Shown: piece after piece, positions 1-46,725 of the stretch
Position numbering within the stretch: position 1 is the stretch's first letter
Layout of the letters: each line of letters starts with the position of its first letter
Assembly (NCBI GenBank): GCA_905479015.1
Contig: CAJQKV010000010.1
Location: 1-46,725, forward strand
Source: an uncultured Cyclobacteriaceae bacterium
GTDB lineage: Bacteria; Bacteroidota; Bacteroidia; Cytophagales; Cyclobacteriaceae
DNA: 46,725 bases
Direction: 5' to 3'
Program-made: the position numbers and the translations under genes
Notes under the pieces: model-generated
What the model was told of the DNA's origin: nothing
Seen by the model: the letters and a program-made list of their open reading frames with translations, nothing else
The model's database searches: none

Positions 1-112
1 GAAAAGAATCAAACAACAAACTTTAATTGAACGAAAAAAACAGAATCAAAATATTTATTTAAATTAGTATCAACACTCGCTTAATTTATATCTGAAAAAG
101 TCCACTTTTATT
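1..112. other. AT-rich sequence without a gene
   Basis: Stops occur in all frames of this short stretch and nothing in it resembles the missing first part of the DUF5107 gene that follows. A stop codon lies at 113-115, immediately before the point where recognisable DUF5107 coding sequence begins. This is therefore probably the far side of a deletion or rearrangement junction rather than a normal promoter region. Confidence 0.5.
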
Positions 113-169
113 TGACGACATACATCTTGGTTCAACCTCACAGATGAGTATACGTCCTACTACCATTGG

Positions 170-2671
170 ATGAATGCGGCAGCAAAAGCATCCGGAAATT
201 TAGAGTTTTTTTATCCTGGAAAAGACTTTATAGGCCACGGAGGGGAACCGAGCAGCTGGCCAATATCTAGTGGACGTGACCTGTCAAAATATGAAAATAA
301 TGATTTTGGGGGGTATAAATCTTATCACGTGGTCAATGCCTATGCTGACTTTTTTGGAGGCTACTGGAAAGAGGATGATTTTGGATTTGGACACCATACG
401 GATTATGATGTCAAGCCGGGGAAAAAACTATGGATTTGGGGCTTATCACAACAAGGCATGATATGGGAAGATTTACTTACCGATAACGATGGTCAATACG
501 TAGAGTATCAATCAGGAAAGTTATTTAATCAAGCCGCCGAACAAAGCACTTACTCACCTTTTAAGCATCGCTCCTTTGGACCTCATGTTGCGGACGTCAT
601 GAAAGAGATTTGGTTTCCACTAAAATCAACCAAAGGAATGGTAGCAGCGTCCAAATATGCCGTCTTAAATGTTGAAGAAGAAAGGGATTCTGTAGATATT
701 TATCTGAGTGCTTTACAGCATATCAAGGATACTATATATATGCAAATAGGGAATAAAAAAATTAATTATTCAGTAGACCTATCACCCCTAGAAATCACTA
801 AATGGACTTTAGCCAAACCTGAAGATGCTTTTTTTAAAATTAAACTAGGCACTGATCTGTTAAATTATAAAGCCCCCTTAAACGATCTTTCAGTTGATCG
901 ACCCTTGACCGCACCATCGGATTTTAATTGGGAATCTGCGTATGGCCTATATATCAAGGGTCTGGAACTTGAAAGACAACGCCAATATTCATTAGCTATG
1001 AAATCCTATCATCAGTCGGTACAAAAAAACGCAACTTTCATGCCTGCATTAAGTAGACTGTCATTGGGCTATTTTAGACAAATGGATTTTACAAATGCCT
1101 TAAAATACAGTCAAATCGGACTGTCCATAGACACATATGATCCAGAATGTAATTATGCTTTTGGATTAGCTAATAGAGCTTTGGGAAATTATAACGAAGC
1201 CAAATCAGGATTTTCTATTGCCGCACAATCTTCCCAACTGGCATCTGCAGCTTACATTGCCTTGGCCAAATTATTTCTTAATGAAGACAATATGACTAAA
1301 GCATTGCATTTTGCTTCTAAAGCCCTCATTTATAATCGTCAGAATATCGTGGCCCACATGATTATCAGCTATTCAAATAGACAACTCAAAGATAAGTCCG
1401 CCGCCTTGGCTGCATTAGCAGAGGTTTATGTTTTAGATCCATTATCTGATTTCGCGAGATATGAAGAATATCTGTGGAACAATAAACCCTTGTCATACTT
1501 CAATAAGGCCATCACCAATGAATTACCTCACGAATCATATTTAGAGCTTGCCTCTGTTTATTATCATTTTAATAATCCTACGACTGCTATCTTGGTTCTA
1601 AAAGAAGGTCCTGAAAATCCCATAATTAATGTTTGGCTGGCCTATTTGGAGGTCGATCATCGCCAATCATACATAAATAAGATAAGGGAATCATCGGTAG
1701 AAATGACCTTTCCCTACCGCGCCGAAACTGCCCAGTTTCTAGAAACGCTTAGCAAAGAAGAGGCAAGTTGGAAACTTAAATATTATTTAGGACTCATTTA
1801 CTGGCATAAAGGGGAAATAGATCGGGCAAAAAATCTTTTTGATCAATGTCAAAACGAACCAGACCTAGCTACATTCTATCTCACTAAACATGCCCTTCTA
1901 CAAGAAGCAGGAATAATAGAAAAGGAAAATCTTCAAATTGCGCAAGCTATGAATCCAGAAGATTGGCGCGCGGGTATTGCCTTGATTGATTACCATTTAC
2001 TCAATAATGAGAGCTCCAAAGCGTTGGCTTTAAGTGAAAAGCTCAAAGATTTTTATCCCGAAAATGCACAAATCGGTCTTCGACATGCCCAGGCATTACT
2101 AAAAGCTGAAAAACATCATGAGGCTTTAATATTTTTAGAACAATTTAACCTTTTACCTTTTGAAGGCTCAACAGAAGGAAAAAATATATACAGTACTATT
2201 TGTATTCAGCTGGCGCTAAAATCCTTTAAAAAGAAGGATTATCAAGCGGCTACTACTTATGCAAAAAAAGCAAAACTTTGGCCACAAAATCTCGGCGTTG
2301 GCAAGCCCTATCGTACGGATGATCGACTCGCAGATCTCATCATTGCGCGAGCTTATGAAGTTCAAGGGGATCTCTCTTATTATACTTATATAACTAACTA
2401 TAAATCTTATAAGGATTCAGAAAGCGAAAATTTTTATGCCCAATTGGTGGCTCTGAAACATTTGGGAAAACATCAACGCATCTTAAGCCTCATTGACCAA
2501 AAGGCCAAGTTAGATCCAAACAATGAGTATTTAAATTGGGCGATTGCTAAATACAAAGACGATCCTCGCCATTTTTCATGGGAGAAGAGATTAATCCAAA
2601 AAGAGTCTAAAGAAAGAAACAACAATTTGAATCAGCTGTTAAATACGGTTCACACATTATTTAAAATGTAA
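170..2671 (+). CDS. DUF5107/TPR protein, 5'-truncated (probable pseudogene)
   Basis: Residues 1-165 match the C-terminal half of the DUF5107 domain. Family-like segments include WMNAAAKASGNLEFFYPG, KSYHVVNAYADFFGGYW and LWIWGLSQQGMIWEDLLTD. From about residue 260 to the end there are many TPR-like helical repeats, such as ALKYSQIGLSIDTYDPECNY. Family members are usually about 1,100 residues with a complete DUF5107 domain in front, so some 250-300 residues are missing here. Family-like coding continues in frame upstream of the ATG (116-169, ending EYTSYYHW) until a stop at 113-115, so the ATG at 170 is an internal methionine. In Bacteroidota such proteins often sit in carbohydrate-use loci, which fits the glycosidase-like gene downstream. 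The exact function is unknown. The remaining frame is intact for 833 codons, so truncation may be recent. An alternative is an unusual non-AUG start between 116 and 169. Confidence 0.75.
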   Translation: MNAAAKASGNLEFFYPGKDFIGHGGEPSSWPISSGRDLSKYENNDFGGYKSYHVVNAYADFFGGYWKEDDFGFGHHTDYDVKPGKKLWIWGLSQQGMIWEDLLTDNDGQYVEYQSGKLFNQAAEQSTYSPFKHRSFGPHVADVMKEIWFPLKSTKGMVAASKYAVLNVEEERDSVDIYLSALQHIKDTIYMQIGNKKINYSVDLSPLEITKWTLAKPEDAFFKIKLGTDLLNYKAPLNDLSVDRPLTAPSDFNWESAYGLYIKGLELERQRQYSLAMKSYHQSVQKNATFMPALSRLSLGYFRQMDFTNALKYSQIGLSIDTYDPECNYAFGLANRALGNYNEAKSGFSIAAQSSQLASAAYIALAKLFLNEDNMTKALHFASKALIYNRQNIVAHMIISYSNRQLKDKSAALAALAEVYVLDPLSDFARYEEYLWNNKPLSYFNKAITNELPHESYLELASVYYHFNNPTTAILVLKEGPENPIINVWLAYLEVDHRQSYINKIRESSVEMTFPYRAETAQFLETLSKEEASWKLKYYLGLIYWHKGEIDRAKNLFDQCQNEPDLATFYLTKHALLQEAGIIEKENLQIAQAMNPEDWRAGIALIDYHLLNNESSKALALSEKLKDFYPENAQIGLRHAQALLKAEKHHEALIFLEQFNLLPFEGSTEGKNIYSTICIQLALKSFKKKDYQAATTYAKKAKLWPQNLGVGKPYRTDDRLADLIIARAYEVQGDLSYYTYITNYKSYKDSESENFYAQLVALKHLGKHQRILSLIDQKAKLDPNNEYLNWAIAKYKDDPRHFSWEKRLIQKESKERNNNLNQLLNTVHTLFKM

Positions 2672-2711
2672 ATTTTCATTCATCAGCTATATCTAACCAA
2701 CTCTTACATTC

Positions 2712-5700
2712 ATGAACACTTGGATTAAAACTATTTCGATATTATTAATTTTTATGTCTCATTCATGCTCTTATGAGTCGAATGATAGGATTAACTACAG
2801 AATAAAACCATCCTCAATTTTTGTAGATTCAATACGCTATGAAAATGGAAATTGGGAACATCCAAAATATAATAAGCCATTTCAGTCATTAGGGAATCAT
2901 CGTTTTGTGATTGAAACACCAAAAGACATTTCGGGTAATGTACAAGTAATCATACCCTGGCGAAGAAGAGATAATAACCCATCAGAAAAAGCCCTTATCA
3001 TCGTCGACGCCAATACTGAGGAAAAAGTAGCCAACGTGCTTTTATTGGACATCAACAACGAGTTTGTCCACTTTATTTTTGAGGCCAATGAAGGCGCTCA
3101 AAAGTATTACGTTTATTACCTATCACACGTCTCAACTGGAGGCTATTATCCCAAAGTAGAATACAACAAACCAATGGCAGAACAGGATCCTAGTTGGTTA
3201 TCAATGGTTGAAAAGGAGACTCAAAATGCCATTGTATTTCCCAAAGCTAAAGTGATAAGCAGTCAATCAATTGATCAATTCAATAGTTTTTTCCCTATGG
3301 AGATTATAGCGACGGAGACAGAAACAAAATATTATTTTGAACAACATGATCAGCCGTATTACTTGTTTCCTGAGTATCGGGAACATTCTATTAAACTAAA
3401 AGATTACCTACCTCAAAGATGGATGCAAACAAGTAAGATCAACGGCCTTACAGATACGATTCCAAAAGGAAGCTTTTATACTTTTCAAATAGGAGTATAT
3501 GCTCCTAATATGTCGCTAAACGATCTTCAAATAAATTATTCAGATTTAAAAAGTAATTCAGGAAATCATTTGTCAAAATCATTGATAACTAATTATAATA
3601 GTGAGGGTGTTGATCTTAATGGGAATTCATTTTCCAAAAAAGTCAACGTGCCCAAAAGGAAATTGATTCCACTCTGGTTTGGCATTGAAATTCCCAAAAC
3701 TGCGACAGCAGACACCTACTTGACGCAGATTATTATTGCACCTAAAGGGGTTTCGGCGGATACCACATTCGTAAAAATTCATGTAAAAGACGAGATCATT
3801 GAAAACTATGGCGACGATGATCCCCACAATATGTCGCGGCTACACTGGCTTAATTCTACCATTGGGCGTGATGATGATATCATTATCAGACCCTTTACTG
3901 CAGTCAAAGCGAATAAAAATATTTTACATATTTTAGGACGAGACATCTCGGTAAATAAATTGGGTTTACCTCAAAAAATCAGTAGCTACTTTGCTCAGGA
4001 GCTGACCCATTTAAATGAAAATCCTAAGGAATTATTGGCTGAACCTATCACATTTGAAATTATTGAAGGAGATGAACGTGTCGTTAATTGGCAACAGGAC
4101 CGCCTTACTTTAAACCAATCCCATCCAAGTAGTATGCACTGGAATGTCAAAAACGATTCCGAAAAATATATTCTTGATGTCTTTGGCACAATGGAATATG
4201 ATGGTATGTTGGCCTATCAAATTGATGTTATTGCTAAAGAAGATGTGACGGTTGAAGATATCCGGATGCGCATACCCTTTCAAAAAAAGGCGGCCAAATA
4301 CTTGATTGGATTAGGCATGAAGGGAGGAGGATTAACCCATAACCTGAATTGGAAATGGGATATATCTAAACATCAAGAGGGACTTTGGATAGGGGATGTA
4401 AATAAAGGGTTGCAATACGTTTTAAGAGATGAAAATTACGAGCGTCCTTTGAACACAAATTTTTATCAAACCAAACCCTTGAATCTGCCGACCTCATGGT
4501 ATAACGAGGGCAAAGGAGGCATTAATGTAACGATTAAATCAAATAAAGTAGAAGTCGTAAATTATAGCGGCCCCAGAGATTTAAAACGAGGAGACACCTT
4601 ACATTTTATTTGTAAATTTTTAATTACACCCTTCAAAACCATTGATACACAAACTCATTTTAATACAAGATTTGTACATAAATATGTCCCCATTGACTCA
4701 GTTATTAACCTTAAAGGGACCGTAGTCAATGTTCACCACGCCAATGAAATTAATCCTTACATCAATTATCCGTTTTACAACCTGGATAAGCAAAAGGCGT
4801 ATATAGATGAAGCACATGCCAAAGGGATAAAAGTCAAACTATACAATACCATCAGAGAACTCACCTATAAAGCACCTGAACTTTTTGCTTTAAAGAGTTT
4901 TGGCAATGAAGTATTAAATGATGGAGATGGCGGCGGTCACAGTTGGTTGCAAGAACATCTCAAAGACCATTATCATTCTGCGTGGCATGCTACCCGTGTC
5001 AATGATGCTGCCATTCTCAATAAAGGAAATTCAAGATGGACCAATTACTATATCGAGGGGATTAATTGGTTGGCTAAAAATCAGGAAATTGATGGCCTTT
5101 ATTTAGATGATATTGCCTTTAGTCGAGAGACCGTAAAGCGCATTGTAAATGTGCTCAACACCCATCGAAAGGATTATGTGATAGACCTCCATTCGGCCAA
5201 CCAATATAATATTAGAGATGGATTTACCAATAGCGCTTTGCTATATATGGAACATTTCCCCTTTATCTCAAGGTTATGGTTTGGTGAATATTTTGAATAT
5301 GATTTGGGACCTGATTATTGGCTTACGGAGGTTTCTGGTTTACCTTTTGGGTTGACAGGCGAAATGTTGGAAAAAGGAGGACATCCTTTCCGAGGGTTGG
5401 TCTACGGCATGACGACCCGTGTTTATGGGAACTTTGATCCAGGAGCTTTGTGGGGCTTATTTGATGAGTATCGGATTGCAGACAGTGAAATGTTGGGTTA
5501 TTGGGTAGATCGATCTCCTATTAAAACTAATCATCCCAACATTAATAGTACCATCTACCTAAATGAAAAGAACGTACTTATTGCCATAGGGTCTTGGTCT
5601 GATAATCTTGAAAGGGTGCCCTTGATTATTGACTGGGAAAAATTAGGTTTTGATCCTAATCAGGTACGTTTGATTAGTCCGGAGATTAAGGGACTCCAAG

Positions 5701-5780
5701 ACTTTCAAACATTCAATATTGGAGATTTGATTCCTGTTAAGAAAAATCAGGGAATCATCCTCGTTTTATCGCGTAATTAG
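2712..5780 (+). CDS. Large exported lipoprotein, glycoside hydrolase-like (DUF6067/GH123-like)
   Basis: The protein has 1,022 residues. The N-terminus is a lipoprotein signal with a lipobox ending at Cys19 (IFMSHSC), so the product is probably membrane-anchored and exported. The long N-terminal half looks beta-rich. The C-terminal half carries family-like segments: VVNVHHANEINPYINYP, KVKLYNTIRELTY, DGLYLDDIAFSRETVKRI and GHPFRGLVYGMTTRVYGN. The paired acids in YLDDIAF sit where a TIM-barrel glycosidase would place catalytic or substrate-binding residues, but this is inference. The best match from memory is the group of Bacteroidota proteins annotated as DUF6067 or glycoside hydrolase domain proteins related to GH123. 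The substrate cannot be told. It follows the DUF5107/TPR gene by 40 bp in the same direction, so the two were probably co-transcribed. Confidence 0.7.
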   Translation: MNTWIKTISILLIFMSHSCSYESNDRINYRIKPSSIFVDSIRYENGNWEHPKYNKPFQSLGNHRFVIETPKDISGNVQVIIPWRRRDNNPSEKALIIVDANTEEKVANVLLLDINNEFVHFIFEANEGAQKYYVYYLSHVSTGGYYPKVEYNKPMAEQDPSWLSMVEKETQNAIVFPKAKVISSQSIDQFNSFFPMEIIATETETKYYFEQHDQPYYLFPEYREHSIKLKDYLPQRWMQTSKINGLTDTIPKGSFYTFQIGVYAPNMSLNDLQINYSDLKSNSGNHLSKSLITNYNSEGVDLNGNSFSKKVNVPKRKLIPLWFGIEIPKTATADTYLTQIIIAPKGVSADTTFVKIHVKDEIIENYGDDDPHNMSRLHWLNSTIGRDDDIIIRPFTAVKANKNILHILGRDISVNKLGLPQKISSYFAQELTHLNENPKELLAEPITFEIIEGDERVVNWQQDRLTLNQSHPSSMHWNVKNDSEKYILDVFGTMEYDGMLAYQIDVIAKEDVTVEDIRMRIPFQKKAAKYLIGLGMKGGGLTHNLNWKWDISKHQEGLWIGDVNKGLQYVLRDENYERPLNTNFYQTKPLNLPTSWYNEGKGGINVTIKSNKVEVVNYSGPRDLKRGDTLHFICKFLITPFKTIDTQTHFNTRFVHKYVPIDSVINLKGTVVNVHHANEINPYINYPFYNLDKQKAYIDEAHAKGIKVKLYNTIRELTYKAPELFALKSFGNEVLNDGDGGGHSWLQEHLKDHYHSAWHATRVNDAAILNKGNSRWTNYYIEGINWLAKNQEIDGLYLDDIAFSRETVKRIVNVLNTHRKDYVIDLHSANQYNIRDGFTNSALLYMEHFPFISRLWFGEYFEYDLGPDYWLTEVSGLPFGLTGEMLEKGGHPFRGLVYGMTTRVYGNFDPGALWGLFDEYRIADSEMLGYWVDRSPIKTNHPNINSTIYLNEKNVLIAIGSWSDNLERVPLIIDWEKLGFDPNQVRLISPEIKGLQDFQTFNIGDLIPVKKNQGIILVLSRN

Positions 5781-5813
5781 CGATCTGCGCTGACCCAATG
5801 CTGCCCAGTTCCC

Positions 5814-6895
5814 TTATTTAATAGAGGTAATGAAATCATCTTCGTCATTACCTAAAGCATGGATGGTATTTTGTACGGTTAGGTGGAGAGAAACACCTTT
5901 TTTATCTAAAACATTATATTTGATGGTCATCACATCGACGGTTGCGATATCTTCTAAGATTAATTTTACCGTTTTCCCATAAGCACTTATCTTAATATCA
6001 GAAATATCTAAGGTTTCAATGTTGTATCGCTCTGAGCCATATTTTCTGCTTCTAATCAAATCCCAATTTTTTACCTCATAATTTGAAATCTCCGTTGCGC
6101 TTTCTGAATTCAATTCGCTATCAAAGGTAAGTGGCATACCCGTTTTTTTTTGCATTCAGTTTTATAGGGAAGGTAATGGTTTTACTAGTATATCTTATGC
6201 CATAAAGATCACCTGTTCGCTGATTTTGCGTAGTGCCCCAAGCCCCATACCACACAAGTATAAATGCTCATCATCAGGATGAAACCGACCTCTCATGACC
6301 CACGTATAAAACTTCATTTTTGGAATATCTATGACGTCTCCTTGTTTTTTAACATCGACCTCTTCATGAAGGACGAGTTGCATTTTGCCATAGCCATATG
6401 AAAAACTCAATAGGCTACCGTTTAATGGGCCCCATTTTTCACTGTCTACCCAAACGAGTTCGGAGGGCGATCTGTCAAACTACCTATCTACCCAAATCAT
6501 GGGTTCATTCATAGCTTTCCTCGTAGAATCTTAAAGAGGGTTATAGGCCCACATATTCCCATAAAATGTGTTAGATTGGCCCGTTTCTATCCAGTTAATG
6601 CGATTCATTGGATTCCAATAGCCTTGCTGATCAGTCACCAAAAAACTACCATCAGGATTCAAACAAACTCCGTTTGCAGCTCTCAAACATCAGATGCTTC
6701 AACGGTATAAGAGAGGATAATGGCCTCACCAAAATGATAAACACCTTTTTTAATCCGACCAAGCCTTAGGTAAGGGGCCGAATTGTCTGCCGTTGCGAGC
6801 AGTAAAACGCGGATCTTCAAAAGATCCATTCATAGGGTTTGCCCAGCCGGGGCTAAGTGAAGTGGAATGATTTGGGTTCAGCGCGAAAAAAAGGG
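5814..6895 (-). pseudogene. Remnant of a heme-binding/dehydrogenase-like protein (DUF6797-type)
   Basis: On the minus strand, family-like pieces appear in order but in different frames. First comes SPGWANPMNGSFEDPRFTAR with FGPLPKAWSD, then YKKGVYHFGEAIILSYTVEA after a 1-nt frameshift. The next piece is RAANGVCLNPDGSF with TDQQGYWNPMNRINW, then stops, then DRSPSELVWVDSEKWGP. After that come WVMRGRFHPDDEHLYLCGM and finally KKTGMPLTFDSELNSESA to the end. These resemble the large secreted proteins annotated as heme-binding domain or DUF6797 proteins. There are several in-frame stops, at least two frameshifts, and an apparent large internal deletion between the SYTVEASDV and RAANGV pieces. It cannot encode a working product. 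The longest surviving frames are 5814-6155 and 6195-6410. The family name is from memory; the decay itself is visible directly. Confidence 0.75.
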
Positions 6896-6897
6896 GT

Positions 6898-7179
6898 GGA
6901 TTACCTTCCCAAGATCATGGTATTAAATTTCATGATGCTCAAAAATGATCAATGGGAAACCTACGAGTAGGCTGGAATTTTCACAGAAGAATCGATGATT
7001 GTGGCACAGACAATTATTTTTCACACGTTACTGTTGACTGGCTTGACCAATACAAAGATTATTTAAAATTGGGAATGGGACCCTTAACAGATGCTTCTAA
7101 AGCAAATCAAGACTGGAACGAGTTGCGAGAGCTTAAGAAAAGAGTGGTGATGCAGAAACTCATCAGCTTGGGCAATTGA
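6898..7179 (+). pseudogene. Possible 3' fragment of an unidentified gene
   Basis: The frame from 6952 encodes 75 residues rich in W, D and K (WNFHRRIDDCGTDNYFSHV, then VDWLDQYKDYLKLGMGPLTD). This reads like the C-terminal part of a real protein. In the same frame upstream, GGLPSQDHGIKFHDAQK precedes a TGA at 6946-6948, suggesting that the coding sequence once continued 5'. I do not recognise the family. A terminator-like hairpin follows at once, as expected at the end of a gene. It lies next to the minus-strand remnant, in a stretch full of broken genes. It could also be a small intact gene of unknown function. Confidence 0.35.
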
Positions 7180-7190
7180 TAGAGAAACTT

Positions 7191-7226
7191 AAAAAGCCCT
7201 TTCTTTAATCAAGAGAGGGCTTTTTT
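7191..7226. terminator. Hairpin terminator between converging genes
   Basis: The inverted repeat AAAAAGCCCTTTCTT / AAGAGAGGGCTTTTTT has a 4-nt loop, with A-rich and T-rich sides. It can terminate transcription on either strand. It lies between the plus-strand fragment ending at 7179 and the minus-strand gene ending at 7252. Confidence 0.8.
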
Positions 7227-7251
7227 CTTAAAATGGCTTTAATTTTATATA

Positions 7252-7779
7252 CTATAAATTTGGCTTGGCGAACTGATTGATCAGGGCAATTTTACCGTCT
7301 ACAATAAAAAATGCCTCCATATATAGCTCAGAAGTTCTTTTACCATCTTGTGAGAGGATATCAACACCATCCCATAGGAGTACCCACTCATCTCCGTTGT
7401 CACCAGTGACCGCTAAGTTGACTCCGACGCGATAATTTTCAAAGGTTAATTTGGAATAAACCGTTTCCATTACTTCCTTAACCGCCGCAAGGCCTTCGGT
7501 AGTAGAGCCATCCCCATTACGAAAAACGACACTGTCTGAGAATAGGCCATATACCTCATCAAATTGTTTGGAAAGGATCAGTTCATGCATTTTTTGAACC
7601 AATAAAACGTTTTCAGGATTGCCCATTTTAAATTGATCTAAATAGGTAGCCTCATAGATATAGTCAGTCTTATTTTCTACAGGGGTTTTTTCTGGGGGCT
7701 GTTCATTTTTCAGTTCAGCCGTGGGATTACAAGCGAATAAGAGGGTGATGATAGTAATTAAATAGAGTAGTGATTTCAT
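7252..7779 (-). CDS. Lipoprotein with a SnoaL/NTF2-like domain
   Basis: The protein has 175 residues. The start (MKSLLYLITIITLLFAC) is a lipoprotein signal with the lipid-receiving Cys at residue 17. A charged linker of about 30 residues follows, then a domain of about 115 residues with the pattern of SnoaL-like or NTF2-like folds. That domain contains KMHELILSKQFDEVYGLF, a middle segment SVVFRNGDGSTTEGLAAV and a final beta segment ending FFIVDGKIALINQFAK. Such folds bind small hydrophobic ligands or act as small enzymes. No catalytic residues are diagnostic here, so no reaction is assigned. It appears to be transcribed alone. The coding frame is intact although its neighbours on both sides are decayed. 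Confidence 0.7.
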   Translation of the reverse strand: MKSLLYLITIITLLFACNPTAELKNEQPPEKTPVENKTDYIYEATYLDQFKMGNPENVLLVQKMHELILSKQFDEVYGLFSDSVVFRNGDGSTTEGLAAVKEVMETVYSKLTFENYRVGVNLAVTGDNGDEWVLLWDGVDILSQDGKRTSELYMEAFFIVDGKIALINQFAKPNL

Positions 7780-8011
7780 TTTTTTGTGGTTTGATTTAGG
7801 ATAAAATTAAGTATTTTTTTTAATTATTGAGGTACTAGAGAGGGAAAGGATTCAATTTCCTTATCGAGGCATTCAGTTCGAGTGTTTGAGAACAGGCAAG
7901 GGCAGGCAGTAGGTATGGCGTGATTTTAAGGGCTATGTAAAAATATTTTTAAAAAAGGCCTTCTTACATTCAGCAGGAGTATTTGAAAACAAATTCTTAT
8001 ATTACGATCAT

Positions 8012-8230
8012 ATGAAAAAGTTTTTGGCTAGAGAAATTCTTATCGGGGCAGGGGTTCTCGGAGCTTTAATTTTAGAGTACCTGGTCTTATCAGCGCTCTT
8101 TGGCTATGATATGAGTGATCAATACTTGGGCCTTTCTCTGCGGATTATCTTGATATTGGTGTACGGGATCAGGCCCCTATTTATGGCGATTAAATGGAGC
8201 ATAGGCGTATTGAAATCCAATGATGCTTAG
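8012..8230 (+). CDS. Small membrane protein
   Basis: The protein has 72 residues with two predicted membrane helices: residues 10-30 (ILIGAGVLGALILEYLVLSAL) and roughly 40-60. It starts with the basic MKKFLAREI, so the N-terminus is probably cytoplasmic. Similar short proteins beginning MKKFxAREIL are common in Bacteroidota and have no known function. The ATG is preceded by an AT-rich spacer with no clear Shine-Dalgarno sequence. It stands alone between a minus-strand lipoprotein gene and the DoxX remnant. Confidence 0.6.
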   Translation: MKKFLAREILIGAGVLGALILEYLVLSALFGYDMSDQYLGLSLRIILILVYGIRPLFMAIKWSIGVLKSNDA

Positions 8231-8441
8231 CTAATTTTTTAAAGTCGTAATCTATTATATTTGATCAGAGCGACCGATCGAACAAATTTAAGCAGACGGA
8301 AAATAGACTGATCCAGAGGGAAAGCAAACTGTTTTAAACCTTTATAATGACTCTTTTTGGCTGATCTAGGGCATTTAAGTATAGACTATTTCCCGAGGAG
8401 GGATCCATGATATTAAGGAATTTCAGGGATCTTAAAAAAAA

Positions 8442-8824
8442 TCATCCAATAAGTCCCGACCTGCTGTAGGCAATAAAAACGGCCAGGGCAATAATGAAAA
8501 GATTAGTTGCGATAGCTTCGGCACCATCTTTTCTATGAATGTGCAACGCGATGGCACCGATCATGGTACACACTGCACCGAGAGCAGCTAATGGAGTTAA
8601 CCAAACGGCTATGTTTAATATTTGAGGGAGCATAAACCAACACCAATCAAGGCTTCCACAACCCCGATCATTTTCATCTAGGTACTGGACAACGAATCTA
8701 CCCAATCTAGGCGACCACTTCCGAGGGTCTTAAATTGTTCATTTGTAGTGGCTAATTTTAAAACCCCGGTAGAGAGCATGAGTGCCACTAATATTCCTTG
8801 AAAAAGCCAAATGGTAGTATCCAT
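8442..8824 (-). pseudogene. Broken DoxX-family membrane protein
   Basis: Read from the ATG at 8824, the frame gives MDTTIWLFQGILVALM and reaches an in-frame TAG at 8680-8678 after 48 codons. The next codons (MKMIGVVEALIGVGL) continue the DoxX pattern in the same frame. A 1-nt frameshift near 8631-8640 then moves the reading to the frame giving MLPQILNIAVWLTPLAALGA and GAIALHIHRKDGAEAI, the typical end of a DoxX protein. DoxX-family proteins have four membrane helices and about 120-130 residues, which fits the restored length. Two independent lesions make a functional product unlikely. Sequencing error could explain the frameshift but less easily the stop. The gene lies beside a broken Crp/Fnr regulator, a pairing that is common in Bacteroidota. 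Confidence 0.75.
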
Positions 8825-8895
8825 AACTTTTTGTTTTAAGAGTCAAAGATGATGGACTTAATCTATAAAAGCATTGATGTAGATCAAGAAAGAGC

Positions 8896-9379
8896 TTACA
8901 AATGGGTTGATAATTCTTTTCTTATTCTGCTCAAGGCTTATGCCCAAATAAGAGGCAATCATTTTTTGTGGAATCTTTTGAGTGATGTCAGGATAGGTTT
9001 CCATAAAATGGGCATAGCGTTCCATTGCCGTGGCACTCATCAGCATTATGATTCTTTTCTGAGTAGTAGCAATGCGTTTTCCTAATTTAGAGGGGCTGAT
9101 ATTATCGAGCTTAGTGTTCTTGTGTTCTATACGAACTAAGGAAGTTTCAAGGGCTTCAATGTAAAGATCTGTTACATCAGTTGCTTCACAAGCATCTACC
9201 ATTAACCATCCTTCTGGAGCGAACATAAAGACATGTTTTTTCCTTTTTTATCAATAGAATAGCTACAGAGTAACCCTTTTTCAACGATGTATATTTTGGT
9301 ATTTAAGTCACCTTTGTTTTGCAAGAGGCTACTTTTTTTATTTCTATGCTCATAGGAGTAGCATGCGCCGAGATGGATA
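8896..9379 (-). pseudogene. Broken Crp/Fnr-family regulator
   Basis: The cyclic-nucleotide-binding-like part begins at about 9360 (KKSSLLQNKGDLNTKIYIVE, then KGLLCSYSIDKKGKNM). It breaks near 9227-9232 and resumes in another frame as MFAPEGWLMVDACEATDVTD. The helix-turn-helix begins IPQKMIASYLGIS. The next residues expected, PETLSRIRK, are disrupted: LSRIRKELSTHL appears in another frame and ends in a stop at 8896-8898. This implies a small deletion inside the recognition helix. The first 20-30 residues are missing, because the fatty acid hydroxylase gene abuts directly. With a lost N-terminus, a frameshift and a damaged DNA-binding helix, this is a dead regulator. Confidence 0.75.
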
Positions 9380-10249
9380 TCAATCTTTTTTAAACCCGTG
9401 AAGCTGTTGCTTTACAAAACTTTTTGGAAAGGTCTCGTCCTCGTGAAAACCCAAGGGGACTTTACCACTGTCCTCCGGAATGTAACTGGTCCTGAAAAGA
9501 TAATCCCAGAGGCTGAGGCTGATGGCAAAATTGACCCCCACTTTTCCGGTAGGAATTGTTTTTGCGTGGTGATACAAATGCATTACTGGATTATTAAAGA
9601 AGTATTTGAAGATGCCCCAAGTCAATTTGATATTGGCATGATTGAGGTGGCCTATGGTGATGGACATAAAATGTACGACGAAGGCTTGCTGAGGCTCAAA
9701 ACCACCTAGAATCATTACGGCAAAGGTTTTGAGGGGTTTGTAGAGGATGTTTTCCATCCAATGATAACGCATGTGTGCGGCAAATCCCATTTCTTTGACG
9801 CTGTGATGGACTTTATGAAACTGCCATAAAAAAGGATATTTATGTAATAATATGTGTGTTAACCACTGCACAAAATCTAAAACTACGAAAAATAAGAGCA
9901 ATTGAGCCCATTGTGGAAGGGAGGCTAAATCGATCAAGGCTAGCTGGGTGAGCGGGATATTTAAGTCATTAAAAAAAACGGTGAGTAGCGCATAAAAACC
10001 ACTGATCGCGATCGAAAAGACAAAAAAGTTGAAAAACATATAAAACACATCCAACCAAAAGTCTTTTCGAATGATTGCTTGATGCTTGCGCCATGGAAAG
10101 GCTATTTCTAAACCCCAAACGAGCAAGGATATGATGATCACCCCCCAAAAATAATTTTGGAACCAAGGGACCTCACCGATTATCGATTTCCAAGTCCAAT
10201 CCAAACTTCCAGTAAAAGCATTTAAAAAAGCTTCGAGGTAGGGCGTCAT
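9380..10249 (-). CDS. Sterol desaturase/fatty acid hydroxylase family protein
   Basis: This is a 289-residue integral membrane protein with at least four hydrophobic helices (about 33-50, 65-92, 112-128 and 175-200). It carries the histidine clusters of the fatty acid hydroxylase superfamily: H132-x3-H136 (HILLH), H145-x2-HH149 (HKVHH) and H224-x2-HH228 (HLYHH), plus H201 and H204. These bind a di-iron centre that hydroxylates or desaturates lipid chains. The length is normal and the frame intact. The substrate in this branch is unknown; a membrane lipid is likely. Its stop lies next to the truncated Crp/Fnr remnant, so a rearrangement probably joined the two. It is divergent from purK. Confidence 0.85.
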   Translation of the reverse strand: MTPYLEAFLNAFTGSLDWTWKSIIGEVPWFQNYFWGVIIISLLVWGLEIAFPWRKHQAIIRKDFWLDVFYMFFNFFVFSIAISGFYALLTVFFNDLNIPLTQLALIDLASLPQWAQLLLFFVVLDFVQWLTHILLHKYPFLWQFHKVHHSVKEMGFAAHMRYHWMENILYKPLKTFAVMILGGFEPQQAFVVHFMSITIGHLNHANIKLTWGIFKYFFNNPVMHLYHHAKTIPTGKVGVNFAISLSLWDYLFRTSYIPEDSGKVPLGFHEDETFPKSFVKQQLHGFKKD

Positions 10250-10408
10250 TTTATTATCCGGGTTATAAAAAGTAGATTATTTAACTAGAGTTATCACTAA
10301 GCTAACGAGATTATTTTGAAATTAGTTCAAATATAGCGACTGTGGCTTACAAACGAATGATTTTTTGAAAACAGGGTTCAGTCGATTCAAAGCCAATGGA
10401 TATTTTTC

Positions 10409-10436
10409 AAACACGAGTTAATCCGTGTTTTTCTAC
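10409..10436. terminator. Small hairpin with T-run in the divergent spacer
   Basis: AAACACG and CGTGTTT form a 7-bp stem with an 8-nt loop followed by T residues. It lies between the divergent fatty acid hydroxylase and purK genes. No gene ends here, so it may be a regulatory hairpin or chance. Confidence 0.3.
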
Positions 10437-10508
10437 ATAAAATAAAAGGGTCATCGTGATTTTGGACTTAATTATAGGGATAGGGCGGTCCATTTATTTC
10501 AATTTTAC

Positions 10509-10516
10509 CATCTTTG
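10509..10516 (+). promoter_or_regulatory. Putative -7 element before purK
   Basis: CATCTTTG differs by one base from the Bacteroidota -7 consensus TAnnTTTG. It ends 7 nt before the purK ATG, which would place the transcription start at or next to the start codon. No convincing -33 element is visible. Confidence 0.4.
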
Positions 10517-10523
10517 CACTGCG

Positions 10524-11663
10524 ATGCAAAAAGAAATTTCGGATTACAAAATTGGTTTATTGGGAGGAGGTCAGCTGGGCCGTATGTTGCTACAGTCTGC
10601 CATGGATCTCAATCTTGAGGTTGCGATTATGGATGCAGATCCCAACGCGCCTTGTGCCCATCTGGTGCAACATTTCACGGTGGGTAAGTTGACCGATTAT
10701 GATGATGTCATGCGTTTTGGTCAGGATAAGGATTTGATTACGATCGAGATTGAAAATGTAAATATTGAAGCCCTAAAGGCATTAGAGGCTACCGGTATCA
10801 AGGTTTATCCACAACCCCACATCATTGAGCTCATTCAAGACAAACGCAAGCAAAAGAATTTTTATCGATCGACTGGGATACCCACCGCTGATTTTGTTTT
10901 GACCGATTCCAAGGCGGATGTATTGAATTATTTAGAAATGATACCTGCCGTACATAAACTCGGAACAGAAGGGTATGATGGTCGGGGTGTTCAGATGATC
11001 AGAACTGCTGCCGATACCGATAAAGCATTTGATCGACCGGGTATTTTGGAAAAATGCATTGATTTTCAAACAGAAATCAGTGTCATCGTTGCGCGAAATG
11101 AGCGAGGAGAGGTAGCGACGTATCCGTCAGTGGAATTGTCCTTTCATCCAGAGGCAAATCTTGTAGAATTTTTGTTCTCACCTGCAAATCTTACAAAGGA
11201 GATTGAAATAAAAGCTCAGGCATTGGCTGTCGAGGTGATAACTAAATTGAGAATGGTCGGATTATTGGCTGTAGAGATGTTTTTGACGCGCGAGGGTGAG
11301 TTGCTGGTCAACGAAGTGGCACCCCGGACCCATAACAGTGGGCACCATACTATAGAGGCCAATCAAACGTCACAATTTGAACAGCACTTAAGGGCGGTGC
11401 TTAATCTACCGTTGGGAACTACCCAGATGTTGATTCCCGCGGCTATGGTCAACTTATTGGGGGCACCTGACCATACTGGCAGCGCCATCTATGAGGGACT
11501 ATCCGAAGCGATGCAAATGCCAGGGGTGCACCTCCATCTCTATGGTAAAAAAATAACAAAACCTTTCAGAAAGATGGGCCATGTTACCATCACAAATGAA
11601 GACATGTCCACACTGAAAGCATCCGCCAATCAAATAAAAAACATTTTAAAAGTCAAAGCATGA
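10524..11663 (+). CDS. purK: N5-carboxyaminoimidazole ribonucleotide synthase
   Basis: PurK joins AIR, bicarbonate and ATP to form N5-CAIR in purine synthesis, in the cytoplasm. The 379-residue protein is of normal length and has the ATP-grasp layout. The N-terminal dinucleotide-fold-like motif is [12 protein letters not shown] (11-22). The ATP-binding loop is [11 protein letters not shown] (147-157). The C-terminal catalytic segment is [14 protein letters not shown] (263-276). The chosen ATG places [10 protein letters not shown] ten residues from the N-terminus, as in homologues. The stop overlaps the purE start in an ATGA, so the two genes are translationally coupled. Confidence 0.96.
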
Positions 11664-12184
11664 GAGATTCAAAAGTAGGAATTATTATGGGCAGCAAATC
11701 GGATTTGAACATAATGTCCGAAGCAGCAGAAATTTTGGAAATACTTGGAGTGTCGGCAGAAGTAAGGATTGTGTCGGCGCATCGGACCCCTAAGCGAATG
11801 GTAGAATATGCCCAGAGTGCCAGGGAGCGAGGCCTAAAAGTCATTATAGCCGGTGCTGGAGGGGCAGCACATTTACCAGGTATGGTGGCCTCTTTGACGA
11901 GTTTACCGGTCATTGGAGTTCCTGTCAAATCAAGAAATTCAATAGACGGCTGGGATTCAGTGCTCTCCATTTTGCAAATGCCAGGTGGAATTCCGGTAGC
12001 AACAGTTGCGCTGGATGGCGCTAAAAATGCTGGGATTTTGGCAGCAGAGATTATTGGTGCCTTTGACGAAGAAGTAGCGAGCAGATTGGATGACTATAAA
12101 AAATCATTAGAAGAGGCCGTATTACAGCACAATGATGATTTAGAGCGCAATGGTTGGAAAGGAAATGCGATAGGATTTAAATAA
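11660..12184 (+). CDS. purE: N5-carboxyaminoimidazole ribonucleotide mutase
   Basis: PurE is the class I mutase that converts N5-CAIR, the PurK product, to CAIR. Conserved motifs are GSKSD (11-15), SAHRTP (39-44), [10 protein letters not shown] (65-74) with the catalytic His71, and [11 protein letters not shown] (106-116). The length of 174 residues is typical. It overlaps purK by 4 bp, so both steps come from one message. AIR is therefore carboxylated here by the ATP-dependent two-enzyme route. Confidence 0.97.
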
Positions 12185-12277
12185 GGTTCTATCAGGTGAA
12201 GCGACTAATTTTTTTTATTTTGGGAATGATTAATGATTTATTTTTAATTTTTTGGAAAATAAAGTTAATTTAAAGGG

Positions 12278-12511
12278 ATGAATCCATTCTACATTGATTT
12301 ATTGCTTTGCCTGCTGACTTATGTCATCCTATTAGTGATTATTTACAGGGGATCAACGAAAGTCATCAGACGGCTCAATCCAAATGATCAAGATGATGAG
12401 GGAGGTTTGCTTTTTGATTATGAAAAAGGACCTGTATTGGATCTACCTCCGGGCGTGCGTTGGCCCTCTGGGCCTATCGAGCGGAATAAAAAACAAGAAG
12501 AATGGGCTTAA
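12278..12511 (+). CDS. Small single-helix membrane protein
   Basis: The protein has 77 residues with one hydrophobic helix at about 5-24 (YIDLLLCLLTYVILLVIIY) and an acidic, proline-containing tail (NPNDQDDEGG, LPPGVRWPSG). I do not recognise the family. It follows purE after 93 bp of very AT-rich sequence. It converges with the minus-strand lipoprotein gene, overlapping it by 4 bp at the 3' ends. The codon use looks normal, so I take it as real. Confidence 0.55.
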   Translation: MNPFYIDLLLCLLTYVILLVIIYRGSTKVIRRLNPNDQDDEGGLLFDYEKGPVLDLPPGVRWPSGPIERNKKQEEWA

Positions 12512-13056
12512 TTGATGGTGCCGTTGATCATGAATTGGGTAGTATCTGTGAAGAGCACTTTTTGAGTGCCGGCAATTTCAAAAGAAGTCAACAAACCTTT
12601 GTTAAAATTCATTTTCAAATTTCTTTGTGAAGTATAAATGACTTTAGCATCATCATCCAAATAATAGCCATCAATGGTTGTTAACTGACTTTTATCTTTG
12701 GTGATTTTAAGAAATTTAATCGACATAAGGGCGTCTTTTTTTGGGAGATAAGAAGTGCTTTTTAGGTCAGTTTTTGTATCTATGGAGCCGACAAATTTAG
12801 ATTTATTGAGCTCTAAGAGGCTGAAAATTTTAAGTTCACTTTCCCAGTCTATGGCGTCAGCTGAGAACGATTGAGTTTCTATATTCTCACCGATTTGAAC
12901 TGTTTTGGTTAGGGCATTTTGGTTTGATTTGAGTAAGGCAATTTGTGCGACGACCAGGGAATCGATGGAGAAGTATTTTTCTGCCTTAAAACTTTCTTGG
13001 GGGCCAATGCAACCATACGCACAAAGTAAAATAGATAAGTAAAATAGATGTTTCAT
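12508..13056 (-). CDS. Lipoprotein of unknown function
   Basis: The protein has 182 residues. MKHLFYLSILLCAYGC is a lipoprotein signal with the lipidated Cys at residue 16, so it is probably membrane-anchored. The rest alternates short polar strands and looks like a beta-rich periplasmic domain (for example KVIYTSQRNLKMNFNKG and TQKVLFTDTTQF). No family is recognised. The start codon lies 1 bp after the gpmI stop, so it is almost certainly translated from the gpmI message. Confidence 0.6.
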   Translation of the reverse strand: MKHLFYLSILLCAYGCIGPQESFKAEKYFSIDSLVVAQIALLKSNQNALTKTVQIGENIETQSFSADAIDWESELKIFSLLELNKSKFVGSIDTKTDLKSTSYLPKKDALMSIKFLKITKDKSQLTTIDGYYLDDDAKVIYTSQRNLKMNFNKGLLTSFEIAGTQKVLFTDTTQFMINGTIN

Positions 13057-13057
13057 A

Positions 13058-14578
13058 TTAATAAAGGAGTTTCCCAGTCATCTCTTTGGGAATTTCAAGT
13101 CCCATTAATTTTAAAATAGTTGGGGCTAAATCTCCAAGTTTCCCATGTTTTACAGGGGATGAGAAATCAGGATCCACGACAATCAAAGGCACCAAGTTGG
13201 TGGTATGTGCCGTATGAGGGCTGCCGTCGTCGTTGACCATATAATCTGAGTTGCCATGGTCTGCGATGATCAGCGTGGTGTACCCCTTTTTTAGGGCCGT
13301 GGCAACTACTTGTTCGGCGCAATGATCTACCGTTTCGCAAGCTTTAACGGCAGCCTGAAACACGCCTGTGTGACCGACCATATCAGGATTAGCAAAATTC
13401 AAACAAACAAAATCAGGCCATTGCTGCTCCAGTTCTGGAATAATGGCTTTTTCTATGTCCTCAGCGCTCATCTCAGGCTGTAAATCGTAAGTGGCCACTT
13501 TAGGAGAGGGGCAGAGCAGTCTTTTTTCACCTTTGAAGGCATCTTCTCTTCCCCCTGAAAAGAAAAAAGTGACATGGGGGTACTTTTCGGTCTCAGCAAT
13601 TCTAATTTGATTCTTTCCCGCCTTTTCCAGGACTTCTCCCAGAGTATTGGATAGGTTATCTTTTCTGAAGATGACTTTAACGTTTTGAAAGGAGTCATCA
13701 TAGCTGGTCATGGTGAGATAGTGCAAAGGCAGTTTGTACATGTCTTCATTAGGAAAATCACGTTGAGTGAGCACTTCAGTGATTTCTCTACCTCGATCAG
13801 TCCGAAAATTGAAACACATCACGACATCGCCTTCTTTAATTTTTGCGATGGGCTGTCCAGAGGCATCTGTCGCAATGATAGGAGGCATGAATTCATCTGT
13901 AACGTCTTTGGCATAAGCAGCTTCAATAGCCGCGGTGACATCTGTTGTTTTTGTCCCTATGCCCTTAACTAAGGCATCGTAGGCAACCTTGACACGTTCC
14001 CATCTTTTGTCTCTATCCATTGCATAATACCTACCTACTATAGAGGCGATGGACCCTACATGATTTTTTAAGTGCGCCGATAGGTCATTGATAAATCCTA
14101 AACCACTTTTCGGATCGCAATCACGACCATCGGTAAATGCATGAACAAATACCTGTGAACATTTATGTTTGTGGGCGGCCTTAATTAATCCTTTGAGATG
14201 ATCTAAATGAGCATGAACACCACCGTCCGAAACCAGGCCCATAAAATGGATGGCGCGTTGGTTTTCTTTGGCATAATCAAAGGCCTCAACCAAGGTTTTT
14301 TCTTCACCTAGGCTACCCTCTTCTGCAGCAATATTGATTTTTACAAGATCTTGATAAACGACTCTGCCAGCACCTAGGTTCATGTGGCCTACTTCGGAAT
14401 TGCCCATTTGTCCTTTGGGAAGTCCGACAGCAACGCCTGAGGCTTCAAGGGTACTGTGCGAATACTTCTTATACAGGCTATCGATAAAGGGAGTAGCGGC
14501 GGCATCGATGGCAGAAACTTCTTTATTGGTGGCGATGCCCCAGCCATCCAAAATCATTAAGATCACACGTTTATCCAT
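13058..14578 (-). CDS. gpmI: 2,3-bisphosphoglycerate-independent phosphoglycerate mutase
   Basis: GpmI interconverts 3- and 2-phosphoglycerate in glycolysis and gluconeogenesis using two metal ions and a phosphoserine. The 506-residue length is normal. DGWG (11-14) holds the first metal ligand. Ser61 in MGNSEVGHMNLGAGRV is the catalytic serine. Later motifs are SDGGVHAH, HAFTDGRD, NFRTDRGRE, DMVGHTG and ADHGNSD, all intact. It starts with MDKRVILMILDGWG as in homologues. The lipoprotein gene follows after 1 bp. Confidence 0.96.
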   Translation of the reverse strand: MDKRVILMILDGWGIATNKEVSAIDAAATPFIDSLYKKYSHSTLEASGVAVGLPKGQMGNSEVGHMNLGAGRVVYQDLVKINIAAEEGSLGEEKTLVEAFDYAKENQRAIHFMGLVSDGGVHAHLDHLKGLIKAAHKHKCSQVFVHAFTDGRDCDPKSGLGFINDLSAHLKNHVGSIASIVGRYYAMDRDKRWERVKVAYDALVKGIGTKTTDVTAAIEAAYAKDVTDEFMPPIIATDASGQPIAKIKEGDVVMCFNFRTDRGREITEVLTQRDFPNEDMYKLPLHYLTMTSYDDSFQNVKVIFRKDNLSNTLGEVLEKAGKNQIRIAETEKYPHVTFFFSGGREDAFKGEKRLLCPSPKVATYDLQPEMSAEDIEKAIIPELEQQWPDFVCLNFANPDMVGHTGVFQAAVKACETVDHCAEQVVATALKKGYTTLIIADHGNSDYMVNDDGSPHTAHTTNLVPLIVVDPDFSSPVKHGKLGDLAPTILKLMGLEIPKEMTGKLLY

Positions 14579-14582
14579 AGGG

Positions 14583-14590
14583 CAAATATA
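14583..14590 (-). promoter_or_regulatory. -7 promoter element directly before gpmI
   Basis: On the minus strand TATATTTG matches TAnnTTTG exactly and is separated from the gpmI ATG by only 4 nt. The predicted transcription start falls on or beside the start codon, implying a leaderless message. Confidence 0.5.
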
Positions 14591-14670
14591 AGGGAACTGC
14601 TTGCTTCCCTCAGTAATTTTTTTGTAATTTACGCTTGCTTTTAAGCAATTTTAATTTCCTTTTTATCAAT

Positions 14671-15066
14671 ATGAGAAATGTGTTGATTGGTTGTGTACTA
14701 AATTTTATTTTTTTTACTCAAAGTTTAGGTCAGGATCAAATGTTAGAAGATCTAGGGATTGCCCTAAGTACCAATATTTCTAAAGAAGTTGTAAGCCGTA
14801 TGCATACGACTTTTAAATTGCAATTAGCAGGGGAGTCTCTTATCCTGACCGATAAAGCAGCGGCTGAAAAAGCGTTAAGAACTTTTTTTAATAACCATGA
14901 GGCATTATCTTTTGAATATACCACACCCGCTAAGGTGACCAATGGCCTGCTCTATAGAATGGGTGTTTATAAGGTGAAAACAGGAGAACAATACCGAGTT
15001 TATTTATTATTTAAAGAAAAAGACGGCAAATATTATTTATCTACCCTATCCTTCTCAGCGGATTAA
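14671..15066 (+). CDS. DUF4783 family exported protein
   Basis: I start at the ATG at 14671 and not at an upstream TTG (14635). From 14671 the protein begins with a clean signal peptide (MRNVLIGCVLNFIFFTQSLGQ), while the upstream codons add only a hydrophobic, AT-derived tail. The mature part is about 110 residues with an NTF2-like layout: a helix (MLEDLGIALSTNISKEVVSR), then strands ending in YRVYLLFKEKDGKYYLSTLSF. This matches DUF4783, a Bacteroidota family often found beside nadC. The function is unknown and the location is probably periplasmic. The nadC ATG lies 22 bp downstream. Confidence 0.75.
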   Translation: MRNVLIGCVLNFIFFTQSLGQDQMLEDLGIALSTNISKEVVSRMHTTFKLQLAGESLILTDKAAAEKALRTFFNNHEALSFEYTTPAKVTNGLLYRMGVYKVKTGEQYRVYLLFKEKDGKYYLSTLSFSAD

Positions 15067-15076
15067 CAAGAAAGAC

Positions 15077-15084
15077 TAATTTTG
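15077..15084 (+). promoter_or_regulatory. -7 promoter element directly before nadC
   Basis: TAATTTTG matches TAnnTTTG and ends 4 nt before the nadC ATG. It would give nadC its own promoter and an almost leaderless transcript. Confidence 0.4.
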
Positions 15085-15088
15085 ATTT

Positions 15089-15946
15089 ATGTATCCAGCC
15101 TACTTAACAAAAGAGAAATTGCACGAGTTCATCCGGAATGCGATGAAGGAAGATCATGGAGATGGAGACCATACTTCTTTGGGAAGTATACCTGTGGGGA
15201 CACAAGTCCACGCACATTTATTATTTAAACAAGAAGGAATTGTTGCAGGGATGGAAATGGCACAAATCATTTTTGATATGTTTTCCAAAGACCTACTCTT
15301 TGAGTCATACAAAAAAGACGGGGACGCTATTCATGCAGGAGAGGTGGGGTTTAAGGTATCTGGGGATGCCATCCAATTGCTTGGCGCAGAGCGATTGGTT
15401 TTAAACTGTATGCAGCGCATGAGCGGGATCGCAACGTATACTCATTATTTAAAATCATTGATCAGGAATTCCCATGCCCAATTACTCGACACCAGAAAAA
15501 CGACCCCTAATTTTAGAATTGCCGAAAAGTGGGCAGTAGAAATTGGAGGAGGAACCAATCATCGTTTTGGCCTTTACGATATGGTCATGTTAAAAGACAA
15601 TCACATAGATTTTGCTGGAGGTGTTGCTAAGGCCTTGAAATCTACAAAGTCTTATTTAAAAAAGTCCAAAAAAAAATTAAAAATAGAAATCGAAGTGCGT
15701 AGTTTGCAAGAACTTAGGGAGGTCATAGGAGAAGGAGGTGTCGATCGTATTATGCTCGACAACATGATGCCGTCTCAAATGAGGCAAGGTATTGCTATGA
15801 TTGCCGGGAAATATGAGACAGAGGCGTCAGGAGGAATCACCGAAATGAGTATCTCGGAAATCGCTGATACAGGTGTCGACTACATTTCCGTTGGTGCATT
15901 GACCCATTCCTATAAAAGTTTAGATATGAGTTTAAAAGCAATTTAA
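15089..15946 (+). CDS. nadC: Nicotinate-nucleotide pyrophosphorylase (carboxylating)
   Basis: NadC (quinolinate phosphoribosyltransferase) turns quinolinate and PRPP into nicotinate mononucleotide in NAD synthesis. The 285-residue length is normal. Conserved motifs are EDHGDGDHTS (21-30), the substrate-binding DTRKTTP (134-140), GGGTNHRFGLYDMVMLKDN (153-171) and the C-terminal EASGGI and DYISVGALTHS. It leads a tight run with the YcxB-like gene (4 bp gap) and recX (1 bp overlap). Confidence 0.96.
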   Translation: MYPAYLTKEKLHEFIRNAMKEDHGDGDHTSLGSIPVGTQVHAHLLFKQEGIVAGMEMAQIIFDMFSKDLLFESYKKDGDAIHAGEVGFKVSGDAIQLLGAERLVLNCMQRMSGIATYTHYLKSLIRNSHAQLLDTRKTTPNFRIAEKWAVEIGGGTNHRFGLYDMVMLKDNHIDFAGGVAKALKSTKSYLKKSKKKLKIEIEVRSLQELREVIGEGGVDRIMLDNMMPSQMRQGIAMIAGKYETEASGGITEMSISEIADTGVDYISVGALTHSYKSLDMSLKAI

Positions 15947-15950
15947 AATA

Positions 15951-16424
15951 ATGATCGTAAGAACCAAAAAATATCAATTGGCCACTGGGAAGTATATTGG
16001 CTTGGCCTTAGTAGGGGTCCTCAAACAGCAGTGGTGGGTTTTTCTGATATATTTTGCCATATGCTCAGGCTTTTTTATTATTCCTAATGCGTGGTGGATC
16101 ATTGGTGCTTCAATTGCATTGATTTTGTACCTGCTCTTTTGGTTGGTACAATTCGCAGGCGTGACACAACTAGAACAAAGCAAGTTTTTATTTAATAAAT
16201 TGAACTATGAGCTTTCCAGTCAACAGATTTTAGTTAAGCTGAATGCCAAACAGGGGATGCCAATGAAATGGGATCAAATAAAAAGGGCAAGTGCCAAAAA
16301 AGAAGCTTTTCTGCTTTTTGTGAGTAAAGCCCAACTGATCTATTTGCCTCACCGCATTTTTAATAGCGATAATGAGATCAAGTTCTTCGAAACCATTTTG
16401 AAGCGAAAGGGCTATATAAAATAA
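15951..16424 (+). CDS. YcxB-like membrane protein
   Basis: The protein has 157 residues. Two membrane helices lie at about 27-46 (QQWWVFLIYFAICSGFFII) and 49-72, connected by a short turn. A soluble C-terminal domain of about 75 residues follows, with the YcxB-like pattern YELSSQQILVKLNAKQG, WDQIKRASAKKEAFLLFVS and YLPHRIF. This small bitopic family is widespread and has no defined role. The stop overlaps the recX start by one base (TAATG), so the genes are coupled. Confidence 0.7.
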   Translation: MIVRTKKYQLATGKYIGLALVGVLKQQWWVFLIYFAICSGFFIIPNAWWIIGASIALILYLLFWLVQFAGVTQLEQSKFLFNKLNYELSSQQILVKLNAKQGMPMKWDQIKRASAKKEAFLLFVSKAQLIYLPHRIFNSDNEIKFFETILKRKGYIK

Positions 16425-16909
16425 TGAACTCCGAAGGTTCGGAACAGCTCCAGCAAGCAAAAAATAAAGCGGCTAGATATTGTGTAGGCGCGGAAAGGTC
16501 ACCTTATCAAGTGCTGACCAAATTACAGCTATATGGCCTTGAGTTGGAAGACGCATTGGTGGCGTTGGAATCCTTGAAAGAAGCTAATTTCACCAATGAA
16601 AAACGCTTTGTATCGGCCTTTGTGAACGATAAATTCATGTTCAATAAATGGGGCAAGATCAAAATCGCAATAGAATTAAGGAAACATAAAATCAATTCAT
16701 CCCTTATTGAAGAAGGACTGTCCACGCTTGAGCCATCTGATTATGAGTTAAAGATTGATGAGTTGATAGATCAAAAATGGGGTCAACTGCAGACGGAAGG
16801 AAATTTTTTGATCAAAAAAAAGAAAACCTGTCAATTTGTGTTCAGTAAGGGTTTCGAATCTCATTTGGTGCTTGCAAGGTTTGATCAGAAATTCAAGTAT
16901 TCACAATGA
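16424..16909 (+). CDS. recX: Regulatory protein RecX
   Basis: The 161-residue helical protein has the three-repeat RecX architecture. Typical features are the N-terminal segment AARYCVGAERSPYQVLTKLQ, then LKEANFTNEKRFVSAFVNDK with KWGKIKIAIELRKHKI, and a C-terminal helix bundle ending KGFESHLVLARF. RecX binds RecA and limits filament growth in recombination and SOS. The start overlaps the YcxB-like stop by one base. recA is not in the window. The length and motifs are normal. Confidence 0.85.
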   Translation: MNSEGSEQLQQAKNKAARYCVGAERSPYQVLTKLQLYGLELEDALVALESLKEANFTNEKRFVSAFVNDKFMFNKWGKIKIAIELRKHKINSSLIEEGLSTLEPSDYELKIDELIDQKWGQLQTEGNFLIKKKKTCQFVFSKGFESHLVLARFDQKFKYSQ

Positions 16910-16934
16910 AATATGAGCCCTAAATTTAGTGAGT

Positions 16935-18608
16935 TTAAGCGGTCCTATATATTATAGACTCCCAAGGTCTTAGGGCGATATGCCCCATGTGTCCTTCTGG
17001 AGAATCTTGATAATTTGAAATTTCTATTTTGAGTGCAACAGAATCATCCAGATACAAGGTGGTTTCATCATCTGAGAGATTGTGAACGATCAATAAGTTG
17101 TCATCACCTTTTCGCCAATAGGCAAAAAGAGCAGCATGATCCTCTTGAATGACTTCAAAGGTTCCGTAAACCAAAGTGAGGTGATCTTTACGATATTGAA
17201 TCAATTTACGATAATAATTGAGAATGGAATTTGGATCTTTCTCCTGAAGGGCAACATTGATATTCTTATATTTTTGGTTAGAAGCGAGCCAGGGTTTTAC
17301 AGCGCTAAAACCCCCATTGGGAGTCGCATCCCACTGCATGGGTGTGCGTGCATTGTCTCTACCTTTTTCATTGGAAATGGAGATAAATGCATCAAGGTCT
17401 TTACCTTTATTTTTCCAATCTTGGTAGGTGTTTTGTATTTCAACATCATCAAATTGTTCTATGCGATCGACTTGGTTATTGACCATGCCCAATTCATCAC
17501 CTTGATATACGTAAGGAGTCCCCCTCATGGTCATCAGTAAAGTAGCCAATAACTTGGCTGAGGGGTCTCGGTGTAGTCCATCATTACCAAAGCGCGAGAC
17601 CATTCTAGCAAAATCATGGTTACCCAAGAAGATGCTGCTCCATCCCTTACCTTCCAAGGCCCGGTCCCAGGCTATGAAAATATTTTTGAACTGTTTTTTA
17701 TTAAAAGGGATGGGATCAAATCGTCCATTTTCACCATGATCGATGAACATATGATCAAAATGGAATATCATATTTAATTCTGCCCGATCCTCACCCACAA
17801 ATTCCGTTGCATTATCTAAAGAGATGCCAGGACCTTCACCCACAGTCATGACATCGTATTTTGAAAGGACTTGGACATTCATTTCATTTAAAAACTCATG
17901 TAAACGAGGGCCATTGGCATAAACTTTGGCAACCGTGTCACTGAAGGATTCATAAGGGGAATCATTAAAATCGCGTTTAGAGATAATGGAGATGACGTCC
18001 ATTCTAAAACCATCAATACCTTTATCCAACCAGTATTTCATGACCTCATGAACACCTGCTCTTACCGCAGGGTTTTCCCAATTAAGATCTGGTTGTTCCT
18101 TAACAAAAGAGTGTAGATAATATTGGTCCGTTTGGGGATCTAGTTCCCAAGTTGATCCGCTGAAAAAGGCCGTCCAATTATTGGGTACACCCCCATTGAT
18201 AGGGTCTTTCCAAATATAATAATCTCGCTTTGGACTATCCATTGAGCTTTTTGACTCTAAGAACCATTCATGCTGGTCGGAGGTATGATTGGCAACTAGA
18301 TCCATAATAATTCTCATACCTCTGGCATGAATTCCTTCAAGTAATAGGTCAAAATCGGTCATACTGCCAAATTCTGACATGATGGCTCGATAGTCACTGA
18401 TATCATAGCCATTATCTTTATTTGGAGACCCGTAAATAGGACAAAGCCAAATGATATTTACTCCGAGACTTTTGATATAGTCAAGTTTCTCCAAAATGCC
18501 GTTGAGGTCTCCGATCCCATCTTCGTTTGAATCTTTAAAGCTTCTTGGATAAATCTGGTAGACAATACCTTCTTTCCACCAATTTTTTGATCTTTGGGTT
18601 GCTGTCAT
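16935..18608 (-). CDS. GH13 alpha-glucosidase (oligo-1,6-glucosidase type)
   Basis: The 557-residue enzyme has the full GH13 TIM-barrel set. QIYPRSFKDSNEDGIGDL (18-35) is typical of alpha-glucosidases. The four conserved regions include DLVANHTS (103-110), GFRMDV with nucleophile Asp204, VGEG with acid/base Glu258, and NHD with Asp332. It probably releases glucose from the non-reducing end of short alpha-glucans, isomaltose or related disaccharides; the exact bond is not fixed by sequence. No signal peptide is visible, so it should act in the cytoplasm on imported sugar. It sits 2 bp after the SSS symporter gene, strongly suggesting a two-gene uptake and hydrolysis operon. Confidence 0.92.
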   Translation of the reverse strand: MTATQRSKNWWKEGIVYQIYPRSFKDSNEDGIGDLNGILEKLDYIKSLGVNIIWLCPIYGSPNKDNGYDISDYRAIMSEFGSMTDFDLLLEGIHARGMRIIMDLVANHTSDQHEWFLESKSSMDSPKRDYYIWKDPINGGVPNNWTAFFSGSTWELDPQTDQYYLHSFVKEQPDLNWENPAVRAGVHEVMKYWLDKGIDGFRMDVISIISKRDFNDSPYESFSDTVAKVYANGPRLHEFLNEMNVQVLSKYDVMTVGEGPGISLDNATEFVGEDRAELNMIFHFDHMFIDHGENGRFDPIPFNKKQFKNIFIAWDRALEGKGWSSIFLGNHDFARMVSRFGNDGLHRDPSAKLLATLLMTMRGTPYVYQGDELGMVNNQVDRIEQFDDVEIQNTYQDWKNKGKDLDAFISISNEKGRDNARTPMQWDATPNGGFSAVKPWLASNQKYKNINVALQEKDPNSILNYYRKLIQYRKDHLTLVYGTFEVIQEDHAALFAYWRKGDDNLLIVHNLSDDETTLYLDDSVALKIEISNYQDSPEGHMGHIALRPWESIIYRTA

Positions 18609-18610
18609 TT

Positions 18611-20302
18611 CTAAATAAAATAGCCTACAATGAGTGCTGTTAGTAATAATAATAAAACCGCAAGATTACGATAATTTTTGTACCAAACCAAGGCGGTCAG
18701 CTCCTGAGTTTCCTGATCAAAAATTGCTTTGGTCCAAGTCATATTTTCTATTTTTTCTTGACTTGGGGGTGCTGAAAGCAAACTGAAGCAAATATGAATT
18801 ACTAAGCAAGCCAACAAGAGTAAGGGCGCTGTATGCAGAAAATGGATGTCATTAATTACTGGAAACCAATGATTGATTTTGGAAAGAATTAAAATCATAG
18901 AGAGGATCAATCCTCCTAACAGGGATGCAAACGCTCCGTTTGCATTGGCCCTTTTCCAAAAAAGGCCCAGCAGAAATACCGATACGACAGGGGGGGCAAT
19001 GAAGCCCAAAACCAATTGTAGGTATTCCCATAAGGAAGAAAATTTTTCTATTTGGGGTGCCCAAGCTGCCGCAAGCATTACCAAGATAACAGTAGCTATT
19101 TGTCCAGAAGTCACCAAATTTTTACTTGAGAGGTTAGGCTTCAATTTTAAAATGAAATCCATTGTGATCAATGTAGATGCTGAATTTAAAGTAGCAGAAA
19201 TACTTGAAGACATGGCGGCTAATAAACCAGCAATGACCAAACCTAAAACACCAACCGGAAGTAGGCTGTAGATCAGGACTGGATAAGTCATATTGGGACA
19301 ATCGCTCAGTTGTGAGCAAACCACCATCCCTGTTGAGCCTGGTATTAAATAGTTAAGCCCACTAATGTCTGTGTCAGAAAAGAGCACAATAGCAATGACC
19401 CCGGGAACGATCATGATAAAAATGACAGGAAGTTTTAAAAGACCGGCGAATAAGGCACCCCACCGCCCATGATTTAAATCCCTAGCACTCAACACACGTT
19501 GTACCATAAACTGATTATTTGCCCAGAAATAGAAGCCCAACAAAGGGACACCAAAAACCAATCCCGTCCATGGCATATAGGGATCATTGATGGAGCCCAC
19601 CAAGCTAAAGACCTCATCGGAACTTTTATTTAATTGACCACTTTGATTCAGAGCATCTAGTCCAGCCATCATCCCAGACCATCCGCCAACTTGATCAAGG
19701 CAAAAATAGGTAAGTGCTATTGACCCCATTACCAATATTATGGCCTGAATAACTTCAGTATGAACGACCGCTGATAACCCCCCTGGAATCGTATAAGCAG
19801 CAGCAGCGATGGCCAATAGGGTGATGATGATTGCAGAATCTAATTCAGGGAAAATAATTTTTAAGATAAGATTGCCAGCATAGAGTCCAGCAGCGGTATC
19901 AATAATCACATTGCCTACAATAGTGATAATAGAAAAGAAATAACGCGCACGACTATCATACCTTCTTTCAAGGAATTCAGGCATGGTGTATACTTTGGAA
20001 TTCAAATAAAAAGGCATGAAAAAAATGGCAAAGATTATCAAGACCACCGCGGCCATCCATTCATAATTATATACGGCAATGTTTGTTTTAAAGGCGTCCG
20101 CTGTAAGGCCAATTAGCGTACTGCTTCCAATGTTCGCTGCAAAGAGTGAAATGCCAACAATGGGCCATGTTAAATTACGCCCAGCCAGAAAATAATCTTC
20201 TGAAGATTTCTGCTTCCCTTTTGAGATGCCATACCCTATAATACCCACTAAATAGCAGGTAATGATCATACCATCTATGATGTTTAGCGTTACTTGTTCC
20301 AA
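18611..20302 (-). CDS. Sodium/solute symporter (SSS/SGLT type)
   Basis: The 563-residue protein has 13-14 membrane helices and the SSS-family signature near the N-terminus: ISKGKQKSSEDYFLAGRNLT, WPIVGISLFAANIGSSTLIG and MPEFLERRYDSRARYFFS. The latter parts match sugar-type symporters (WANNQFMVQRVLSARDLNHG). It couples Na+ entry to uptake of a small solute. The downstream GH13 alpha-glucosidase, 2 bp away, suggests the substrate is a glucose-containing oligosaccharide, or glucose itself. That assignment rests on context only. The length and frame are normal. Confidence 0.9.
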   Translation of the reverse strand: MEQVTLNIIDGMIITCYLVGIIGYGISKGKQKSSEDYFLAGRNLTWPIVGISLFAANIGSSTLIGLTADAFKTNIAVYNYEWMAAVVLIIFAIFFMPFYLNSKVYTMPEFLERRYDSRARYFFSIITIVGNVIIDTAAGLYAGNLILKIIFPELDSAIIITLLAIAAAAYTIPGGLSAVVHTEVIQAIILVMGSIALTYFCLDQVGGWSGMMAGLDALNQSGQLNKSSDEVFSLVGSINDPYMPWTGLVFGVPLLGFYFWANNQFMVQRVLSARDLNHGRWGALFAGLLKLPVIFIMIVPGVIAIVLFSDTDISGLNYLIPGSTGMVVCSQLSDCPNMTYPVLIYSLLPVGVLGLVIAGLLAAMSSSISATLNSASTLITMDFILKLKPNLSSKNLVTSGQIATVILVMLAAAWAPQIEKFSSLWEYLQLVLGFIAPPVVSVFLLGLFWKRANANGAFASLLGGLILSMILILSKINHWFPVINDIHFLHTAPLLLLACLVIHICFSLLSAPPSQEKIENMTWTKAIFDQETQELTALVWYKNYRNLAVLLLLLTALIVGYFI

Positions 20303-20937
20303 AGGAGTCGTTTAATTATAATGTGTATTTTAATAATAAAAATTTAGAATTCCGATAATAAGAAGAGGTTAATGATGGGAAGTAAAATTGCAATCGTTTG
20401 CGGAGAGAAAGGATTTCATCTGAGCTGTATTAGTAAGATTCTTCAGTGGTCATGAGACAGACCTAAACGCATTCAATATAGATGTTGAGAGAGCAATAGA
20501 ATCTGAATATACATGTTTGAGACAAAAAGAGGAGCGGGGTCTTTATCTTTTACTTAAGTCATTAAAAATTGGGAAAAAGGGTTAAAATTATGCCGATCAT
20601 TTTGCGTTGGACCATTTTGATAAATGAGATCGAGGATTAAAAATTCGAGAGACGCTGCCATAGCAATGATGTTTTCCGTGCGCAATGCTATACCAACATG
20701 ATTCCTGATCAATATAAAGGGACGATGTGGCTATCAAATAGGCAGAAATCACTTGTTCTCTGCAAGTAAAAGCACTAAACTTCTCTGTAATTAAGTCCGT
20801 ATCATTTTTTAGCAAGGATCTGATGAAGAGGGATAAAGTATATCGTCTATACGTAATACCGGTCGGTAGACACCCTCCGGAGGAGTAGACAGGAGGATCG
20901 GGTTGATTTTCTCGAATTTCGTATTCCCATAGGTTAA
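20303..20937. other. 635-bp stretch without a recognised gene
   Basis: The spacer between the symporter gene and the gntP-like gene is long for this genome. On the minus strand one frame stays open from within gntP down to 20597. Its translation is rich in C, H, S and W and does not look like a natural protein. A different minus frame gives a more protein-like piece at about 20580-20700 (VGIALRTENIIAMAASLEF). Both have no recognisable domain. It may be a decayed gene once linked to gntP or a long regulatory spacer. Confidence 0.4.
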
Positions 20938-22245
20938 TTAAACTATCAAATTGAGTATCAATACACCCATCAATCCAACAAGAGAAACGATGCTCTCCAT
21001 TATGGTCCATGATTGTAGGGTTTCCCCGATACTCATATTAAAATATTCTTTAAAAAGCCAAAAACCACTATCATTGATATGGGAGAAAAAGATACTTCCC
21101 GCACCTGTAGCTAAAACTAGAAGTTCAGGAGCAATACCTGAAGTTTCCACCATGGGTAACATAATTCCCGCAGCGGTTAAACCAGCAACCGTAGCGGAAC
21201 CCACAATGATTCGAATGATAGCCGCAATGAGCCATGCCAATATGATGGGCGAGAGCCCTAATGATTCGAAAAAAGCGCCTATTTGCAGGCTGATTTCAGT
21301 AGCAATCATGATTTGCTTGAATGCACCAGCTCCAGCGATGATAAGCAATACCATAGCAATACTTGATACAGCTTCCCTTAAGATTGTCATGATCTCTGAC
21401 ATGTTACGACCGGTACGGATTCCAAGAAAATAAATACCGGCGAGGACTGAGCAAAGCATTGCAATGGCAGGGTTACCTAGCCCCTTGATGATTGGATTGT
21501 AATTAAAAATTAAATGGTACAGGGAACTTCCAGCGATAAGGATTACGGGGAGTAATGAGATGATTAGACTTACAGTGAGATTAGGGGTTTTAAATTCAGA
21601 GTTGGCGTCTGATACGATAAATTCCTGTTTTAATTTGGGAATAAGCCGATTCATCGTCCCAGACAGAAGAAATTTAGCAGCCAATATGGCCGGAATGCCT
21701 ACGATAGCCCCATAAATCATGGTTTTATCTAACGCCGCACCATATATTCCTGCGATGGCAGTTGGCGCTGGATGTGGAGGCAAAAAGCCGTGTGTAACCG
21801 ATAGAGAGGCCAGCATAGGTAAGCCTAAATAGAGTAAGGATAATTTTGTTTTACTTGCTAGAGCAATGGCAAAAGGGACTAAGATGACAAATCCCACGGT
21901 GTAGAACAAGGGTATGCCGATGATGAATCCTACTAAAATTAGAGAGAATTGAATGTTTTTAAGTCCAAATTTTGCAACTAATTTATGGGTGATTTTATCT
22001 GCCGCGCCACTCTCGGCAATGAGCTTACCTAGCATGGCCCCAAAACCTAGTATAATGACCAAAGAGCCGAGTGTTTTACCTATCCCAAGTTGCACGGTTG
22101 TGACCGTTTCTTCTAGGGATAATCCGCCCACAATTCCGACAAATAGGCAAACCAAAATAAATGAAATGAAGGTATCAAGCTTAACAAAGGTGATTAAGAA
22201 GAGCAGTAAAAAAATACCGAGGATAATGGGGATAAATACCATCAA
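20938..22245 (-). CDS. GntP-family gluconate:H+ symporter
   Basis: The 435-residue membrane protein has about 12 hydrophobic helices and GntP-family sequence throughout: GKTLGSLVIILGFGAMLGKL, then IGIPLFYTVGFVILVPFA, SVTHGFLPPHPAPTAIAG and GFWLFKEYFNMSIGETLQSW. The family imports gluconate and related sugar acids with protons. No gluconokinase or dehydratase lies beside it, so the substrate is unclear. The ATG start gives a proper first helix. It appears to be a single-gene unit with the long unexplained spacer 3' of it. Confidence 0.9.
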   Translation of the reverse strand: MMVFIPIILGIFLLLFLITFVKLDTFISFILVCLFVGIVGGLSLEETVTTVQLGIGKTLGSLVIILGFGAMLGKLIAESGAADKITHKLVAKFGLKNIQFSLILVGFIIGIPLFYTVGFVILVPFAIALASKTKLSLLYLGLPMLASLSVTHGFLPPHPAPTAIAGIYGAALDKTMIYGAIVGIPAILAAKFLLSGTMNRLIPKLKQEFIVSDANSEFKTPNLTVSLIISLLPVILIAGSSLYHLIFNYNPIIKGLGNPAIAMLCSVLAGIYFLGIRTGRNMSEIMTILREAVSSIAMVLLIIAGAGAFKQIMIATEISLQIGAFFESLGLSPIILAWLIAAIIRIIVGSATVAGLTAAGIMLPMVETSGIAPELLVLATGAGSIFFSHINDSGFWLFKEYFNMSIGETLQSWTIMESIVSLVGLMGVLILNLIV

Positions 22246-22321
22246 TAGATGTCTGATTTTATTTGATCCTCAAAATAGTAAAGATTGCTTGAGGAGGCAA
22301 CTTTTTCTAGAGTTAAGCGGT

Positions 22322-22359
22322 AAAAAGCCCTTTTCTAAACAGATGCTTGAGGGGCTTTA
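22322..22359 (-). terminator. Intrinsic terminator overlapping the end of the DUF4105 gene
   Basis: On the minus strand AAAGCCCCT pairs with AAGGGCTTTTT across the stop codon (TAG at 22337-22335), followed by a T-run. The 5' arm lies within the last codons of the gene. Confidence 0.6.
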
Positions 22360-23552
22360 TTTAAATCGTAACTGATATAAAAACTTCTGAGTACTAGGGT
22401 AAGGATCAAGGGAATGAGGGCCATGTGAAGTGGTTGCGGGATCAATGCCCAAAAAAGGAGCAGGCACAAATTGAGAACTGCAATGAACCTGTAAGCACGA
22501 CTGAGTGCCTTTCGCCATTTTGGCTGATTCAGAAAAAAAATCACGGGGAGATGAATGGGAAGCGCCCATAATAAATTCCAATTGTACATTGAAAGATGAC
22601 TTGTCGCACCCCAAAGGAATACAAACCACCAGCCAAAGAGACCAACTATAGAGAATAATAGTACATCTATCCAATGCGTTCGTTTCTTATTTTTAAAGTT
22701 TTGATTGGTAATAAATCCAACAATAAAAAAGAGCAATACAAAGGTATTGAAAGGGTCAAATGTACTTTGAGTACGTTTTTCATTTTTCATTACATTGATA
22801 GCAATGGAGTCCTTGATCAACGGAAGAGTATCCACGATATTTTCAATGGTTCCTCCTTCGAGCGCTAAATGGACATAGTCGGGTAAAAAGAGATAGGTAT
22901 TTGCAGAGGCTTCGTTATCAATGGGATGCGCTAAGGCAACATCTATAATAAAATCACCCCAAGGCTGATCAGATAGATAATCATCCATAAGATCTCTGAC
23001 CGATTTTTTTGGAACTTTAAAAGAGAGGTCTAAGGTTGCTGTGGGCACCATTTCTTGAATGATGTCTCGAATTTTAGTAGCACAATTATCGTAGACATAA
23101 TTGTAAAGATAAGTCCTGTTTTCTGGGAGATTATTGTGCTCTAGAGAATTAAAGAAAGCTTGATTTTCAGCCTGACTTAGGTTGAGGACTTGTTCTTTGA
23201 GGCTTCGATTTTGTTTGATGTAATAGGATTTTACATCGGGATATTTTTGGGTACGGCCTATGCTGTACAACATTTTTCCTCGTGCGAAATTCCAAAAAAA
23301 GTTGGTTTGTTCAAAATCAAATCGACCCCAGTCATACATCCAATCCATGTCGAGGAGCGGATCAAAGACCCTGATGCCATTATGACCGAAGGCAGACCAG
23401 AGTTCACCTTGGTAAGGGCCAAAGGTGATCACGCTGATTTGTGCCTCCTCAGAGAGCTTTATGGGTTGGTTTTGACTGCTCGATTTAAATGCAGCTCCAA
23501 GAAAGCAGAAGAGGCTAAAAATAAGGGTAAAAACACGAATCGTTGAAGCCAT
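22335..23552 (-). CDS. DUF4105 protein, Lnb-like N-terminal periplasmic domain
   Basis: The 405-residue protein starts with a signal peptide (about 1-26). A periplasmic domain of about 220 residues follows, with the DUF4105 hallmarks: WSAFGHNGIRVFDP with His57 and YNYVYDNCATKIRD with Cys157. These are conserved His and Cys residues suited to a thiol catalytic site. The C-terminal part has five or so membrane helices (about 266-395). Bacteroidota proteins of this family have been linked to lipoprotein N-acylation and called Lnb. Whether this copy does that is inference. The many lipoproteins in the window would be plausible substrates. Confidence 0.75.
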   Translation of the reverse strand: MASTIRVFTLIFSLFCFLGAAFKSSSQNQPIKLSEEAQISVITFGPYQGELWSAFGHNGIRVFDPLLDMDWMYDWGRFDFEQTNFFWNFARGKMLYSIGRTQKYPDVKSYYIKQNRSLKEQVLNLSQAENQAFFNSLEHNNLPENRTYLYNYVYDNCATKIRDIIQEMVPTATLDLSFKVPKKSVRDLMDDYLSDQPWGDFIIDVALAHPIDNEASANTYLFLPDYVHLALEGGTIENIVDTLPLIKDSIAINVMKNEKRTQSTFDPFNTFVLLFFIVGFITNQNFKNKKRTHWIDVLLFSIVGLFGWWFVFLWGATSHLSMYNWNLLWALPIHLPVIFFLNQPKWRKALSRAYRFIAVLNLCLLLFWALIPQPLHMALIPLILTLVLRSFYISYDLNKAPQASV

Positions 23553-23668
23553 AGCGTCTTGGTGGATTTTTCTGTTTTAAGTATCTTAAAATTAAATATA
23601 AATTGGATCAATGGGGGATTATTATAATTAAAAAAAGGTTGGCACCCTTGAATGAGCCTGTAAGATAA

Positions 23669-24454
23669 CTACCAATATTTTTGAATGCTTTTCAATAGGT
23701 CATTATGTATGTCCCCTGCGGCGACCAATTCTCGACCAAATAGCGCGTTATTTCCTCCAGAGAAATCAGTTACACGGCCTCCGGCTTCTTGTACTAAGAG
23801 TATCCCAGCCGCAATATCCCAAGCGTTTAGGTTGTACTCAAAAAATCCTTCATACCTGCCGCATGCTACATAGGCAAGGTCTACTGCAGCACTTCCCAGC
23901 CTTCTCAAGCCATGTGAGTGCATCATCAAATCTTTGATAATGGCTAGGTAGTTATCTAATTTATCGAATTGGTAATAAGGGAAGCCCGTTGCCAATAGGC
24001 TATTGGATAAATCTTGGGTAGGGGCCACATGGATTGGGTTATCGTTTAAAAAAGCACCCCCACCTTTCCAAGCATAAAAGAGCTCCTTTTTGTTTAATTC
24101 ATAAACAATACCCCCCACGATATCTTTGTCTTGTAAGAGCCCAACGCTGATAGAATATACGGGCAGCCCATGTATGAAATTAGTTGTGCCATCTAGGGGA
24201 TCGACAATCCAGGTAAATTCTTTTTGATCATCATCAGCAGTATCTTCTTCAGTGATAAATCCCGCTTCTGGCAGGATACTTTTTAAATCAACAACTAATT
24301 TTTTTTCGGCTTCTTTATCCACATAGGAAACTAGGTCATTCTTACCTTTGAGAACTACTTTATTGAGATCAAAAGATTGGGCCTCGTTTTGAATCCATGT
24401 GCCCGTTTTTTGAAGAGCTGGAAGGGCCTCTTTAATGATTTTTTCTAAGTTCAT
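23669..24454 (-). CDS. suhB: Inositol monophosphatase family protein
   Basis: The 261-residue cytoplasmic phosphatase has the metal-binding motifs of the family: ITEEDT with Glu69/Glu70, DPLDGTTNF (85-93) and the C-terminal WDIAAGILLVQEAGG starting at Trp212. It removes phosphate from inositol-1-phosphate and similar sugar phosphates. SuhB of enterobacteria also acts on ribosomal RNA transcription, but that is not implied here. Its ATG overlaps the rsmI stop by 4 bp, so the two genes are coupled. The symbol is by family resemblance. Confidence 0.88.
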   Translation of the reverse strand: MNLEKIIKEALPALQKTGTWIQNEAQSFDLNKVVLKGKNDLVSYVDKEAEKKLVVDLKSILPEAGFITEEDTADDDQKEFTWIVDPLDGTTNFIHGLPVYSISVGLLQDKDIVGGIVYELNKKELFYAWKGGGAFLNDNPIHVAPTQDLSNSLLATGFPYYQFDKLDNYLAIIKDLMMHSHGLRRLGSAAVDLAYVACGRYEGFFEYNLNAWDIAAGILLVQEAGGRVTDFSGGNNALFGRELVAAGDIHNDLLKSIQKYW

Positions 24455-25137
24455 TTGATGGAATTACCCGATAAAACAATGACAAATTCTCCTTTGGGTT
24501 TGTGACTTTCAAAATGGGCACGTACCGAGGATAAGGAACCATTTATGGTTTGTTCGAACTTTTTACTCAATTCCCTGGAAACAGACACTTTTCGATCCTC
24601 CCCATAAGCTGCTTCAAATTGCATTAATGTTTTTAGTATCCGATGGGGGGATTCATAAAAGATCAGTGTCCTTTCTTCATTTTTTAATGAATTGATCCTG
24701 GAGGCACGTCCTTTCTTTTGAGGGAGAAAGCCTTCAAAAACGAATCGATTATTGGGAAATCCAGATTTAATAATTGCTGGAATGAGGGCGGTTGGACCGG
24801 GTAAGGCTTCTATTTGAAGTTGAGCATCAAGTGCCGCTTTGGCCAATAGATAGCCGGGATCGGAAATACCGGGACTTCCAGCGTCAGAAATAAGAGCGAT
24901 TTTAATACCATCCTCTAATTTTTTGATCACGACCTCGGTTTGTTGATGCTCGTTGTGCGCATGAAAACTTTTCATGGGTGTATGAATCTCATAGTGTTTA
25001 AGCAAAACCCCGCTGGTCCGCGTATCCTCGGCCAGTATGAGGTCTACAGATTTCAGTACGTCAATGGCTCTAAAGGTCATATCCGCAAGATTTCCGATAG
25101 GGGTGGGTACCAAAAAAAGGACGGTATTATCCAGCAT
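24451..25137 (-). CDS. rsmI: 16S rRNA (cytidine-1402-2'-O)-methyltransferase
   Basis: RsmI methylates C1402 in the decoding centre of 16S rRNA using SAM. The 228-residue length fits the shorter Bacteroidota form. Conserved tetrapyrrole-methylase-fold motifs are VPTPIGNLADMTFRAIDVL near the N-terminus, ILAEDTRTSGVLLKHY, ISDAGSPGISDPGYLL and LPGPTALIPAIIKSGFP. The later FYESPHRIL is also typical. It overlaps the pterin dehydratase by 11 bp upstream and suhB by 4 bp downstream, so all three probably share one message. Confidence 0.94.
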   Translation of the reverse strand: MLDNTVLFLVPTPIGNLADMTFRAIDVLKSVDLILAEDTRTSGVLLKHYEIHTPMKSFHAHNEHQQTEVVIKKLEDGIKIALISDAGSPGISDPGYLLAKAALDAQLQIEALPGPTALIPAIIKSGFPNNRFVFEGFLPQKKGRASRINSLKNEERTLIFYESPHRILKTLMQFEAAYGEDRKVSVSRELSKKFEQTINGSLSSVRAHFESHKPKGEFVIVLSGNSIK

Positions 25138-25369
25138 CTTCTAAAAGGCGATCTATGGCTTGCGCCAATTCTCGATCTTTGTTAGTGATGATGTTACCTG
25201 CATCATGTGTAGAAAGATTGATGATGACCACATTGTATTCATTGGACCAGTTGGGATGATGATTGAGCTTTTCAGCTTCGATAGCGACTTGCGTCATGAA
25301 TGAAAAAGCCTTACTGAAATTTTTGAATTTAAAAGTTCGCGTGAGGGTTTTATGCTCTTCTTTCCACAT
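25127..25369 (-). CDS. 4a-hydroxytetrahydrobiopterin dehydratase (PCD/DCoH)
   Basis: The 80-residue protein has the pterin-4a-carbinolamine dehydratase fold. The active-site segment is AEKLNHHPNWSNEYN with the His pair at 37-38 and Pro39, followed by the strand NVVIINLSTHDAG. The enzyme recycles the carbinolamine product of aromatic amino acid hydroxylases. No such hydroxylase is in the window. The protein lacks about 15 N-terminal residues seen in longer homologues, but short forms are common in Bacteroidota. It overlaps rsmI by 11 bp. Confidence 0.85.
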   Translation of the reverse strand: MWKEEHKTLTRTFKFKNFSKAFSFMTQVAIEAEKLNHHPNWSNEYNVVIINLSTHDAGNIITNKDRELAQAIDRLLEDAG

Positions 25370-25371
25370 AA

Positions 25372-25632
25372 TTATATTGCGATGATGCCTTCTATTTGAT
25401 AGGCTTGGTTATAAATATCAATTACTTTATCACTCGATTCCATTTCCACGCTGAGCGTGATACTAACAAATTTGTTGGTAGCACTTGTTTTTATTTTGAG
25501 CGCTACTTTTGGCAGTAAATCGATAAGCGCTTCTTTCTTGTTCAAGGGGACAATAAACTTAAACATATAAGCACACGGGAAGTCATGATTGGCTTCCAGC
25601 TTTTCTTTAAATTGTTGAACGTCCCAATTCAT
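25372..25632 (-). CDS. DUF493 family protein (YbeD-like)
   Basis: The 86-residue protein has a ferredoxin-like pattern of DUF493: FPCAYMFKFIVPLNKKEALI, then TNKFVSITLSVEMESSDKVI and a final helix with GIIAI. The E. coli homologue YbeD has no firm function, though an allosteric or regulatory role is suspected from the ACT-like fold. The pterin dehydratase gene follows after 2 bp. The ATG and length agree with the family. It probably leads the four-gene run DUF493, pterin dehydratase, rsmI and suhB. Confidence 0.75.
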   Translation of the reverse strand: MNWDVQQFKEKLEANHDFPCAYMFKFIVPLNKKEALIDLLPKVALKIKTSATNKFVSITLSVEMESSDKVIDIYNQAYQIEGIIAI

Positions 25633-25644
25633 TAGATTAAGATC

Positions 25645-25671
25645 AAAAAGGCTGTCATATGACAGGCTTTA
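25645..25671 (-). terminator. Hairpin after the ppiD-like gene
   Basis: The core palindrome CTGTCATATGACAG, flanked by AAAG/CTTT arms with one mismatch, is followed on the minus strand by TTTTT. It lies between the ppiD-like stop at 25693 and the DUF493 start and probably separates the two units. Confidence 0.6.
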
Positions 25672-25692
25672 GTATTATAATTTTTGTTTTGA

Positions 25693-27816
25693 TCAATAAA
25701 ACTTATACCTATTATCTACTATTTCAACAGATTCAATGAGTGCATTATAGATGTTTTGATAGGTAAAAGGATCTTCTCTTCTTCTTACTTCTGTTTGCGC
25801 ATTGAGGACGACATTTCTGTAGGCTTCGTAATCACTGAGCTCTTCTAAAGGGGTTTTAGTCGTGATCGTGAGCATAATTATTCCATTCTGTATCTTAAAA
25901 GGGAGCGTGGCTTCCCCTTCTTCAAGAGAAAAAGCGACTCCAATAGCCTCTGGAGCAAATCCAATGTTTGGAATGTTATTGGCACTTAAGGTCAGGTCAG
26001 CTACTCCAATTCGCCCTCCAGATCCATAAGCCTCATTCATTTCATCATAAGATCCAGTCAATGCTGATAAGCGAGAGATAATCAGATCTGCTTTTTTATC
26101 ATCTAATACTTTTCTTTCCAGTTCATTGGTTACATCTTCCATTTGGGCGGTGCCTTCTTCTTGTTCTCCCGTTTGAATGGCTACAACATATCTATTATCG
26201 AGCTCAAAGACTTCAGAGACCTCATTATTTGAAGCTTCATTGAACAACCAAAACACAATATTTCGAGCGTCTGCAAGGCCTCCTATGAATTTATCATCCT
26301 TACTTACTTTTAAGGCCTTGCGAATTTCATAACCCTTCTCAGTGGCGGTTTCGATAAAAGTACTCTCGTCTGAGGTTTCTGCCGCAAATAATTCTGCCTG
26401 GCGATAAATGGTGTTGAGCGTTTGATCGGATGAAAACAGCTCTTTTTCAATCTGAGCAATCTTATAAATGGTGTTGGTTTTTGCCTCCGTGACCTCAATG
26501 ATGTGATAGCCAAATGAGGTTTCAACTATATTGGAGAGGAGTCCTTTACCTCGCTTAGCAAAGGAGGCCTCTTTAAATTTCTGATCAAAATCCGAATTTT
26601 CACCAAACCACCCCAAATCGCCACCTCTCGACGCGGTACCATCAGTGCCGTAGATACGAGCCATTTCAGCAAAGTCAGCACCCCTTTTGATTTCGGCTAA
26701 AACACGTTGTGCCTCTTTTTTGGCTTGGGCCTTAGCTGAACCACTTTCATTTTCGACTTTGAATAAAATATGACTTGCACGTAAATAGGATTCATCTCCT
26801 TGCTGAATGTTACTTATTTTGTAAACACTGTAAGCGTCATTGGATAAGATGAGATCAGACACATAACCTACTTCTAGAGCATCCGGATCTAAATTTAACC
26901 ATGACGGTAAGTTATTCGGGTTATAGGTGCCAAATGGGGTAATTCCGTCAGAGTTAATTTCGGCAAAAACAGAATCATTTTGTCCAGATAAAAGGGTCTC
27001 CCTAATGACCATCATTTCTTCTTTTACAAAAGCGGTATCTTCTGATGATGGAGCGATGGGAAAGATAACATATTTGGCATCTTTAGAAGCGTCTCTTTTG
27101 TATTGATCCGCATTTTTACGGAGATAGGATTCAATTTCTGATTCTGTTACTGTCACCAGTGAATCGTTTACAGAGAAGAACGGGACATATAAATAGGCAG
27201 CAGTCAGACTTGTATTCTTTTCATAGGCTACTTTGGCTTCATGAATGTTAGCGTATTTAGTTAAGGCTAATAAATTTTCGTATTTAGTTAACCTCCTGGA
27301 TGCCGGTAGAGAGGCTTCAAAAGTGAGCCATGACTGTCTTTGTTGTGGCGGGGCATTATTGAGCTGCTGTAAAAAGCTAATGATATTTTGTTTATCAAAA
27401 ACCCCGGTATTGGGGTCAGCGAATATTTGTCTGATTTGAGGATGAATATTTACTCCTTGAACCATATCTATCAATTCGGGGGTGGTTACATCCAAGCCGA
27501 GGGCAGCATACTGTTCATCAAATACATTCTCAATAATAAACTGTTGCCATGCCTGCTGTCTGATTTGTTCCAAATCTTCAGCTAATGGACTTCTACCTGT
27601 ATTTAGTTGAAAATTTTGAGAGAGTTCGTCAACTTTTTGTTGAAACTGGGGATAACTAATGGTGTTAGAATTGATTTCACCGATCTCGTTAGAGCCCCCA
27701 TTAAAAAAGGAATTTCCTTGAAATAAATCCGTAAGAATGAATGAGAACATAGAAAAAGCAACAAAACCAACAACGATTTTACCAGCTTTTTGCCTAAGTG
27801 TGTTAATCAACGCCAT
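25693..27816 (-). CDS. PpiD/SurA-like peptidylprolyl isomerase, membrane-anchored
   Basis: The 707-residue protein starts with a cytoplasmic tail and one membrane helix (about 13-31, IVVGFVAFSMFSFILTDLF). The rest lies in the periplasm. A SurA-type chaperone domain follows (SNTISYPQFQQKVDELSQNF and on). One clear parvulin domain begins near LRASHILFKVENESGSAKAQ, continues through ASRGGDLGWFGENS, and closes at VETSFGYHIIEVTEA. It should help fold outer-membrane proteins leaving the Sec channel. The length fits Bacteroidota PpiD proteins. The neighbours (CorC, lptC, an outer-membrane protein) share the envelope theme. Confidence 0.88.
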   Translation of the reverse strand: MALINTLRQKAGKIVVGFVAFSMFSFILTDLFQGNSFFNGGSNEIGEINSNTISYPQFQQKVDELSQNFQLNTGRSPLAEDLEQIRQQAWQQFIIENVFDEQYAALGLDVTTPELIDMVQGVNIHPQIRQIFADPNTGVFDKQNIISFLQQLNNAPPQQRQSWLTFEASLPASRRLTKYENLLALTKYANIHEAKVAYEKNTSLTAAYLYVPFFSVNDSLVTVTESEIESYLRKNADQYKRDASKDAKYVIFPIAPSSEDTAFVKEEMMVIRETLLSGQNDSVFAEINSDGITPFGTYNPNNLPSWLNLDPDALEVGYVSDLILSNDAYSVYKISNIQQGDESYLRASHILFKVENESGSAKAQAKKEAQRVLAEIKRGADFAEMARIYGTDGTASRGGDLGWFGENSDFDQKFKEASFAKRGKGLLSNIVETSFGYHIIEVTEAKTNTIYKIAQIEKELFSSDQTLNTIYRQAELFAAETSDESTFIETATEKGYEIRKALKVSKDDKFIGGLADARNIVFWLFNEASNNEVSEVFELDNRYVVAIQTGEQEEGTAQMEDVTNELERKVLDDKKADLIISRLSALTGSYDEMNEAYGSGGRIGVADLTLSANNIPNIGFAPEAIGVAFSLEEGEATLPFKIQNGIIMLTITTKTPLEELSDYEAYRNVVLNAQTEVRRREDPFTYQNIYNALIESVEIVDNRYKFY

Positions 27817-27843
27817 ATTATTTTTTGTTTAAAATAAAGAACG

Positions 27844-27851
27844 CAAAAATA
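27844..27851 (-). promoter_or_regulatory. -7 promoter element for the ppiD-like gene
   Basis: TATTTTTG on the minus strand matches TAnnTTTG and lies 27 nt before the ATG at 27816, leaving a short AT-rich leader. Confidence 0.45.
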
Positions 27852-27891
27852 GCGTTTTGAATGGAATATAAAAATGATCTAAACCATTGAT

Positions 27892-29172
27892 TTACAATGG
27901 GTCCTTATAATTCTGTATTGTGAGCCGAACTTGATCGATCCGATTGTCCTCCATGTTGATTATTTGAAAAAGGAAATGATCGATACCAATCTCATCTTGG
28001 ATCGTAGGGATATCTTCATTTTTAGCTAAAATAAGCCCACCTAAGGTATCATAATCCCCCTTAGGCAATGACCAATTATATTTTTCGTTGAGGGCATCGA
28101 TTTCGTGCCGAGCACTCAGAAGGAAAATGTTTTCTGCGATTTTTTGTTCAATTAAAAACTCATCGTCATGCTCATCTCTTATTTCACCAAAGATCTCCTC
28201 CATGACATCTTCTATACTCACCAAACCTGCCGTACCACCAAATTCATCTACTACCAGTGCCAGGCTCTTTTGGTCTGCAATGAGTTTAACCAAAAGTTCA
28301 TTGGCAGGCATCGTTTCTGGAATAATCAATATCGTTGTTAATATATCTTTTATTGATTTAGGCTTTTTAAACATTTCTAAAGAATGACAGTAGCCAATAA
28401 CATTATCAATATTTTCTTTGTATACGATGATCTTGGAGTGGCCACTGTCAATAAAAGCAGCACTGAGTTTAAGTAAATCATCATTGATGTCGACCGCGAT
28501 AATTTCTGTTCTGGGAATCATACATTCTCGAACTTGAATTTCTTTGAATTCGATCGCATTATTAAAAAACTTTACGTCGATCTCTTGATCTTCGCTTTCA
28601 GAATGCTCCGTATTCTTCTTGACAAAGTTGTTGAGATCGGTCAGGGCAAATAAGGATTGACTCTCAGCATAAGAAAGTTGAAAAATTCGAGTAACAATAA
28701 ATTTGGAAATGATCTCAACCATCCAAACCAATGGGGACATGAGTACGAACAGCCCCATCATAGGGAGAGAAAATATTCGAAGTAAGGTGTCTGGATTTAA
28801 TAAAAAAAGACTCTTAGGGAGGAATTCGGCAGTGATTAATACAATAAATGTTGCGATTAAAGTTTGTATGACTAAGGCAATGATCGGGCTATCTATCCAA
28901 TGGGGAAGGATATTGATGATTCTAGGCTCTAACAGAGTTGCCATAAGGATACCGTACAAGACTAAGGCTAAATTATTACCGACCAAAGTAGTTGATAAAA
29001 AACGGGCACGATGCCTTTGAAAATAGGACAAAGAAGAAGCCATTAATCCTTTCTTTTGAGAGAGCATCTCAATTCTTAATTTATCTGCTGAGATATATGC
29101 GATTTCCATACCAGAAAAGAATCCAGAAAATATCAAACAAATACAAATCATTAATAAAGGATCGATTATCAT
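27892..29172 (-). CDS. CNNM/CorC (hemolysin-like, GldE-type) membrane protein
   Basis: The 426-residue protein has three parts. Residues 1-190 form the CNNM membrane domain with four helices, starting LMICICLIFSGFFSGMEIAYI. A pair of CBS domains spans about 210-335 and includes VRECMIPRTEIIAVDI and VDEFGGTAGLVSIEDVMEEI. A CorC/HlyC C-terminal domain spans about 345-420 and contains YDTLGGLILAK. Family members are linked to magnesium or cobalt export. In gliding Bacteroidota a close relative is GldE. The role here is not provable, but the order CorC, small protein, lptC, TPR, OMP, coaX is familiar in this phylum. Confidence 0.85.
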   Translation of the reverse strand: MIIDPLLMICICLIFSGFFSGMEIAYISADKLRIEMLSQKKGLMASSLSYFQRHRARFLSTTLVGNNLALVLYGILMATLLEPRIINILPHWIDSPIIALVIQTLIATFIVLITAEFLPKSLFLLNPDTLLRIFSLPMMGLFVLMSPLVWMVEIISKFIVTRIFQLSYAESQSLFALTDLNNFVKKNTEHSESEDQEIDVKFFNNAIEFKEIQVRECMIPRTEIIAVDINDDLLKLSAAFIDSGHSKIIVYKENIDNVIGYCHSLEMFKKPKSIKDILTTILIIPETMPANELLVKLIADQKSLALVVDEFGGTAGLVSIEDVMEEIFGEIRDEHDDEFLIEQKIAENIFLLSARHEIDALNEKYNWSLPKGDYDTLGGLILAKNEDIPTIQDEIGIDHFLFQIINMEDNRIDQVRLTIQNYKDPL

Positions 29173-29188
29173 CTCTTTTTAGATTTTT

Positions 29189-29380
29189 TTATTTTTTTTT
29201 TCTTATTTTTTTAGGATTTTTTTCCGGCATATTTTTTCTAAAATGGTACAGAAATAATAAAGCAATACTAAACATAAAAACCCCGTAGGATTTTTCAATC
29301 CCTAAAAAAAAGGCTTCATAAAGTCCAATGAGGAAAAATCCAATGGCCGAATAAAAAATAATTGCGTTTTTTTTAGTCAA
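29189..29380 (-). CDS. Small membrane protein with a lysine-rich tail
   Basis: The 63-residue protein has two hydrophobic helices (about 7-25 and 30-47, the first IIFYSAIGFFLIGLYEAFF) and a very basic end (NPKKIRKKK). It lies between lptC and the corC-like gene in a compact minus-strand run, so it is likely expressed. I do not recognise a family. The DNA around its 3' end is an extreme A/T run (about 29165-29225), so the exact tail is sensitive to sequencing error. Spacing to neighbours is under 20 bp on both sides. Confidence 0.5.
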   Translation of the reverse strand: MTKKNAIIFYSAIGFFLIGLYEAFFLGIEKSYGVFMFSIALLFLYHFRKNMPEKNPKKIRKKK

Positions 29381-29398
29381 AGCTGGGGTGGGTCTTAG

Positions 29399-30019
29399 TT
29401 ATATATCCTCTTCTTCTATTTGGATCGTTCCAGCGGGTTCCAAGATTTCATAGGATGAAAAATCTTGATTGGCAGACAAGCCTTTACCTGTATGAACTTC
29501 ACCATCCGAAATAATGGTAACAAAATTATCGGTATAAAATTTTTCTTCCGCAGGACTCCAAAATAATAATTCTGTATTGAGTTCATCACCAGTGTCTACA
29601 TTTTTAACTACGACATTTCCTTCTCCTTTGTAAAGGTTGTTTTTAGCATTAAAATTCGCGGCGTTTGAGCGGAAGGTACAAATGGGCTTGTTAGGGGTGG
29701 AGTAATACTCCAATACTAGTCCATTGGGCCAACCTTTATCACCATTTTCAAATTGTAATTGGTCAGGGGCCTTCAGACGAAGAATTAACTTACCTGAGTC
29801 GGTCATCATGGTATTTACATTTGACATCTCCATGATGGGGCCATTGTATATTTCCTGATTAAGTAACTCTTTTCTACTATTACAAGAAGTTTGACCAACT
29901 ATACAGAGGGCCACTAAAACACAAAAACGAGCAAAAAAATGATTCCAGCTCGTTTTTGAATGGAGTTTAATTTTCAGCTCGTTTCTGGAGTATAACGCTT
30001 TCATTAATCCAACAGTCAA
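29399..30019 (-). CDS. lptC: LPS export protein LptC, lipoprotein-like form
   Basis: The 206-residue protein carries LptC/OstA-like beta-jellyroll sequence: GWPNGLVLEYYSTPNKPICT, SNAANFNAKNNLYKGEGNVV, ELLFWSPAEEKFYTDNFV and GKGLSANQDFSSYEI. LptC bridges LptBFG and LptA in moving LPS to the outer membrane. Unlike the E. coli protein, it has a hydrophobic segment ending in a lipobox-like VGQTSC (Cys46), as often seen in Bacteroidota. The start is uncertain: ATG at 30019 or 30004 overlaps the TPR gene by 53 or 38 bp, and a hairpin lies inside the first codons. Confidence 0.8.
   Translation of the reverse strand: MTVGLMKALYSRNELKIKLHSKTSWNHFFARFCVLVALCIVGQTSCNSRKELLNQEIYNGPIMEMSNVNTMMTDSGKLILRLKAPDQLQFENGDKGWPNGLVLEYYSTPNKPICTFRSNAANFNAKNNLYKGEGNVVVKNVDTGDELNTELLFWSPAEEKFYTDNFVTIISDGEVHTGKGLSANQDFSSYEILEPAGTIQIEEEDI
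29923..29957 (-). terminator. Terminator-like hairpin inside the start of lptC
   Basis: A perfect 10-bp inverted repeat (minus strand AAAAACGAGC / GCTCGTTTTT, 15-nt loop) lies just after the TPR gene's stop and within the first codons of lptC. It looks like an intrinsic terminator or attenuator for the TPR message. A partial direct copy of its arm lies at 29976-29984. Confidence 0.55.
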
Positions 30020-31280
30020 TTTTAATAGATTGACCTTCTGTGTATTCCTCAGTGAAAATATCTGTGATAGAAGGGAAAAGGGCTTCTGACTTTTTCATAT
30101 TCTCGTAATCCCCAGCTTTTTGGAACGCATTATGGGCTGCTATAAAGATGGCATAGTCAACCGTTTTAAATTCACCTTGCTTACATTCTTCAAAGCTTGA
30201 TAGGTATAGATTTCCAATCAATACGTGCGCATCACTCATAGAAGGATCTGCTGAAAGGGCCTTTCTACAATTACTTCTTGCACTAGCTTTTAAACCTGCT
30301 TGGTAATCGATTTTGGCCAAACTTAAATAAATTTCAGCTTTTTTAGTTACTTCTTCGGTAAGCGTAAGGGCTTGGTTATAGTATTGAATGGCACCTTGCC
30401 GATCATCTTCTTTTGATGCCCGCGAGGCGAGGAATTTTGATATGGCAAAATCAGGAGAATTCTGGTTTACAATCTTAGCCGCTTCGAAAGCCAATGGGCG
30501 ATCCGTACATTTATTTTGAAGCATGAGCTTAAATATTTTTGAGGCTACTTTTATATCCCCTGTTTCGGCCAATTTTGGGCCTAATAGACTTTCAACATAA
30601 TCACAACTTAAATCGATCGTTAAGGTGAGGAGTTTATCCACATTTTCCGCGACCCTTTCTAGAGAAGCGGGGTTACTGGATGCGGCGATTTGGCCATCCA
30701 AAGCATCCATTAAGCCGGTATAAATATCCAATACTTTTTCGTCCGATAGCTCCCCACCGGTGGCTTTAAATCTGCGTACTACATCCATGTAAGCGACAAA
30801 ATTATTGGTTGAGAAATCGGCACCACTGAGAGCAAAAGTCTTTTCGAATAAATCCAGTAGTTCAACATATTTGGATTTATCCCCTTTATAAAACTTATAA
30901 GCGGGAAAGGCCTTGCGATTCAGAACGGAGGCTTCATTGCCAAAATATTCAATTCTCAAATCATACATCTCCAAAGCTTTTGCTTGATAAGCAGCTTTCT
31001 GAGCTTTATCCGACTCTTTATTTGCCAATTCACTATAAATTTTCGCTCCATTTTGATAAAGAGACTCATTTAAATCGGGTGTATTTTCGAGGAGCCAGGC
31101 GTGTGGTGCTATCGCGTCTAAATACTTTTCTATTTTGACCATATCGGTATAGATGGCATTATTCTCTTTGGCAACATCAATTTGCTCACCCCAATTCCAA
31201 CCGGCTTGGCTAAAAACGCTTGTACTTACTAAACTTACTAAAAGGAGTGTTGTTATTATTAATTTATTCATTTTCTTCAA
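29967..31280 (-). CDS. Exported TPR protein
   Basis: The 437-residue protein has a signal peptide (MKKMNKLIITTLLLVSLVST, cleavage after about residue 25). The rest is helical with TPR-like repeats, clearest at about 290-370 (AIQYYNQALTLTEEVTKKAE, AEIYLSLAKIDYQAGLKA and ALSADPSMSDAHVLIGNLYL). It is probably periplasmic and acts as a protein-binding scaffold; the partner is unknown. It sits between the outer-membrane protein gene (10 bp upstream) and lptC, which overlaps it. A role in envelope assembly is inferred from this setting. Confidence 0.75.
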   Translation of the reverse strand: MKKMNKLIITTLLLVSLVSTSVFSQAGWNWGEQIDVAKENNAIYTDMVKIEKYLDAIAPHAWLLENTPDLNESLYQNGAKIYSELANKESDKAQKAAYQAKALEMYDLRIEYFGNEASVLNRKAFPAYKFYKGDKSKYVELLDLFEKTFALSGADFSTNNFVAYMDVVRRFKATGGELSDEKVLDIYTGLMDALDGQIAASSNPASLERVAENVDKLLTLTIDLSCDYVESLLGPKLAETGDIKVASKIFKLMLQNKCTDRPLAFEAAKIVNQNSPDFAISKFLASRASKEDDRQGAIQYYNQALTLTEEVTKKAEIYLSLAKIDYQAGLKASARSNCRKALSADPSMSDAHVLIGNLYLSSFEECKQGEFKTVDYAIFIAAHNAFQKAGDYENMKKSEALFPSITDIFTEEYTEGQSIKIDCWINESVILQKRAEN

Positions 31281-31289
31281 GCGGATTAA

Positions 31290-32558
31290 TTAATTGTATT
31301 TTCTTTTGATAAACCATTTTTCATTAATTGTCAAACCTAAAACAATTTGCATGAAAGTTTCATTGATCAATCCATTCTCAATAGTTCCTCTTTCACCAAA
31401 TTTAATGGCAAGATCCAAAGTTGATAAACCTGCCACAGGAAATGAAGCACCAAAATTAATGCCAAACTCATTAATGCTGTTATTTTGGACTAAATAAGGC
31501 AGTTTTCCATAGTTGAAGCCAAAGCGGTAAGTGACCCGTTTTAAATAATTGGTAATATTCCGGCTATCGGGCGTCATTTCACCGCCAAGAATAAATTCTT
31601 GCGTATTTTGGACGAGTGTATTGTTTGATCCATTTGAAGTCCAGTTGGCTAAGTTAATGTCTAATCCAATTTTATACTTTTCAATCAATCCATAGGAGAT
31701 ACCAAAACTTAATTTTTTGGGTAAATCAAAGGTGATGGCTTCTTCATTAGATATGGGCATTGGTGAACCGACTTGGAGCACGCTATTTTCTATGTATCGT
31801 GATAGGAAAGCATCTTTTGAGCCTTCAAGTTGGCCCGGATGTTGATAAGTAATTCCAAAATTAATCTCATGGGTTTCGTTAATCTTCATTTTGTGGGCTA
31901 GGGCAGCAGAAAATAAAACAGATTTATAGGTATCATTGGTTGATAATTGGGTGTAATATCCAATATTGCTCGAATCCGAAGCTAAGGAACTCTGATTTTG
32001 CTTGTCGATCGCACCAAAGACATACATCAAATTAAAACCAATGTTTGTGGATTTAAAAATACGAAATCCATTTGACCAAGCAAATTGAGAAAGGCCACCA
32101 CTTCCAATGAATAGATCATTTGTACTTTCCGTTGGCGTTGCGTTGGCAACCTCACTACTGCCTCCAACCTCATAGTCCGCGGAACTGAAGGGGAGTAAGG
32201 AAATGGCAGAACCCCATTTACCATTCAATAAAGGGACAAAAAACACCATATGCTTGATGCTGCCTGTTTTTTTGGATCCGTTTTCTAGCTCACTTTTATA
32301 GGTTCTAGCTTCTCCCTGAAGTCCTACATTAAAGGAGCTAAGTTGGTTATATGTGAGCCATGCTGGGTTCTGAAGATTTATATTAAAACGCTGAGGCATT
32401 CCTACACCTAGTCCTCCCATGGCTTGGTTGTGAGCTAGGGCATTGTTGTTTAGTTCACCAATTCCGTATATTGCATAAGTACTTGCTACGTGTTGGCTAT
32501 TGCCTTTCAGGCAAAATAAGACAATGGATAAGGTCAATAAATATTTAAATATCCTCAT
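31290..32558 (-). CDS. Outer-membrane beta-barrel protein (OmpP1/FadL-like)
   Basis: The 422-residue protein starts with a signal peptide ending near KGNSQ (about residue 21). The mature start (AIYGIGELNNNALAHNQAMG, then GGLGVGMPQRFNINLQNPAW) resembles the opening of OmpP1/FadL/TodX-type barrels in Bacteroidota. The rest alternates hydrophobic and polar residues, as barrels do (YRFGFNYGKLPY, FGINFGASFPVAG). The terminal residues (EKWFIKRKYN) do not give a classic C-terminal Phe. It probably forms a channel or lipid-interacting barrel; the substrate is unknown. The start overlaps the coaX stop by 14 bp, so they are co-expressed. Confidence 0.72.
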   Translation of the reverse strand: MRIFKYLLTLSIVLFCLKGNSQHVASTYAIYGIGELNNNALAHNQAMGGLGVGMPQRFNINLQNPAWLTYNQLSSFNVGLQGEARTYKSELENGSKKTGSIKHMVFFVPLLNGKWGSAISLLPFSSADYEVGGSSEVANATPTESTNDLFIGSGGLSQFAWSNGFRIFKSTNIGFNLMYVFGAIDKQNQSSLASDSSNIGYYTQLSTNDTYKSVLFSAALAHKMKINETHEINFGITYQHPGQLEGSKDAFLSRYIENSVLQVGSPMPISNEEAITFDLPKKLSFGISYGLIEKYKIGLDINLANWTSNGSNNTLVQNTQEFILGGEMTPDSRNITNYLKRVTYRFGFNYGKLPYLVQNNSINEFGINFGASFPVAGLSTLDLAIKFGERGTIENGLINETFMQIVLGLTINEKWFIKRKYN

Positions 32559-33270
32559 TATTGATTAAAATTTGATTCAATCCCAAGGGGACTAAATTTG
32601 AGCGCACAAAGATGCTACCTTTTACGTTGCTTTCAAAAAGTATGGCATCTCCACCTGTCATTAATACCCTTAAAGACACATATTTTTCTTTTAAACGCGA
32701 AACGATTCCATTAATTTCATTTTTTATTCCATTTTTTGCCCCAGAAATCATGCATGAAGCGGTCGATTTCCCAATCAATTCCCATTCATATTGATCGCTT
32801 TGGGCTATTACATCGGGGAGTTGCCCCGTCATTTCATGCATAGCTTTGAGTCGCATTTTGAATCCAGGACTAATAATTCCTCCCTCAAAGCTGTTGTTGA
32901 TGAGAAGGTCATAGGTGATACAGGAGCCGGCATCAATGATCAGTAAATCTTCTGATGGAAAAAGGAAGTGGGCGCCTACGGCACTAGCAATCCGGTCACG
33001 GCCTAGGGTTTGGGGCGTATCATAGTTAATACGAATAGGCAATTTTGAATGTTCATTGAAAATAAAGACGCCATCACCAAAAATATTCTTTATTTGTTCT
33101 GAATTATGCTTTACGGAGCATATAATGGTATTTTGATCTTTTGGAAGGGCTGTTACCAATGATTCTACCCGATCCCAAGTTTTAGATTCTAAAATTAAAT
33201 CACCTTGAACTTGAGAGGACTTTATGCGGCTGTTTCCAATATCAATTACGAAGTTTGATTTGTTACTCAA
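32545..33270 (-). CDS. coaX: Type III pantothenate kinase
   Basis: CoaX phosphorylates pantothenate, the first step of CoA synthesis. It belongs to the ASKHA fold and is not inhibited by CoA. The 241-residue protein has the family motifs DIGNSR (10-15), LGRDRIASAVGAHF (89-102), IDAGSCITYD (112-121) and GGIISPG (130-136). The start is TTG at 33270. No ATG is available upstream that preserves the short N-terminus before the DIGNSR phosphate loop, so TTG is preferred. It is divergent from anmK with 27 bp between them. Confidence 0.92.
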   Translation of the reverse strand: MSNKSNFVIDIGNSRIKSSQVQGDLILESKTWDRVESLVTALPKDQNTIICSVKHNSEQIKNIFGDGVFIFNEHSKLPIRINYDTPQTLGRDRIASAVGAHFLFPSEDLLIIDAGSCITYDLLINNSFEGGIISPGFKMRLKAMHEMTGQLPDVIAQSDQYEWELIGKSTASCMISGAKNGIKNEINGIVSRLKEKYVSLRVLMTGGDAILFESNVKGSIFVRSNLVPLGLNQILINNEDI

Positions 33271-33289
33271 AGAATAAATCGTTAATTAG

Positions 33290-33297
33290 CAAATATA
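33290..33297 (-). promoter_or_regulatory. -7 promoter element for coaX
   Basis: TATATTTG on the minus strand matches TAnnTTTG and lies 19 nt before the coaX TTG start. It abuts the anmK ATG on the other strand. Confidence 0.5.
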
Positions 33298-34353
33298 ATG
33301 AATGAACTATCAGCAGTTGGCGTAATGTCCGGATCTTCACTTGATGGGCTTGATATATGTTATTGTGATTATAAATATTTTGAATCAAAATGGCAGTTTC
33401 AAAACTTGAAGGGAGAGACTATTCCTTTCCCTAGGGATATTTATGCTCTTTTGCTAAAGGCCAGAGACCTTTCTGGAGAGGAACTCGTAAAGCTAGATGT
33501 GCGATTGGGTATTTGGATGGGGCAGATGATTCGGGACTTTTGTCAACGGCATAATTACCGACCACAAATTATAGGGTCTCATGGGCATACGGTTTTTCAT
33601 CATCCAAAACAGGGATACAGTATTCAGATTGGCAGTGGTCAGGCCATCGCCAGCTATGCCAAGATACCTACCCTAAATGATTTTAGATCTAAAGATGTTT
33701 TATTAGGGGGCGCTGGTGCCCCACTGGTACCCATTGGTGACAAACATTTATTTTCAGCCTACGATGTTTGTATTAATTTAGGGGGGATTGCCAACCTAAC
33801 CATCAACTGCGAGGCATTGCCGAGGGCTTTTGATGTGGCGCCTTGTAATCAGGTATTAAATAAAATTGCCAATCGCATGGGAATGCCATTTGATCAAGAC
33901 GGAAAAATGGGGCGTTCAGGGACTTTTTTGAAATCATGGCATGCTTCCTTAGAAACCCCTCATTTTTATCAAAAAAAAGGGCCAAAATCAATCAGCAATG
34001 AATGGGTGGAACAAGAGGTATTGAGCAAATTACCTGAGCGAGAAGATCCAAAGGATCTCGCGTTTACTTATTGTAAATTTGTTGGAGATCGGATAGCAGA
34101 AAGCCTCTTGGAGGTGGATTTTAATACCGTCCTTGTTACCGGCGGAGGGACTCATAATAAAGCTTTATTAGAGGCTATAGAAGGGGCCTTGGGTGTAAGG
34201 GTAGTGGTGCCAAAAGCAGAAATCATTAATTTTAAAGAAGCCTTAATTTTTAGTTTTATGGCAGTTTTGAAATTGAGGAAAGAGGTGAATGTGTTAAAAT
34301 CAGTTACGGGCGCGTTCGAGGATAGCTCGTCAGGAGTTTATTATAGTCCTTAA
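33298..34353 (+). CDS. anmK: Anhydro-N-acetylmuramic acid kinase
   Basis: AnmK opens and phosphorylates 1,6-anhydro-MurNAc from cell wall turnover to give MurNAc-6-phosphate. The 351-residue protein has MSGSSLDGLD (10-19), then IGSHGHTVFHHPKQG, the substrate loop DVLLGGAGAPLVPIGD, NLGGIANLT and the ATP-site TGGGTHNKALLEAI. The length is slightly shorter than the E. coli enzyme but all motifs are present. It is transcribed alone, divergent from coaX and converging with the aspartate kinase gene. It implies peptidoglycan recycling in this organism. Confidence 0.94.
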   Translation: MNELSAVGVMSGSSLDGLDICYCDYKYFESKWQFQNLKGETIPFPRDIYALLLKARDLSGEELVKLDVRLGIWMGQMIRDFCQRHNYRPQIIGSHGHTVFHHPKQGYSIQIGSGQAIASYAKIPTLNDFRSKDVLLGGAGAPLVPIGDKHLFSAYDVCINLGGIANLTINCEALPRAFDVAPCNQVLNKIANRMGMPFDQDGKMGRSGTFLKSWHASLETPHFYQKKGPKSISNEWVEQEVLSKLPEREDPKDLAFTYCKFVGDRIAESLLEVDFNTVLVTGGGTHNKALLEAIEGALGVRVVVPKAEIINFKEALIFSFMAVLKLRKEVNVLKSVTGAFEDSSSGVYYSP

Positions 34354-34371
34354 TGAACGCTTAAGATTCAA

Positions 34372-35694
34372 TTATAGATTGAATAAATGGCTATTGAGGG
34401 ATTTTAAAGTTTTTTCTTTCAAGTTATTTTTTACGAGAAGGGAGATGTTGTTTCTGCTCCCACCATAAGAAATCATTCGAATAGGGATTTCTTCAAGGGC
34501 TTTAAAAATTTCACTACTGATGCCTTTTTGCTCTGCAACCATATCTCCTACGATACAGATTATGGTTTGATTGAGATCAACTTCTACTTTTCCATACTTT
34601 TGAAGATCTTGAATGATTTGCTCAAGAAACATTGGATCATCTATGGTAATAGAAACCGCAATTTCCGAGGTAGTAATCATATCAATGGGGGTTTGATACT
34701 GCTCGAAAACCTCGAAAACTTTGCGGAGAAAGCCATAAGCCAAAATCATCCTAGAAGATTTGATTTTGATTGCCGTAATGCCGTCTTTAGCAGCAATGGC
34801 TTTCACTGTTTCAGGATTTTGATTAGAGGTAATGAGTGTACCATGTGCCAAAGGCGTCATAGTATTTTTTATCCTTACAGGAATGTCAAATTGCTGTGCG
34901 GGTATGATACAGGTTGGGTGTAAAATTTTTGCACCAAAATAAGCCAACTCACCTGCTTCTTCAAAGGACAAATGAGAGATGGGTTTGGTATTATCTACGA
35001 TTCTAGGATCATTATTGTGCATGCCATCAATATCTGTCCAAATTTGGATTTCTTTTACATTTAGGGCCGCACCCATGATGGTTGCACTATAATCACTACC
35101 TCCTCGGTTTAAGTTATCAATACCTCCCGAACAATTTCGACAGATAAAACCTTGTGTGACAAATAATTCATAATTGGTGTTTTGGTTGAGTAAACTTTCT
35201 AATTTAGCCGAAATTAAAGCCATATTAGGCTCTTCTGATTCGTTGAGATACATGAACTCAGCGGCTGGAATTAATACTGAATGGCCGGGGTGTTTTTCAT
35301 TTAAATAGGTTTGGAAAAGATGGGTTGAGATCAATTCACCATTTACTACGATAATTTTAAGAATCTGGTTGTAGAAGGGCTGATGAATGAGCCGATGCAT
35401 TTCGTCAAAATATTGATTAACTATTTCAAAAGCTATTTTTTTATTCGAAACTTCAGTGAGTAGGGATTGTATGAAGGGATCGTAGGTCGCTCTTAATTTT
35501 TCTAGCCGATCAATTGCCCCGTCAACATTTCCCAACTGGAAAAGATTGCCAATTTCCACTAAGGCATTGGTAGTGCCCGATACGGCTGATAATACAATGA
35601 TTTTTTTTTCGTTATCCGTAGTAATCAATTCCGCTACGTGCTTCATTCGATCTGGCGTACCGACTGAGGTACCCCCGAATTTATAAACTTTCAT
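34372..35694 (-). CDS. Aspartate kinase
   Basis: The 440-residue enzyme phosphorylates aspartate, opening the lysine, threonine and methionine route. KFGGTSVG (4-11) is the signature. FVTQGFICRN, LNRGGSDYSATIMGAAL and IQIWTDIDGMHNNDPRIV belong to the kinase core (about 1-280). Two ACT domains (about 295-440) carry feedback sensing, with SSRMILAYGFLRKVFEVF and ISYGGSRNNISLLV visible. No homoserine dehydrogenase is fused. It follows ribH after 4 bp. Which amino acid inhibits it cannot be told. Confidence 0.93.
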   Translation of the reverse strand: MKVYKFGGTSVGTPDRMKHVAELITTDNEKKIIVLSAVSGTTNALVEIGNLFQLGNVDGAIDRLEKLRATYDPFIQSLLTEVSNKKIAFEIVNQYFDEMHRLIHQPFYNQILKIIVVNGELISTHLFQTYLNEKHPGHSVLIPAAEFMYLNESEEPNMALISAKLESLLNQNTNYELFVTQGFICRNCSGGIDNLNRGGSDYSATIMGAALNVKEIQIWTDIDGMHNNDPRIVDNTKPISHLSFEEAGELAYFGAKILHPTCIIPAQQFDIPVRIKNTMTPLAHGTLITSNQNPETVKAIAAKDGITAIKIKSSRMILAYGFLRKVFEVFEQYQTPIDMITTSEIAVSITIDDPMFLEQIIQDLQKYGKVEVDLNQTIICIVGDMVAEQKGISSEIFKALEEIPIRMISYGGSRNNISLLVKNNLKEKTLKSLNSHLFNL

Positions 35695-35698
35695 GTTT

Positions 35699-36178
35699 TT
35701 AAATAATATTCAACATTTTAATCCCGGTCATCGCCGCTTCATCTCCTTTGTTGCCATGCTTACCGCCGGATCGGTCGATGGCTTGTTGTAGTGTGTGGGT
35801 AGTTAAGACACCAAAGACAATAGGTTTGTGAAATTTTAGGTTTAAAGTGGTAATGCCTTGGGCTACAGCATTACATATAAAATCAAAATGGGGAGTTTCA
35901 CCTTGTATTACACAGCCCAGACAAAGGATGGCATCAATATTTTGATCTTGAGCCAAAGTTTGAGCACCCAGTGTTAATTCAAAACTACCGGGGACACTCC
36001 TGATGATGATGTTTTCTTTTTTAGCACCATATTTTAGTAGGGTCTCAAGGGCACCAGACATGAGGGCATGGGTGATTTCATCATTCCATTCCGAGACCAC
36101 GAGACCAAATTTTTTCGATGTGATGTCTGGGAGGTCGCCGCTACTGAATGTACTCAAATTTTTTATTGTACTCGCCAT
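35699..36178 (-). CDS. ribH: 6,7-dimethyl-8-ribityllumazine synthase
   Basis: RibH condenses 5-amino-6-ribitylamino-uracil with 3,4-dihydroxy-butanone 4-phosphate, the penultimate step of riboflavin synthesis. The 159-residue length is normal. VPGSFE (62-67), CLGCVIQGETPHFDF with catalytic His97, and FGVLTTHTLQQAIDR are all present. Its subunits form large icosahedral or decameric shells in other bacteria. It follows the YfgM-like gene after 60 bp and precedes the aspartate kinase gene by 4 bp. No other rib gene is in the window. Confidence 0.95.
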   Translation of the reverse strand: MASTIKNLSTFSSGDLPDITSKKFGLVVSEWNDEITHALMSGALETLLKYGAKKENIIIRSVPGSFELTLGAQTLAQDQNIDAILCLGCVIQGETPHFDFICNAVAQGITTLNLKFHKPIVFGVLTTHTLQQAIDRSGGKHGNKGDEAAMTGIKMLNII

Positions 36179-36238
36179 AAGTGAGAATAAGGGTAAAGTT
36201 AGCTTACCTTCCCCTTGTTATTTCTGTGATGAGATTGC

Positions 36239-36940
36239 TTATTCTACGATTAACCCTTCTAATCTCGCCTTTTGCTTTTGAGATTCCTGAAGTAATACAG
36301 AATTCCTGTATTCCTGTATTATTTTGTCATGCGCATTTATAGCTTCTTTCAAATCGCCCTTCAATTCCAAGGCAAGGGCGTATTTATTTAAATAATAAGG
36401 GGAAAAGTCTTTATTAGGCTTGTGCTGTGCCGCTTTTATAAAATAATTACCCGCCTTATCAAAGTCATCTAATTCCATGTGGGCGTCTCCTATCAATGAA
36501 TAAGCCCTGGCTTGCAGGAGAAAATCATTACTCTTAAAATCATTGAGGTATCTTATGGCATTGTTAAAATCTTTTAAACGCAGATAAATAGCACCAATAT
36601 AAAAGTTAGAGAGATTGGCGGCATCCGTTCCTGAATAGAGCGAAAGGACATCTAAGAATCCATAATTATTACCATCTCCATTGAGCGCCAAACCAATACT
36701 GTCCGCTTCAAAGTAGTAAACTGCCTGAAACATTTCTTCTTGTGCTTCAGCATTTTTATTTTTATTTAGATATGAAAAGCCCAAGAAAGCAATTAGGACT
36801 AAACTGGCAATACCTATTGAGATAAATACGATATTTTGGTTTTTTTTATCGTTAAAAAAAGCTTCTGTTTTGCTGATTATCGCTTCAGGATTCTCAATGA
36901 GATCTAATCCTTTTGATTCTTTATTCTTGGACTTAGCCAT
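36239..36940 (-). CDS. YfgM-like membrane-anchored TPR protein
   Basis: The 233-residue protein has a charged N-terminus, one membrane helix at about 39-57 (IVFISIGIASLVLIAFLGF) and then TPR-like repeats in the periplasm (FNNAIRYLNDFKSNDFLLQA, DAHMELDDFDKAGNYFIKAA and YALALELKGDLKEAINAHDK). This layout matches YfgM-type proteins, which associate with the Sec translocon and PpiD in other bacteria. The window also holds a ppiD-like gene, so a similar partnership is possible. The function is inferred from architecture. Confidence 0.75.
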   Translation of the reverse strand: MAKSKNKESKGLDLIENPEAIISKTEAFFNDKKNQNIVFISIGIASLVLIAFLGFSYLNKNKNAEAQEEMFQAVYYFEADSIGLALNGDGNNYGFLDVLSLYSGTDAANLSNFYIGAIYLRLKDFNNAIRYLNDFKSNDFLLQARAYSLIGDAHMELDDFDKAGNYFIKAAQHKPNKDFSPYYLNKYALALELKGDLKEAINAHDKIIQEYRNSVLLQESQKQKARLEGLIVE

Positions 36941-36962
36941 TTATGTAGATTTTTTTAATGTG

Positions 36963-36970
36963 CAAAGATA
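36963..36970 (-). promoter_or_regulatory. -7 promoter element for the YfgM-like gene
   Basis: TATCTTTG on the minus strand matches TAnnTTTG, 22 nt before the ATG at 36940. Confidence 0.5.
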
Positions 36971-36992
36971 ATGCAATAATGTGATTTAGGGA

Positions 36993-38009
36993 TTACTCCA
37001 ATACAAAAGGATAATCATTTTCTGTATAAACGTCTTGATAGGCATCTGAAGGGTCAGGATAGGGAGATTCTTCGGCAAAAATAACGGCATCAGCCACGCG
37101 CTCCTTTAGTTTTACGTCCATTTCTTTGAGAACTTCCTCAGTCGCATATTTTTTATTTAATATCACGTTTTTAATTTGTTCGATAGGATCTCGGTCTTTA
37201 TAAGAGGCCACTTCTTCTTTGGTTCTGTATTTGGCTGGATCTGACATGGAATGACCTTTGTATCTATACGTCCTAAATTCAAGTAAGGTGGGCCCATCCC
37301 CGCGTCGTGCACGCGCAGCTGCTTCAGTAACAGCATTGTGAACTGCCTCAACACTCATGGCGTCAACCGCGGCAGAAGGGATGTCGTAAGCTTCCCCCAA
37401 CTGGTGAAGTTCGGTGACATTGGAGCTCCGTTCTACGGACGTCCCCATGGCATAGCCATTGTTTTCTATTACGAAGATGACAGGAGTTTTTTGCGTCATG
37501 GCTAAATTTAATGCTTCATGAAAAGCGCCCTGTCGTACGGCACCATCTCCCATATAGCAGATGCACAAGTTCCCCGTACCTTTGTATTTTTCTGCGAATC
37601 CGAGTCCTGCACCCAAGGGAATTTGACCTCCCACAATTCCATGACCACCCACAAAACCCACTTCTTTATCAAACATGTGCATAGAGCCTCCCTTTCCCTT
37701 GGAGACACCGGTTGACTTACCGAATAATTCTGCCATGATGTATTTAGGGTCAGTACCTAGGGCAATAGGATGGGCATGATCTCGGTAAGAAGTGATGTAT
37801 TTATCTCCTTTGATAAGTGCAGAAACTGAACCTGCTGCACAGGCCTCTTGGCCAATGTAAAGGTGGCAAAATCCTCTTATTTTTTGTTGGCCGTACAATT
37901 GTCCTGCCTTTTCTTCAAATCTGCGCATGAATAACATTTGTTCATACCAATTCAAGTAGGTTTCTTTAGAAAAAGCTACTTTGTTATTTTTTTTTGTTTT
38001 CGCTACCAT
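36993..38009 (-). CDS. pdhA: Pyruvate dehydrogenase E1 component, alpha subunit
   Basis: The E1 alpha subunit binds thiamine diphosphate and decarboxylates pyruvate. The 338-residue protein has QMLFMRRFEEKAGQLYGQQK at the N-terminus and GGSMHMFDKEVGFVGGHGIV. The ThDP motif runs from GDG (154-156) to ENN (182-184), and the loop RYKGHSMSDPAKYR is typical of E1 alpha. The beta subunit and E2 genes are not adjacent, so they must lie elsewhere, as is common in Bacteroidota. It is divergent from recF. Confidence 0.93.
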   Translation of the reverse strand: MVAKTKKNNKVAFSKETYLNWYEQMLFMRRFEEKAGQLYGQQKIRGFCHLYIGQEACAAGSVSALIKGDKYITSYRDHAHPIALGTDPKYIMAELFGKSTGVSKGKGGSMHMFDKEVGFVGGHGIVGGQIPLGAGLGFAEKYKGTGNLCICYMGDGAVRQGAFHEALNLAMTQKTPVIFVIENNGYAMGTSVERSSNVTELHQLGEAYDIPSAAVDAMSVEAVHNAVTEAAARARRGDGPTLLEFRTYRYKGHSMSDPAKYRTKEEVASYKDRDPIEQIKNVILNKKYATEEVLKEMDVKLKERVADAVIFAEESPYPDPSDAYQDVYTENDYPFVLE

Positions 38010-38067
38010 ACCACCTACGCTCTGATGTAAAATTCTTTAATTTGCCTTAAATAATATAAATGAAGGG

Positions 38068-38075
38068 CAAAAATA
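38068..38075 (-). promoter_or_regulatory. -7 promoter element for pdhA
   Basis: TATTTTTG on the minus strand matches TAnnTTTG, 58 nt before the pdhA ATG, leaving an ordinary leader. It lies in the 93-bp divergent spacer with recF. Confidence 0.4.
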
Positions 38076-38102
38076 ATTAAAATATACTGATCCTCAAATT
38101 TA

Positions 38103-39215
38103 ATGAAAATCAACGCACTTGCACTTCAAAATTTTAAGAATTACGAAAATTTGGCCTTGGAATTTACAGAGGGGATTCAGTTATTCCTCGGTCAGAATGG
38201 TATGGGGAAAACGAATTTATTAGATGCATTACATTATTTAACCTTCACTAAGACCGCTTTTGTAAATACAGATAATCAGAATATCAGAAAAGGGGCGTTG
38301 TATTTTCTTGTCAAAGGAGATTTTGAAAATGATGGGCAAACCCATGAAGTGATTTGTTACCATGAGTTGAGGAAAAAAAAGGTAATCAAACTCAATGGGT
38401 CTCCCTATGATCGGATTATTGAACACATTGGCAAATTGCCTTTAGTCCTAAGTACCCCCTATGACAGCGATTTGATACGGGAAATTAGTGAAGTTCGCAG
38501 AAAGTGGGTAGATGGTTGTATTGCCCAATACAATCAAGAATATTTAGCTGATCTGATGGTATATAATAGAATTTTGAGCCAAAGAAACGCATTACTAAAG
38601 GGCATGGAGGGCCATTTAAAGGCATCCAATGAATCACTTTTAGATACTTATGACACCCAATTAATCACACTGTCCAAAAGCTTGAGTCACGTGCGCGCAG
38701 ATTTTGTCGATAAGTTTGTTCCCTTTTTGAGCGCCAATGAAGGGCTAATTGTTTTTGAACATGAAACTTGTTCAATGACTTACCAATCTCAGATATTAGC
38801 AGGGGATTTTGAGCATACTTTTTTAGAAAGTCGAAAGAAAGATCTTTTGACCTTACGAACAAATGTGGGATCACATAAGGATGATTACTCCTTTTTAATG
38901 GATGGGCAGCCTCTAAAAAAGTTTGGCTCTCAAGGGCAACAAAAAAGTTTTTTAATTGCGTTACGGCTTTCACAATATGATTATTTGGCCAAAGCGACGC
39001 AGACAAAGCCTATGTTGCTGTTGGATGACATCTTTGACAAACTCGATGATGAGCGCATTGGGAGGCTCACGGATTTATTAAGTGATTCGGCAAGATTTGG
39101 TCAAGTTTTTATCACGGATGCTCGAAAAGAAAGGTCATCTTTACTCATGAAAGGCAAGCACAATGCTAAAATATTTGAAATAGAAAATGGAAAGGTGAAC
39201 AGTTATGAAACATGA
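38103..39215 (+). CDS. recF: DNA replication and repair protein RecF
   Basis: RecF is an SMC-like ATPase that helps load RecA at single-strand gaps with RecO and RecR. The 370-residue protein starts MKINALALQNFKNYENLALE, then Walker A GQNGMGKT (30-37). The ABC signature is in FGSQGQQKSFLIALRL and Walker B in MLLLDDIFDKLDDERI. The length is normal. It overlaps the DUF721/DciA-like gene by 11 bp, so they are co-translated. That pairing is common near dnaA or gyrase genes in other bacteria, but those are not in this window. Confidence 0.95.
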   Translation: MKINALALQNFKNYENLALEFTEGIQLFLGQNGMGKTNLLDALHYLTFTKTAFVNTDNQNIRKGALYFLVKGDFENDGQTHEVICYHELRKKKVIKLNGSPYDRIIEHIGKLPLVLSTPYDSDLIREISEVRRKWVDGCIAQYNQEYLADLMVYNRILSQRNALLKGMEGHLKASNESLLDTYDTQLITLSKSLSHVRADFVDKFVPFLSANEGLIVFEHETCSMTYQSQILAGDFEHTFLESRKKDLLTLRTNVGSHKDDYSFLMDGQPLKKFGSQGQQKSFLIALRLSQYDYLAKATQTKPMLLLDDIFDKLDDERIGRLTDLLSDSARFGQVFITDARKERSSLLMKGKHNAKIFEIENGKVNSYET

Positions 39216-39495
39216 CCGAACCCAAAGCTTACGAGAGGCCATTGGTAAATACTTAAAAGAAGAAAAGCTCGAGGGAAAGCTCAATGAGCACAAACTTATT
39301 GGCATGTGGCAGGAACTTATGGGGCCTACTATCGCGAGTCGTACGGCTCGAATGTTTATCAAAAAAAAGACACTTTATGTCAACATGAATTCAGCGCCAT
39401 TGAAACAAGAACTGAATATGTCAAAGGCTAAAGTCTTGAAATTAATTCACCAAAAGGTGGGGATAGACATCATCGATGATGTTAAATTCCTCTAG
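39205..39495 (+). CDS. DUF721 (DciA-like) protein
   Basis: The 96-residue protein has the DUF721 pattern: a helical start (SLREAIGKYLKEEKLEGK), then MWQELMGPTIASRTARMFIK, KKTLYVNMNSAPLKQELNMS and a final helix. The fold is a KH-like domain. DciA in many bacteria lacking DnaC loads the replicative helicase, and this protein may do so, though the short form has only the core domain. It overlaps the recF end by 11 bp, tying it to replication and repair. Confidence 0.8.
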   Translation: MKHDRTQSLREAIGKYLKEEKLEGKLNEHKLIGMWQELMGPTIASRTARMFIKKKTLYVNMNSAPLKQELNMSKAKVLKLIHQKVGIDIIDDVKFL

Positions 39496-39502
39496 TAAGC
39501 CA

Positions 39503-40219
39503 TTATTTTATTTTTTTAAGAGGGATTTCTTTTTTGCGAAAAGAGAAATTATAAATCAGATAATAACTGAATCCCATATTGGCTGTTTTGTCATCGGTAC
39601 CACTTTTCCAATTCCTGCCCCAGCCGGGGATATCAAAAGGGATGAATTGATCCGGAGCAGAAACATTTTTCATGAGTTCGATTCGTAGGACAGCGCCTAG
39701 CAAAACATTTTTCCAAACGTGTACATTGAGCCGCAACAATATTTCTGTCCAATGGGCTGAAACATCCTTATTGGAGAATTGCAAGGTTTGGGTACCGAAC
39801 CAAGGATTTTCCTCTGCAAAAGTCAATTGGTCAGAAAACCTACTTTTCGCATACCTCAGACCCAAGGAAACCATATTTCTGTATTTATTGTGAGGGATGA
39901 GATTGTAATCGAGACCCCACTTGAAAAAAGTCCCTTGATTGGTATATTCATAGGTTTTTAATCGGTTAATTTCTTCTGCCCCACCCTCAAAGGCGAGGAG
40001 GAATCGATGAAAATCAAGGTCCACCATTCCACCCAAAGAACGTTTATAACCCTTTATGGCCGTCCCTATTAACCGTGAGCCCTCGATTCCAACATGTAAC
40101 CTTGAGGGATTCCAGTCCGGTTTAATGCGCACGGTGTCTGCTATTTGGCTCATCCCGATAAAAGGGAGAAGTGTGAGAAATAGGATGTTATAAATAGATT
40201 TCAAAATTGATAGGGACAT
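39503..40219 (-). CDS. DUF6048 family outer-membrane-like protein
   Basis: I prefer the ATG at 40219 over 40243, because it gives a clean signal peptide (MSLSILKSIYNILFLTLLPF). The mature part is about 210 residues of alternating strands typical of a small beta-barrel or beta-rich outer-membrane protein (FFKWGLDYNLIPHNKYRNMV, SLGLRYAKSRFSDQL, HWTEILLRLNVHVWKNVLLG and NMGFSYYLIYNFSFRKK). This matches DUF6048, a family found with DUF6452 in Bacteroidota. The function is unknown. The start lies inside the 3' end of the DUF6452 gene, so the pair is coupled. Confidence 0.72.
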   Translation of the reverse strand: MSLSILKSIYNILFLTLLPFIGMSQIADTVRIKPDWNPSRLHVGIEGSRLIGTAIKGYKRSLGGMVDLDFHRFLLAFEGGAEEINRLKTYEYTNQGTFFKWGLDYNLIPHNKYRNMVSLGLRYAKSRFSDQLTFAEENPWFGTQTLQFSNKDVSAHWTEILLRLNVHVWKNVLLGAVLRIELMKNVSAPDQFIPFDIPGWGRNWKSGTDDKTANMGFSYYLIYNFSFRKKEIPLKKIK

Positions 40220-40634
40220 AATCGAAATGAACTTCTGATCCAACGATCACCAAGGAGTCAAAAGAGTGATAGCTTGTGTCTAAGTCATAAAACCTAATGG
40301 CAGCCTCACAAGAAAGCGCATAAATGAGAGGTTGAACCTTATAAGTAATGGCCAATGAATAAAGGCTACTGTCTGTGTAATAATGAAAGACCGCTTCGGT
40401 GTTTTCAACAGGCAAAGGGAGGAGCAGGCCTATGAGTGTATCTTGATCTCCTGGCAATCGACCAAAACCTTCTAGAATGATTGAATCAAAGGCAATGATT
40501 TGAACTTCATCATTTAACACATCAAATGTGGCTACCGCATAATTTCCATAAGGATCCAATGTGCAATCCTCAATCTCATTACAGGATTCGAAGAGGCAAA
40601 AGCCAAAACTCAAAAAGAATAACCAAAATCGCAT
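40188..40634 (-). CDS. DUF6452 family lipoprotein
   Basis: The 148-residue protein has a lipoprotein signal with Cys18 (FGFCLFESC). The mature part is beta-rich and matches DUF6452 (FHYYTDSSLYSLAITYKVQP, ALSCEAAIRFYDLDTSYHSF). It is almost always followed by a DUF6048 gene, as here, with the two frames overlapping by at least 32 bp. The function of the pair is unknown; a surface role is likely from the signals. A perfect -7 element lies 6 nt before the ATG. Confidence 0.72.
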   Translation of the reverse strand: MRFWLFFLSFGFCLFESCNEIEDCTLDPYGNYAVATFDVLNDEVQIIAFDSIILEGFGRLPGDQDTLIGLLLPLPVENTEAVFHYYTDSSLYSLAITYKVQPLIYALSCEAAIRFYDLDTSYHSFDSLVIVGSEVHFDYVPINFEIYL

Positions 40635-40640
40635 TATTTA

Positions 40641-40648
40641 CAAAGTTA
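40641..40648 (-). promoter_or_regulatory. -7 promoter element before the DUF6452 gene
   Basis: TAACTTTG on the minus strand matches TAnnTTTG, with only 6 nt to the ATG. It suggests a leaderless transcript for the DUF6452/DUF6048 pair. Confidence 0.5.
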
Positions 40649-40693
40649 GTGAATGGATGCTCATCTTGGATGCTTAAGCGACTCCATTTGTAT

Positions 40694-40701
40694 TAGCTTT
40701 G
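40694..40701 (+). promoter_or_regulatory. -7 promoter element before rimO
   Basis: TAGCTTTG matches TAnnTTTG, 20 nt before the rimO GTG. A TTG at 40666-40668 could be the -33 element, though the 25-nt spacing is a little long. It is divergent from the DUF6452 promoter about 50 bp away. Confidence 0.45.
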
Positions 40702-40721
40702 TAAAAAATTAATATTATTTT

Positions 40722-42038
40722 GTGAAGACTAAAGGAAGAAAAAAGGATAAGGTGAACATTGTGACACTTGGGTGTTCCAAGAATATTGTGGATTCAGAAG
40801 TTATGTTGACTCAATTAAGAGGCAACCAAATTGACACCACCCATGAGTCAGAAAGCGATGCTGCCAATATAATTGTGATCAATACCTGCGGGTTTATTGA
40901 TAATGCAAAACAAGAATCAATCGATACGATATTGAGGTATGCAGATGCCAAAGAGGAGGGTATGGTGGAGAAAGTTTTTGTCACGGGCTGTCTCTCGGAG
41001 CGCTACAGATCAGAGCTTCAAAAAGAAATCACAAACGTAGATGGCTGGTTTGGGACCATGGAACTTCCTCTGCTGCTAAAAAGGTTTAATGCTACCTATA
41101 AAAGTGAATTACTAGGGGAACGCATTACCACGACCGCTAACCACTATGCTTATTTGAAAATATCCGAGGGTTGTGACCGACCCTGTACCTTTTGCGCCAT
41201 CCCATTGATGCGAGGCAAGCACGTTTCAAAACCCATTGAAGAGATTCTTTTGGAAGCAAAGAATTTAGTGAAAAACGGGACCAAAGAGATTTTATTAATT
41301 GCTCAAGACTCAACTTATTATGGCTTAGATATTTATAAAAAAAGAGCCCTTGCTGATTTGATGAATCAGTTGGCAGATGTCGAAGGCCTTGATTGGATCA
41401 GGCTTCACTATGCCTTTCCTAGTGGATTTCCGATGGATGTTTTGGATGTGATGGCCAAGAGGAACAATATTTGTAATTATCTGGACATACCCTTACAGCA
41501 TGGATCAACGCGCATGCTTGAATTGATGCGAAGAGGTACGACCCGGGAGAAAACAGAGGCTCTTTTGAATGTCATAAGAGAGAAAATTCCTAAAATTGCC
41601 ATTAGAACCACGCTGATCGTTGGGCATCCGGGCGAAACAGAAGAAGCATTTTTGGAGATGATGGACTTTGTTGAAAAAAATAGATTTGAAAGATTAGGTG
41701 TCTTTACCTATTCTCATGAGGAGGACACCCATTCTTATACGATGAAAGATGATGTTCCCGATGAGGTAAAGCAACAACGCTTAGAGGCAATTATGGAATT
41801 ACAAGAAGGAATTTCCGAAGAAATAAATGCTGAAAAAGTGGGGAAAAAATACCGCGTGTTGATTGATCGGTTTGAGGGAGGACAATATGTGGGACGTACC
41901 GAGCATGATTCTCCTGAAGTGGATAATGAAGTACTTATAAATTCGGATGATGGTTATCTTAGGGTGGGAGATTTTTGTGAAGTAGTAATCACATCTGCAT
42001 CGGCTTTTGATTTATATGCAAAACCCATAAAAGCCTAG
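40722..42038 (+). CDS. rimO: Ribosomal protein S12 methylthiotransferase
   Basis: RimO adds a methylthio group to an aspartate of ribosomal protein S12 using SAM and two iron-sulfur clusters. The 438-residue protein has the N-terminal cluster cysteines Cys18, Cys56 and Cys90, and the radical-SAM motif CDRPCTFC (Cys151, Cys155, Cys158). LDIPLQHGSTRMLELMRRGT and a C-terminal TRAM domain (about 372-438) complete it. The start is GTG at 40722. The TRAM segment contains VLIDRFEGGQYVGRTEHDSP, which fits RimO better than MiaB. bshC follows after 7 bp. Confidence 0.94.
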   Translation: MKTKGRKKDKVNIVTLGCSKNIVDSEVMLTQLRGNQIDTTHESESDAANIIVINTCGFIDNAKQESIDTILRYADAKEEGMVEKVFVTGCLSERYRSELQKEITNVDGWFGTMELPLLLKRFNATYKSELLGERITTTANHYAYLKISEGCDRPCTFCAIPLMRGKHVSKPIEEILLEAKNLVKNGTKEILLIAQDSTYYGLDIYKKRALADLMNQLADVEGLDWIRLHYAFPSGFPMDVLDVMAKRNNICNYLDIPLQHGSTRMLELMRRGTTREKTEALLNVIREKIPKIAIRTTLIVGHPGETEEAFLEMMDFVEKNRFERLGVFTYSHEEDTHSYTMKDDVPDEVKQQRLEAIMELQEGISEEINAEKVGKKYRVLIDRFEGGQYVGRTEHDSPEVDNEVLINSDDGYLRVGDFCEVVITSASAFDLYAKPIKA

Positions 42039-42045
42039 TCTAATC

Positions 42046-43602
42046 ATGAAAAAAACACATCTATCTTTACGAAAAGCAGGCTCTTTTTCAGAGATGTTTT
42101 TAGATTATATCGAGGGACAAGATGCGTTGAAAGAATTTTATGAGTGGGAGCCTAAAATTGAATCCTTTAAATCTGCAATCACTAATAAAGCATTCAGTCC
42201 GACAAAGAGAAAAACGCTGGTAGATGCTTTAGAGATTCAGTATGACGGCTTGAACTGTGCGTCAAAACTTTCGGAGAACATTCAAAGCCTTTCAGAAGCG
42301 CGTACCTTCACCGTCACTACAGGTCATCAGTTGAATATATTTACAGGGCCTCTTTATTTTTTATTCAAGCTAATCACCACCATAAATTTATCAAAAAAGC
42401 TCAAAGCACATTATCCTGATTATCATTTTATTCCCGTTTATTGGATGGCTACTGAAGACCATGACTTTGAAGAAATTAGCTGTTTCAATATGTTTGGTAA
42501 AAAATACCAATGGGCTACCGAACAAACCGGTGCAGTAGGAAGATTTGATCCTTCTTCACTAGCGGAAGTGCTGGATCAGATACATGAGAACGTCGAGTTA
42601 TTTGAAAAAGCCTATGGTCGATTTGAAACTTTAGCAGATTCAGTACGATTTTACGTTAATGAACTCTTTGGATCTGAAGGCCTGATTGTGGTTGATGGTG
42701 ATGATCGCCAATTGAAGGCCCAGTTTGCACCTATAATGAAGGATGATATCCTCAATCAAAACGCGCATCAGAGGGTAAAAGACACCAATGAGCAATTGAT
42801 TGATTTAGGTTACAAATCACAAGCATTTAGTAGGCCCATCAACTTTTTTTATCTCGATGATTTTCGGAGACGGATTATTTCTGATGGGGAAAATTTCAGT
42901 GTGCTGGACTCAGACATTAAATTTACCAAGCAGGAGATTCTTTCAGAGATTGACCATTACCCAGAAAGGTTCAGTCCCAATGTGATTATGAGACCCATTT
43001 ATCAAGAGGTCATATTACCCAATATAGCTTATTTAGGAGGCCCAGCCGAGATCATTTATTGGCTACAATTAAAAGGGGTTTTTGATTATTATAAGATGAG
43101 TTTTCCTGTTTTAATGCCTCGAAATTTCGGGATGATTATTAATCAAACCACAGCAAAAAAGGCAAAAAAATTAGGTATAGCTGATGAGCAGCTCTTTCGA
43201 AGCAAGCAACAATTGAAAACAGATTATTTAAGTCGGACAAGTACCCATCAACCTTCTCTAAATGATCAAAAGCAGTCGTTCAGTGAGTTGTTTGAAACGA
43301 TAAAAATAAAAGCGGAATTGATTGATCAATCTTTGGGGGGTTATATCGGCTCAGAGCAAGTGAAAGCGATAAAGGCGTTAGAGCATATTGAGAAAAAACT
43401 TAAAAAATCCTTAGAAAAAAATCACCAAACAGCACTCACGCAGATAGAGGGTATTAAGGATAGATTATTTCCGAACGGGGTCCTTCAAGAACGGAGTGAA
43501 AATTATTTAAATTTTTATTTTAATAATACAGCGCTAATTCAGGAGCTGTTGGATGAATTTGAGCCCTTTAAATTTTCATTTTATCTGTTTTGGGAGGAAT
43601 AA
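42046..43602 (+). CDS. bshC: Bacillithiol biosynthesis cysteine-adding enzyme
   Basis: BshC adds cysteine to glucosaminyl-malate in the last step of bacillithiol synthesis. The 518-residue length is typical. Conserved segments are TTGHQLNIFTGP (91-102), YWMATEDHDFEE (132-143), NVIMRPIYQEVILPNIAYLG and GGPAEIIYWLQLKGVFDYY, with a helical C-terminal coiled part. The ligase activity has not been proven for most homologues but the family assignment is firm. It lies between rimO and the folate gene, with ypdA two genes downstream. bshA and bshB are not in the window. Confidence 0.93.
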   Translation: MKKTHLSLRKAGSFSEMFLDYIEGQDALKEFYEWEPKIESFKSAITNKAFSPTKRKTLVDALEIQYDGLNCASKLSENIQSLSEARTFTVTTGHQLNIFTGPLYFLFKLITTINLSKKLKAHYPDYHFIPVYWMATEDHDFEEISCFNMFGKKYQWATEQTGAVGRFDPSSLAEVLDQIHENVELFEKAYGRFETLADSVRFYVNELFGSEGLIVVDGDDRQLKAQFAPIMKDDILNQNAHQRVKDTNEQLIDLGYKSQAFSRPINFFYLDDFRRRIISDGENFSVLDSDIKFTKQEILSEIDHYPERFSPNVIMRPIYQEVILPNIAYLGGPAEIIYWLQLKGVFDYYKMSFPVLMPRNFGMIINQTTAKKAKKLGIADEQLFRSKQQLKTDYLSRTSTHQPSLNDQKQSFSELFETIKIKAELIDQSLGGYIGSEQVKAIKALEHIEKKLKKSLEKNHQTALTQIEGIKDRLFPNGVLQERSENYLNFYFNNTALIQELLDEFEPFKFSFYLFWEE

Positions 43603-44171
43603 GTTCAAAAGAGGAATTAAGAAAGCATATTTTAATGTATCGAAAGATGCTCGATGCTCAGGTGTATATCGAGCGCAATCAGCAGATTCAAAACCTTTGC
43701 TTAGGGTTGATGGAAAATCTTAATATTCAATGTTTTCACACCTATCTCGCCATAGGCAAAAATAAAGAACCAGAGACTCAAACCATCATTCAAGCTTCTT
43801 GGTCCTGCGGACGTCAGGTCTTGATATCCAAAACAGATTTTCAAAATAGGAGCATGTCTCATCATACTTATGAGTCGACCGATAAAATCCAAGTCAATCG
43901 CTATGGTATTCCAGAACCGTTGCATCAGGCTTCTGCTGCTCTAGATGATTTACAAGCGATTCTGGTGCCCTTGTTAGTTGTGGATAAGAAAGGGAATAGG
44001 ATTGGCTACGGAAAAGGCTATTATGACGAATTATTGAGTGAAATCAGCCATCTAAAGGTTCAAAAGATAGGATTATGCCTGAGTGGCCCAGTTGATTTAA
44101 TTCCTTATGTCGAGGCGCATGACGTTGCGTTAGATTATTGTATTACACCCCATAAAGTATATCGATTTTGA
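43590..44171 (+). CDS. 5-formyltetrahydrofolate cyclo-ligase
   Basis: The enzyme converts 5-formyl-THF to 5,10-methenyl-THF with ATP. The 193-residue protein starts SSKEELRKHILMYRKML, as the family does, and carries KIQVNRYGIPEP and the signature GYGKGYYDELL. The start is probably TTG at 43590, inside the end of bshC (13-bp overlap), because the first ATG (43635) would remove the conserved KEELRK helix. The stop overlaps the ypdA TTG in TTGA. It is therefore part of the bshC-ypdA message. Confidence 0.9.
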   Translation: MGGISSKEELRKHILMYRKMLDAQVYIERNQQIQNLCLGLMENLNIQCFHTYLAIGKNKEPETQTIIQASWSCGRQVLISKTDFQNRSMSHHTYESTDKIQVNRYGIPEPLHQASAALDDLQAILVPLLVVDKKGNRIGYGKGYYDELLSEISHLKVQKIGLCLSGPVDLIPYVEAHDVALDYCITPHKVYRF

Positions 44172-45127
44172 AAGTAGATTGTTTGATTATTGGAGCGGGC
44201 CCGATTGGCCTTGCTTGTGCCATAGCCGCTAAAAAGGCAGGGTTGAGTAACTTGATTGTAGATCGGGGGACTTTGGTTAATTCAATCTATCATTATCCGG
44301 CAAACATGACCTTCTTCTCTACTTCAGATAGATTAGAAATAGGGGAAGTCCCCTTTATTTCAAACAGTCCCAAACCTACGAGATCCGAAGCCTTAGAATA
44401 CTATAGAAGGGTAACACTTGCTTGGGATTTAAAGATCAATTTGTATGAAGAAATCGTCAGTGTCGTTAAGGAAGATCAACTTTTTGATGTAAAGACGACA
44501 AAAACCACGCATCAAGCAACTTCAATTATTGTGGCAACGGGCTTTTACGATTTGCCATTTTTGTTAAATATTCCTGGCGAATCCCTTTCTAAAGTCAGAC
44601 ATTATTATCAGGAGGCACATCCTTATTTTGGTATGAATGTAGCGGTTATCGGATCTGCTAATTCTGCAGTAGACGCTGCCTTAGATACCTACAGGAAAGG
44701 GGCAAAAAAGGTAACGATGATTATTCGCGAAGCTGAAATCGGATCCAATGTGAAGTATTGGGCTCGGCCTGATATTATAAATAGAATAGAGGAAGGAGCC
44801 ATAAAAGCCCATTTTGAATCAACGATTACCGAGATCCGACAGGATGAGATTGACATTAAGACACGCGAGGATAAGATTACTCTTGTCAATGATTTTGTTC
44901 TTGCGATGACAGGCTATCAGCCAGATTTTAATTTTTTAACTTCTATGGGTGTAAGGATAGGAACAGATGTCAATCAAACGCCTTTTCATAATTCTGAAAC
45001 TATGGAAACCAATGTTCCAGGAATTTTTCTTGCTGGGGTTATTTGTGGAGGCCTAAAAACGAATAAATGGTTTATTGAGAATTCTCGTGAGCATGCTGAA
45101 TTAATTATTAAAAAATTAATTTCTTGA
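44168..45127 (+). CDS. ypdA: YpdA-type bacillithiol disulfide reductase
   Basis: The 319-residue flavoprotein has IIGAGPIGLACA (7-18) for FAD, VAVIGSANSAVDAALD for NADPH, and AGVICGGLKTNKWFIENSRE near the end. These are typical of YpdA, which reduces bacillithiol disulfide. The start is TTG at 44168, overlapping the previous stop by 4 bp. It gives MKVDCLIIGAGP, matching family N-termini, while no ATG does. Together with bshC it makes bacillithiol use likely in this organism. Confidence 0.88.
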   Translation: MKVDCLIIGAGPIGLACAIAAKKAGLSNLIVDRGTLVNSIYHYPANMTFFSTSDRLEIGEVPFISNSPKPTRSEALEYYRRVTLAWDLKINLYEEIVSVVKEDQLFDVKTTKTTHQATSIIVATGFYDLPFLLNIPGESLSKVRHYYQEAHPYFGMNVAVIGSANSAVDAALDTYRKGAKKVTMIIREAEIGSNVKYWARPDIINRIEEGAIKAHFESTITEIRQDEIDIKTREDKITLVNDFVLAMTGYQPDFNFLTSMGVRIGTDVNQTPFHNSETMETNVPGIFLAGVICGGLKTNKWFIENSREHAELIIKKLIS

Positions 45128-45218
45128 TTGCCTTAATCCTAGAAGGGATCCCTAAATGCGATTTTTTAGTAAGAGGTTAATGAATGGTATTAAGTAACTG
45201 ATATTATTATTTTCGGAG

Positions 45219-45369
45219 TTCATATCAAGAAATAAGTATTTGATTACAGCGGATTTGAAAGAGAAATATTGAAGAGCCATCTTAGCAACATGGTTTTGGA
45301 GATGTTTCTCCAGTGGTTGGTTGTTTTAAAGGCATTCTGTGGTGGGATGCCTTTTTTTTGCCTAAGATT
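45219..45369 (+). ncRNA. Putative structured small RNA, repeat copy 1
   Basis: This 151-nt element is nearly identical to the copy at 45463-45615. From 5' to 3' it holds a weak hairpin ATCAA/TTGAT (near 45224-45244), hairpin GCCAT/ATGGT (45276-45280 with 45290-45294) and hairpin TTGGAGA/TCTCCAG (45296-45302 with 45307-45313). It ends in a terminator, AAAGGCAT/ATGCCTTT (45328-45335 with 45347-45354) followed by eight T. No open frame of note. It starts 91 bp after ypdA on the same strand. It could instead be a mobile miniature repeat, but no terminal inverted repeats are seen. Confidence 0.55.
45328..45359 (+). terminator. Intrinsic terminator of repeat copy 1
   Basis: An 8-bp stem (AAAGGCAT/ATGCCTTT) with an 11-nt loop and a run of eight T. 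It could also terminate the ypdA message. Confidence 0.8.
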
Positions 45370-45462
45370 CAAGAGGCACCCTAGCTATAAAAGGTAGTAG
45401 ACTTCCACTGGGCACCGCCGTATTTTGAGGGGTCTTATTTCCTTATCACAGTTTTTCCGGAT

Positions 45463-45615
45463 TTCATATCAAGAAATAAGTATTTGATTACAGCGGATTT
45501 GAAAGATAAATATTGAAGGACCATCTTAGCAATATGGTTTTGGAGATCCTTCTCCAATGGTTGGTTGTTTTAAAGGCATTCTGTGGTGAGGATGCCTTTA
45601 TTTTTTGACTAAGAT
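45463..45615 (+). ncRNA. Putative structured small RNA, repeat copy 2
   Basis: This copy is 153 nt. It differs from copy 1 at only about a dozen positions. In the hairpins GCCAT/ATGGT becomes ACCAT/ATGGT (45520-45524 with 45534-45538), and TCTCCAG becomes TCTCCAA opposite TTGGAGA (45540-45546 with 45551-45557). The loop TGTT becomes TCCT. The terminator stem is unchanged (45572-45579 with 45592-45599) while its loop gains a base. The pattern favours a conserved RNA structure. Conservation with copy 3 also extends about 40 bp upstream of the element. Confidence 0.55.
45572..45606 (+). terminator. Intrinsic terminator of repeat copy 2
   Basis: The same 8-bp stem as in copy 1, with a 12-nt loop, followed by TTTATTTTTT. 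Confidence 0.75.
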
Positions 45616-45704
45616 TTAGATTTGTTTCCGTTGCTTAAATACCTTTTTATGTTTAATAAACTAAGCTTGATCTTAGAGAAGAGCAGATGCCCGTGGTTTA
45701 AATA

Positions 45705-45731
45705 AAAAACCCTCCAATGGGAGGGTTTTTT
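45705..45731 (-). terminator. GC-rich intrinsic terminator after the exported-protein gene
   Basis: AAAAACCCTCC/GGAGGGTTTTT forms a strong stem with a 4-nt loop and A/T runs on both sides, so it may act on both strands. Confidence 0.85.
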
Positions 45732-45760
45732 ATCATCAATAGAATTAAACTATTGATGAT
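45732..45760 (-). terminator. Second hairpin at the stop codon
   Basis: A perfect 11-bp inverted repeat (ATCATCAATAG/CTATTGATGAT, 7-nt loop) starts at the stop codon of the minus-strand gene and sits directly before the GC-rich terminator. It may protect the 3' end of the message. Confidence 0.55.
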
Positions 45761-46449
45761 TATTCATTGGTGTAGGCAGCAAGAACATTAAGAGTATAAT
45801 TTGAGGGAGAAACTGCGCCCCCATTATTTTTCGTCCATTCGGCCCACTCTTTGACATATTTTTCTTCTAAAACTTTTTGGTCCATTAGATCACTAAAATC
45901 GGCGGCACCAATGGCTACCCAATGCGAAATATTTTCGCCTCCTCCTATGTCATAGGTTCCAAATGCAACAGGTCTGTCTCCTCTTGTTTGTGAGGTTTGT
46001 TTCACTAATTTGTCATGAGCGACCTTAAATGCCGCAGGATTATCCAATTTTAGGTCATATATTTGGACATAAGGATAATCACTCCATGAGCCACCTTCAG
46101 CACTGAGAAACCGACCCGCATATGAGGTCCCCCATTCTTCAATAAAATGGTTAAGTTTTTCAATGAATAATTCCCATTCAAATTCTTGCGTATCTCCCTC
46201 TACTCTTCCAATTTTACCTACTTCTCCAAAAAGAATCACTCTGTGTGAGTATGGATTGTCTCCATGAGCAATTCTTTCAATTTGAATACCACCGGATTTA
46301 AATTTAGCATCACCCCATTGCTCTTCAGCGAGCTTGGCAATGGCTTCTTCCATCCCTGGCTTGGCATTGAAATTCCAAAGTTGAAAAGTATTTTGAGCAA
46401 ATAAAGTGTTGGCTGAAAATACAGCTATTAAGATTAATAATTTTTTCAT
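45760..46449 (-). CDS. Exported protein of unknown function, two ABM-like halves
   Basis: I start at the ATG at 46449 instead of 46473, because it gives a typical signal peptide (MKKLLILIAVFSANTLFAQ). The mature protein is about 210 residues. Two halves look related. The first opens FQLWNFNAKPGMEEAIAKLA and closes SHRVILFGEVGKI; the second opens YVQIYDLKLDNPAAFKVAHD and closes SHWVAIGAADFSDL. Each resembles a ferredoxin-like (antibiotic biosynthesis monooxygenase or NIPSNAP type) domain, but this is inference. No catalytic residues are recognised. It is a single-gene unit ending in tandem hairpins and flanked on both sides by copies of the putative small RNA repeat. Confidence 0.65.
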   Translation of the reverse strand: MKKLLILIAVFSANTLFAQNTFQLWNFNAKPGMEEAIAKLAEEQWGDAKFKSGGIQIERIAHGDNPYSHRVILFGEVGKIGRVEGDTQEFEWELFIEKLNHFIEEWGTSYAGRFLSAEGGSWSDYPYVQIYDLKLDNPAAFKVAHDKLVKQTSQTRGDRPVAFGTYDIGGGENISHWVAIGAADFSDLMDQKVLEEKYVKEWAEWTKNNGGAVSPSNYTLNVLAAYTNE

Positions 46450-46697
46450 TTTAAATCGATTTATAGTTAGCAAAATTTAAAAATAGATATATTTTTAAAG
46501 AGATACAAATTTCAGAACTTGGTGAAATGAACGGCGGATCATATAAATTAGGGAGCTTTTATATATTCAATTGACATGTATCTATATCAAGGATGCTATA
46601 AAAGAGCAGTTGTTATAGCTATAAATGATGCCATACTTTCGCTCATCATCTTGATGTATTGAGAGGCCTCATTTCCTTTATCCTAGTTTTTCCTATT

Positions 46698-46725
46698 TTC
46701 ATATCAAGAAATAAGTATTTGATTA
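46698..46725 (+). repeat. Repeat copy 3, cut by the window edge
   Basis: The last 28 bases repeat the first 28 bases of copies 1 and 2. The 40 bp before it (about 46657-46697) also resemble the 40 bp before copy 2. The rest of the copy lies outside the window. Confidence 0.75.

Follow-up and report, generated by a model that had tools for sequence, protein, structure and literature searches.

The window analysed here is a stretch of 46,725 nt from an uncultured Cyclobacteriaceae bacterium (GCA_905479015.1, contig CAJQKV010000010.1); its genome and contig are denoted below as G000 and C10. Close to the 3' end of the window, the stop codon of a ypdA-like gene (45127) is separated from a reverse-strand gene at 45760 by a spacer of 632 nt, in which no ORF of at least 50 aa is listed. 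The spacer carries two tandem copies of an element, at 45210-45359 and 45454-45603, which were returned by the repeat search as one ungapped direct-repeat pair of 150 nt with 89% identity; a gapped alignment extends the similarity past the T-run, to about 45369 and 45615. The original prediction had described tandem, near-identical elements in a gene-free spacer of about 630 bp, which is what the locus contains, but its count of two was incomplete. A third copy is cut by the contig end, and its 3' half opens contig C37 of the same genome. Since ypdA on one side and the TonB receptor with the next gene on the other flank the array on one contig in four related genomes (G003, G004, G006, and G008), contigs C10 and C37 almost certainly adjoin. 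The features and their coordinates are listed in Table 1.

Table 1. Coordinates of the element copies and surrounding features in the window.
Feature	Position	Strand	Basis
ypdA-like gene (putative bacillithiol disulfide reductase), upstream of the array	44168..45127	+	TIGR04018, 477 bits (cut-off 340)
Copy 1, 5' block (putative promoter/regulatory DNA, AAGAAATAAGTATTTGATTACAGCGGATTTGAAAGA)	45200..45272	+	R2 match 45205-45267; similar core-free block in G003 (twice), G004, and G001
Copy 1, RNA core: hairpin (about 45295-45313), linker TGGTTGGTTGTT, terminator	45273..45360	+	R1 match 45277-45357, 106 bits (copy 1 belongs to the model's own alignment); fold z -3.0
Copy 1, intrinsic terminator with TGTGGTG loop and T-run	45328..45360	+	Alignment A2 and pair counts
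Copy 2, 5' block	45439..45516	+	R2 match 45450-45511
Copy 2, RNA core with terminator	45517..45607	+	R1 match 45521-45602, 106 bits; fold z -3.5
Hairpin of 14 perfect bp flanked by A/T, resembling a bidirectional terminator; placed between copy 2 and the reverse-strand gene	45702..45733	.	Inverted repeat
Gene for a 237-aa predicted secreted protein, between copies 2 and 3	45760..46473	-	ORF; "secreted" read from the N-terminus
Copy 3, 5' block cut by the contig end	46684..46725	+	3' half at G000:C37:1-50

The unit of ~150 nt consists of two parts, a 5' block of ~60-70 nt and a core formed by the last ~85 nt (45273-45360 in copy 1). In the core, a TGGAGA/TCTCC hairpin is joined by a mostly conserved linker to an intrinsic terminator, whose loop is TGTGGTG. 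Copies 1 and 2 each end in a AAAGGCAT/ATGCCTTT stem of 8 bp (10 bp including further G-U and G-C pairs) followed by a T-run, as had been noted from the sequence beforehand. They differ at three positions in the first 63 nt and at nine in the 84-nt core, three of the nine being inserted bases. On inspection, the core differences fell within loops, the T-tail, or the leader that precedes the hairpin, or were G-U/A-U exchanges; no hairpin or terminator pair is broken, and the earlier remark that the differences between copies spare the stems holds.

An alignment of ten copies (A2) revealed two robust helices, the TGGAGA/TCTCC hairpin and the terminator AAAGGCATTC/GGATGCCTTT, which together make up the RNAalifold consensus. 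The linker between them is altered in several rows, and the terminator loop is invariant (10/10 rows). Both-side changes were observed at one pair in each of three named helices, one of which, a 5' hairpin, is not predicted by RNAalifold; as compensatory changes, one hairpin pair alternates among AU, CG, and UA and one terminator pair between UA and CG. With shuffles that ignore the relatedness of the rows, the covariation score of A2 was 0.131 versus 0.084 (0/500 shuffles as high), and three pairs were changed on both sides versus 0.9 in shuffles (5/500 as many); the pair types were not unusual (77/500). Sliding the helix partners reduced the paired cells from 95.5% to 58% or less. In a 14-row alignment, composed of model hits fitted to the structure, no shuffle reached the score, but the count of pairs with both-side changes was unremarkable (88/500). 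The covariation in the hairpin and terminator, derived from few independent changes, is suggestive and falls short of proof.

Against dinucleotide shuffles, the folds of the whole units were modest (z -2.8 and -2.1 for copies 1 and 2), and those of the cores reached -3.0 and -3.5, respectively. Six more cores from relatives ranged from -1.5 to -5.0, three of them lying between -1.5 and -1.7, so that three of the eight cores fold hardly better than shuffled sequence. The 5' hairpin GCCAT/ATGGT, counted among the conserved stems in the original prediction, was recovered in the minimum-energy fold only with an RNA start further upstream (in the 116-nt form, not in the short forms) and is absent from the RNAalifold consensus. 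A longer fold of copy 1 was discarded: it is not conserved among six paralogues, 77% of the cells of its middle helix are paired, and its covariation is at the shuffle level.

According to the covariance model of the core (R1), this part of the element is present in 6 of the 10 genomes of the genus (G000, G003, G004, G006, G007, and G008), with one to four matches each. No core was found at E 0.01 in G001, G002, G005, and G009, three of which are 67-81% complete. The prediction of a novel small RNA family is supported in part, by the hairpin and terminator, by this distribution, and by the few compensatory changes, but the 150 nt do not form one structured RNA. In G003, G004, G006, and G008, and across two contigs in G000, the array is situated between ypdA and the TonB/DUF4249 genes, the Pfam assignment of the latter genes having been run on G000 only. 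In G005, a diverged single relative with a poor terminator occupies the ypdA-TonB place (score 60 versus a maximum of 26 in 200 shuffles). The corresponding junction of G007 measures ~100 nt and is element-free; in this genome, two copies flank an FG-GAP gene on contig C88, and a third match is weak (22 bits). Two of the G007 copies are not followed by any co-directional gene, a setting consistent with a stand-alone RNA. A copy on G007 contig C35 (87.9 kb) appears at both contig ends within an identical inverted stretch of at least 3 kb; such a stretch could be an assembly artefact or an inverted terminal repeat, and the duplicate of this copy is probably an assembly effect.

Copies lacking the terminator had been named in advance as evidence against the family. 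The terminator stem is kept in 12 of the 14 model hits, and two (the middle copy of G006 and that of G008) have lost the 5' terminator arm and the linker through a short deletion; one hit, on C37, is cut by the contig end. A further remnant in G008 (22 bits) is also devoid of the 5' terminator arm. Not all copies can be functional in the same way.

Such decay is among the points in favour of a rival reading, a spreading, non-autonomous repeat of the recombinogenic or MITE-like type whose terminator is there by chance and whose structure is incidental. Copy number varies, copies are located elsewhere in G007 yet its ypdA-TonB junction is free of them, and copies flank genes (45760-46473 in G000 and its counterpart in G006; the FG-GAP gene in G007). 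However, the list of inverted repeats contains no pair joining both ends of the unit, copy number is low, and no match was detected in viral contigs (exact core pattern) or in phages and plasmids (blastn). In addition, conservation is concentrated in the hairpin, linker, and terminator, where some changes preserve pairing. We regard the repeat explanation as rather unlikely. An attC-like site was also considered and set aside, as the attC core did not fit by eye; a coding reading of the 5' block was likewise rejected.

The gene between copies 2 and 3 encodes a protein without Pfam or NCBIfam matches. Counting the window's own genome, 9 of the 10 genomes of the genus have a match to it, and several of these matches contain internal stops. 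The gene is situated between copies in G000 and G006 (94% identical), and homologues occur in G003 (83%, on another contig) and in G001 and G002 (78-79%); the element itself is not detected by R1 in G001 or G002 and is confined to the array in G003. The DNA between copies may have been gained and lost by recombination. On the other side of the array, a small ORF (L031:117-218, from G000:C37) for a 33-aa hydrophobic peptide without a Pfam match lies between the last copy and the TonB gene, and similar ORFs are seen by eye in G004 and G006.

The 5' block and the core also occur apart. On contig C6 of G003, a 74-nt stretch aligns to copy 1 with a score of 76 versus a maximum of 31 in 200 shuffles; it is located upstream of a 210-aa gene, after which come a TonB-receptor gene (Plug domain) and a gene that looks DUF4249-like by eye. 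Near-copies of the 5' block were found on G003 contig C9 and in G004. The model of the 5' block (R2) gave 55-62 bits at these three places, all of which are in its own alignment, and R1 detected no core at any of them. G001 (contig C60) has the block at the corresponding place, outside the R2 alignment (E 2e-6). The core, in turn, follows unrelated upstream sequence in the last copies of G004 and G006, in the G007 copies, and in the G008 remnant. The 5' block is separable from the core, and its core-free occurrence ahead of a second TonB-receptor operon makes it more likely to be promoter or other regulatory DNA. The conserved ~45 nt before this operon (AAATAAGTAGTTGATTTCAGCGTATTTGAATGAGAAA in G003 C6) resemble the 5' block of the element and are possibly a shared regulator site. 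A scan with the Bacteroidota promoter consensus TTTG-N17-23-TAnnTTTG returned nothing above shuffles. Contigs C6 and C9 of G003 carry near-identical copies of the second TonB operon with its neighbours, and in the C9 copy the first gene of the operon has, by eye, an additional relative that is partly degenerate. R2 also matches a repeated sequence 16 times in a distant 1.1-Mb genome, G080 (E 0.007-0.04), probably an unrelated AT-rich repeat.

Comparison of the window with Rfam (4227 families) gave no match at the gathering score, in agreement with the earlier remark that no described RNA class was recognised in the element. The best sub-threshold match inside a copy was Chlorobi-RRM (18.7 of 45 bits). 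The matches inside copies at relaxed E-values were weak and far below the gathering scores, and they were rejected; most of the strongest relaxed matches fall on the separate hairpin 45702-45733. A search of open-licence papers, a scope that leaves most subscription journals outside, found no small-RNA literature on Cyclobacteriaceae or Cytophagales, nor did any description of the element come to light there.

The nearest known system appears to be FopS of Bacteroides thetaiotaomicron, reported as 14 paralogous sRNAs that repress SusC-like transporters, with a single-stranded 5' seed stretch followed by a terminator and with bound RbpB; the authors state that their model was deposited in Rfam (PMC11697453). 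Both are multicopy Bacteroidota families with intrinsic terminators and a link to outer-membrane transporters of the SusC (TonB-dependent) type, whereas the window element has an extra hairpin, conserved unpaired parts before and inside the terminator, and arrayed copies (PMC11697453). The element may be considered comparable to FopS in style rather than a demonstrated relative. No RRM_1 protein (PF00076, the RbpB-type partner) was detected in the genome of the window (0/1; the control was positive in Bacteroides ihuae), nor was a match to Hfq (control positive elsewhere), so a partner of the FopS/RbpB type is unsupported. Paralogous sRNAs that are adjacent or multicopy include the Hfq-dependent OmrA/B of enterobacteria and Qrr of Vibrio; the likeness of the element to these systems is one of arrangement, and their sequences are presumably unrelated to its own. 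Rfp18 of Flavobacterium psychrophilum, a structured Bacteroidota sRNA reported to be conserved in its genus, resembles the element by description in these two respects (PMC9723704).

On the whole of this evidence, the element probably represents a multicopy family of trans-acting, base-pairing sRNAs. Each copy would be a small transcription unit on the plus strand, in which a block of ~60-70 nt with the promoter and a control site precedes the RNA. The putative RNA would be ~85-115 nt long, noncoding, and terminated at the intrinsic terminator. Its linker UGGUUGGUUGUU and its terminator loop UGUGGUG are conserved, probably accessible, and placed beside a short hairpin; pairing in trans with mRNAs through the linker or the loop seems the most likely mode of action by analogy with paralogous sRNAs elsewhere, and the number of copies may set the dosage. 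As an sRNA family seen in one genus, the element is credible, modestly supported in structure, new in sequence as far as searched, and ordinary in kind.

A role in cis as a terminator or attenuator was weighed as well: transcription from ypdA would stop at copy 1, and the last copy would hold back read-through towards the small ORF and the TonB operon. This reading is favoured by the distance of about 75-80 nt from the ypdA stop to the start of copy 1 and by the co-directional position of the last copy ahead of TonB/DUF4249 in five genomes. However, the last terminator is about 460 nt away from the TonB start, neither of two G007 copies serves as the leader of a gene that follows it, and a plain terminator has no need of a conserved linker and loop sequence; we strongly doubt the cis explanation. 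A short protein-coding or pseudogene fragment is barely credible: the 48-nt similarity (80%) to a stretch of G082 (E 6.5e-4, in frame by eye) is one of several borderline matches in 98 genomes, no ORF of at least 50 aa lies in the spacer, and the cores carry indels between copies.

For the trans-acting sRNA reading, outer-membrane uptake genes would be the first candidates for the regulon, because the element precedes a TonB-receptor/DUF4249 operon and its 5' block resembles the site before a second such operon; a signal of pairing with them was not detected. In duplex energy calculations for G000 only, the cores of copies 1 and 2 ranked the TonB start 8th and 15th and the DUF4249 start 13th and 12th among 42 start regions (those of the window and of the first 12 kb of one other contig). 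The longer form of copy 1 ranked the TonB start 2nd, a score without a shuffle control. For the starts of the second operon in G003 and G004, duplex energies did not stand out from shuffles, of which 10 to 73 in 100 were as low. The best partners of the linker and of the loop were other genes of the window, and over the window start regions, 3/200 and 7/200 shuffled seeds were equal to them. A more specific scheme, quite unlikely in our estimation, would have the promoter block shared with the second TonB/DUF4249 operon, so that expression of an uptake operon co-induces an sRNA array tuning others without an Hfq or RRM chaperone, the array growing and shrinking by recombination and exchanging promoter blocks among its copies. 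If expressed, the copies would constitute a compact natural set of paralogous sRNAs, beside nutrient-uptake genes, whose promoter and RNA modules can be separated, in a genome with no detected Hfq or RRM_1 protein.

The covariance-model search proposed in the original prediction was successful within the genus and weak beyond it. R1 gave weak matches in 6 of 295 genomes of the family (E 1e-5 to 0.0045), and in the sample of the order, only the window's own genome was matched (1/291); in both searches, 15 candidates per genome were scored under stricter filters, and weak relatives may be missed. The matches in G265, G232, G035, and G115 resemble, by eye, ordinary gene-end hairpins with loops other than TGTGGTG. 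Those in G328 and G323, both of genus g88, carry the exact TGTGGTG loop. This motif was rejected as a generic terminator loop of the order, a rejection that holds for the exact motif CCTGTGGTGGG: one of 32 sites in 30 fetched loci had at least six flanking pairs, and it was without a T-run. The same pattern was found at 110 sites in 42 of 59 genomes versus 73 sites for a reversed control pattern.

The sequence matched in G328 and G323 is conserved in 17 of 19 g88 genomes, with one match each (73-100% identical). At all 12 loci opened, it lies just downstream of the same gene, assigned by Pfam on one of them to ACR_tran (RND transporter). The stretch of ~116 nt (e.g., L139:1501-1616) contains a hairpin with both-side changes, a nearly invariant unpaired TCATAGTTAAGGTTGATTTGG, and a terminator with a variable loop; its fold (z -3.7 and -3.6) consists of a hairpin, a linker, and the terminator, and 10 of its 29 consensus pairs are changed on both sides. 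No Rfam family was found for it in the 4 of 12 loci searched. Like the core in the window, the g88 RNA has a hairpin, a linker containing GGTTGATTT, and a terminator, which in 2 of 12 aligned loci carries the TGTGGTG loop, the other 10 loops being different. Aligned locally to copy 1, it reaches a score of 36, against peaks of 33 and 30 among 300 shuffles, and this similarity rests on the linker and terminator. Unlike the multicopy element, it has a single match per genome downstream of one gene, and its TCATAGTTAAGGTTGATTTGG is unpaired and nearly invariant. R1 gave 32 and 31 bits at the G328 and G323 loci and at most 16 bits or nothing at the other 10. With the reciprocal g88 model (R3), the window copies reached 13 bits and other places in the window 13-16 bits. 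We lean towards a separate RNA of similar layout rather than a homologue of the window core, and the g88 stretch itself makes a good candidate sRNA of the 3'-end-derived type.
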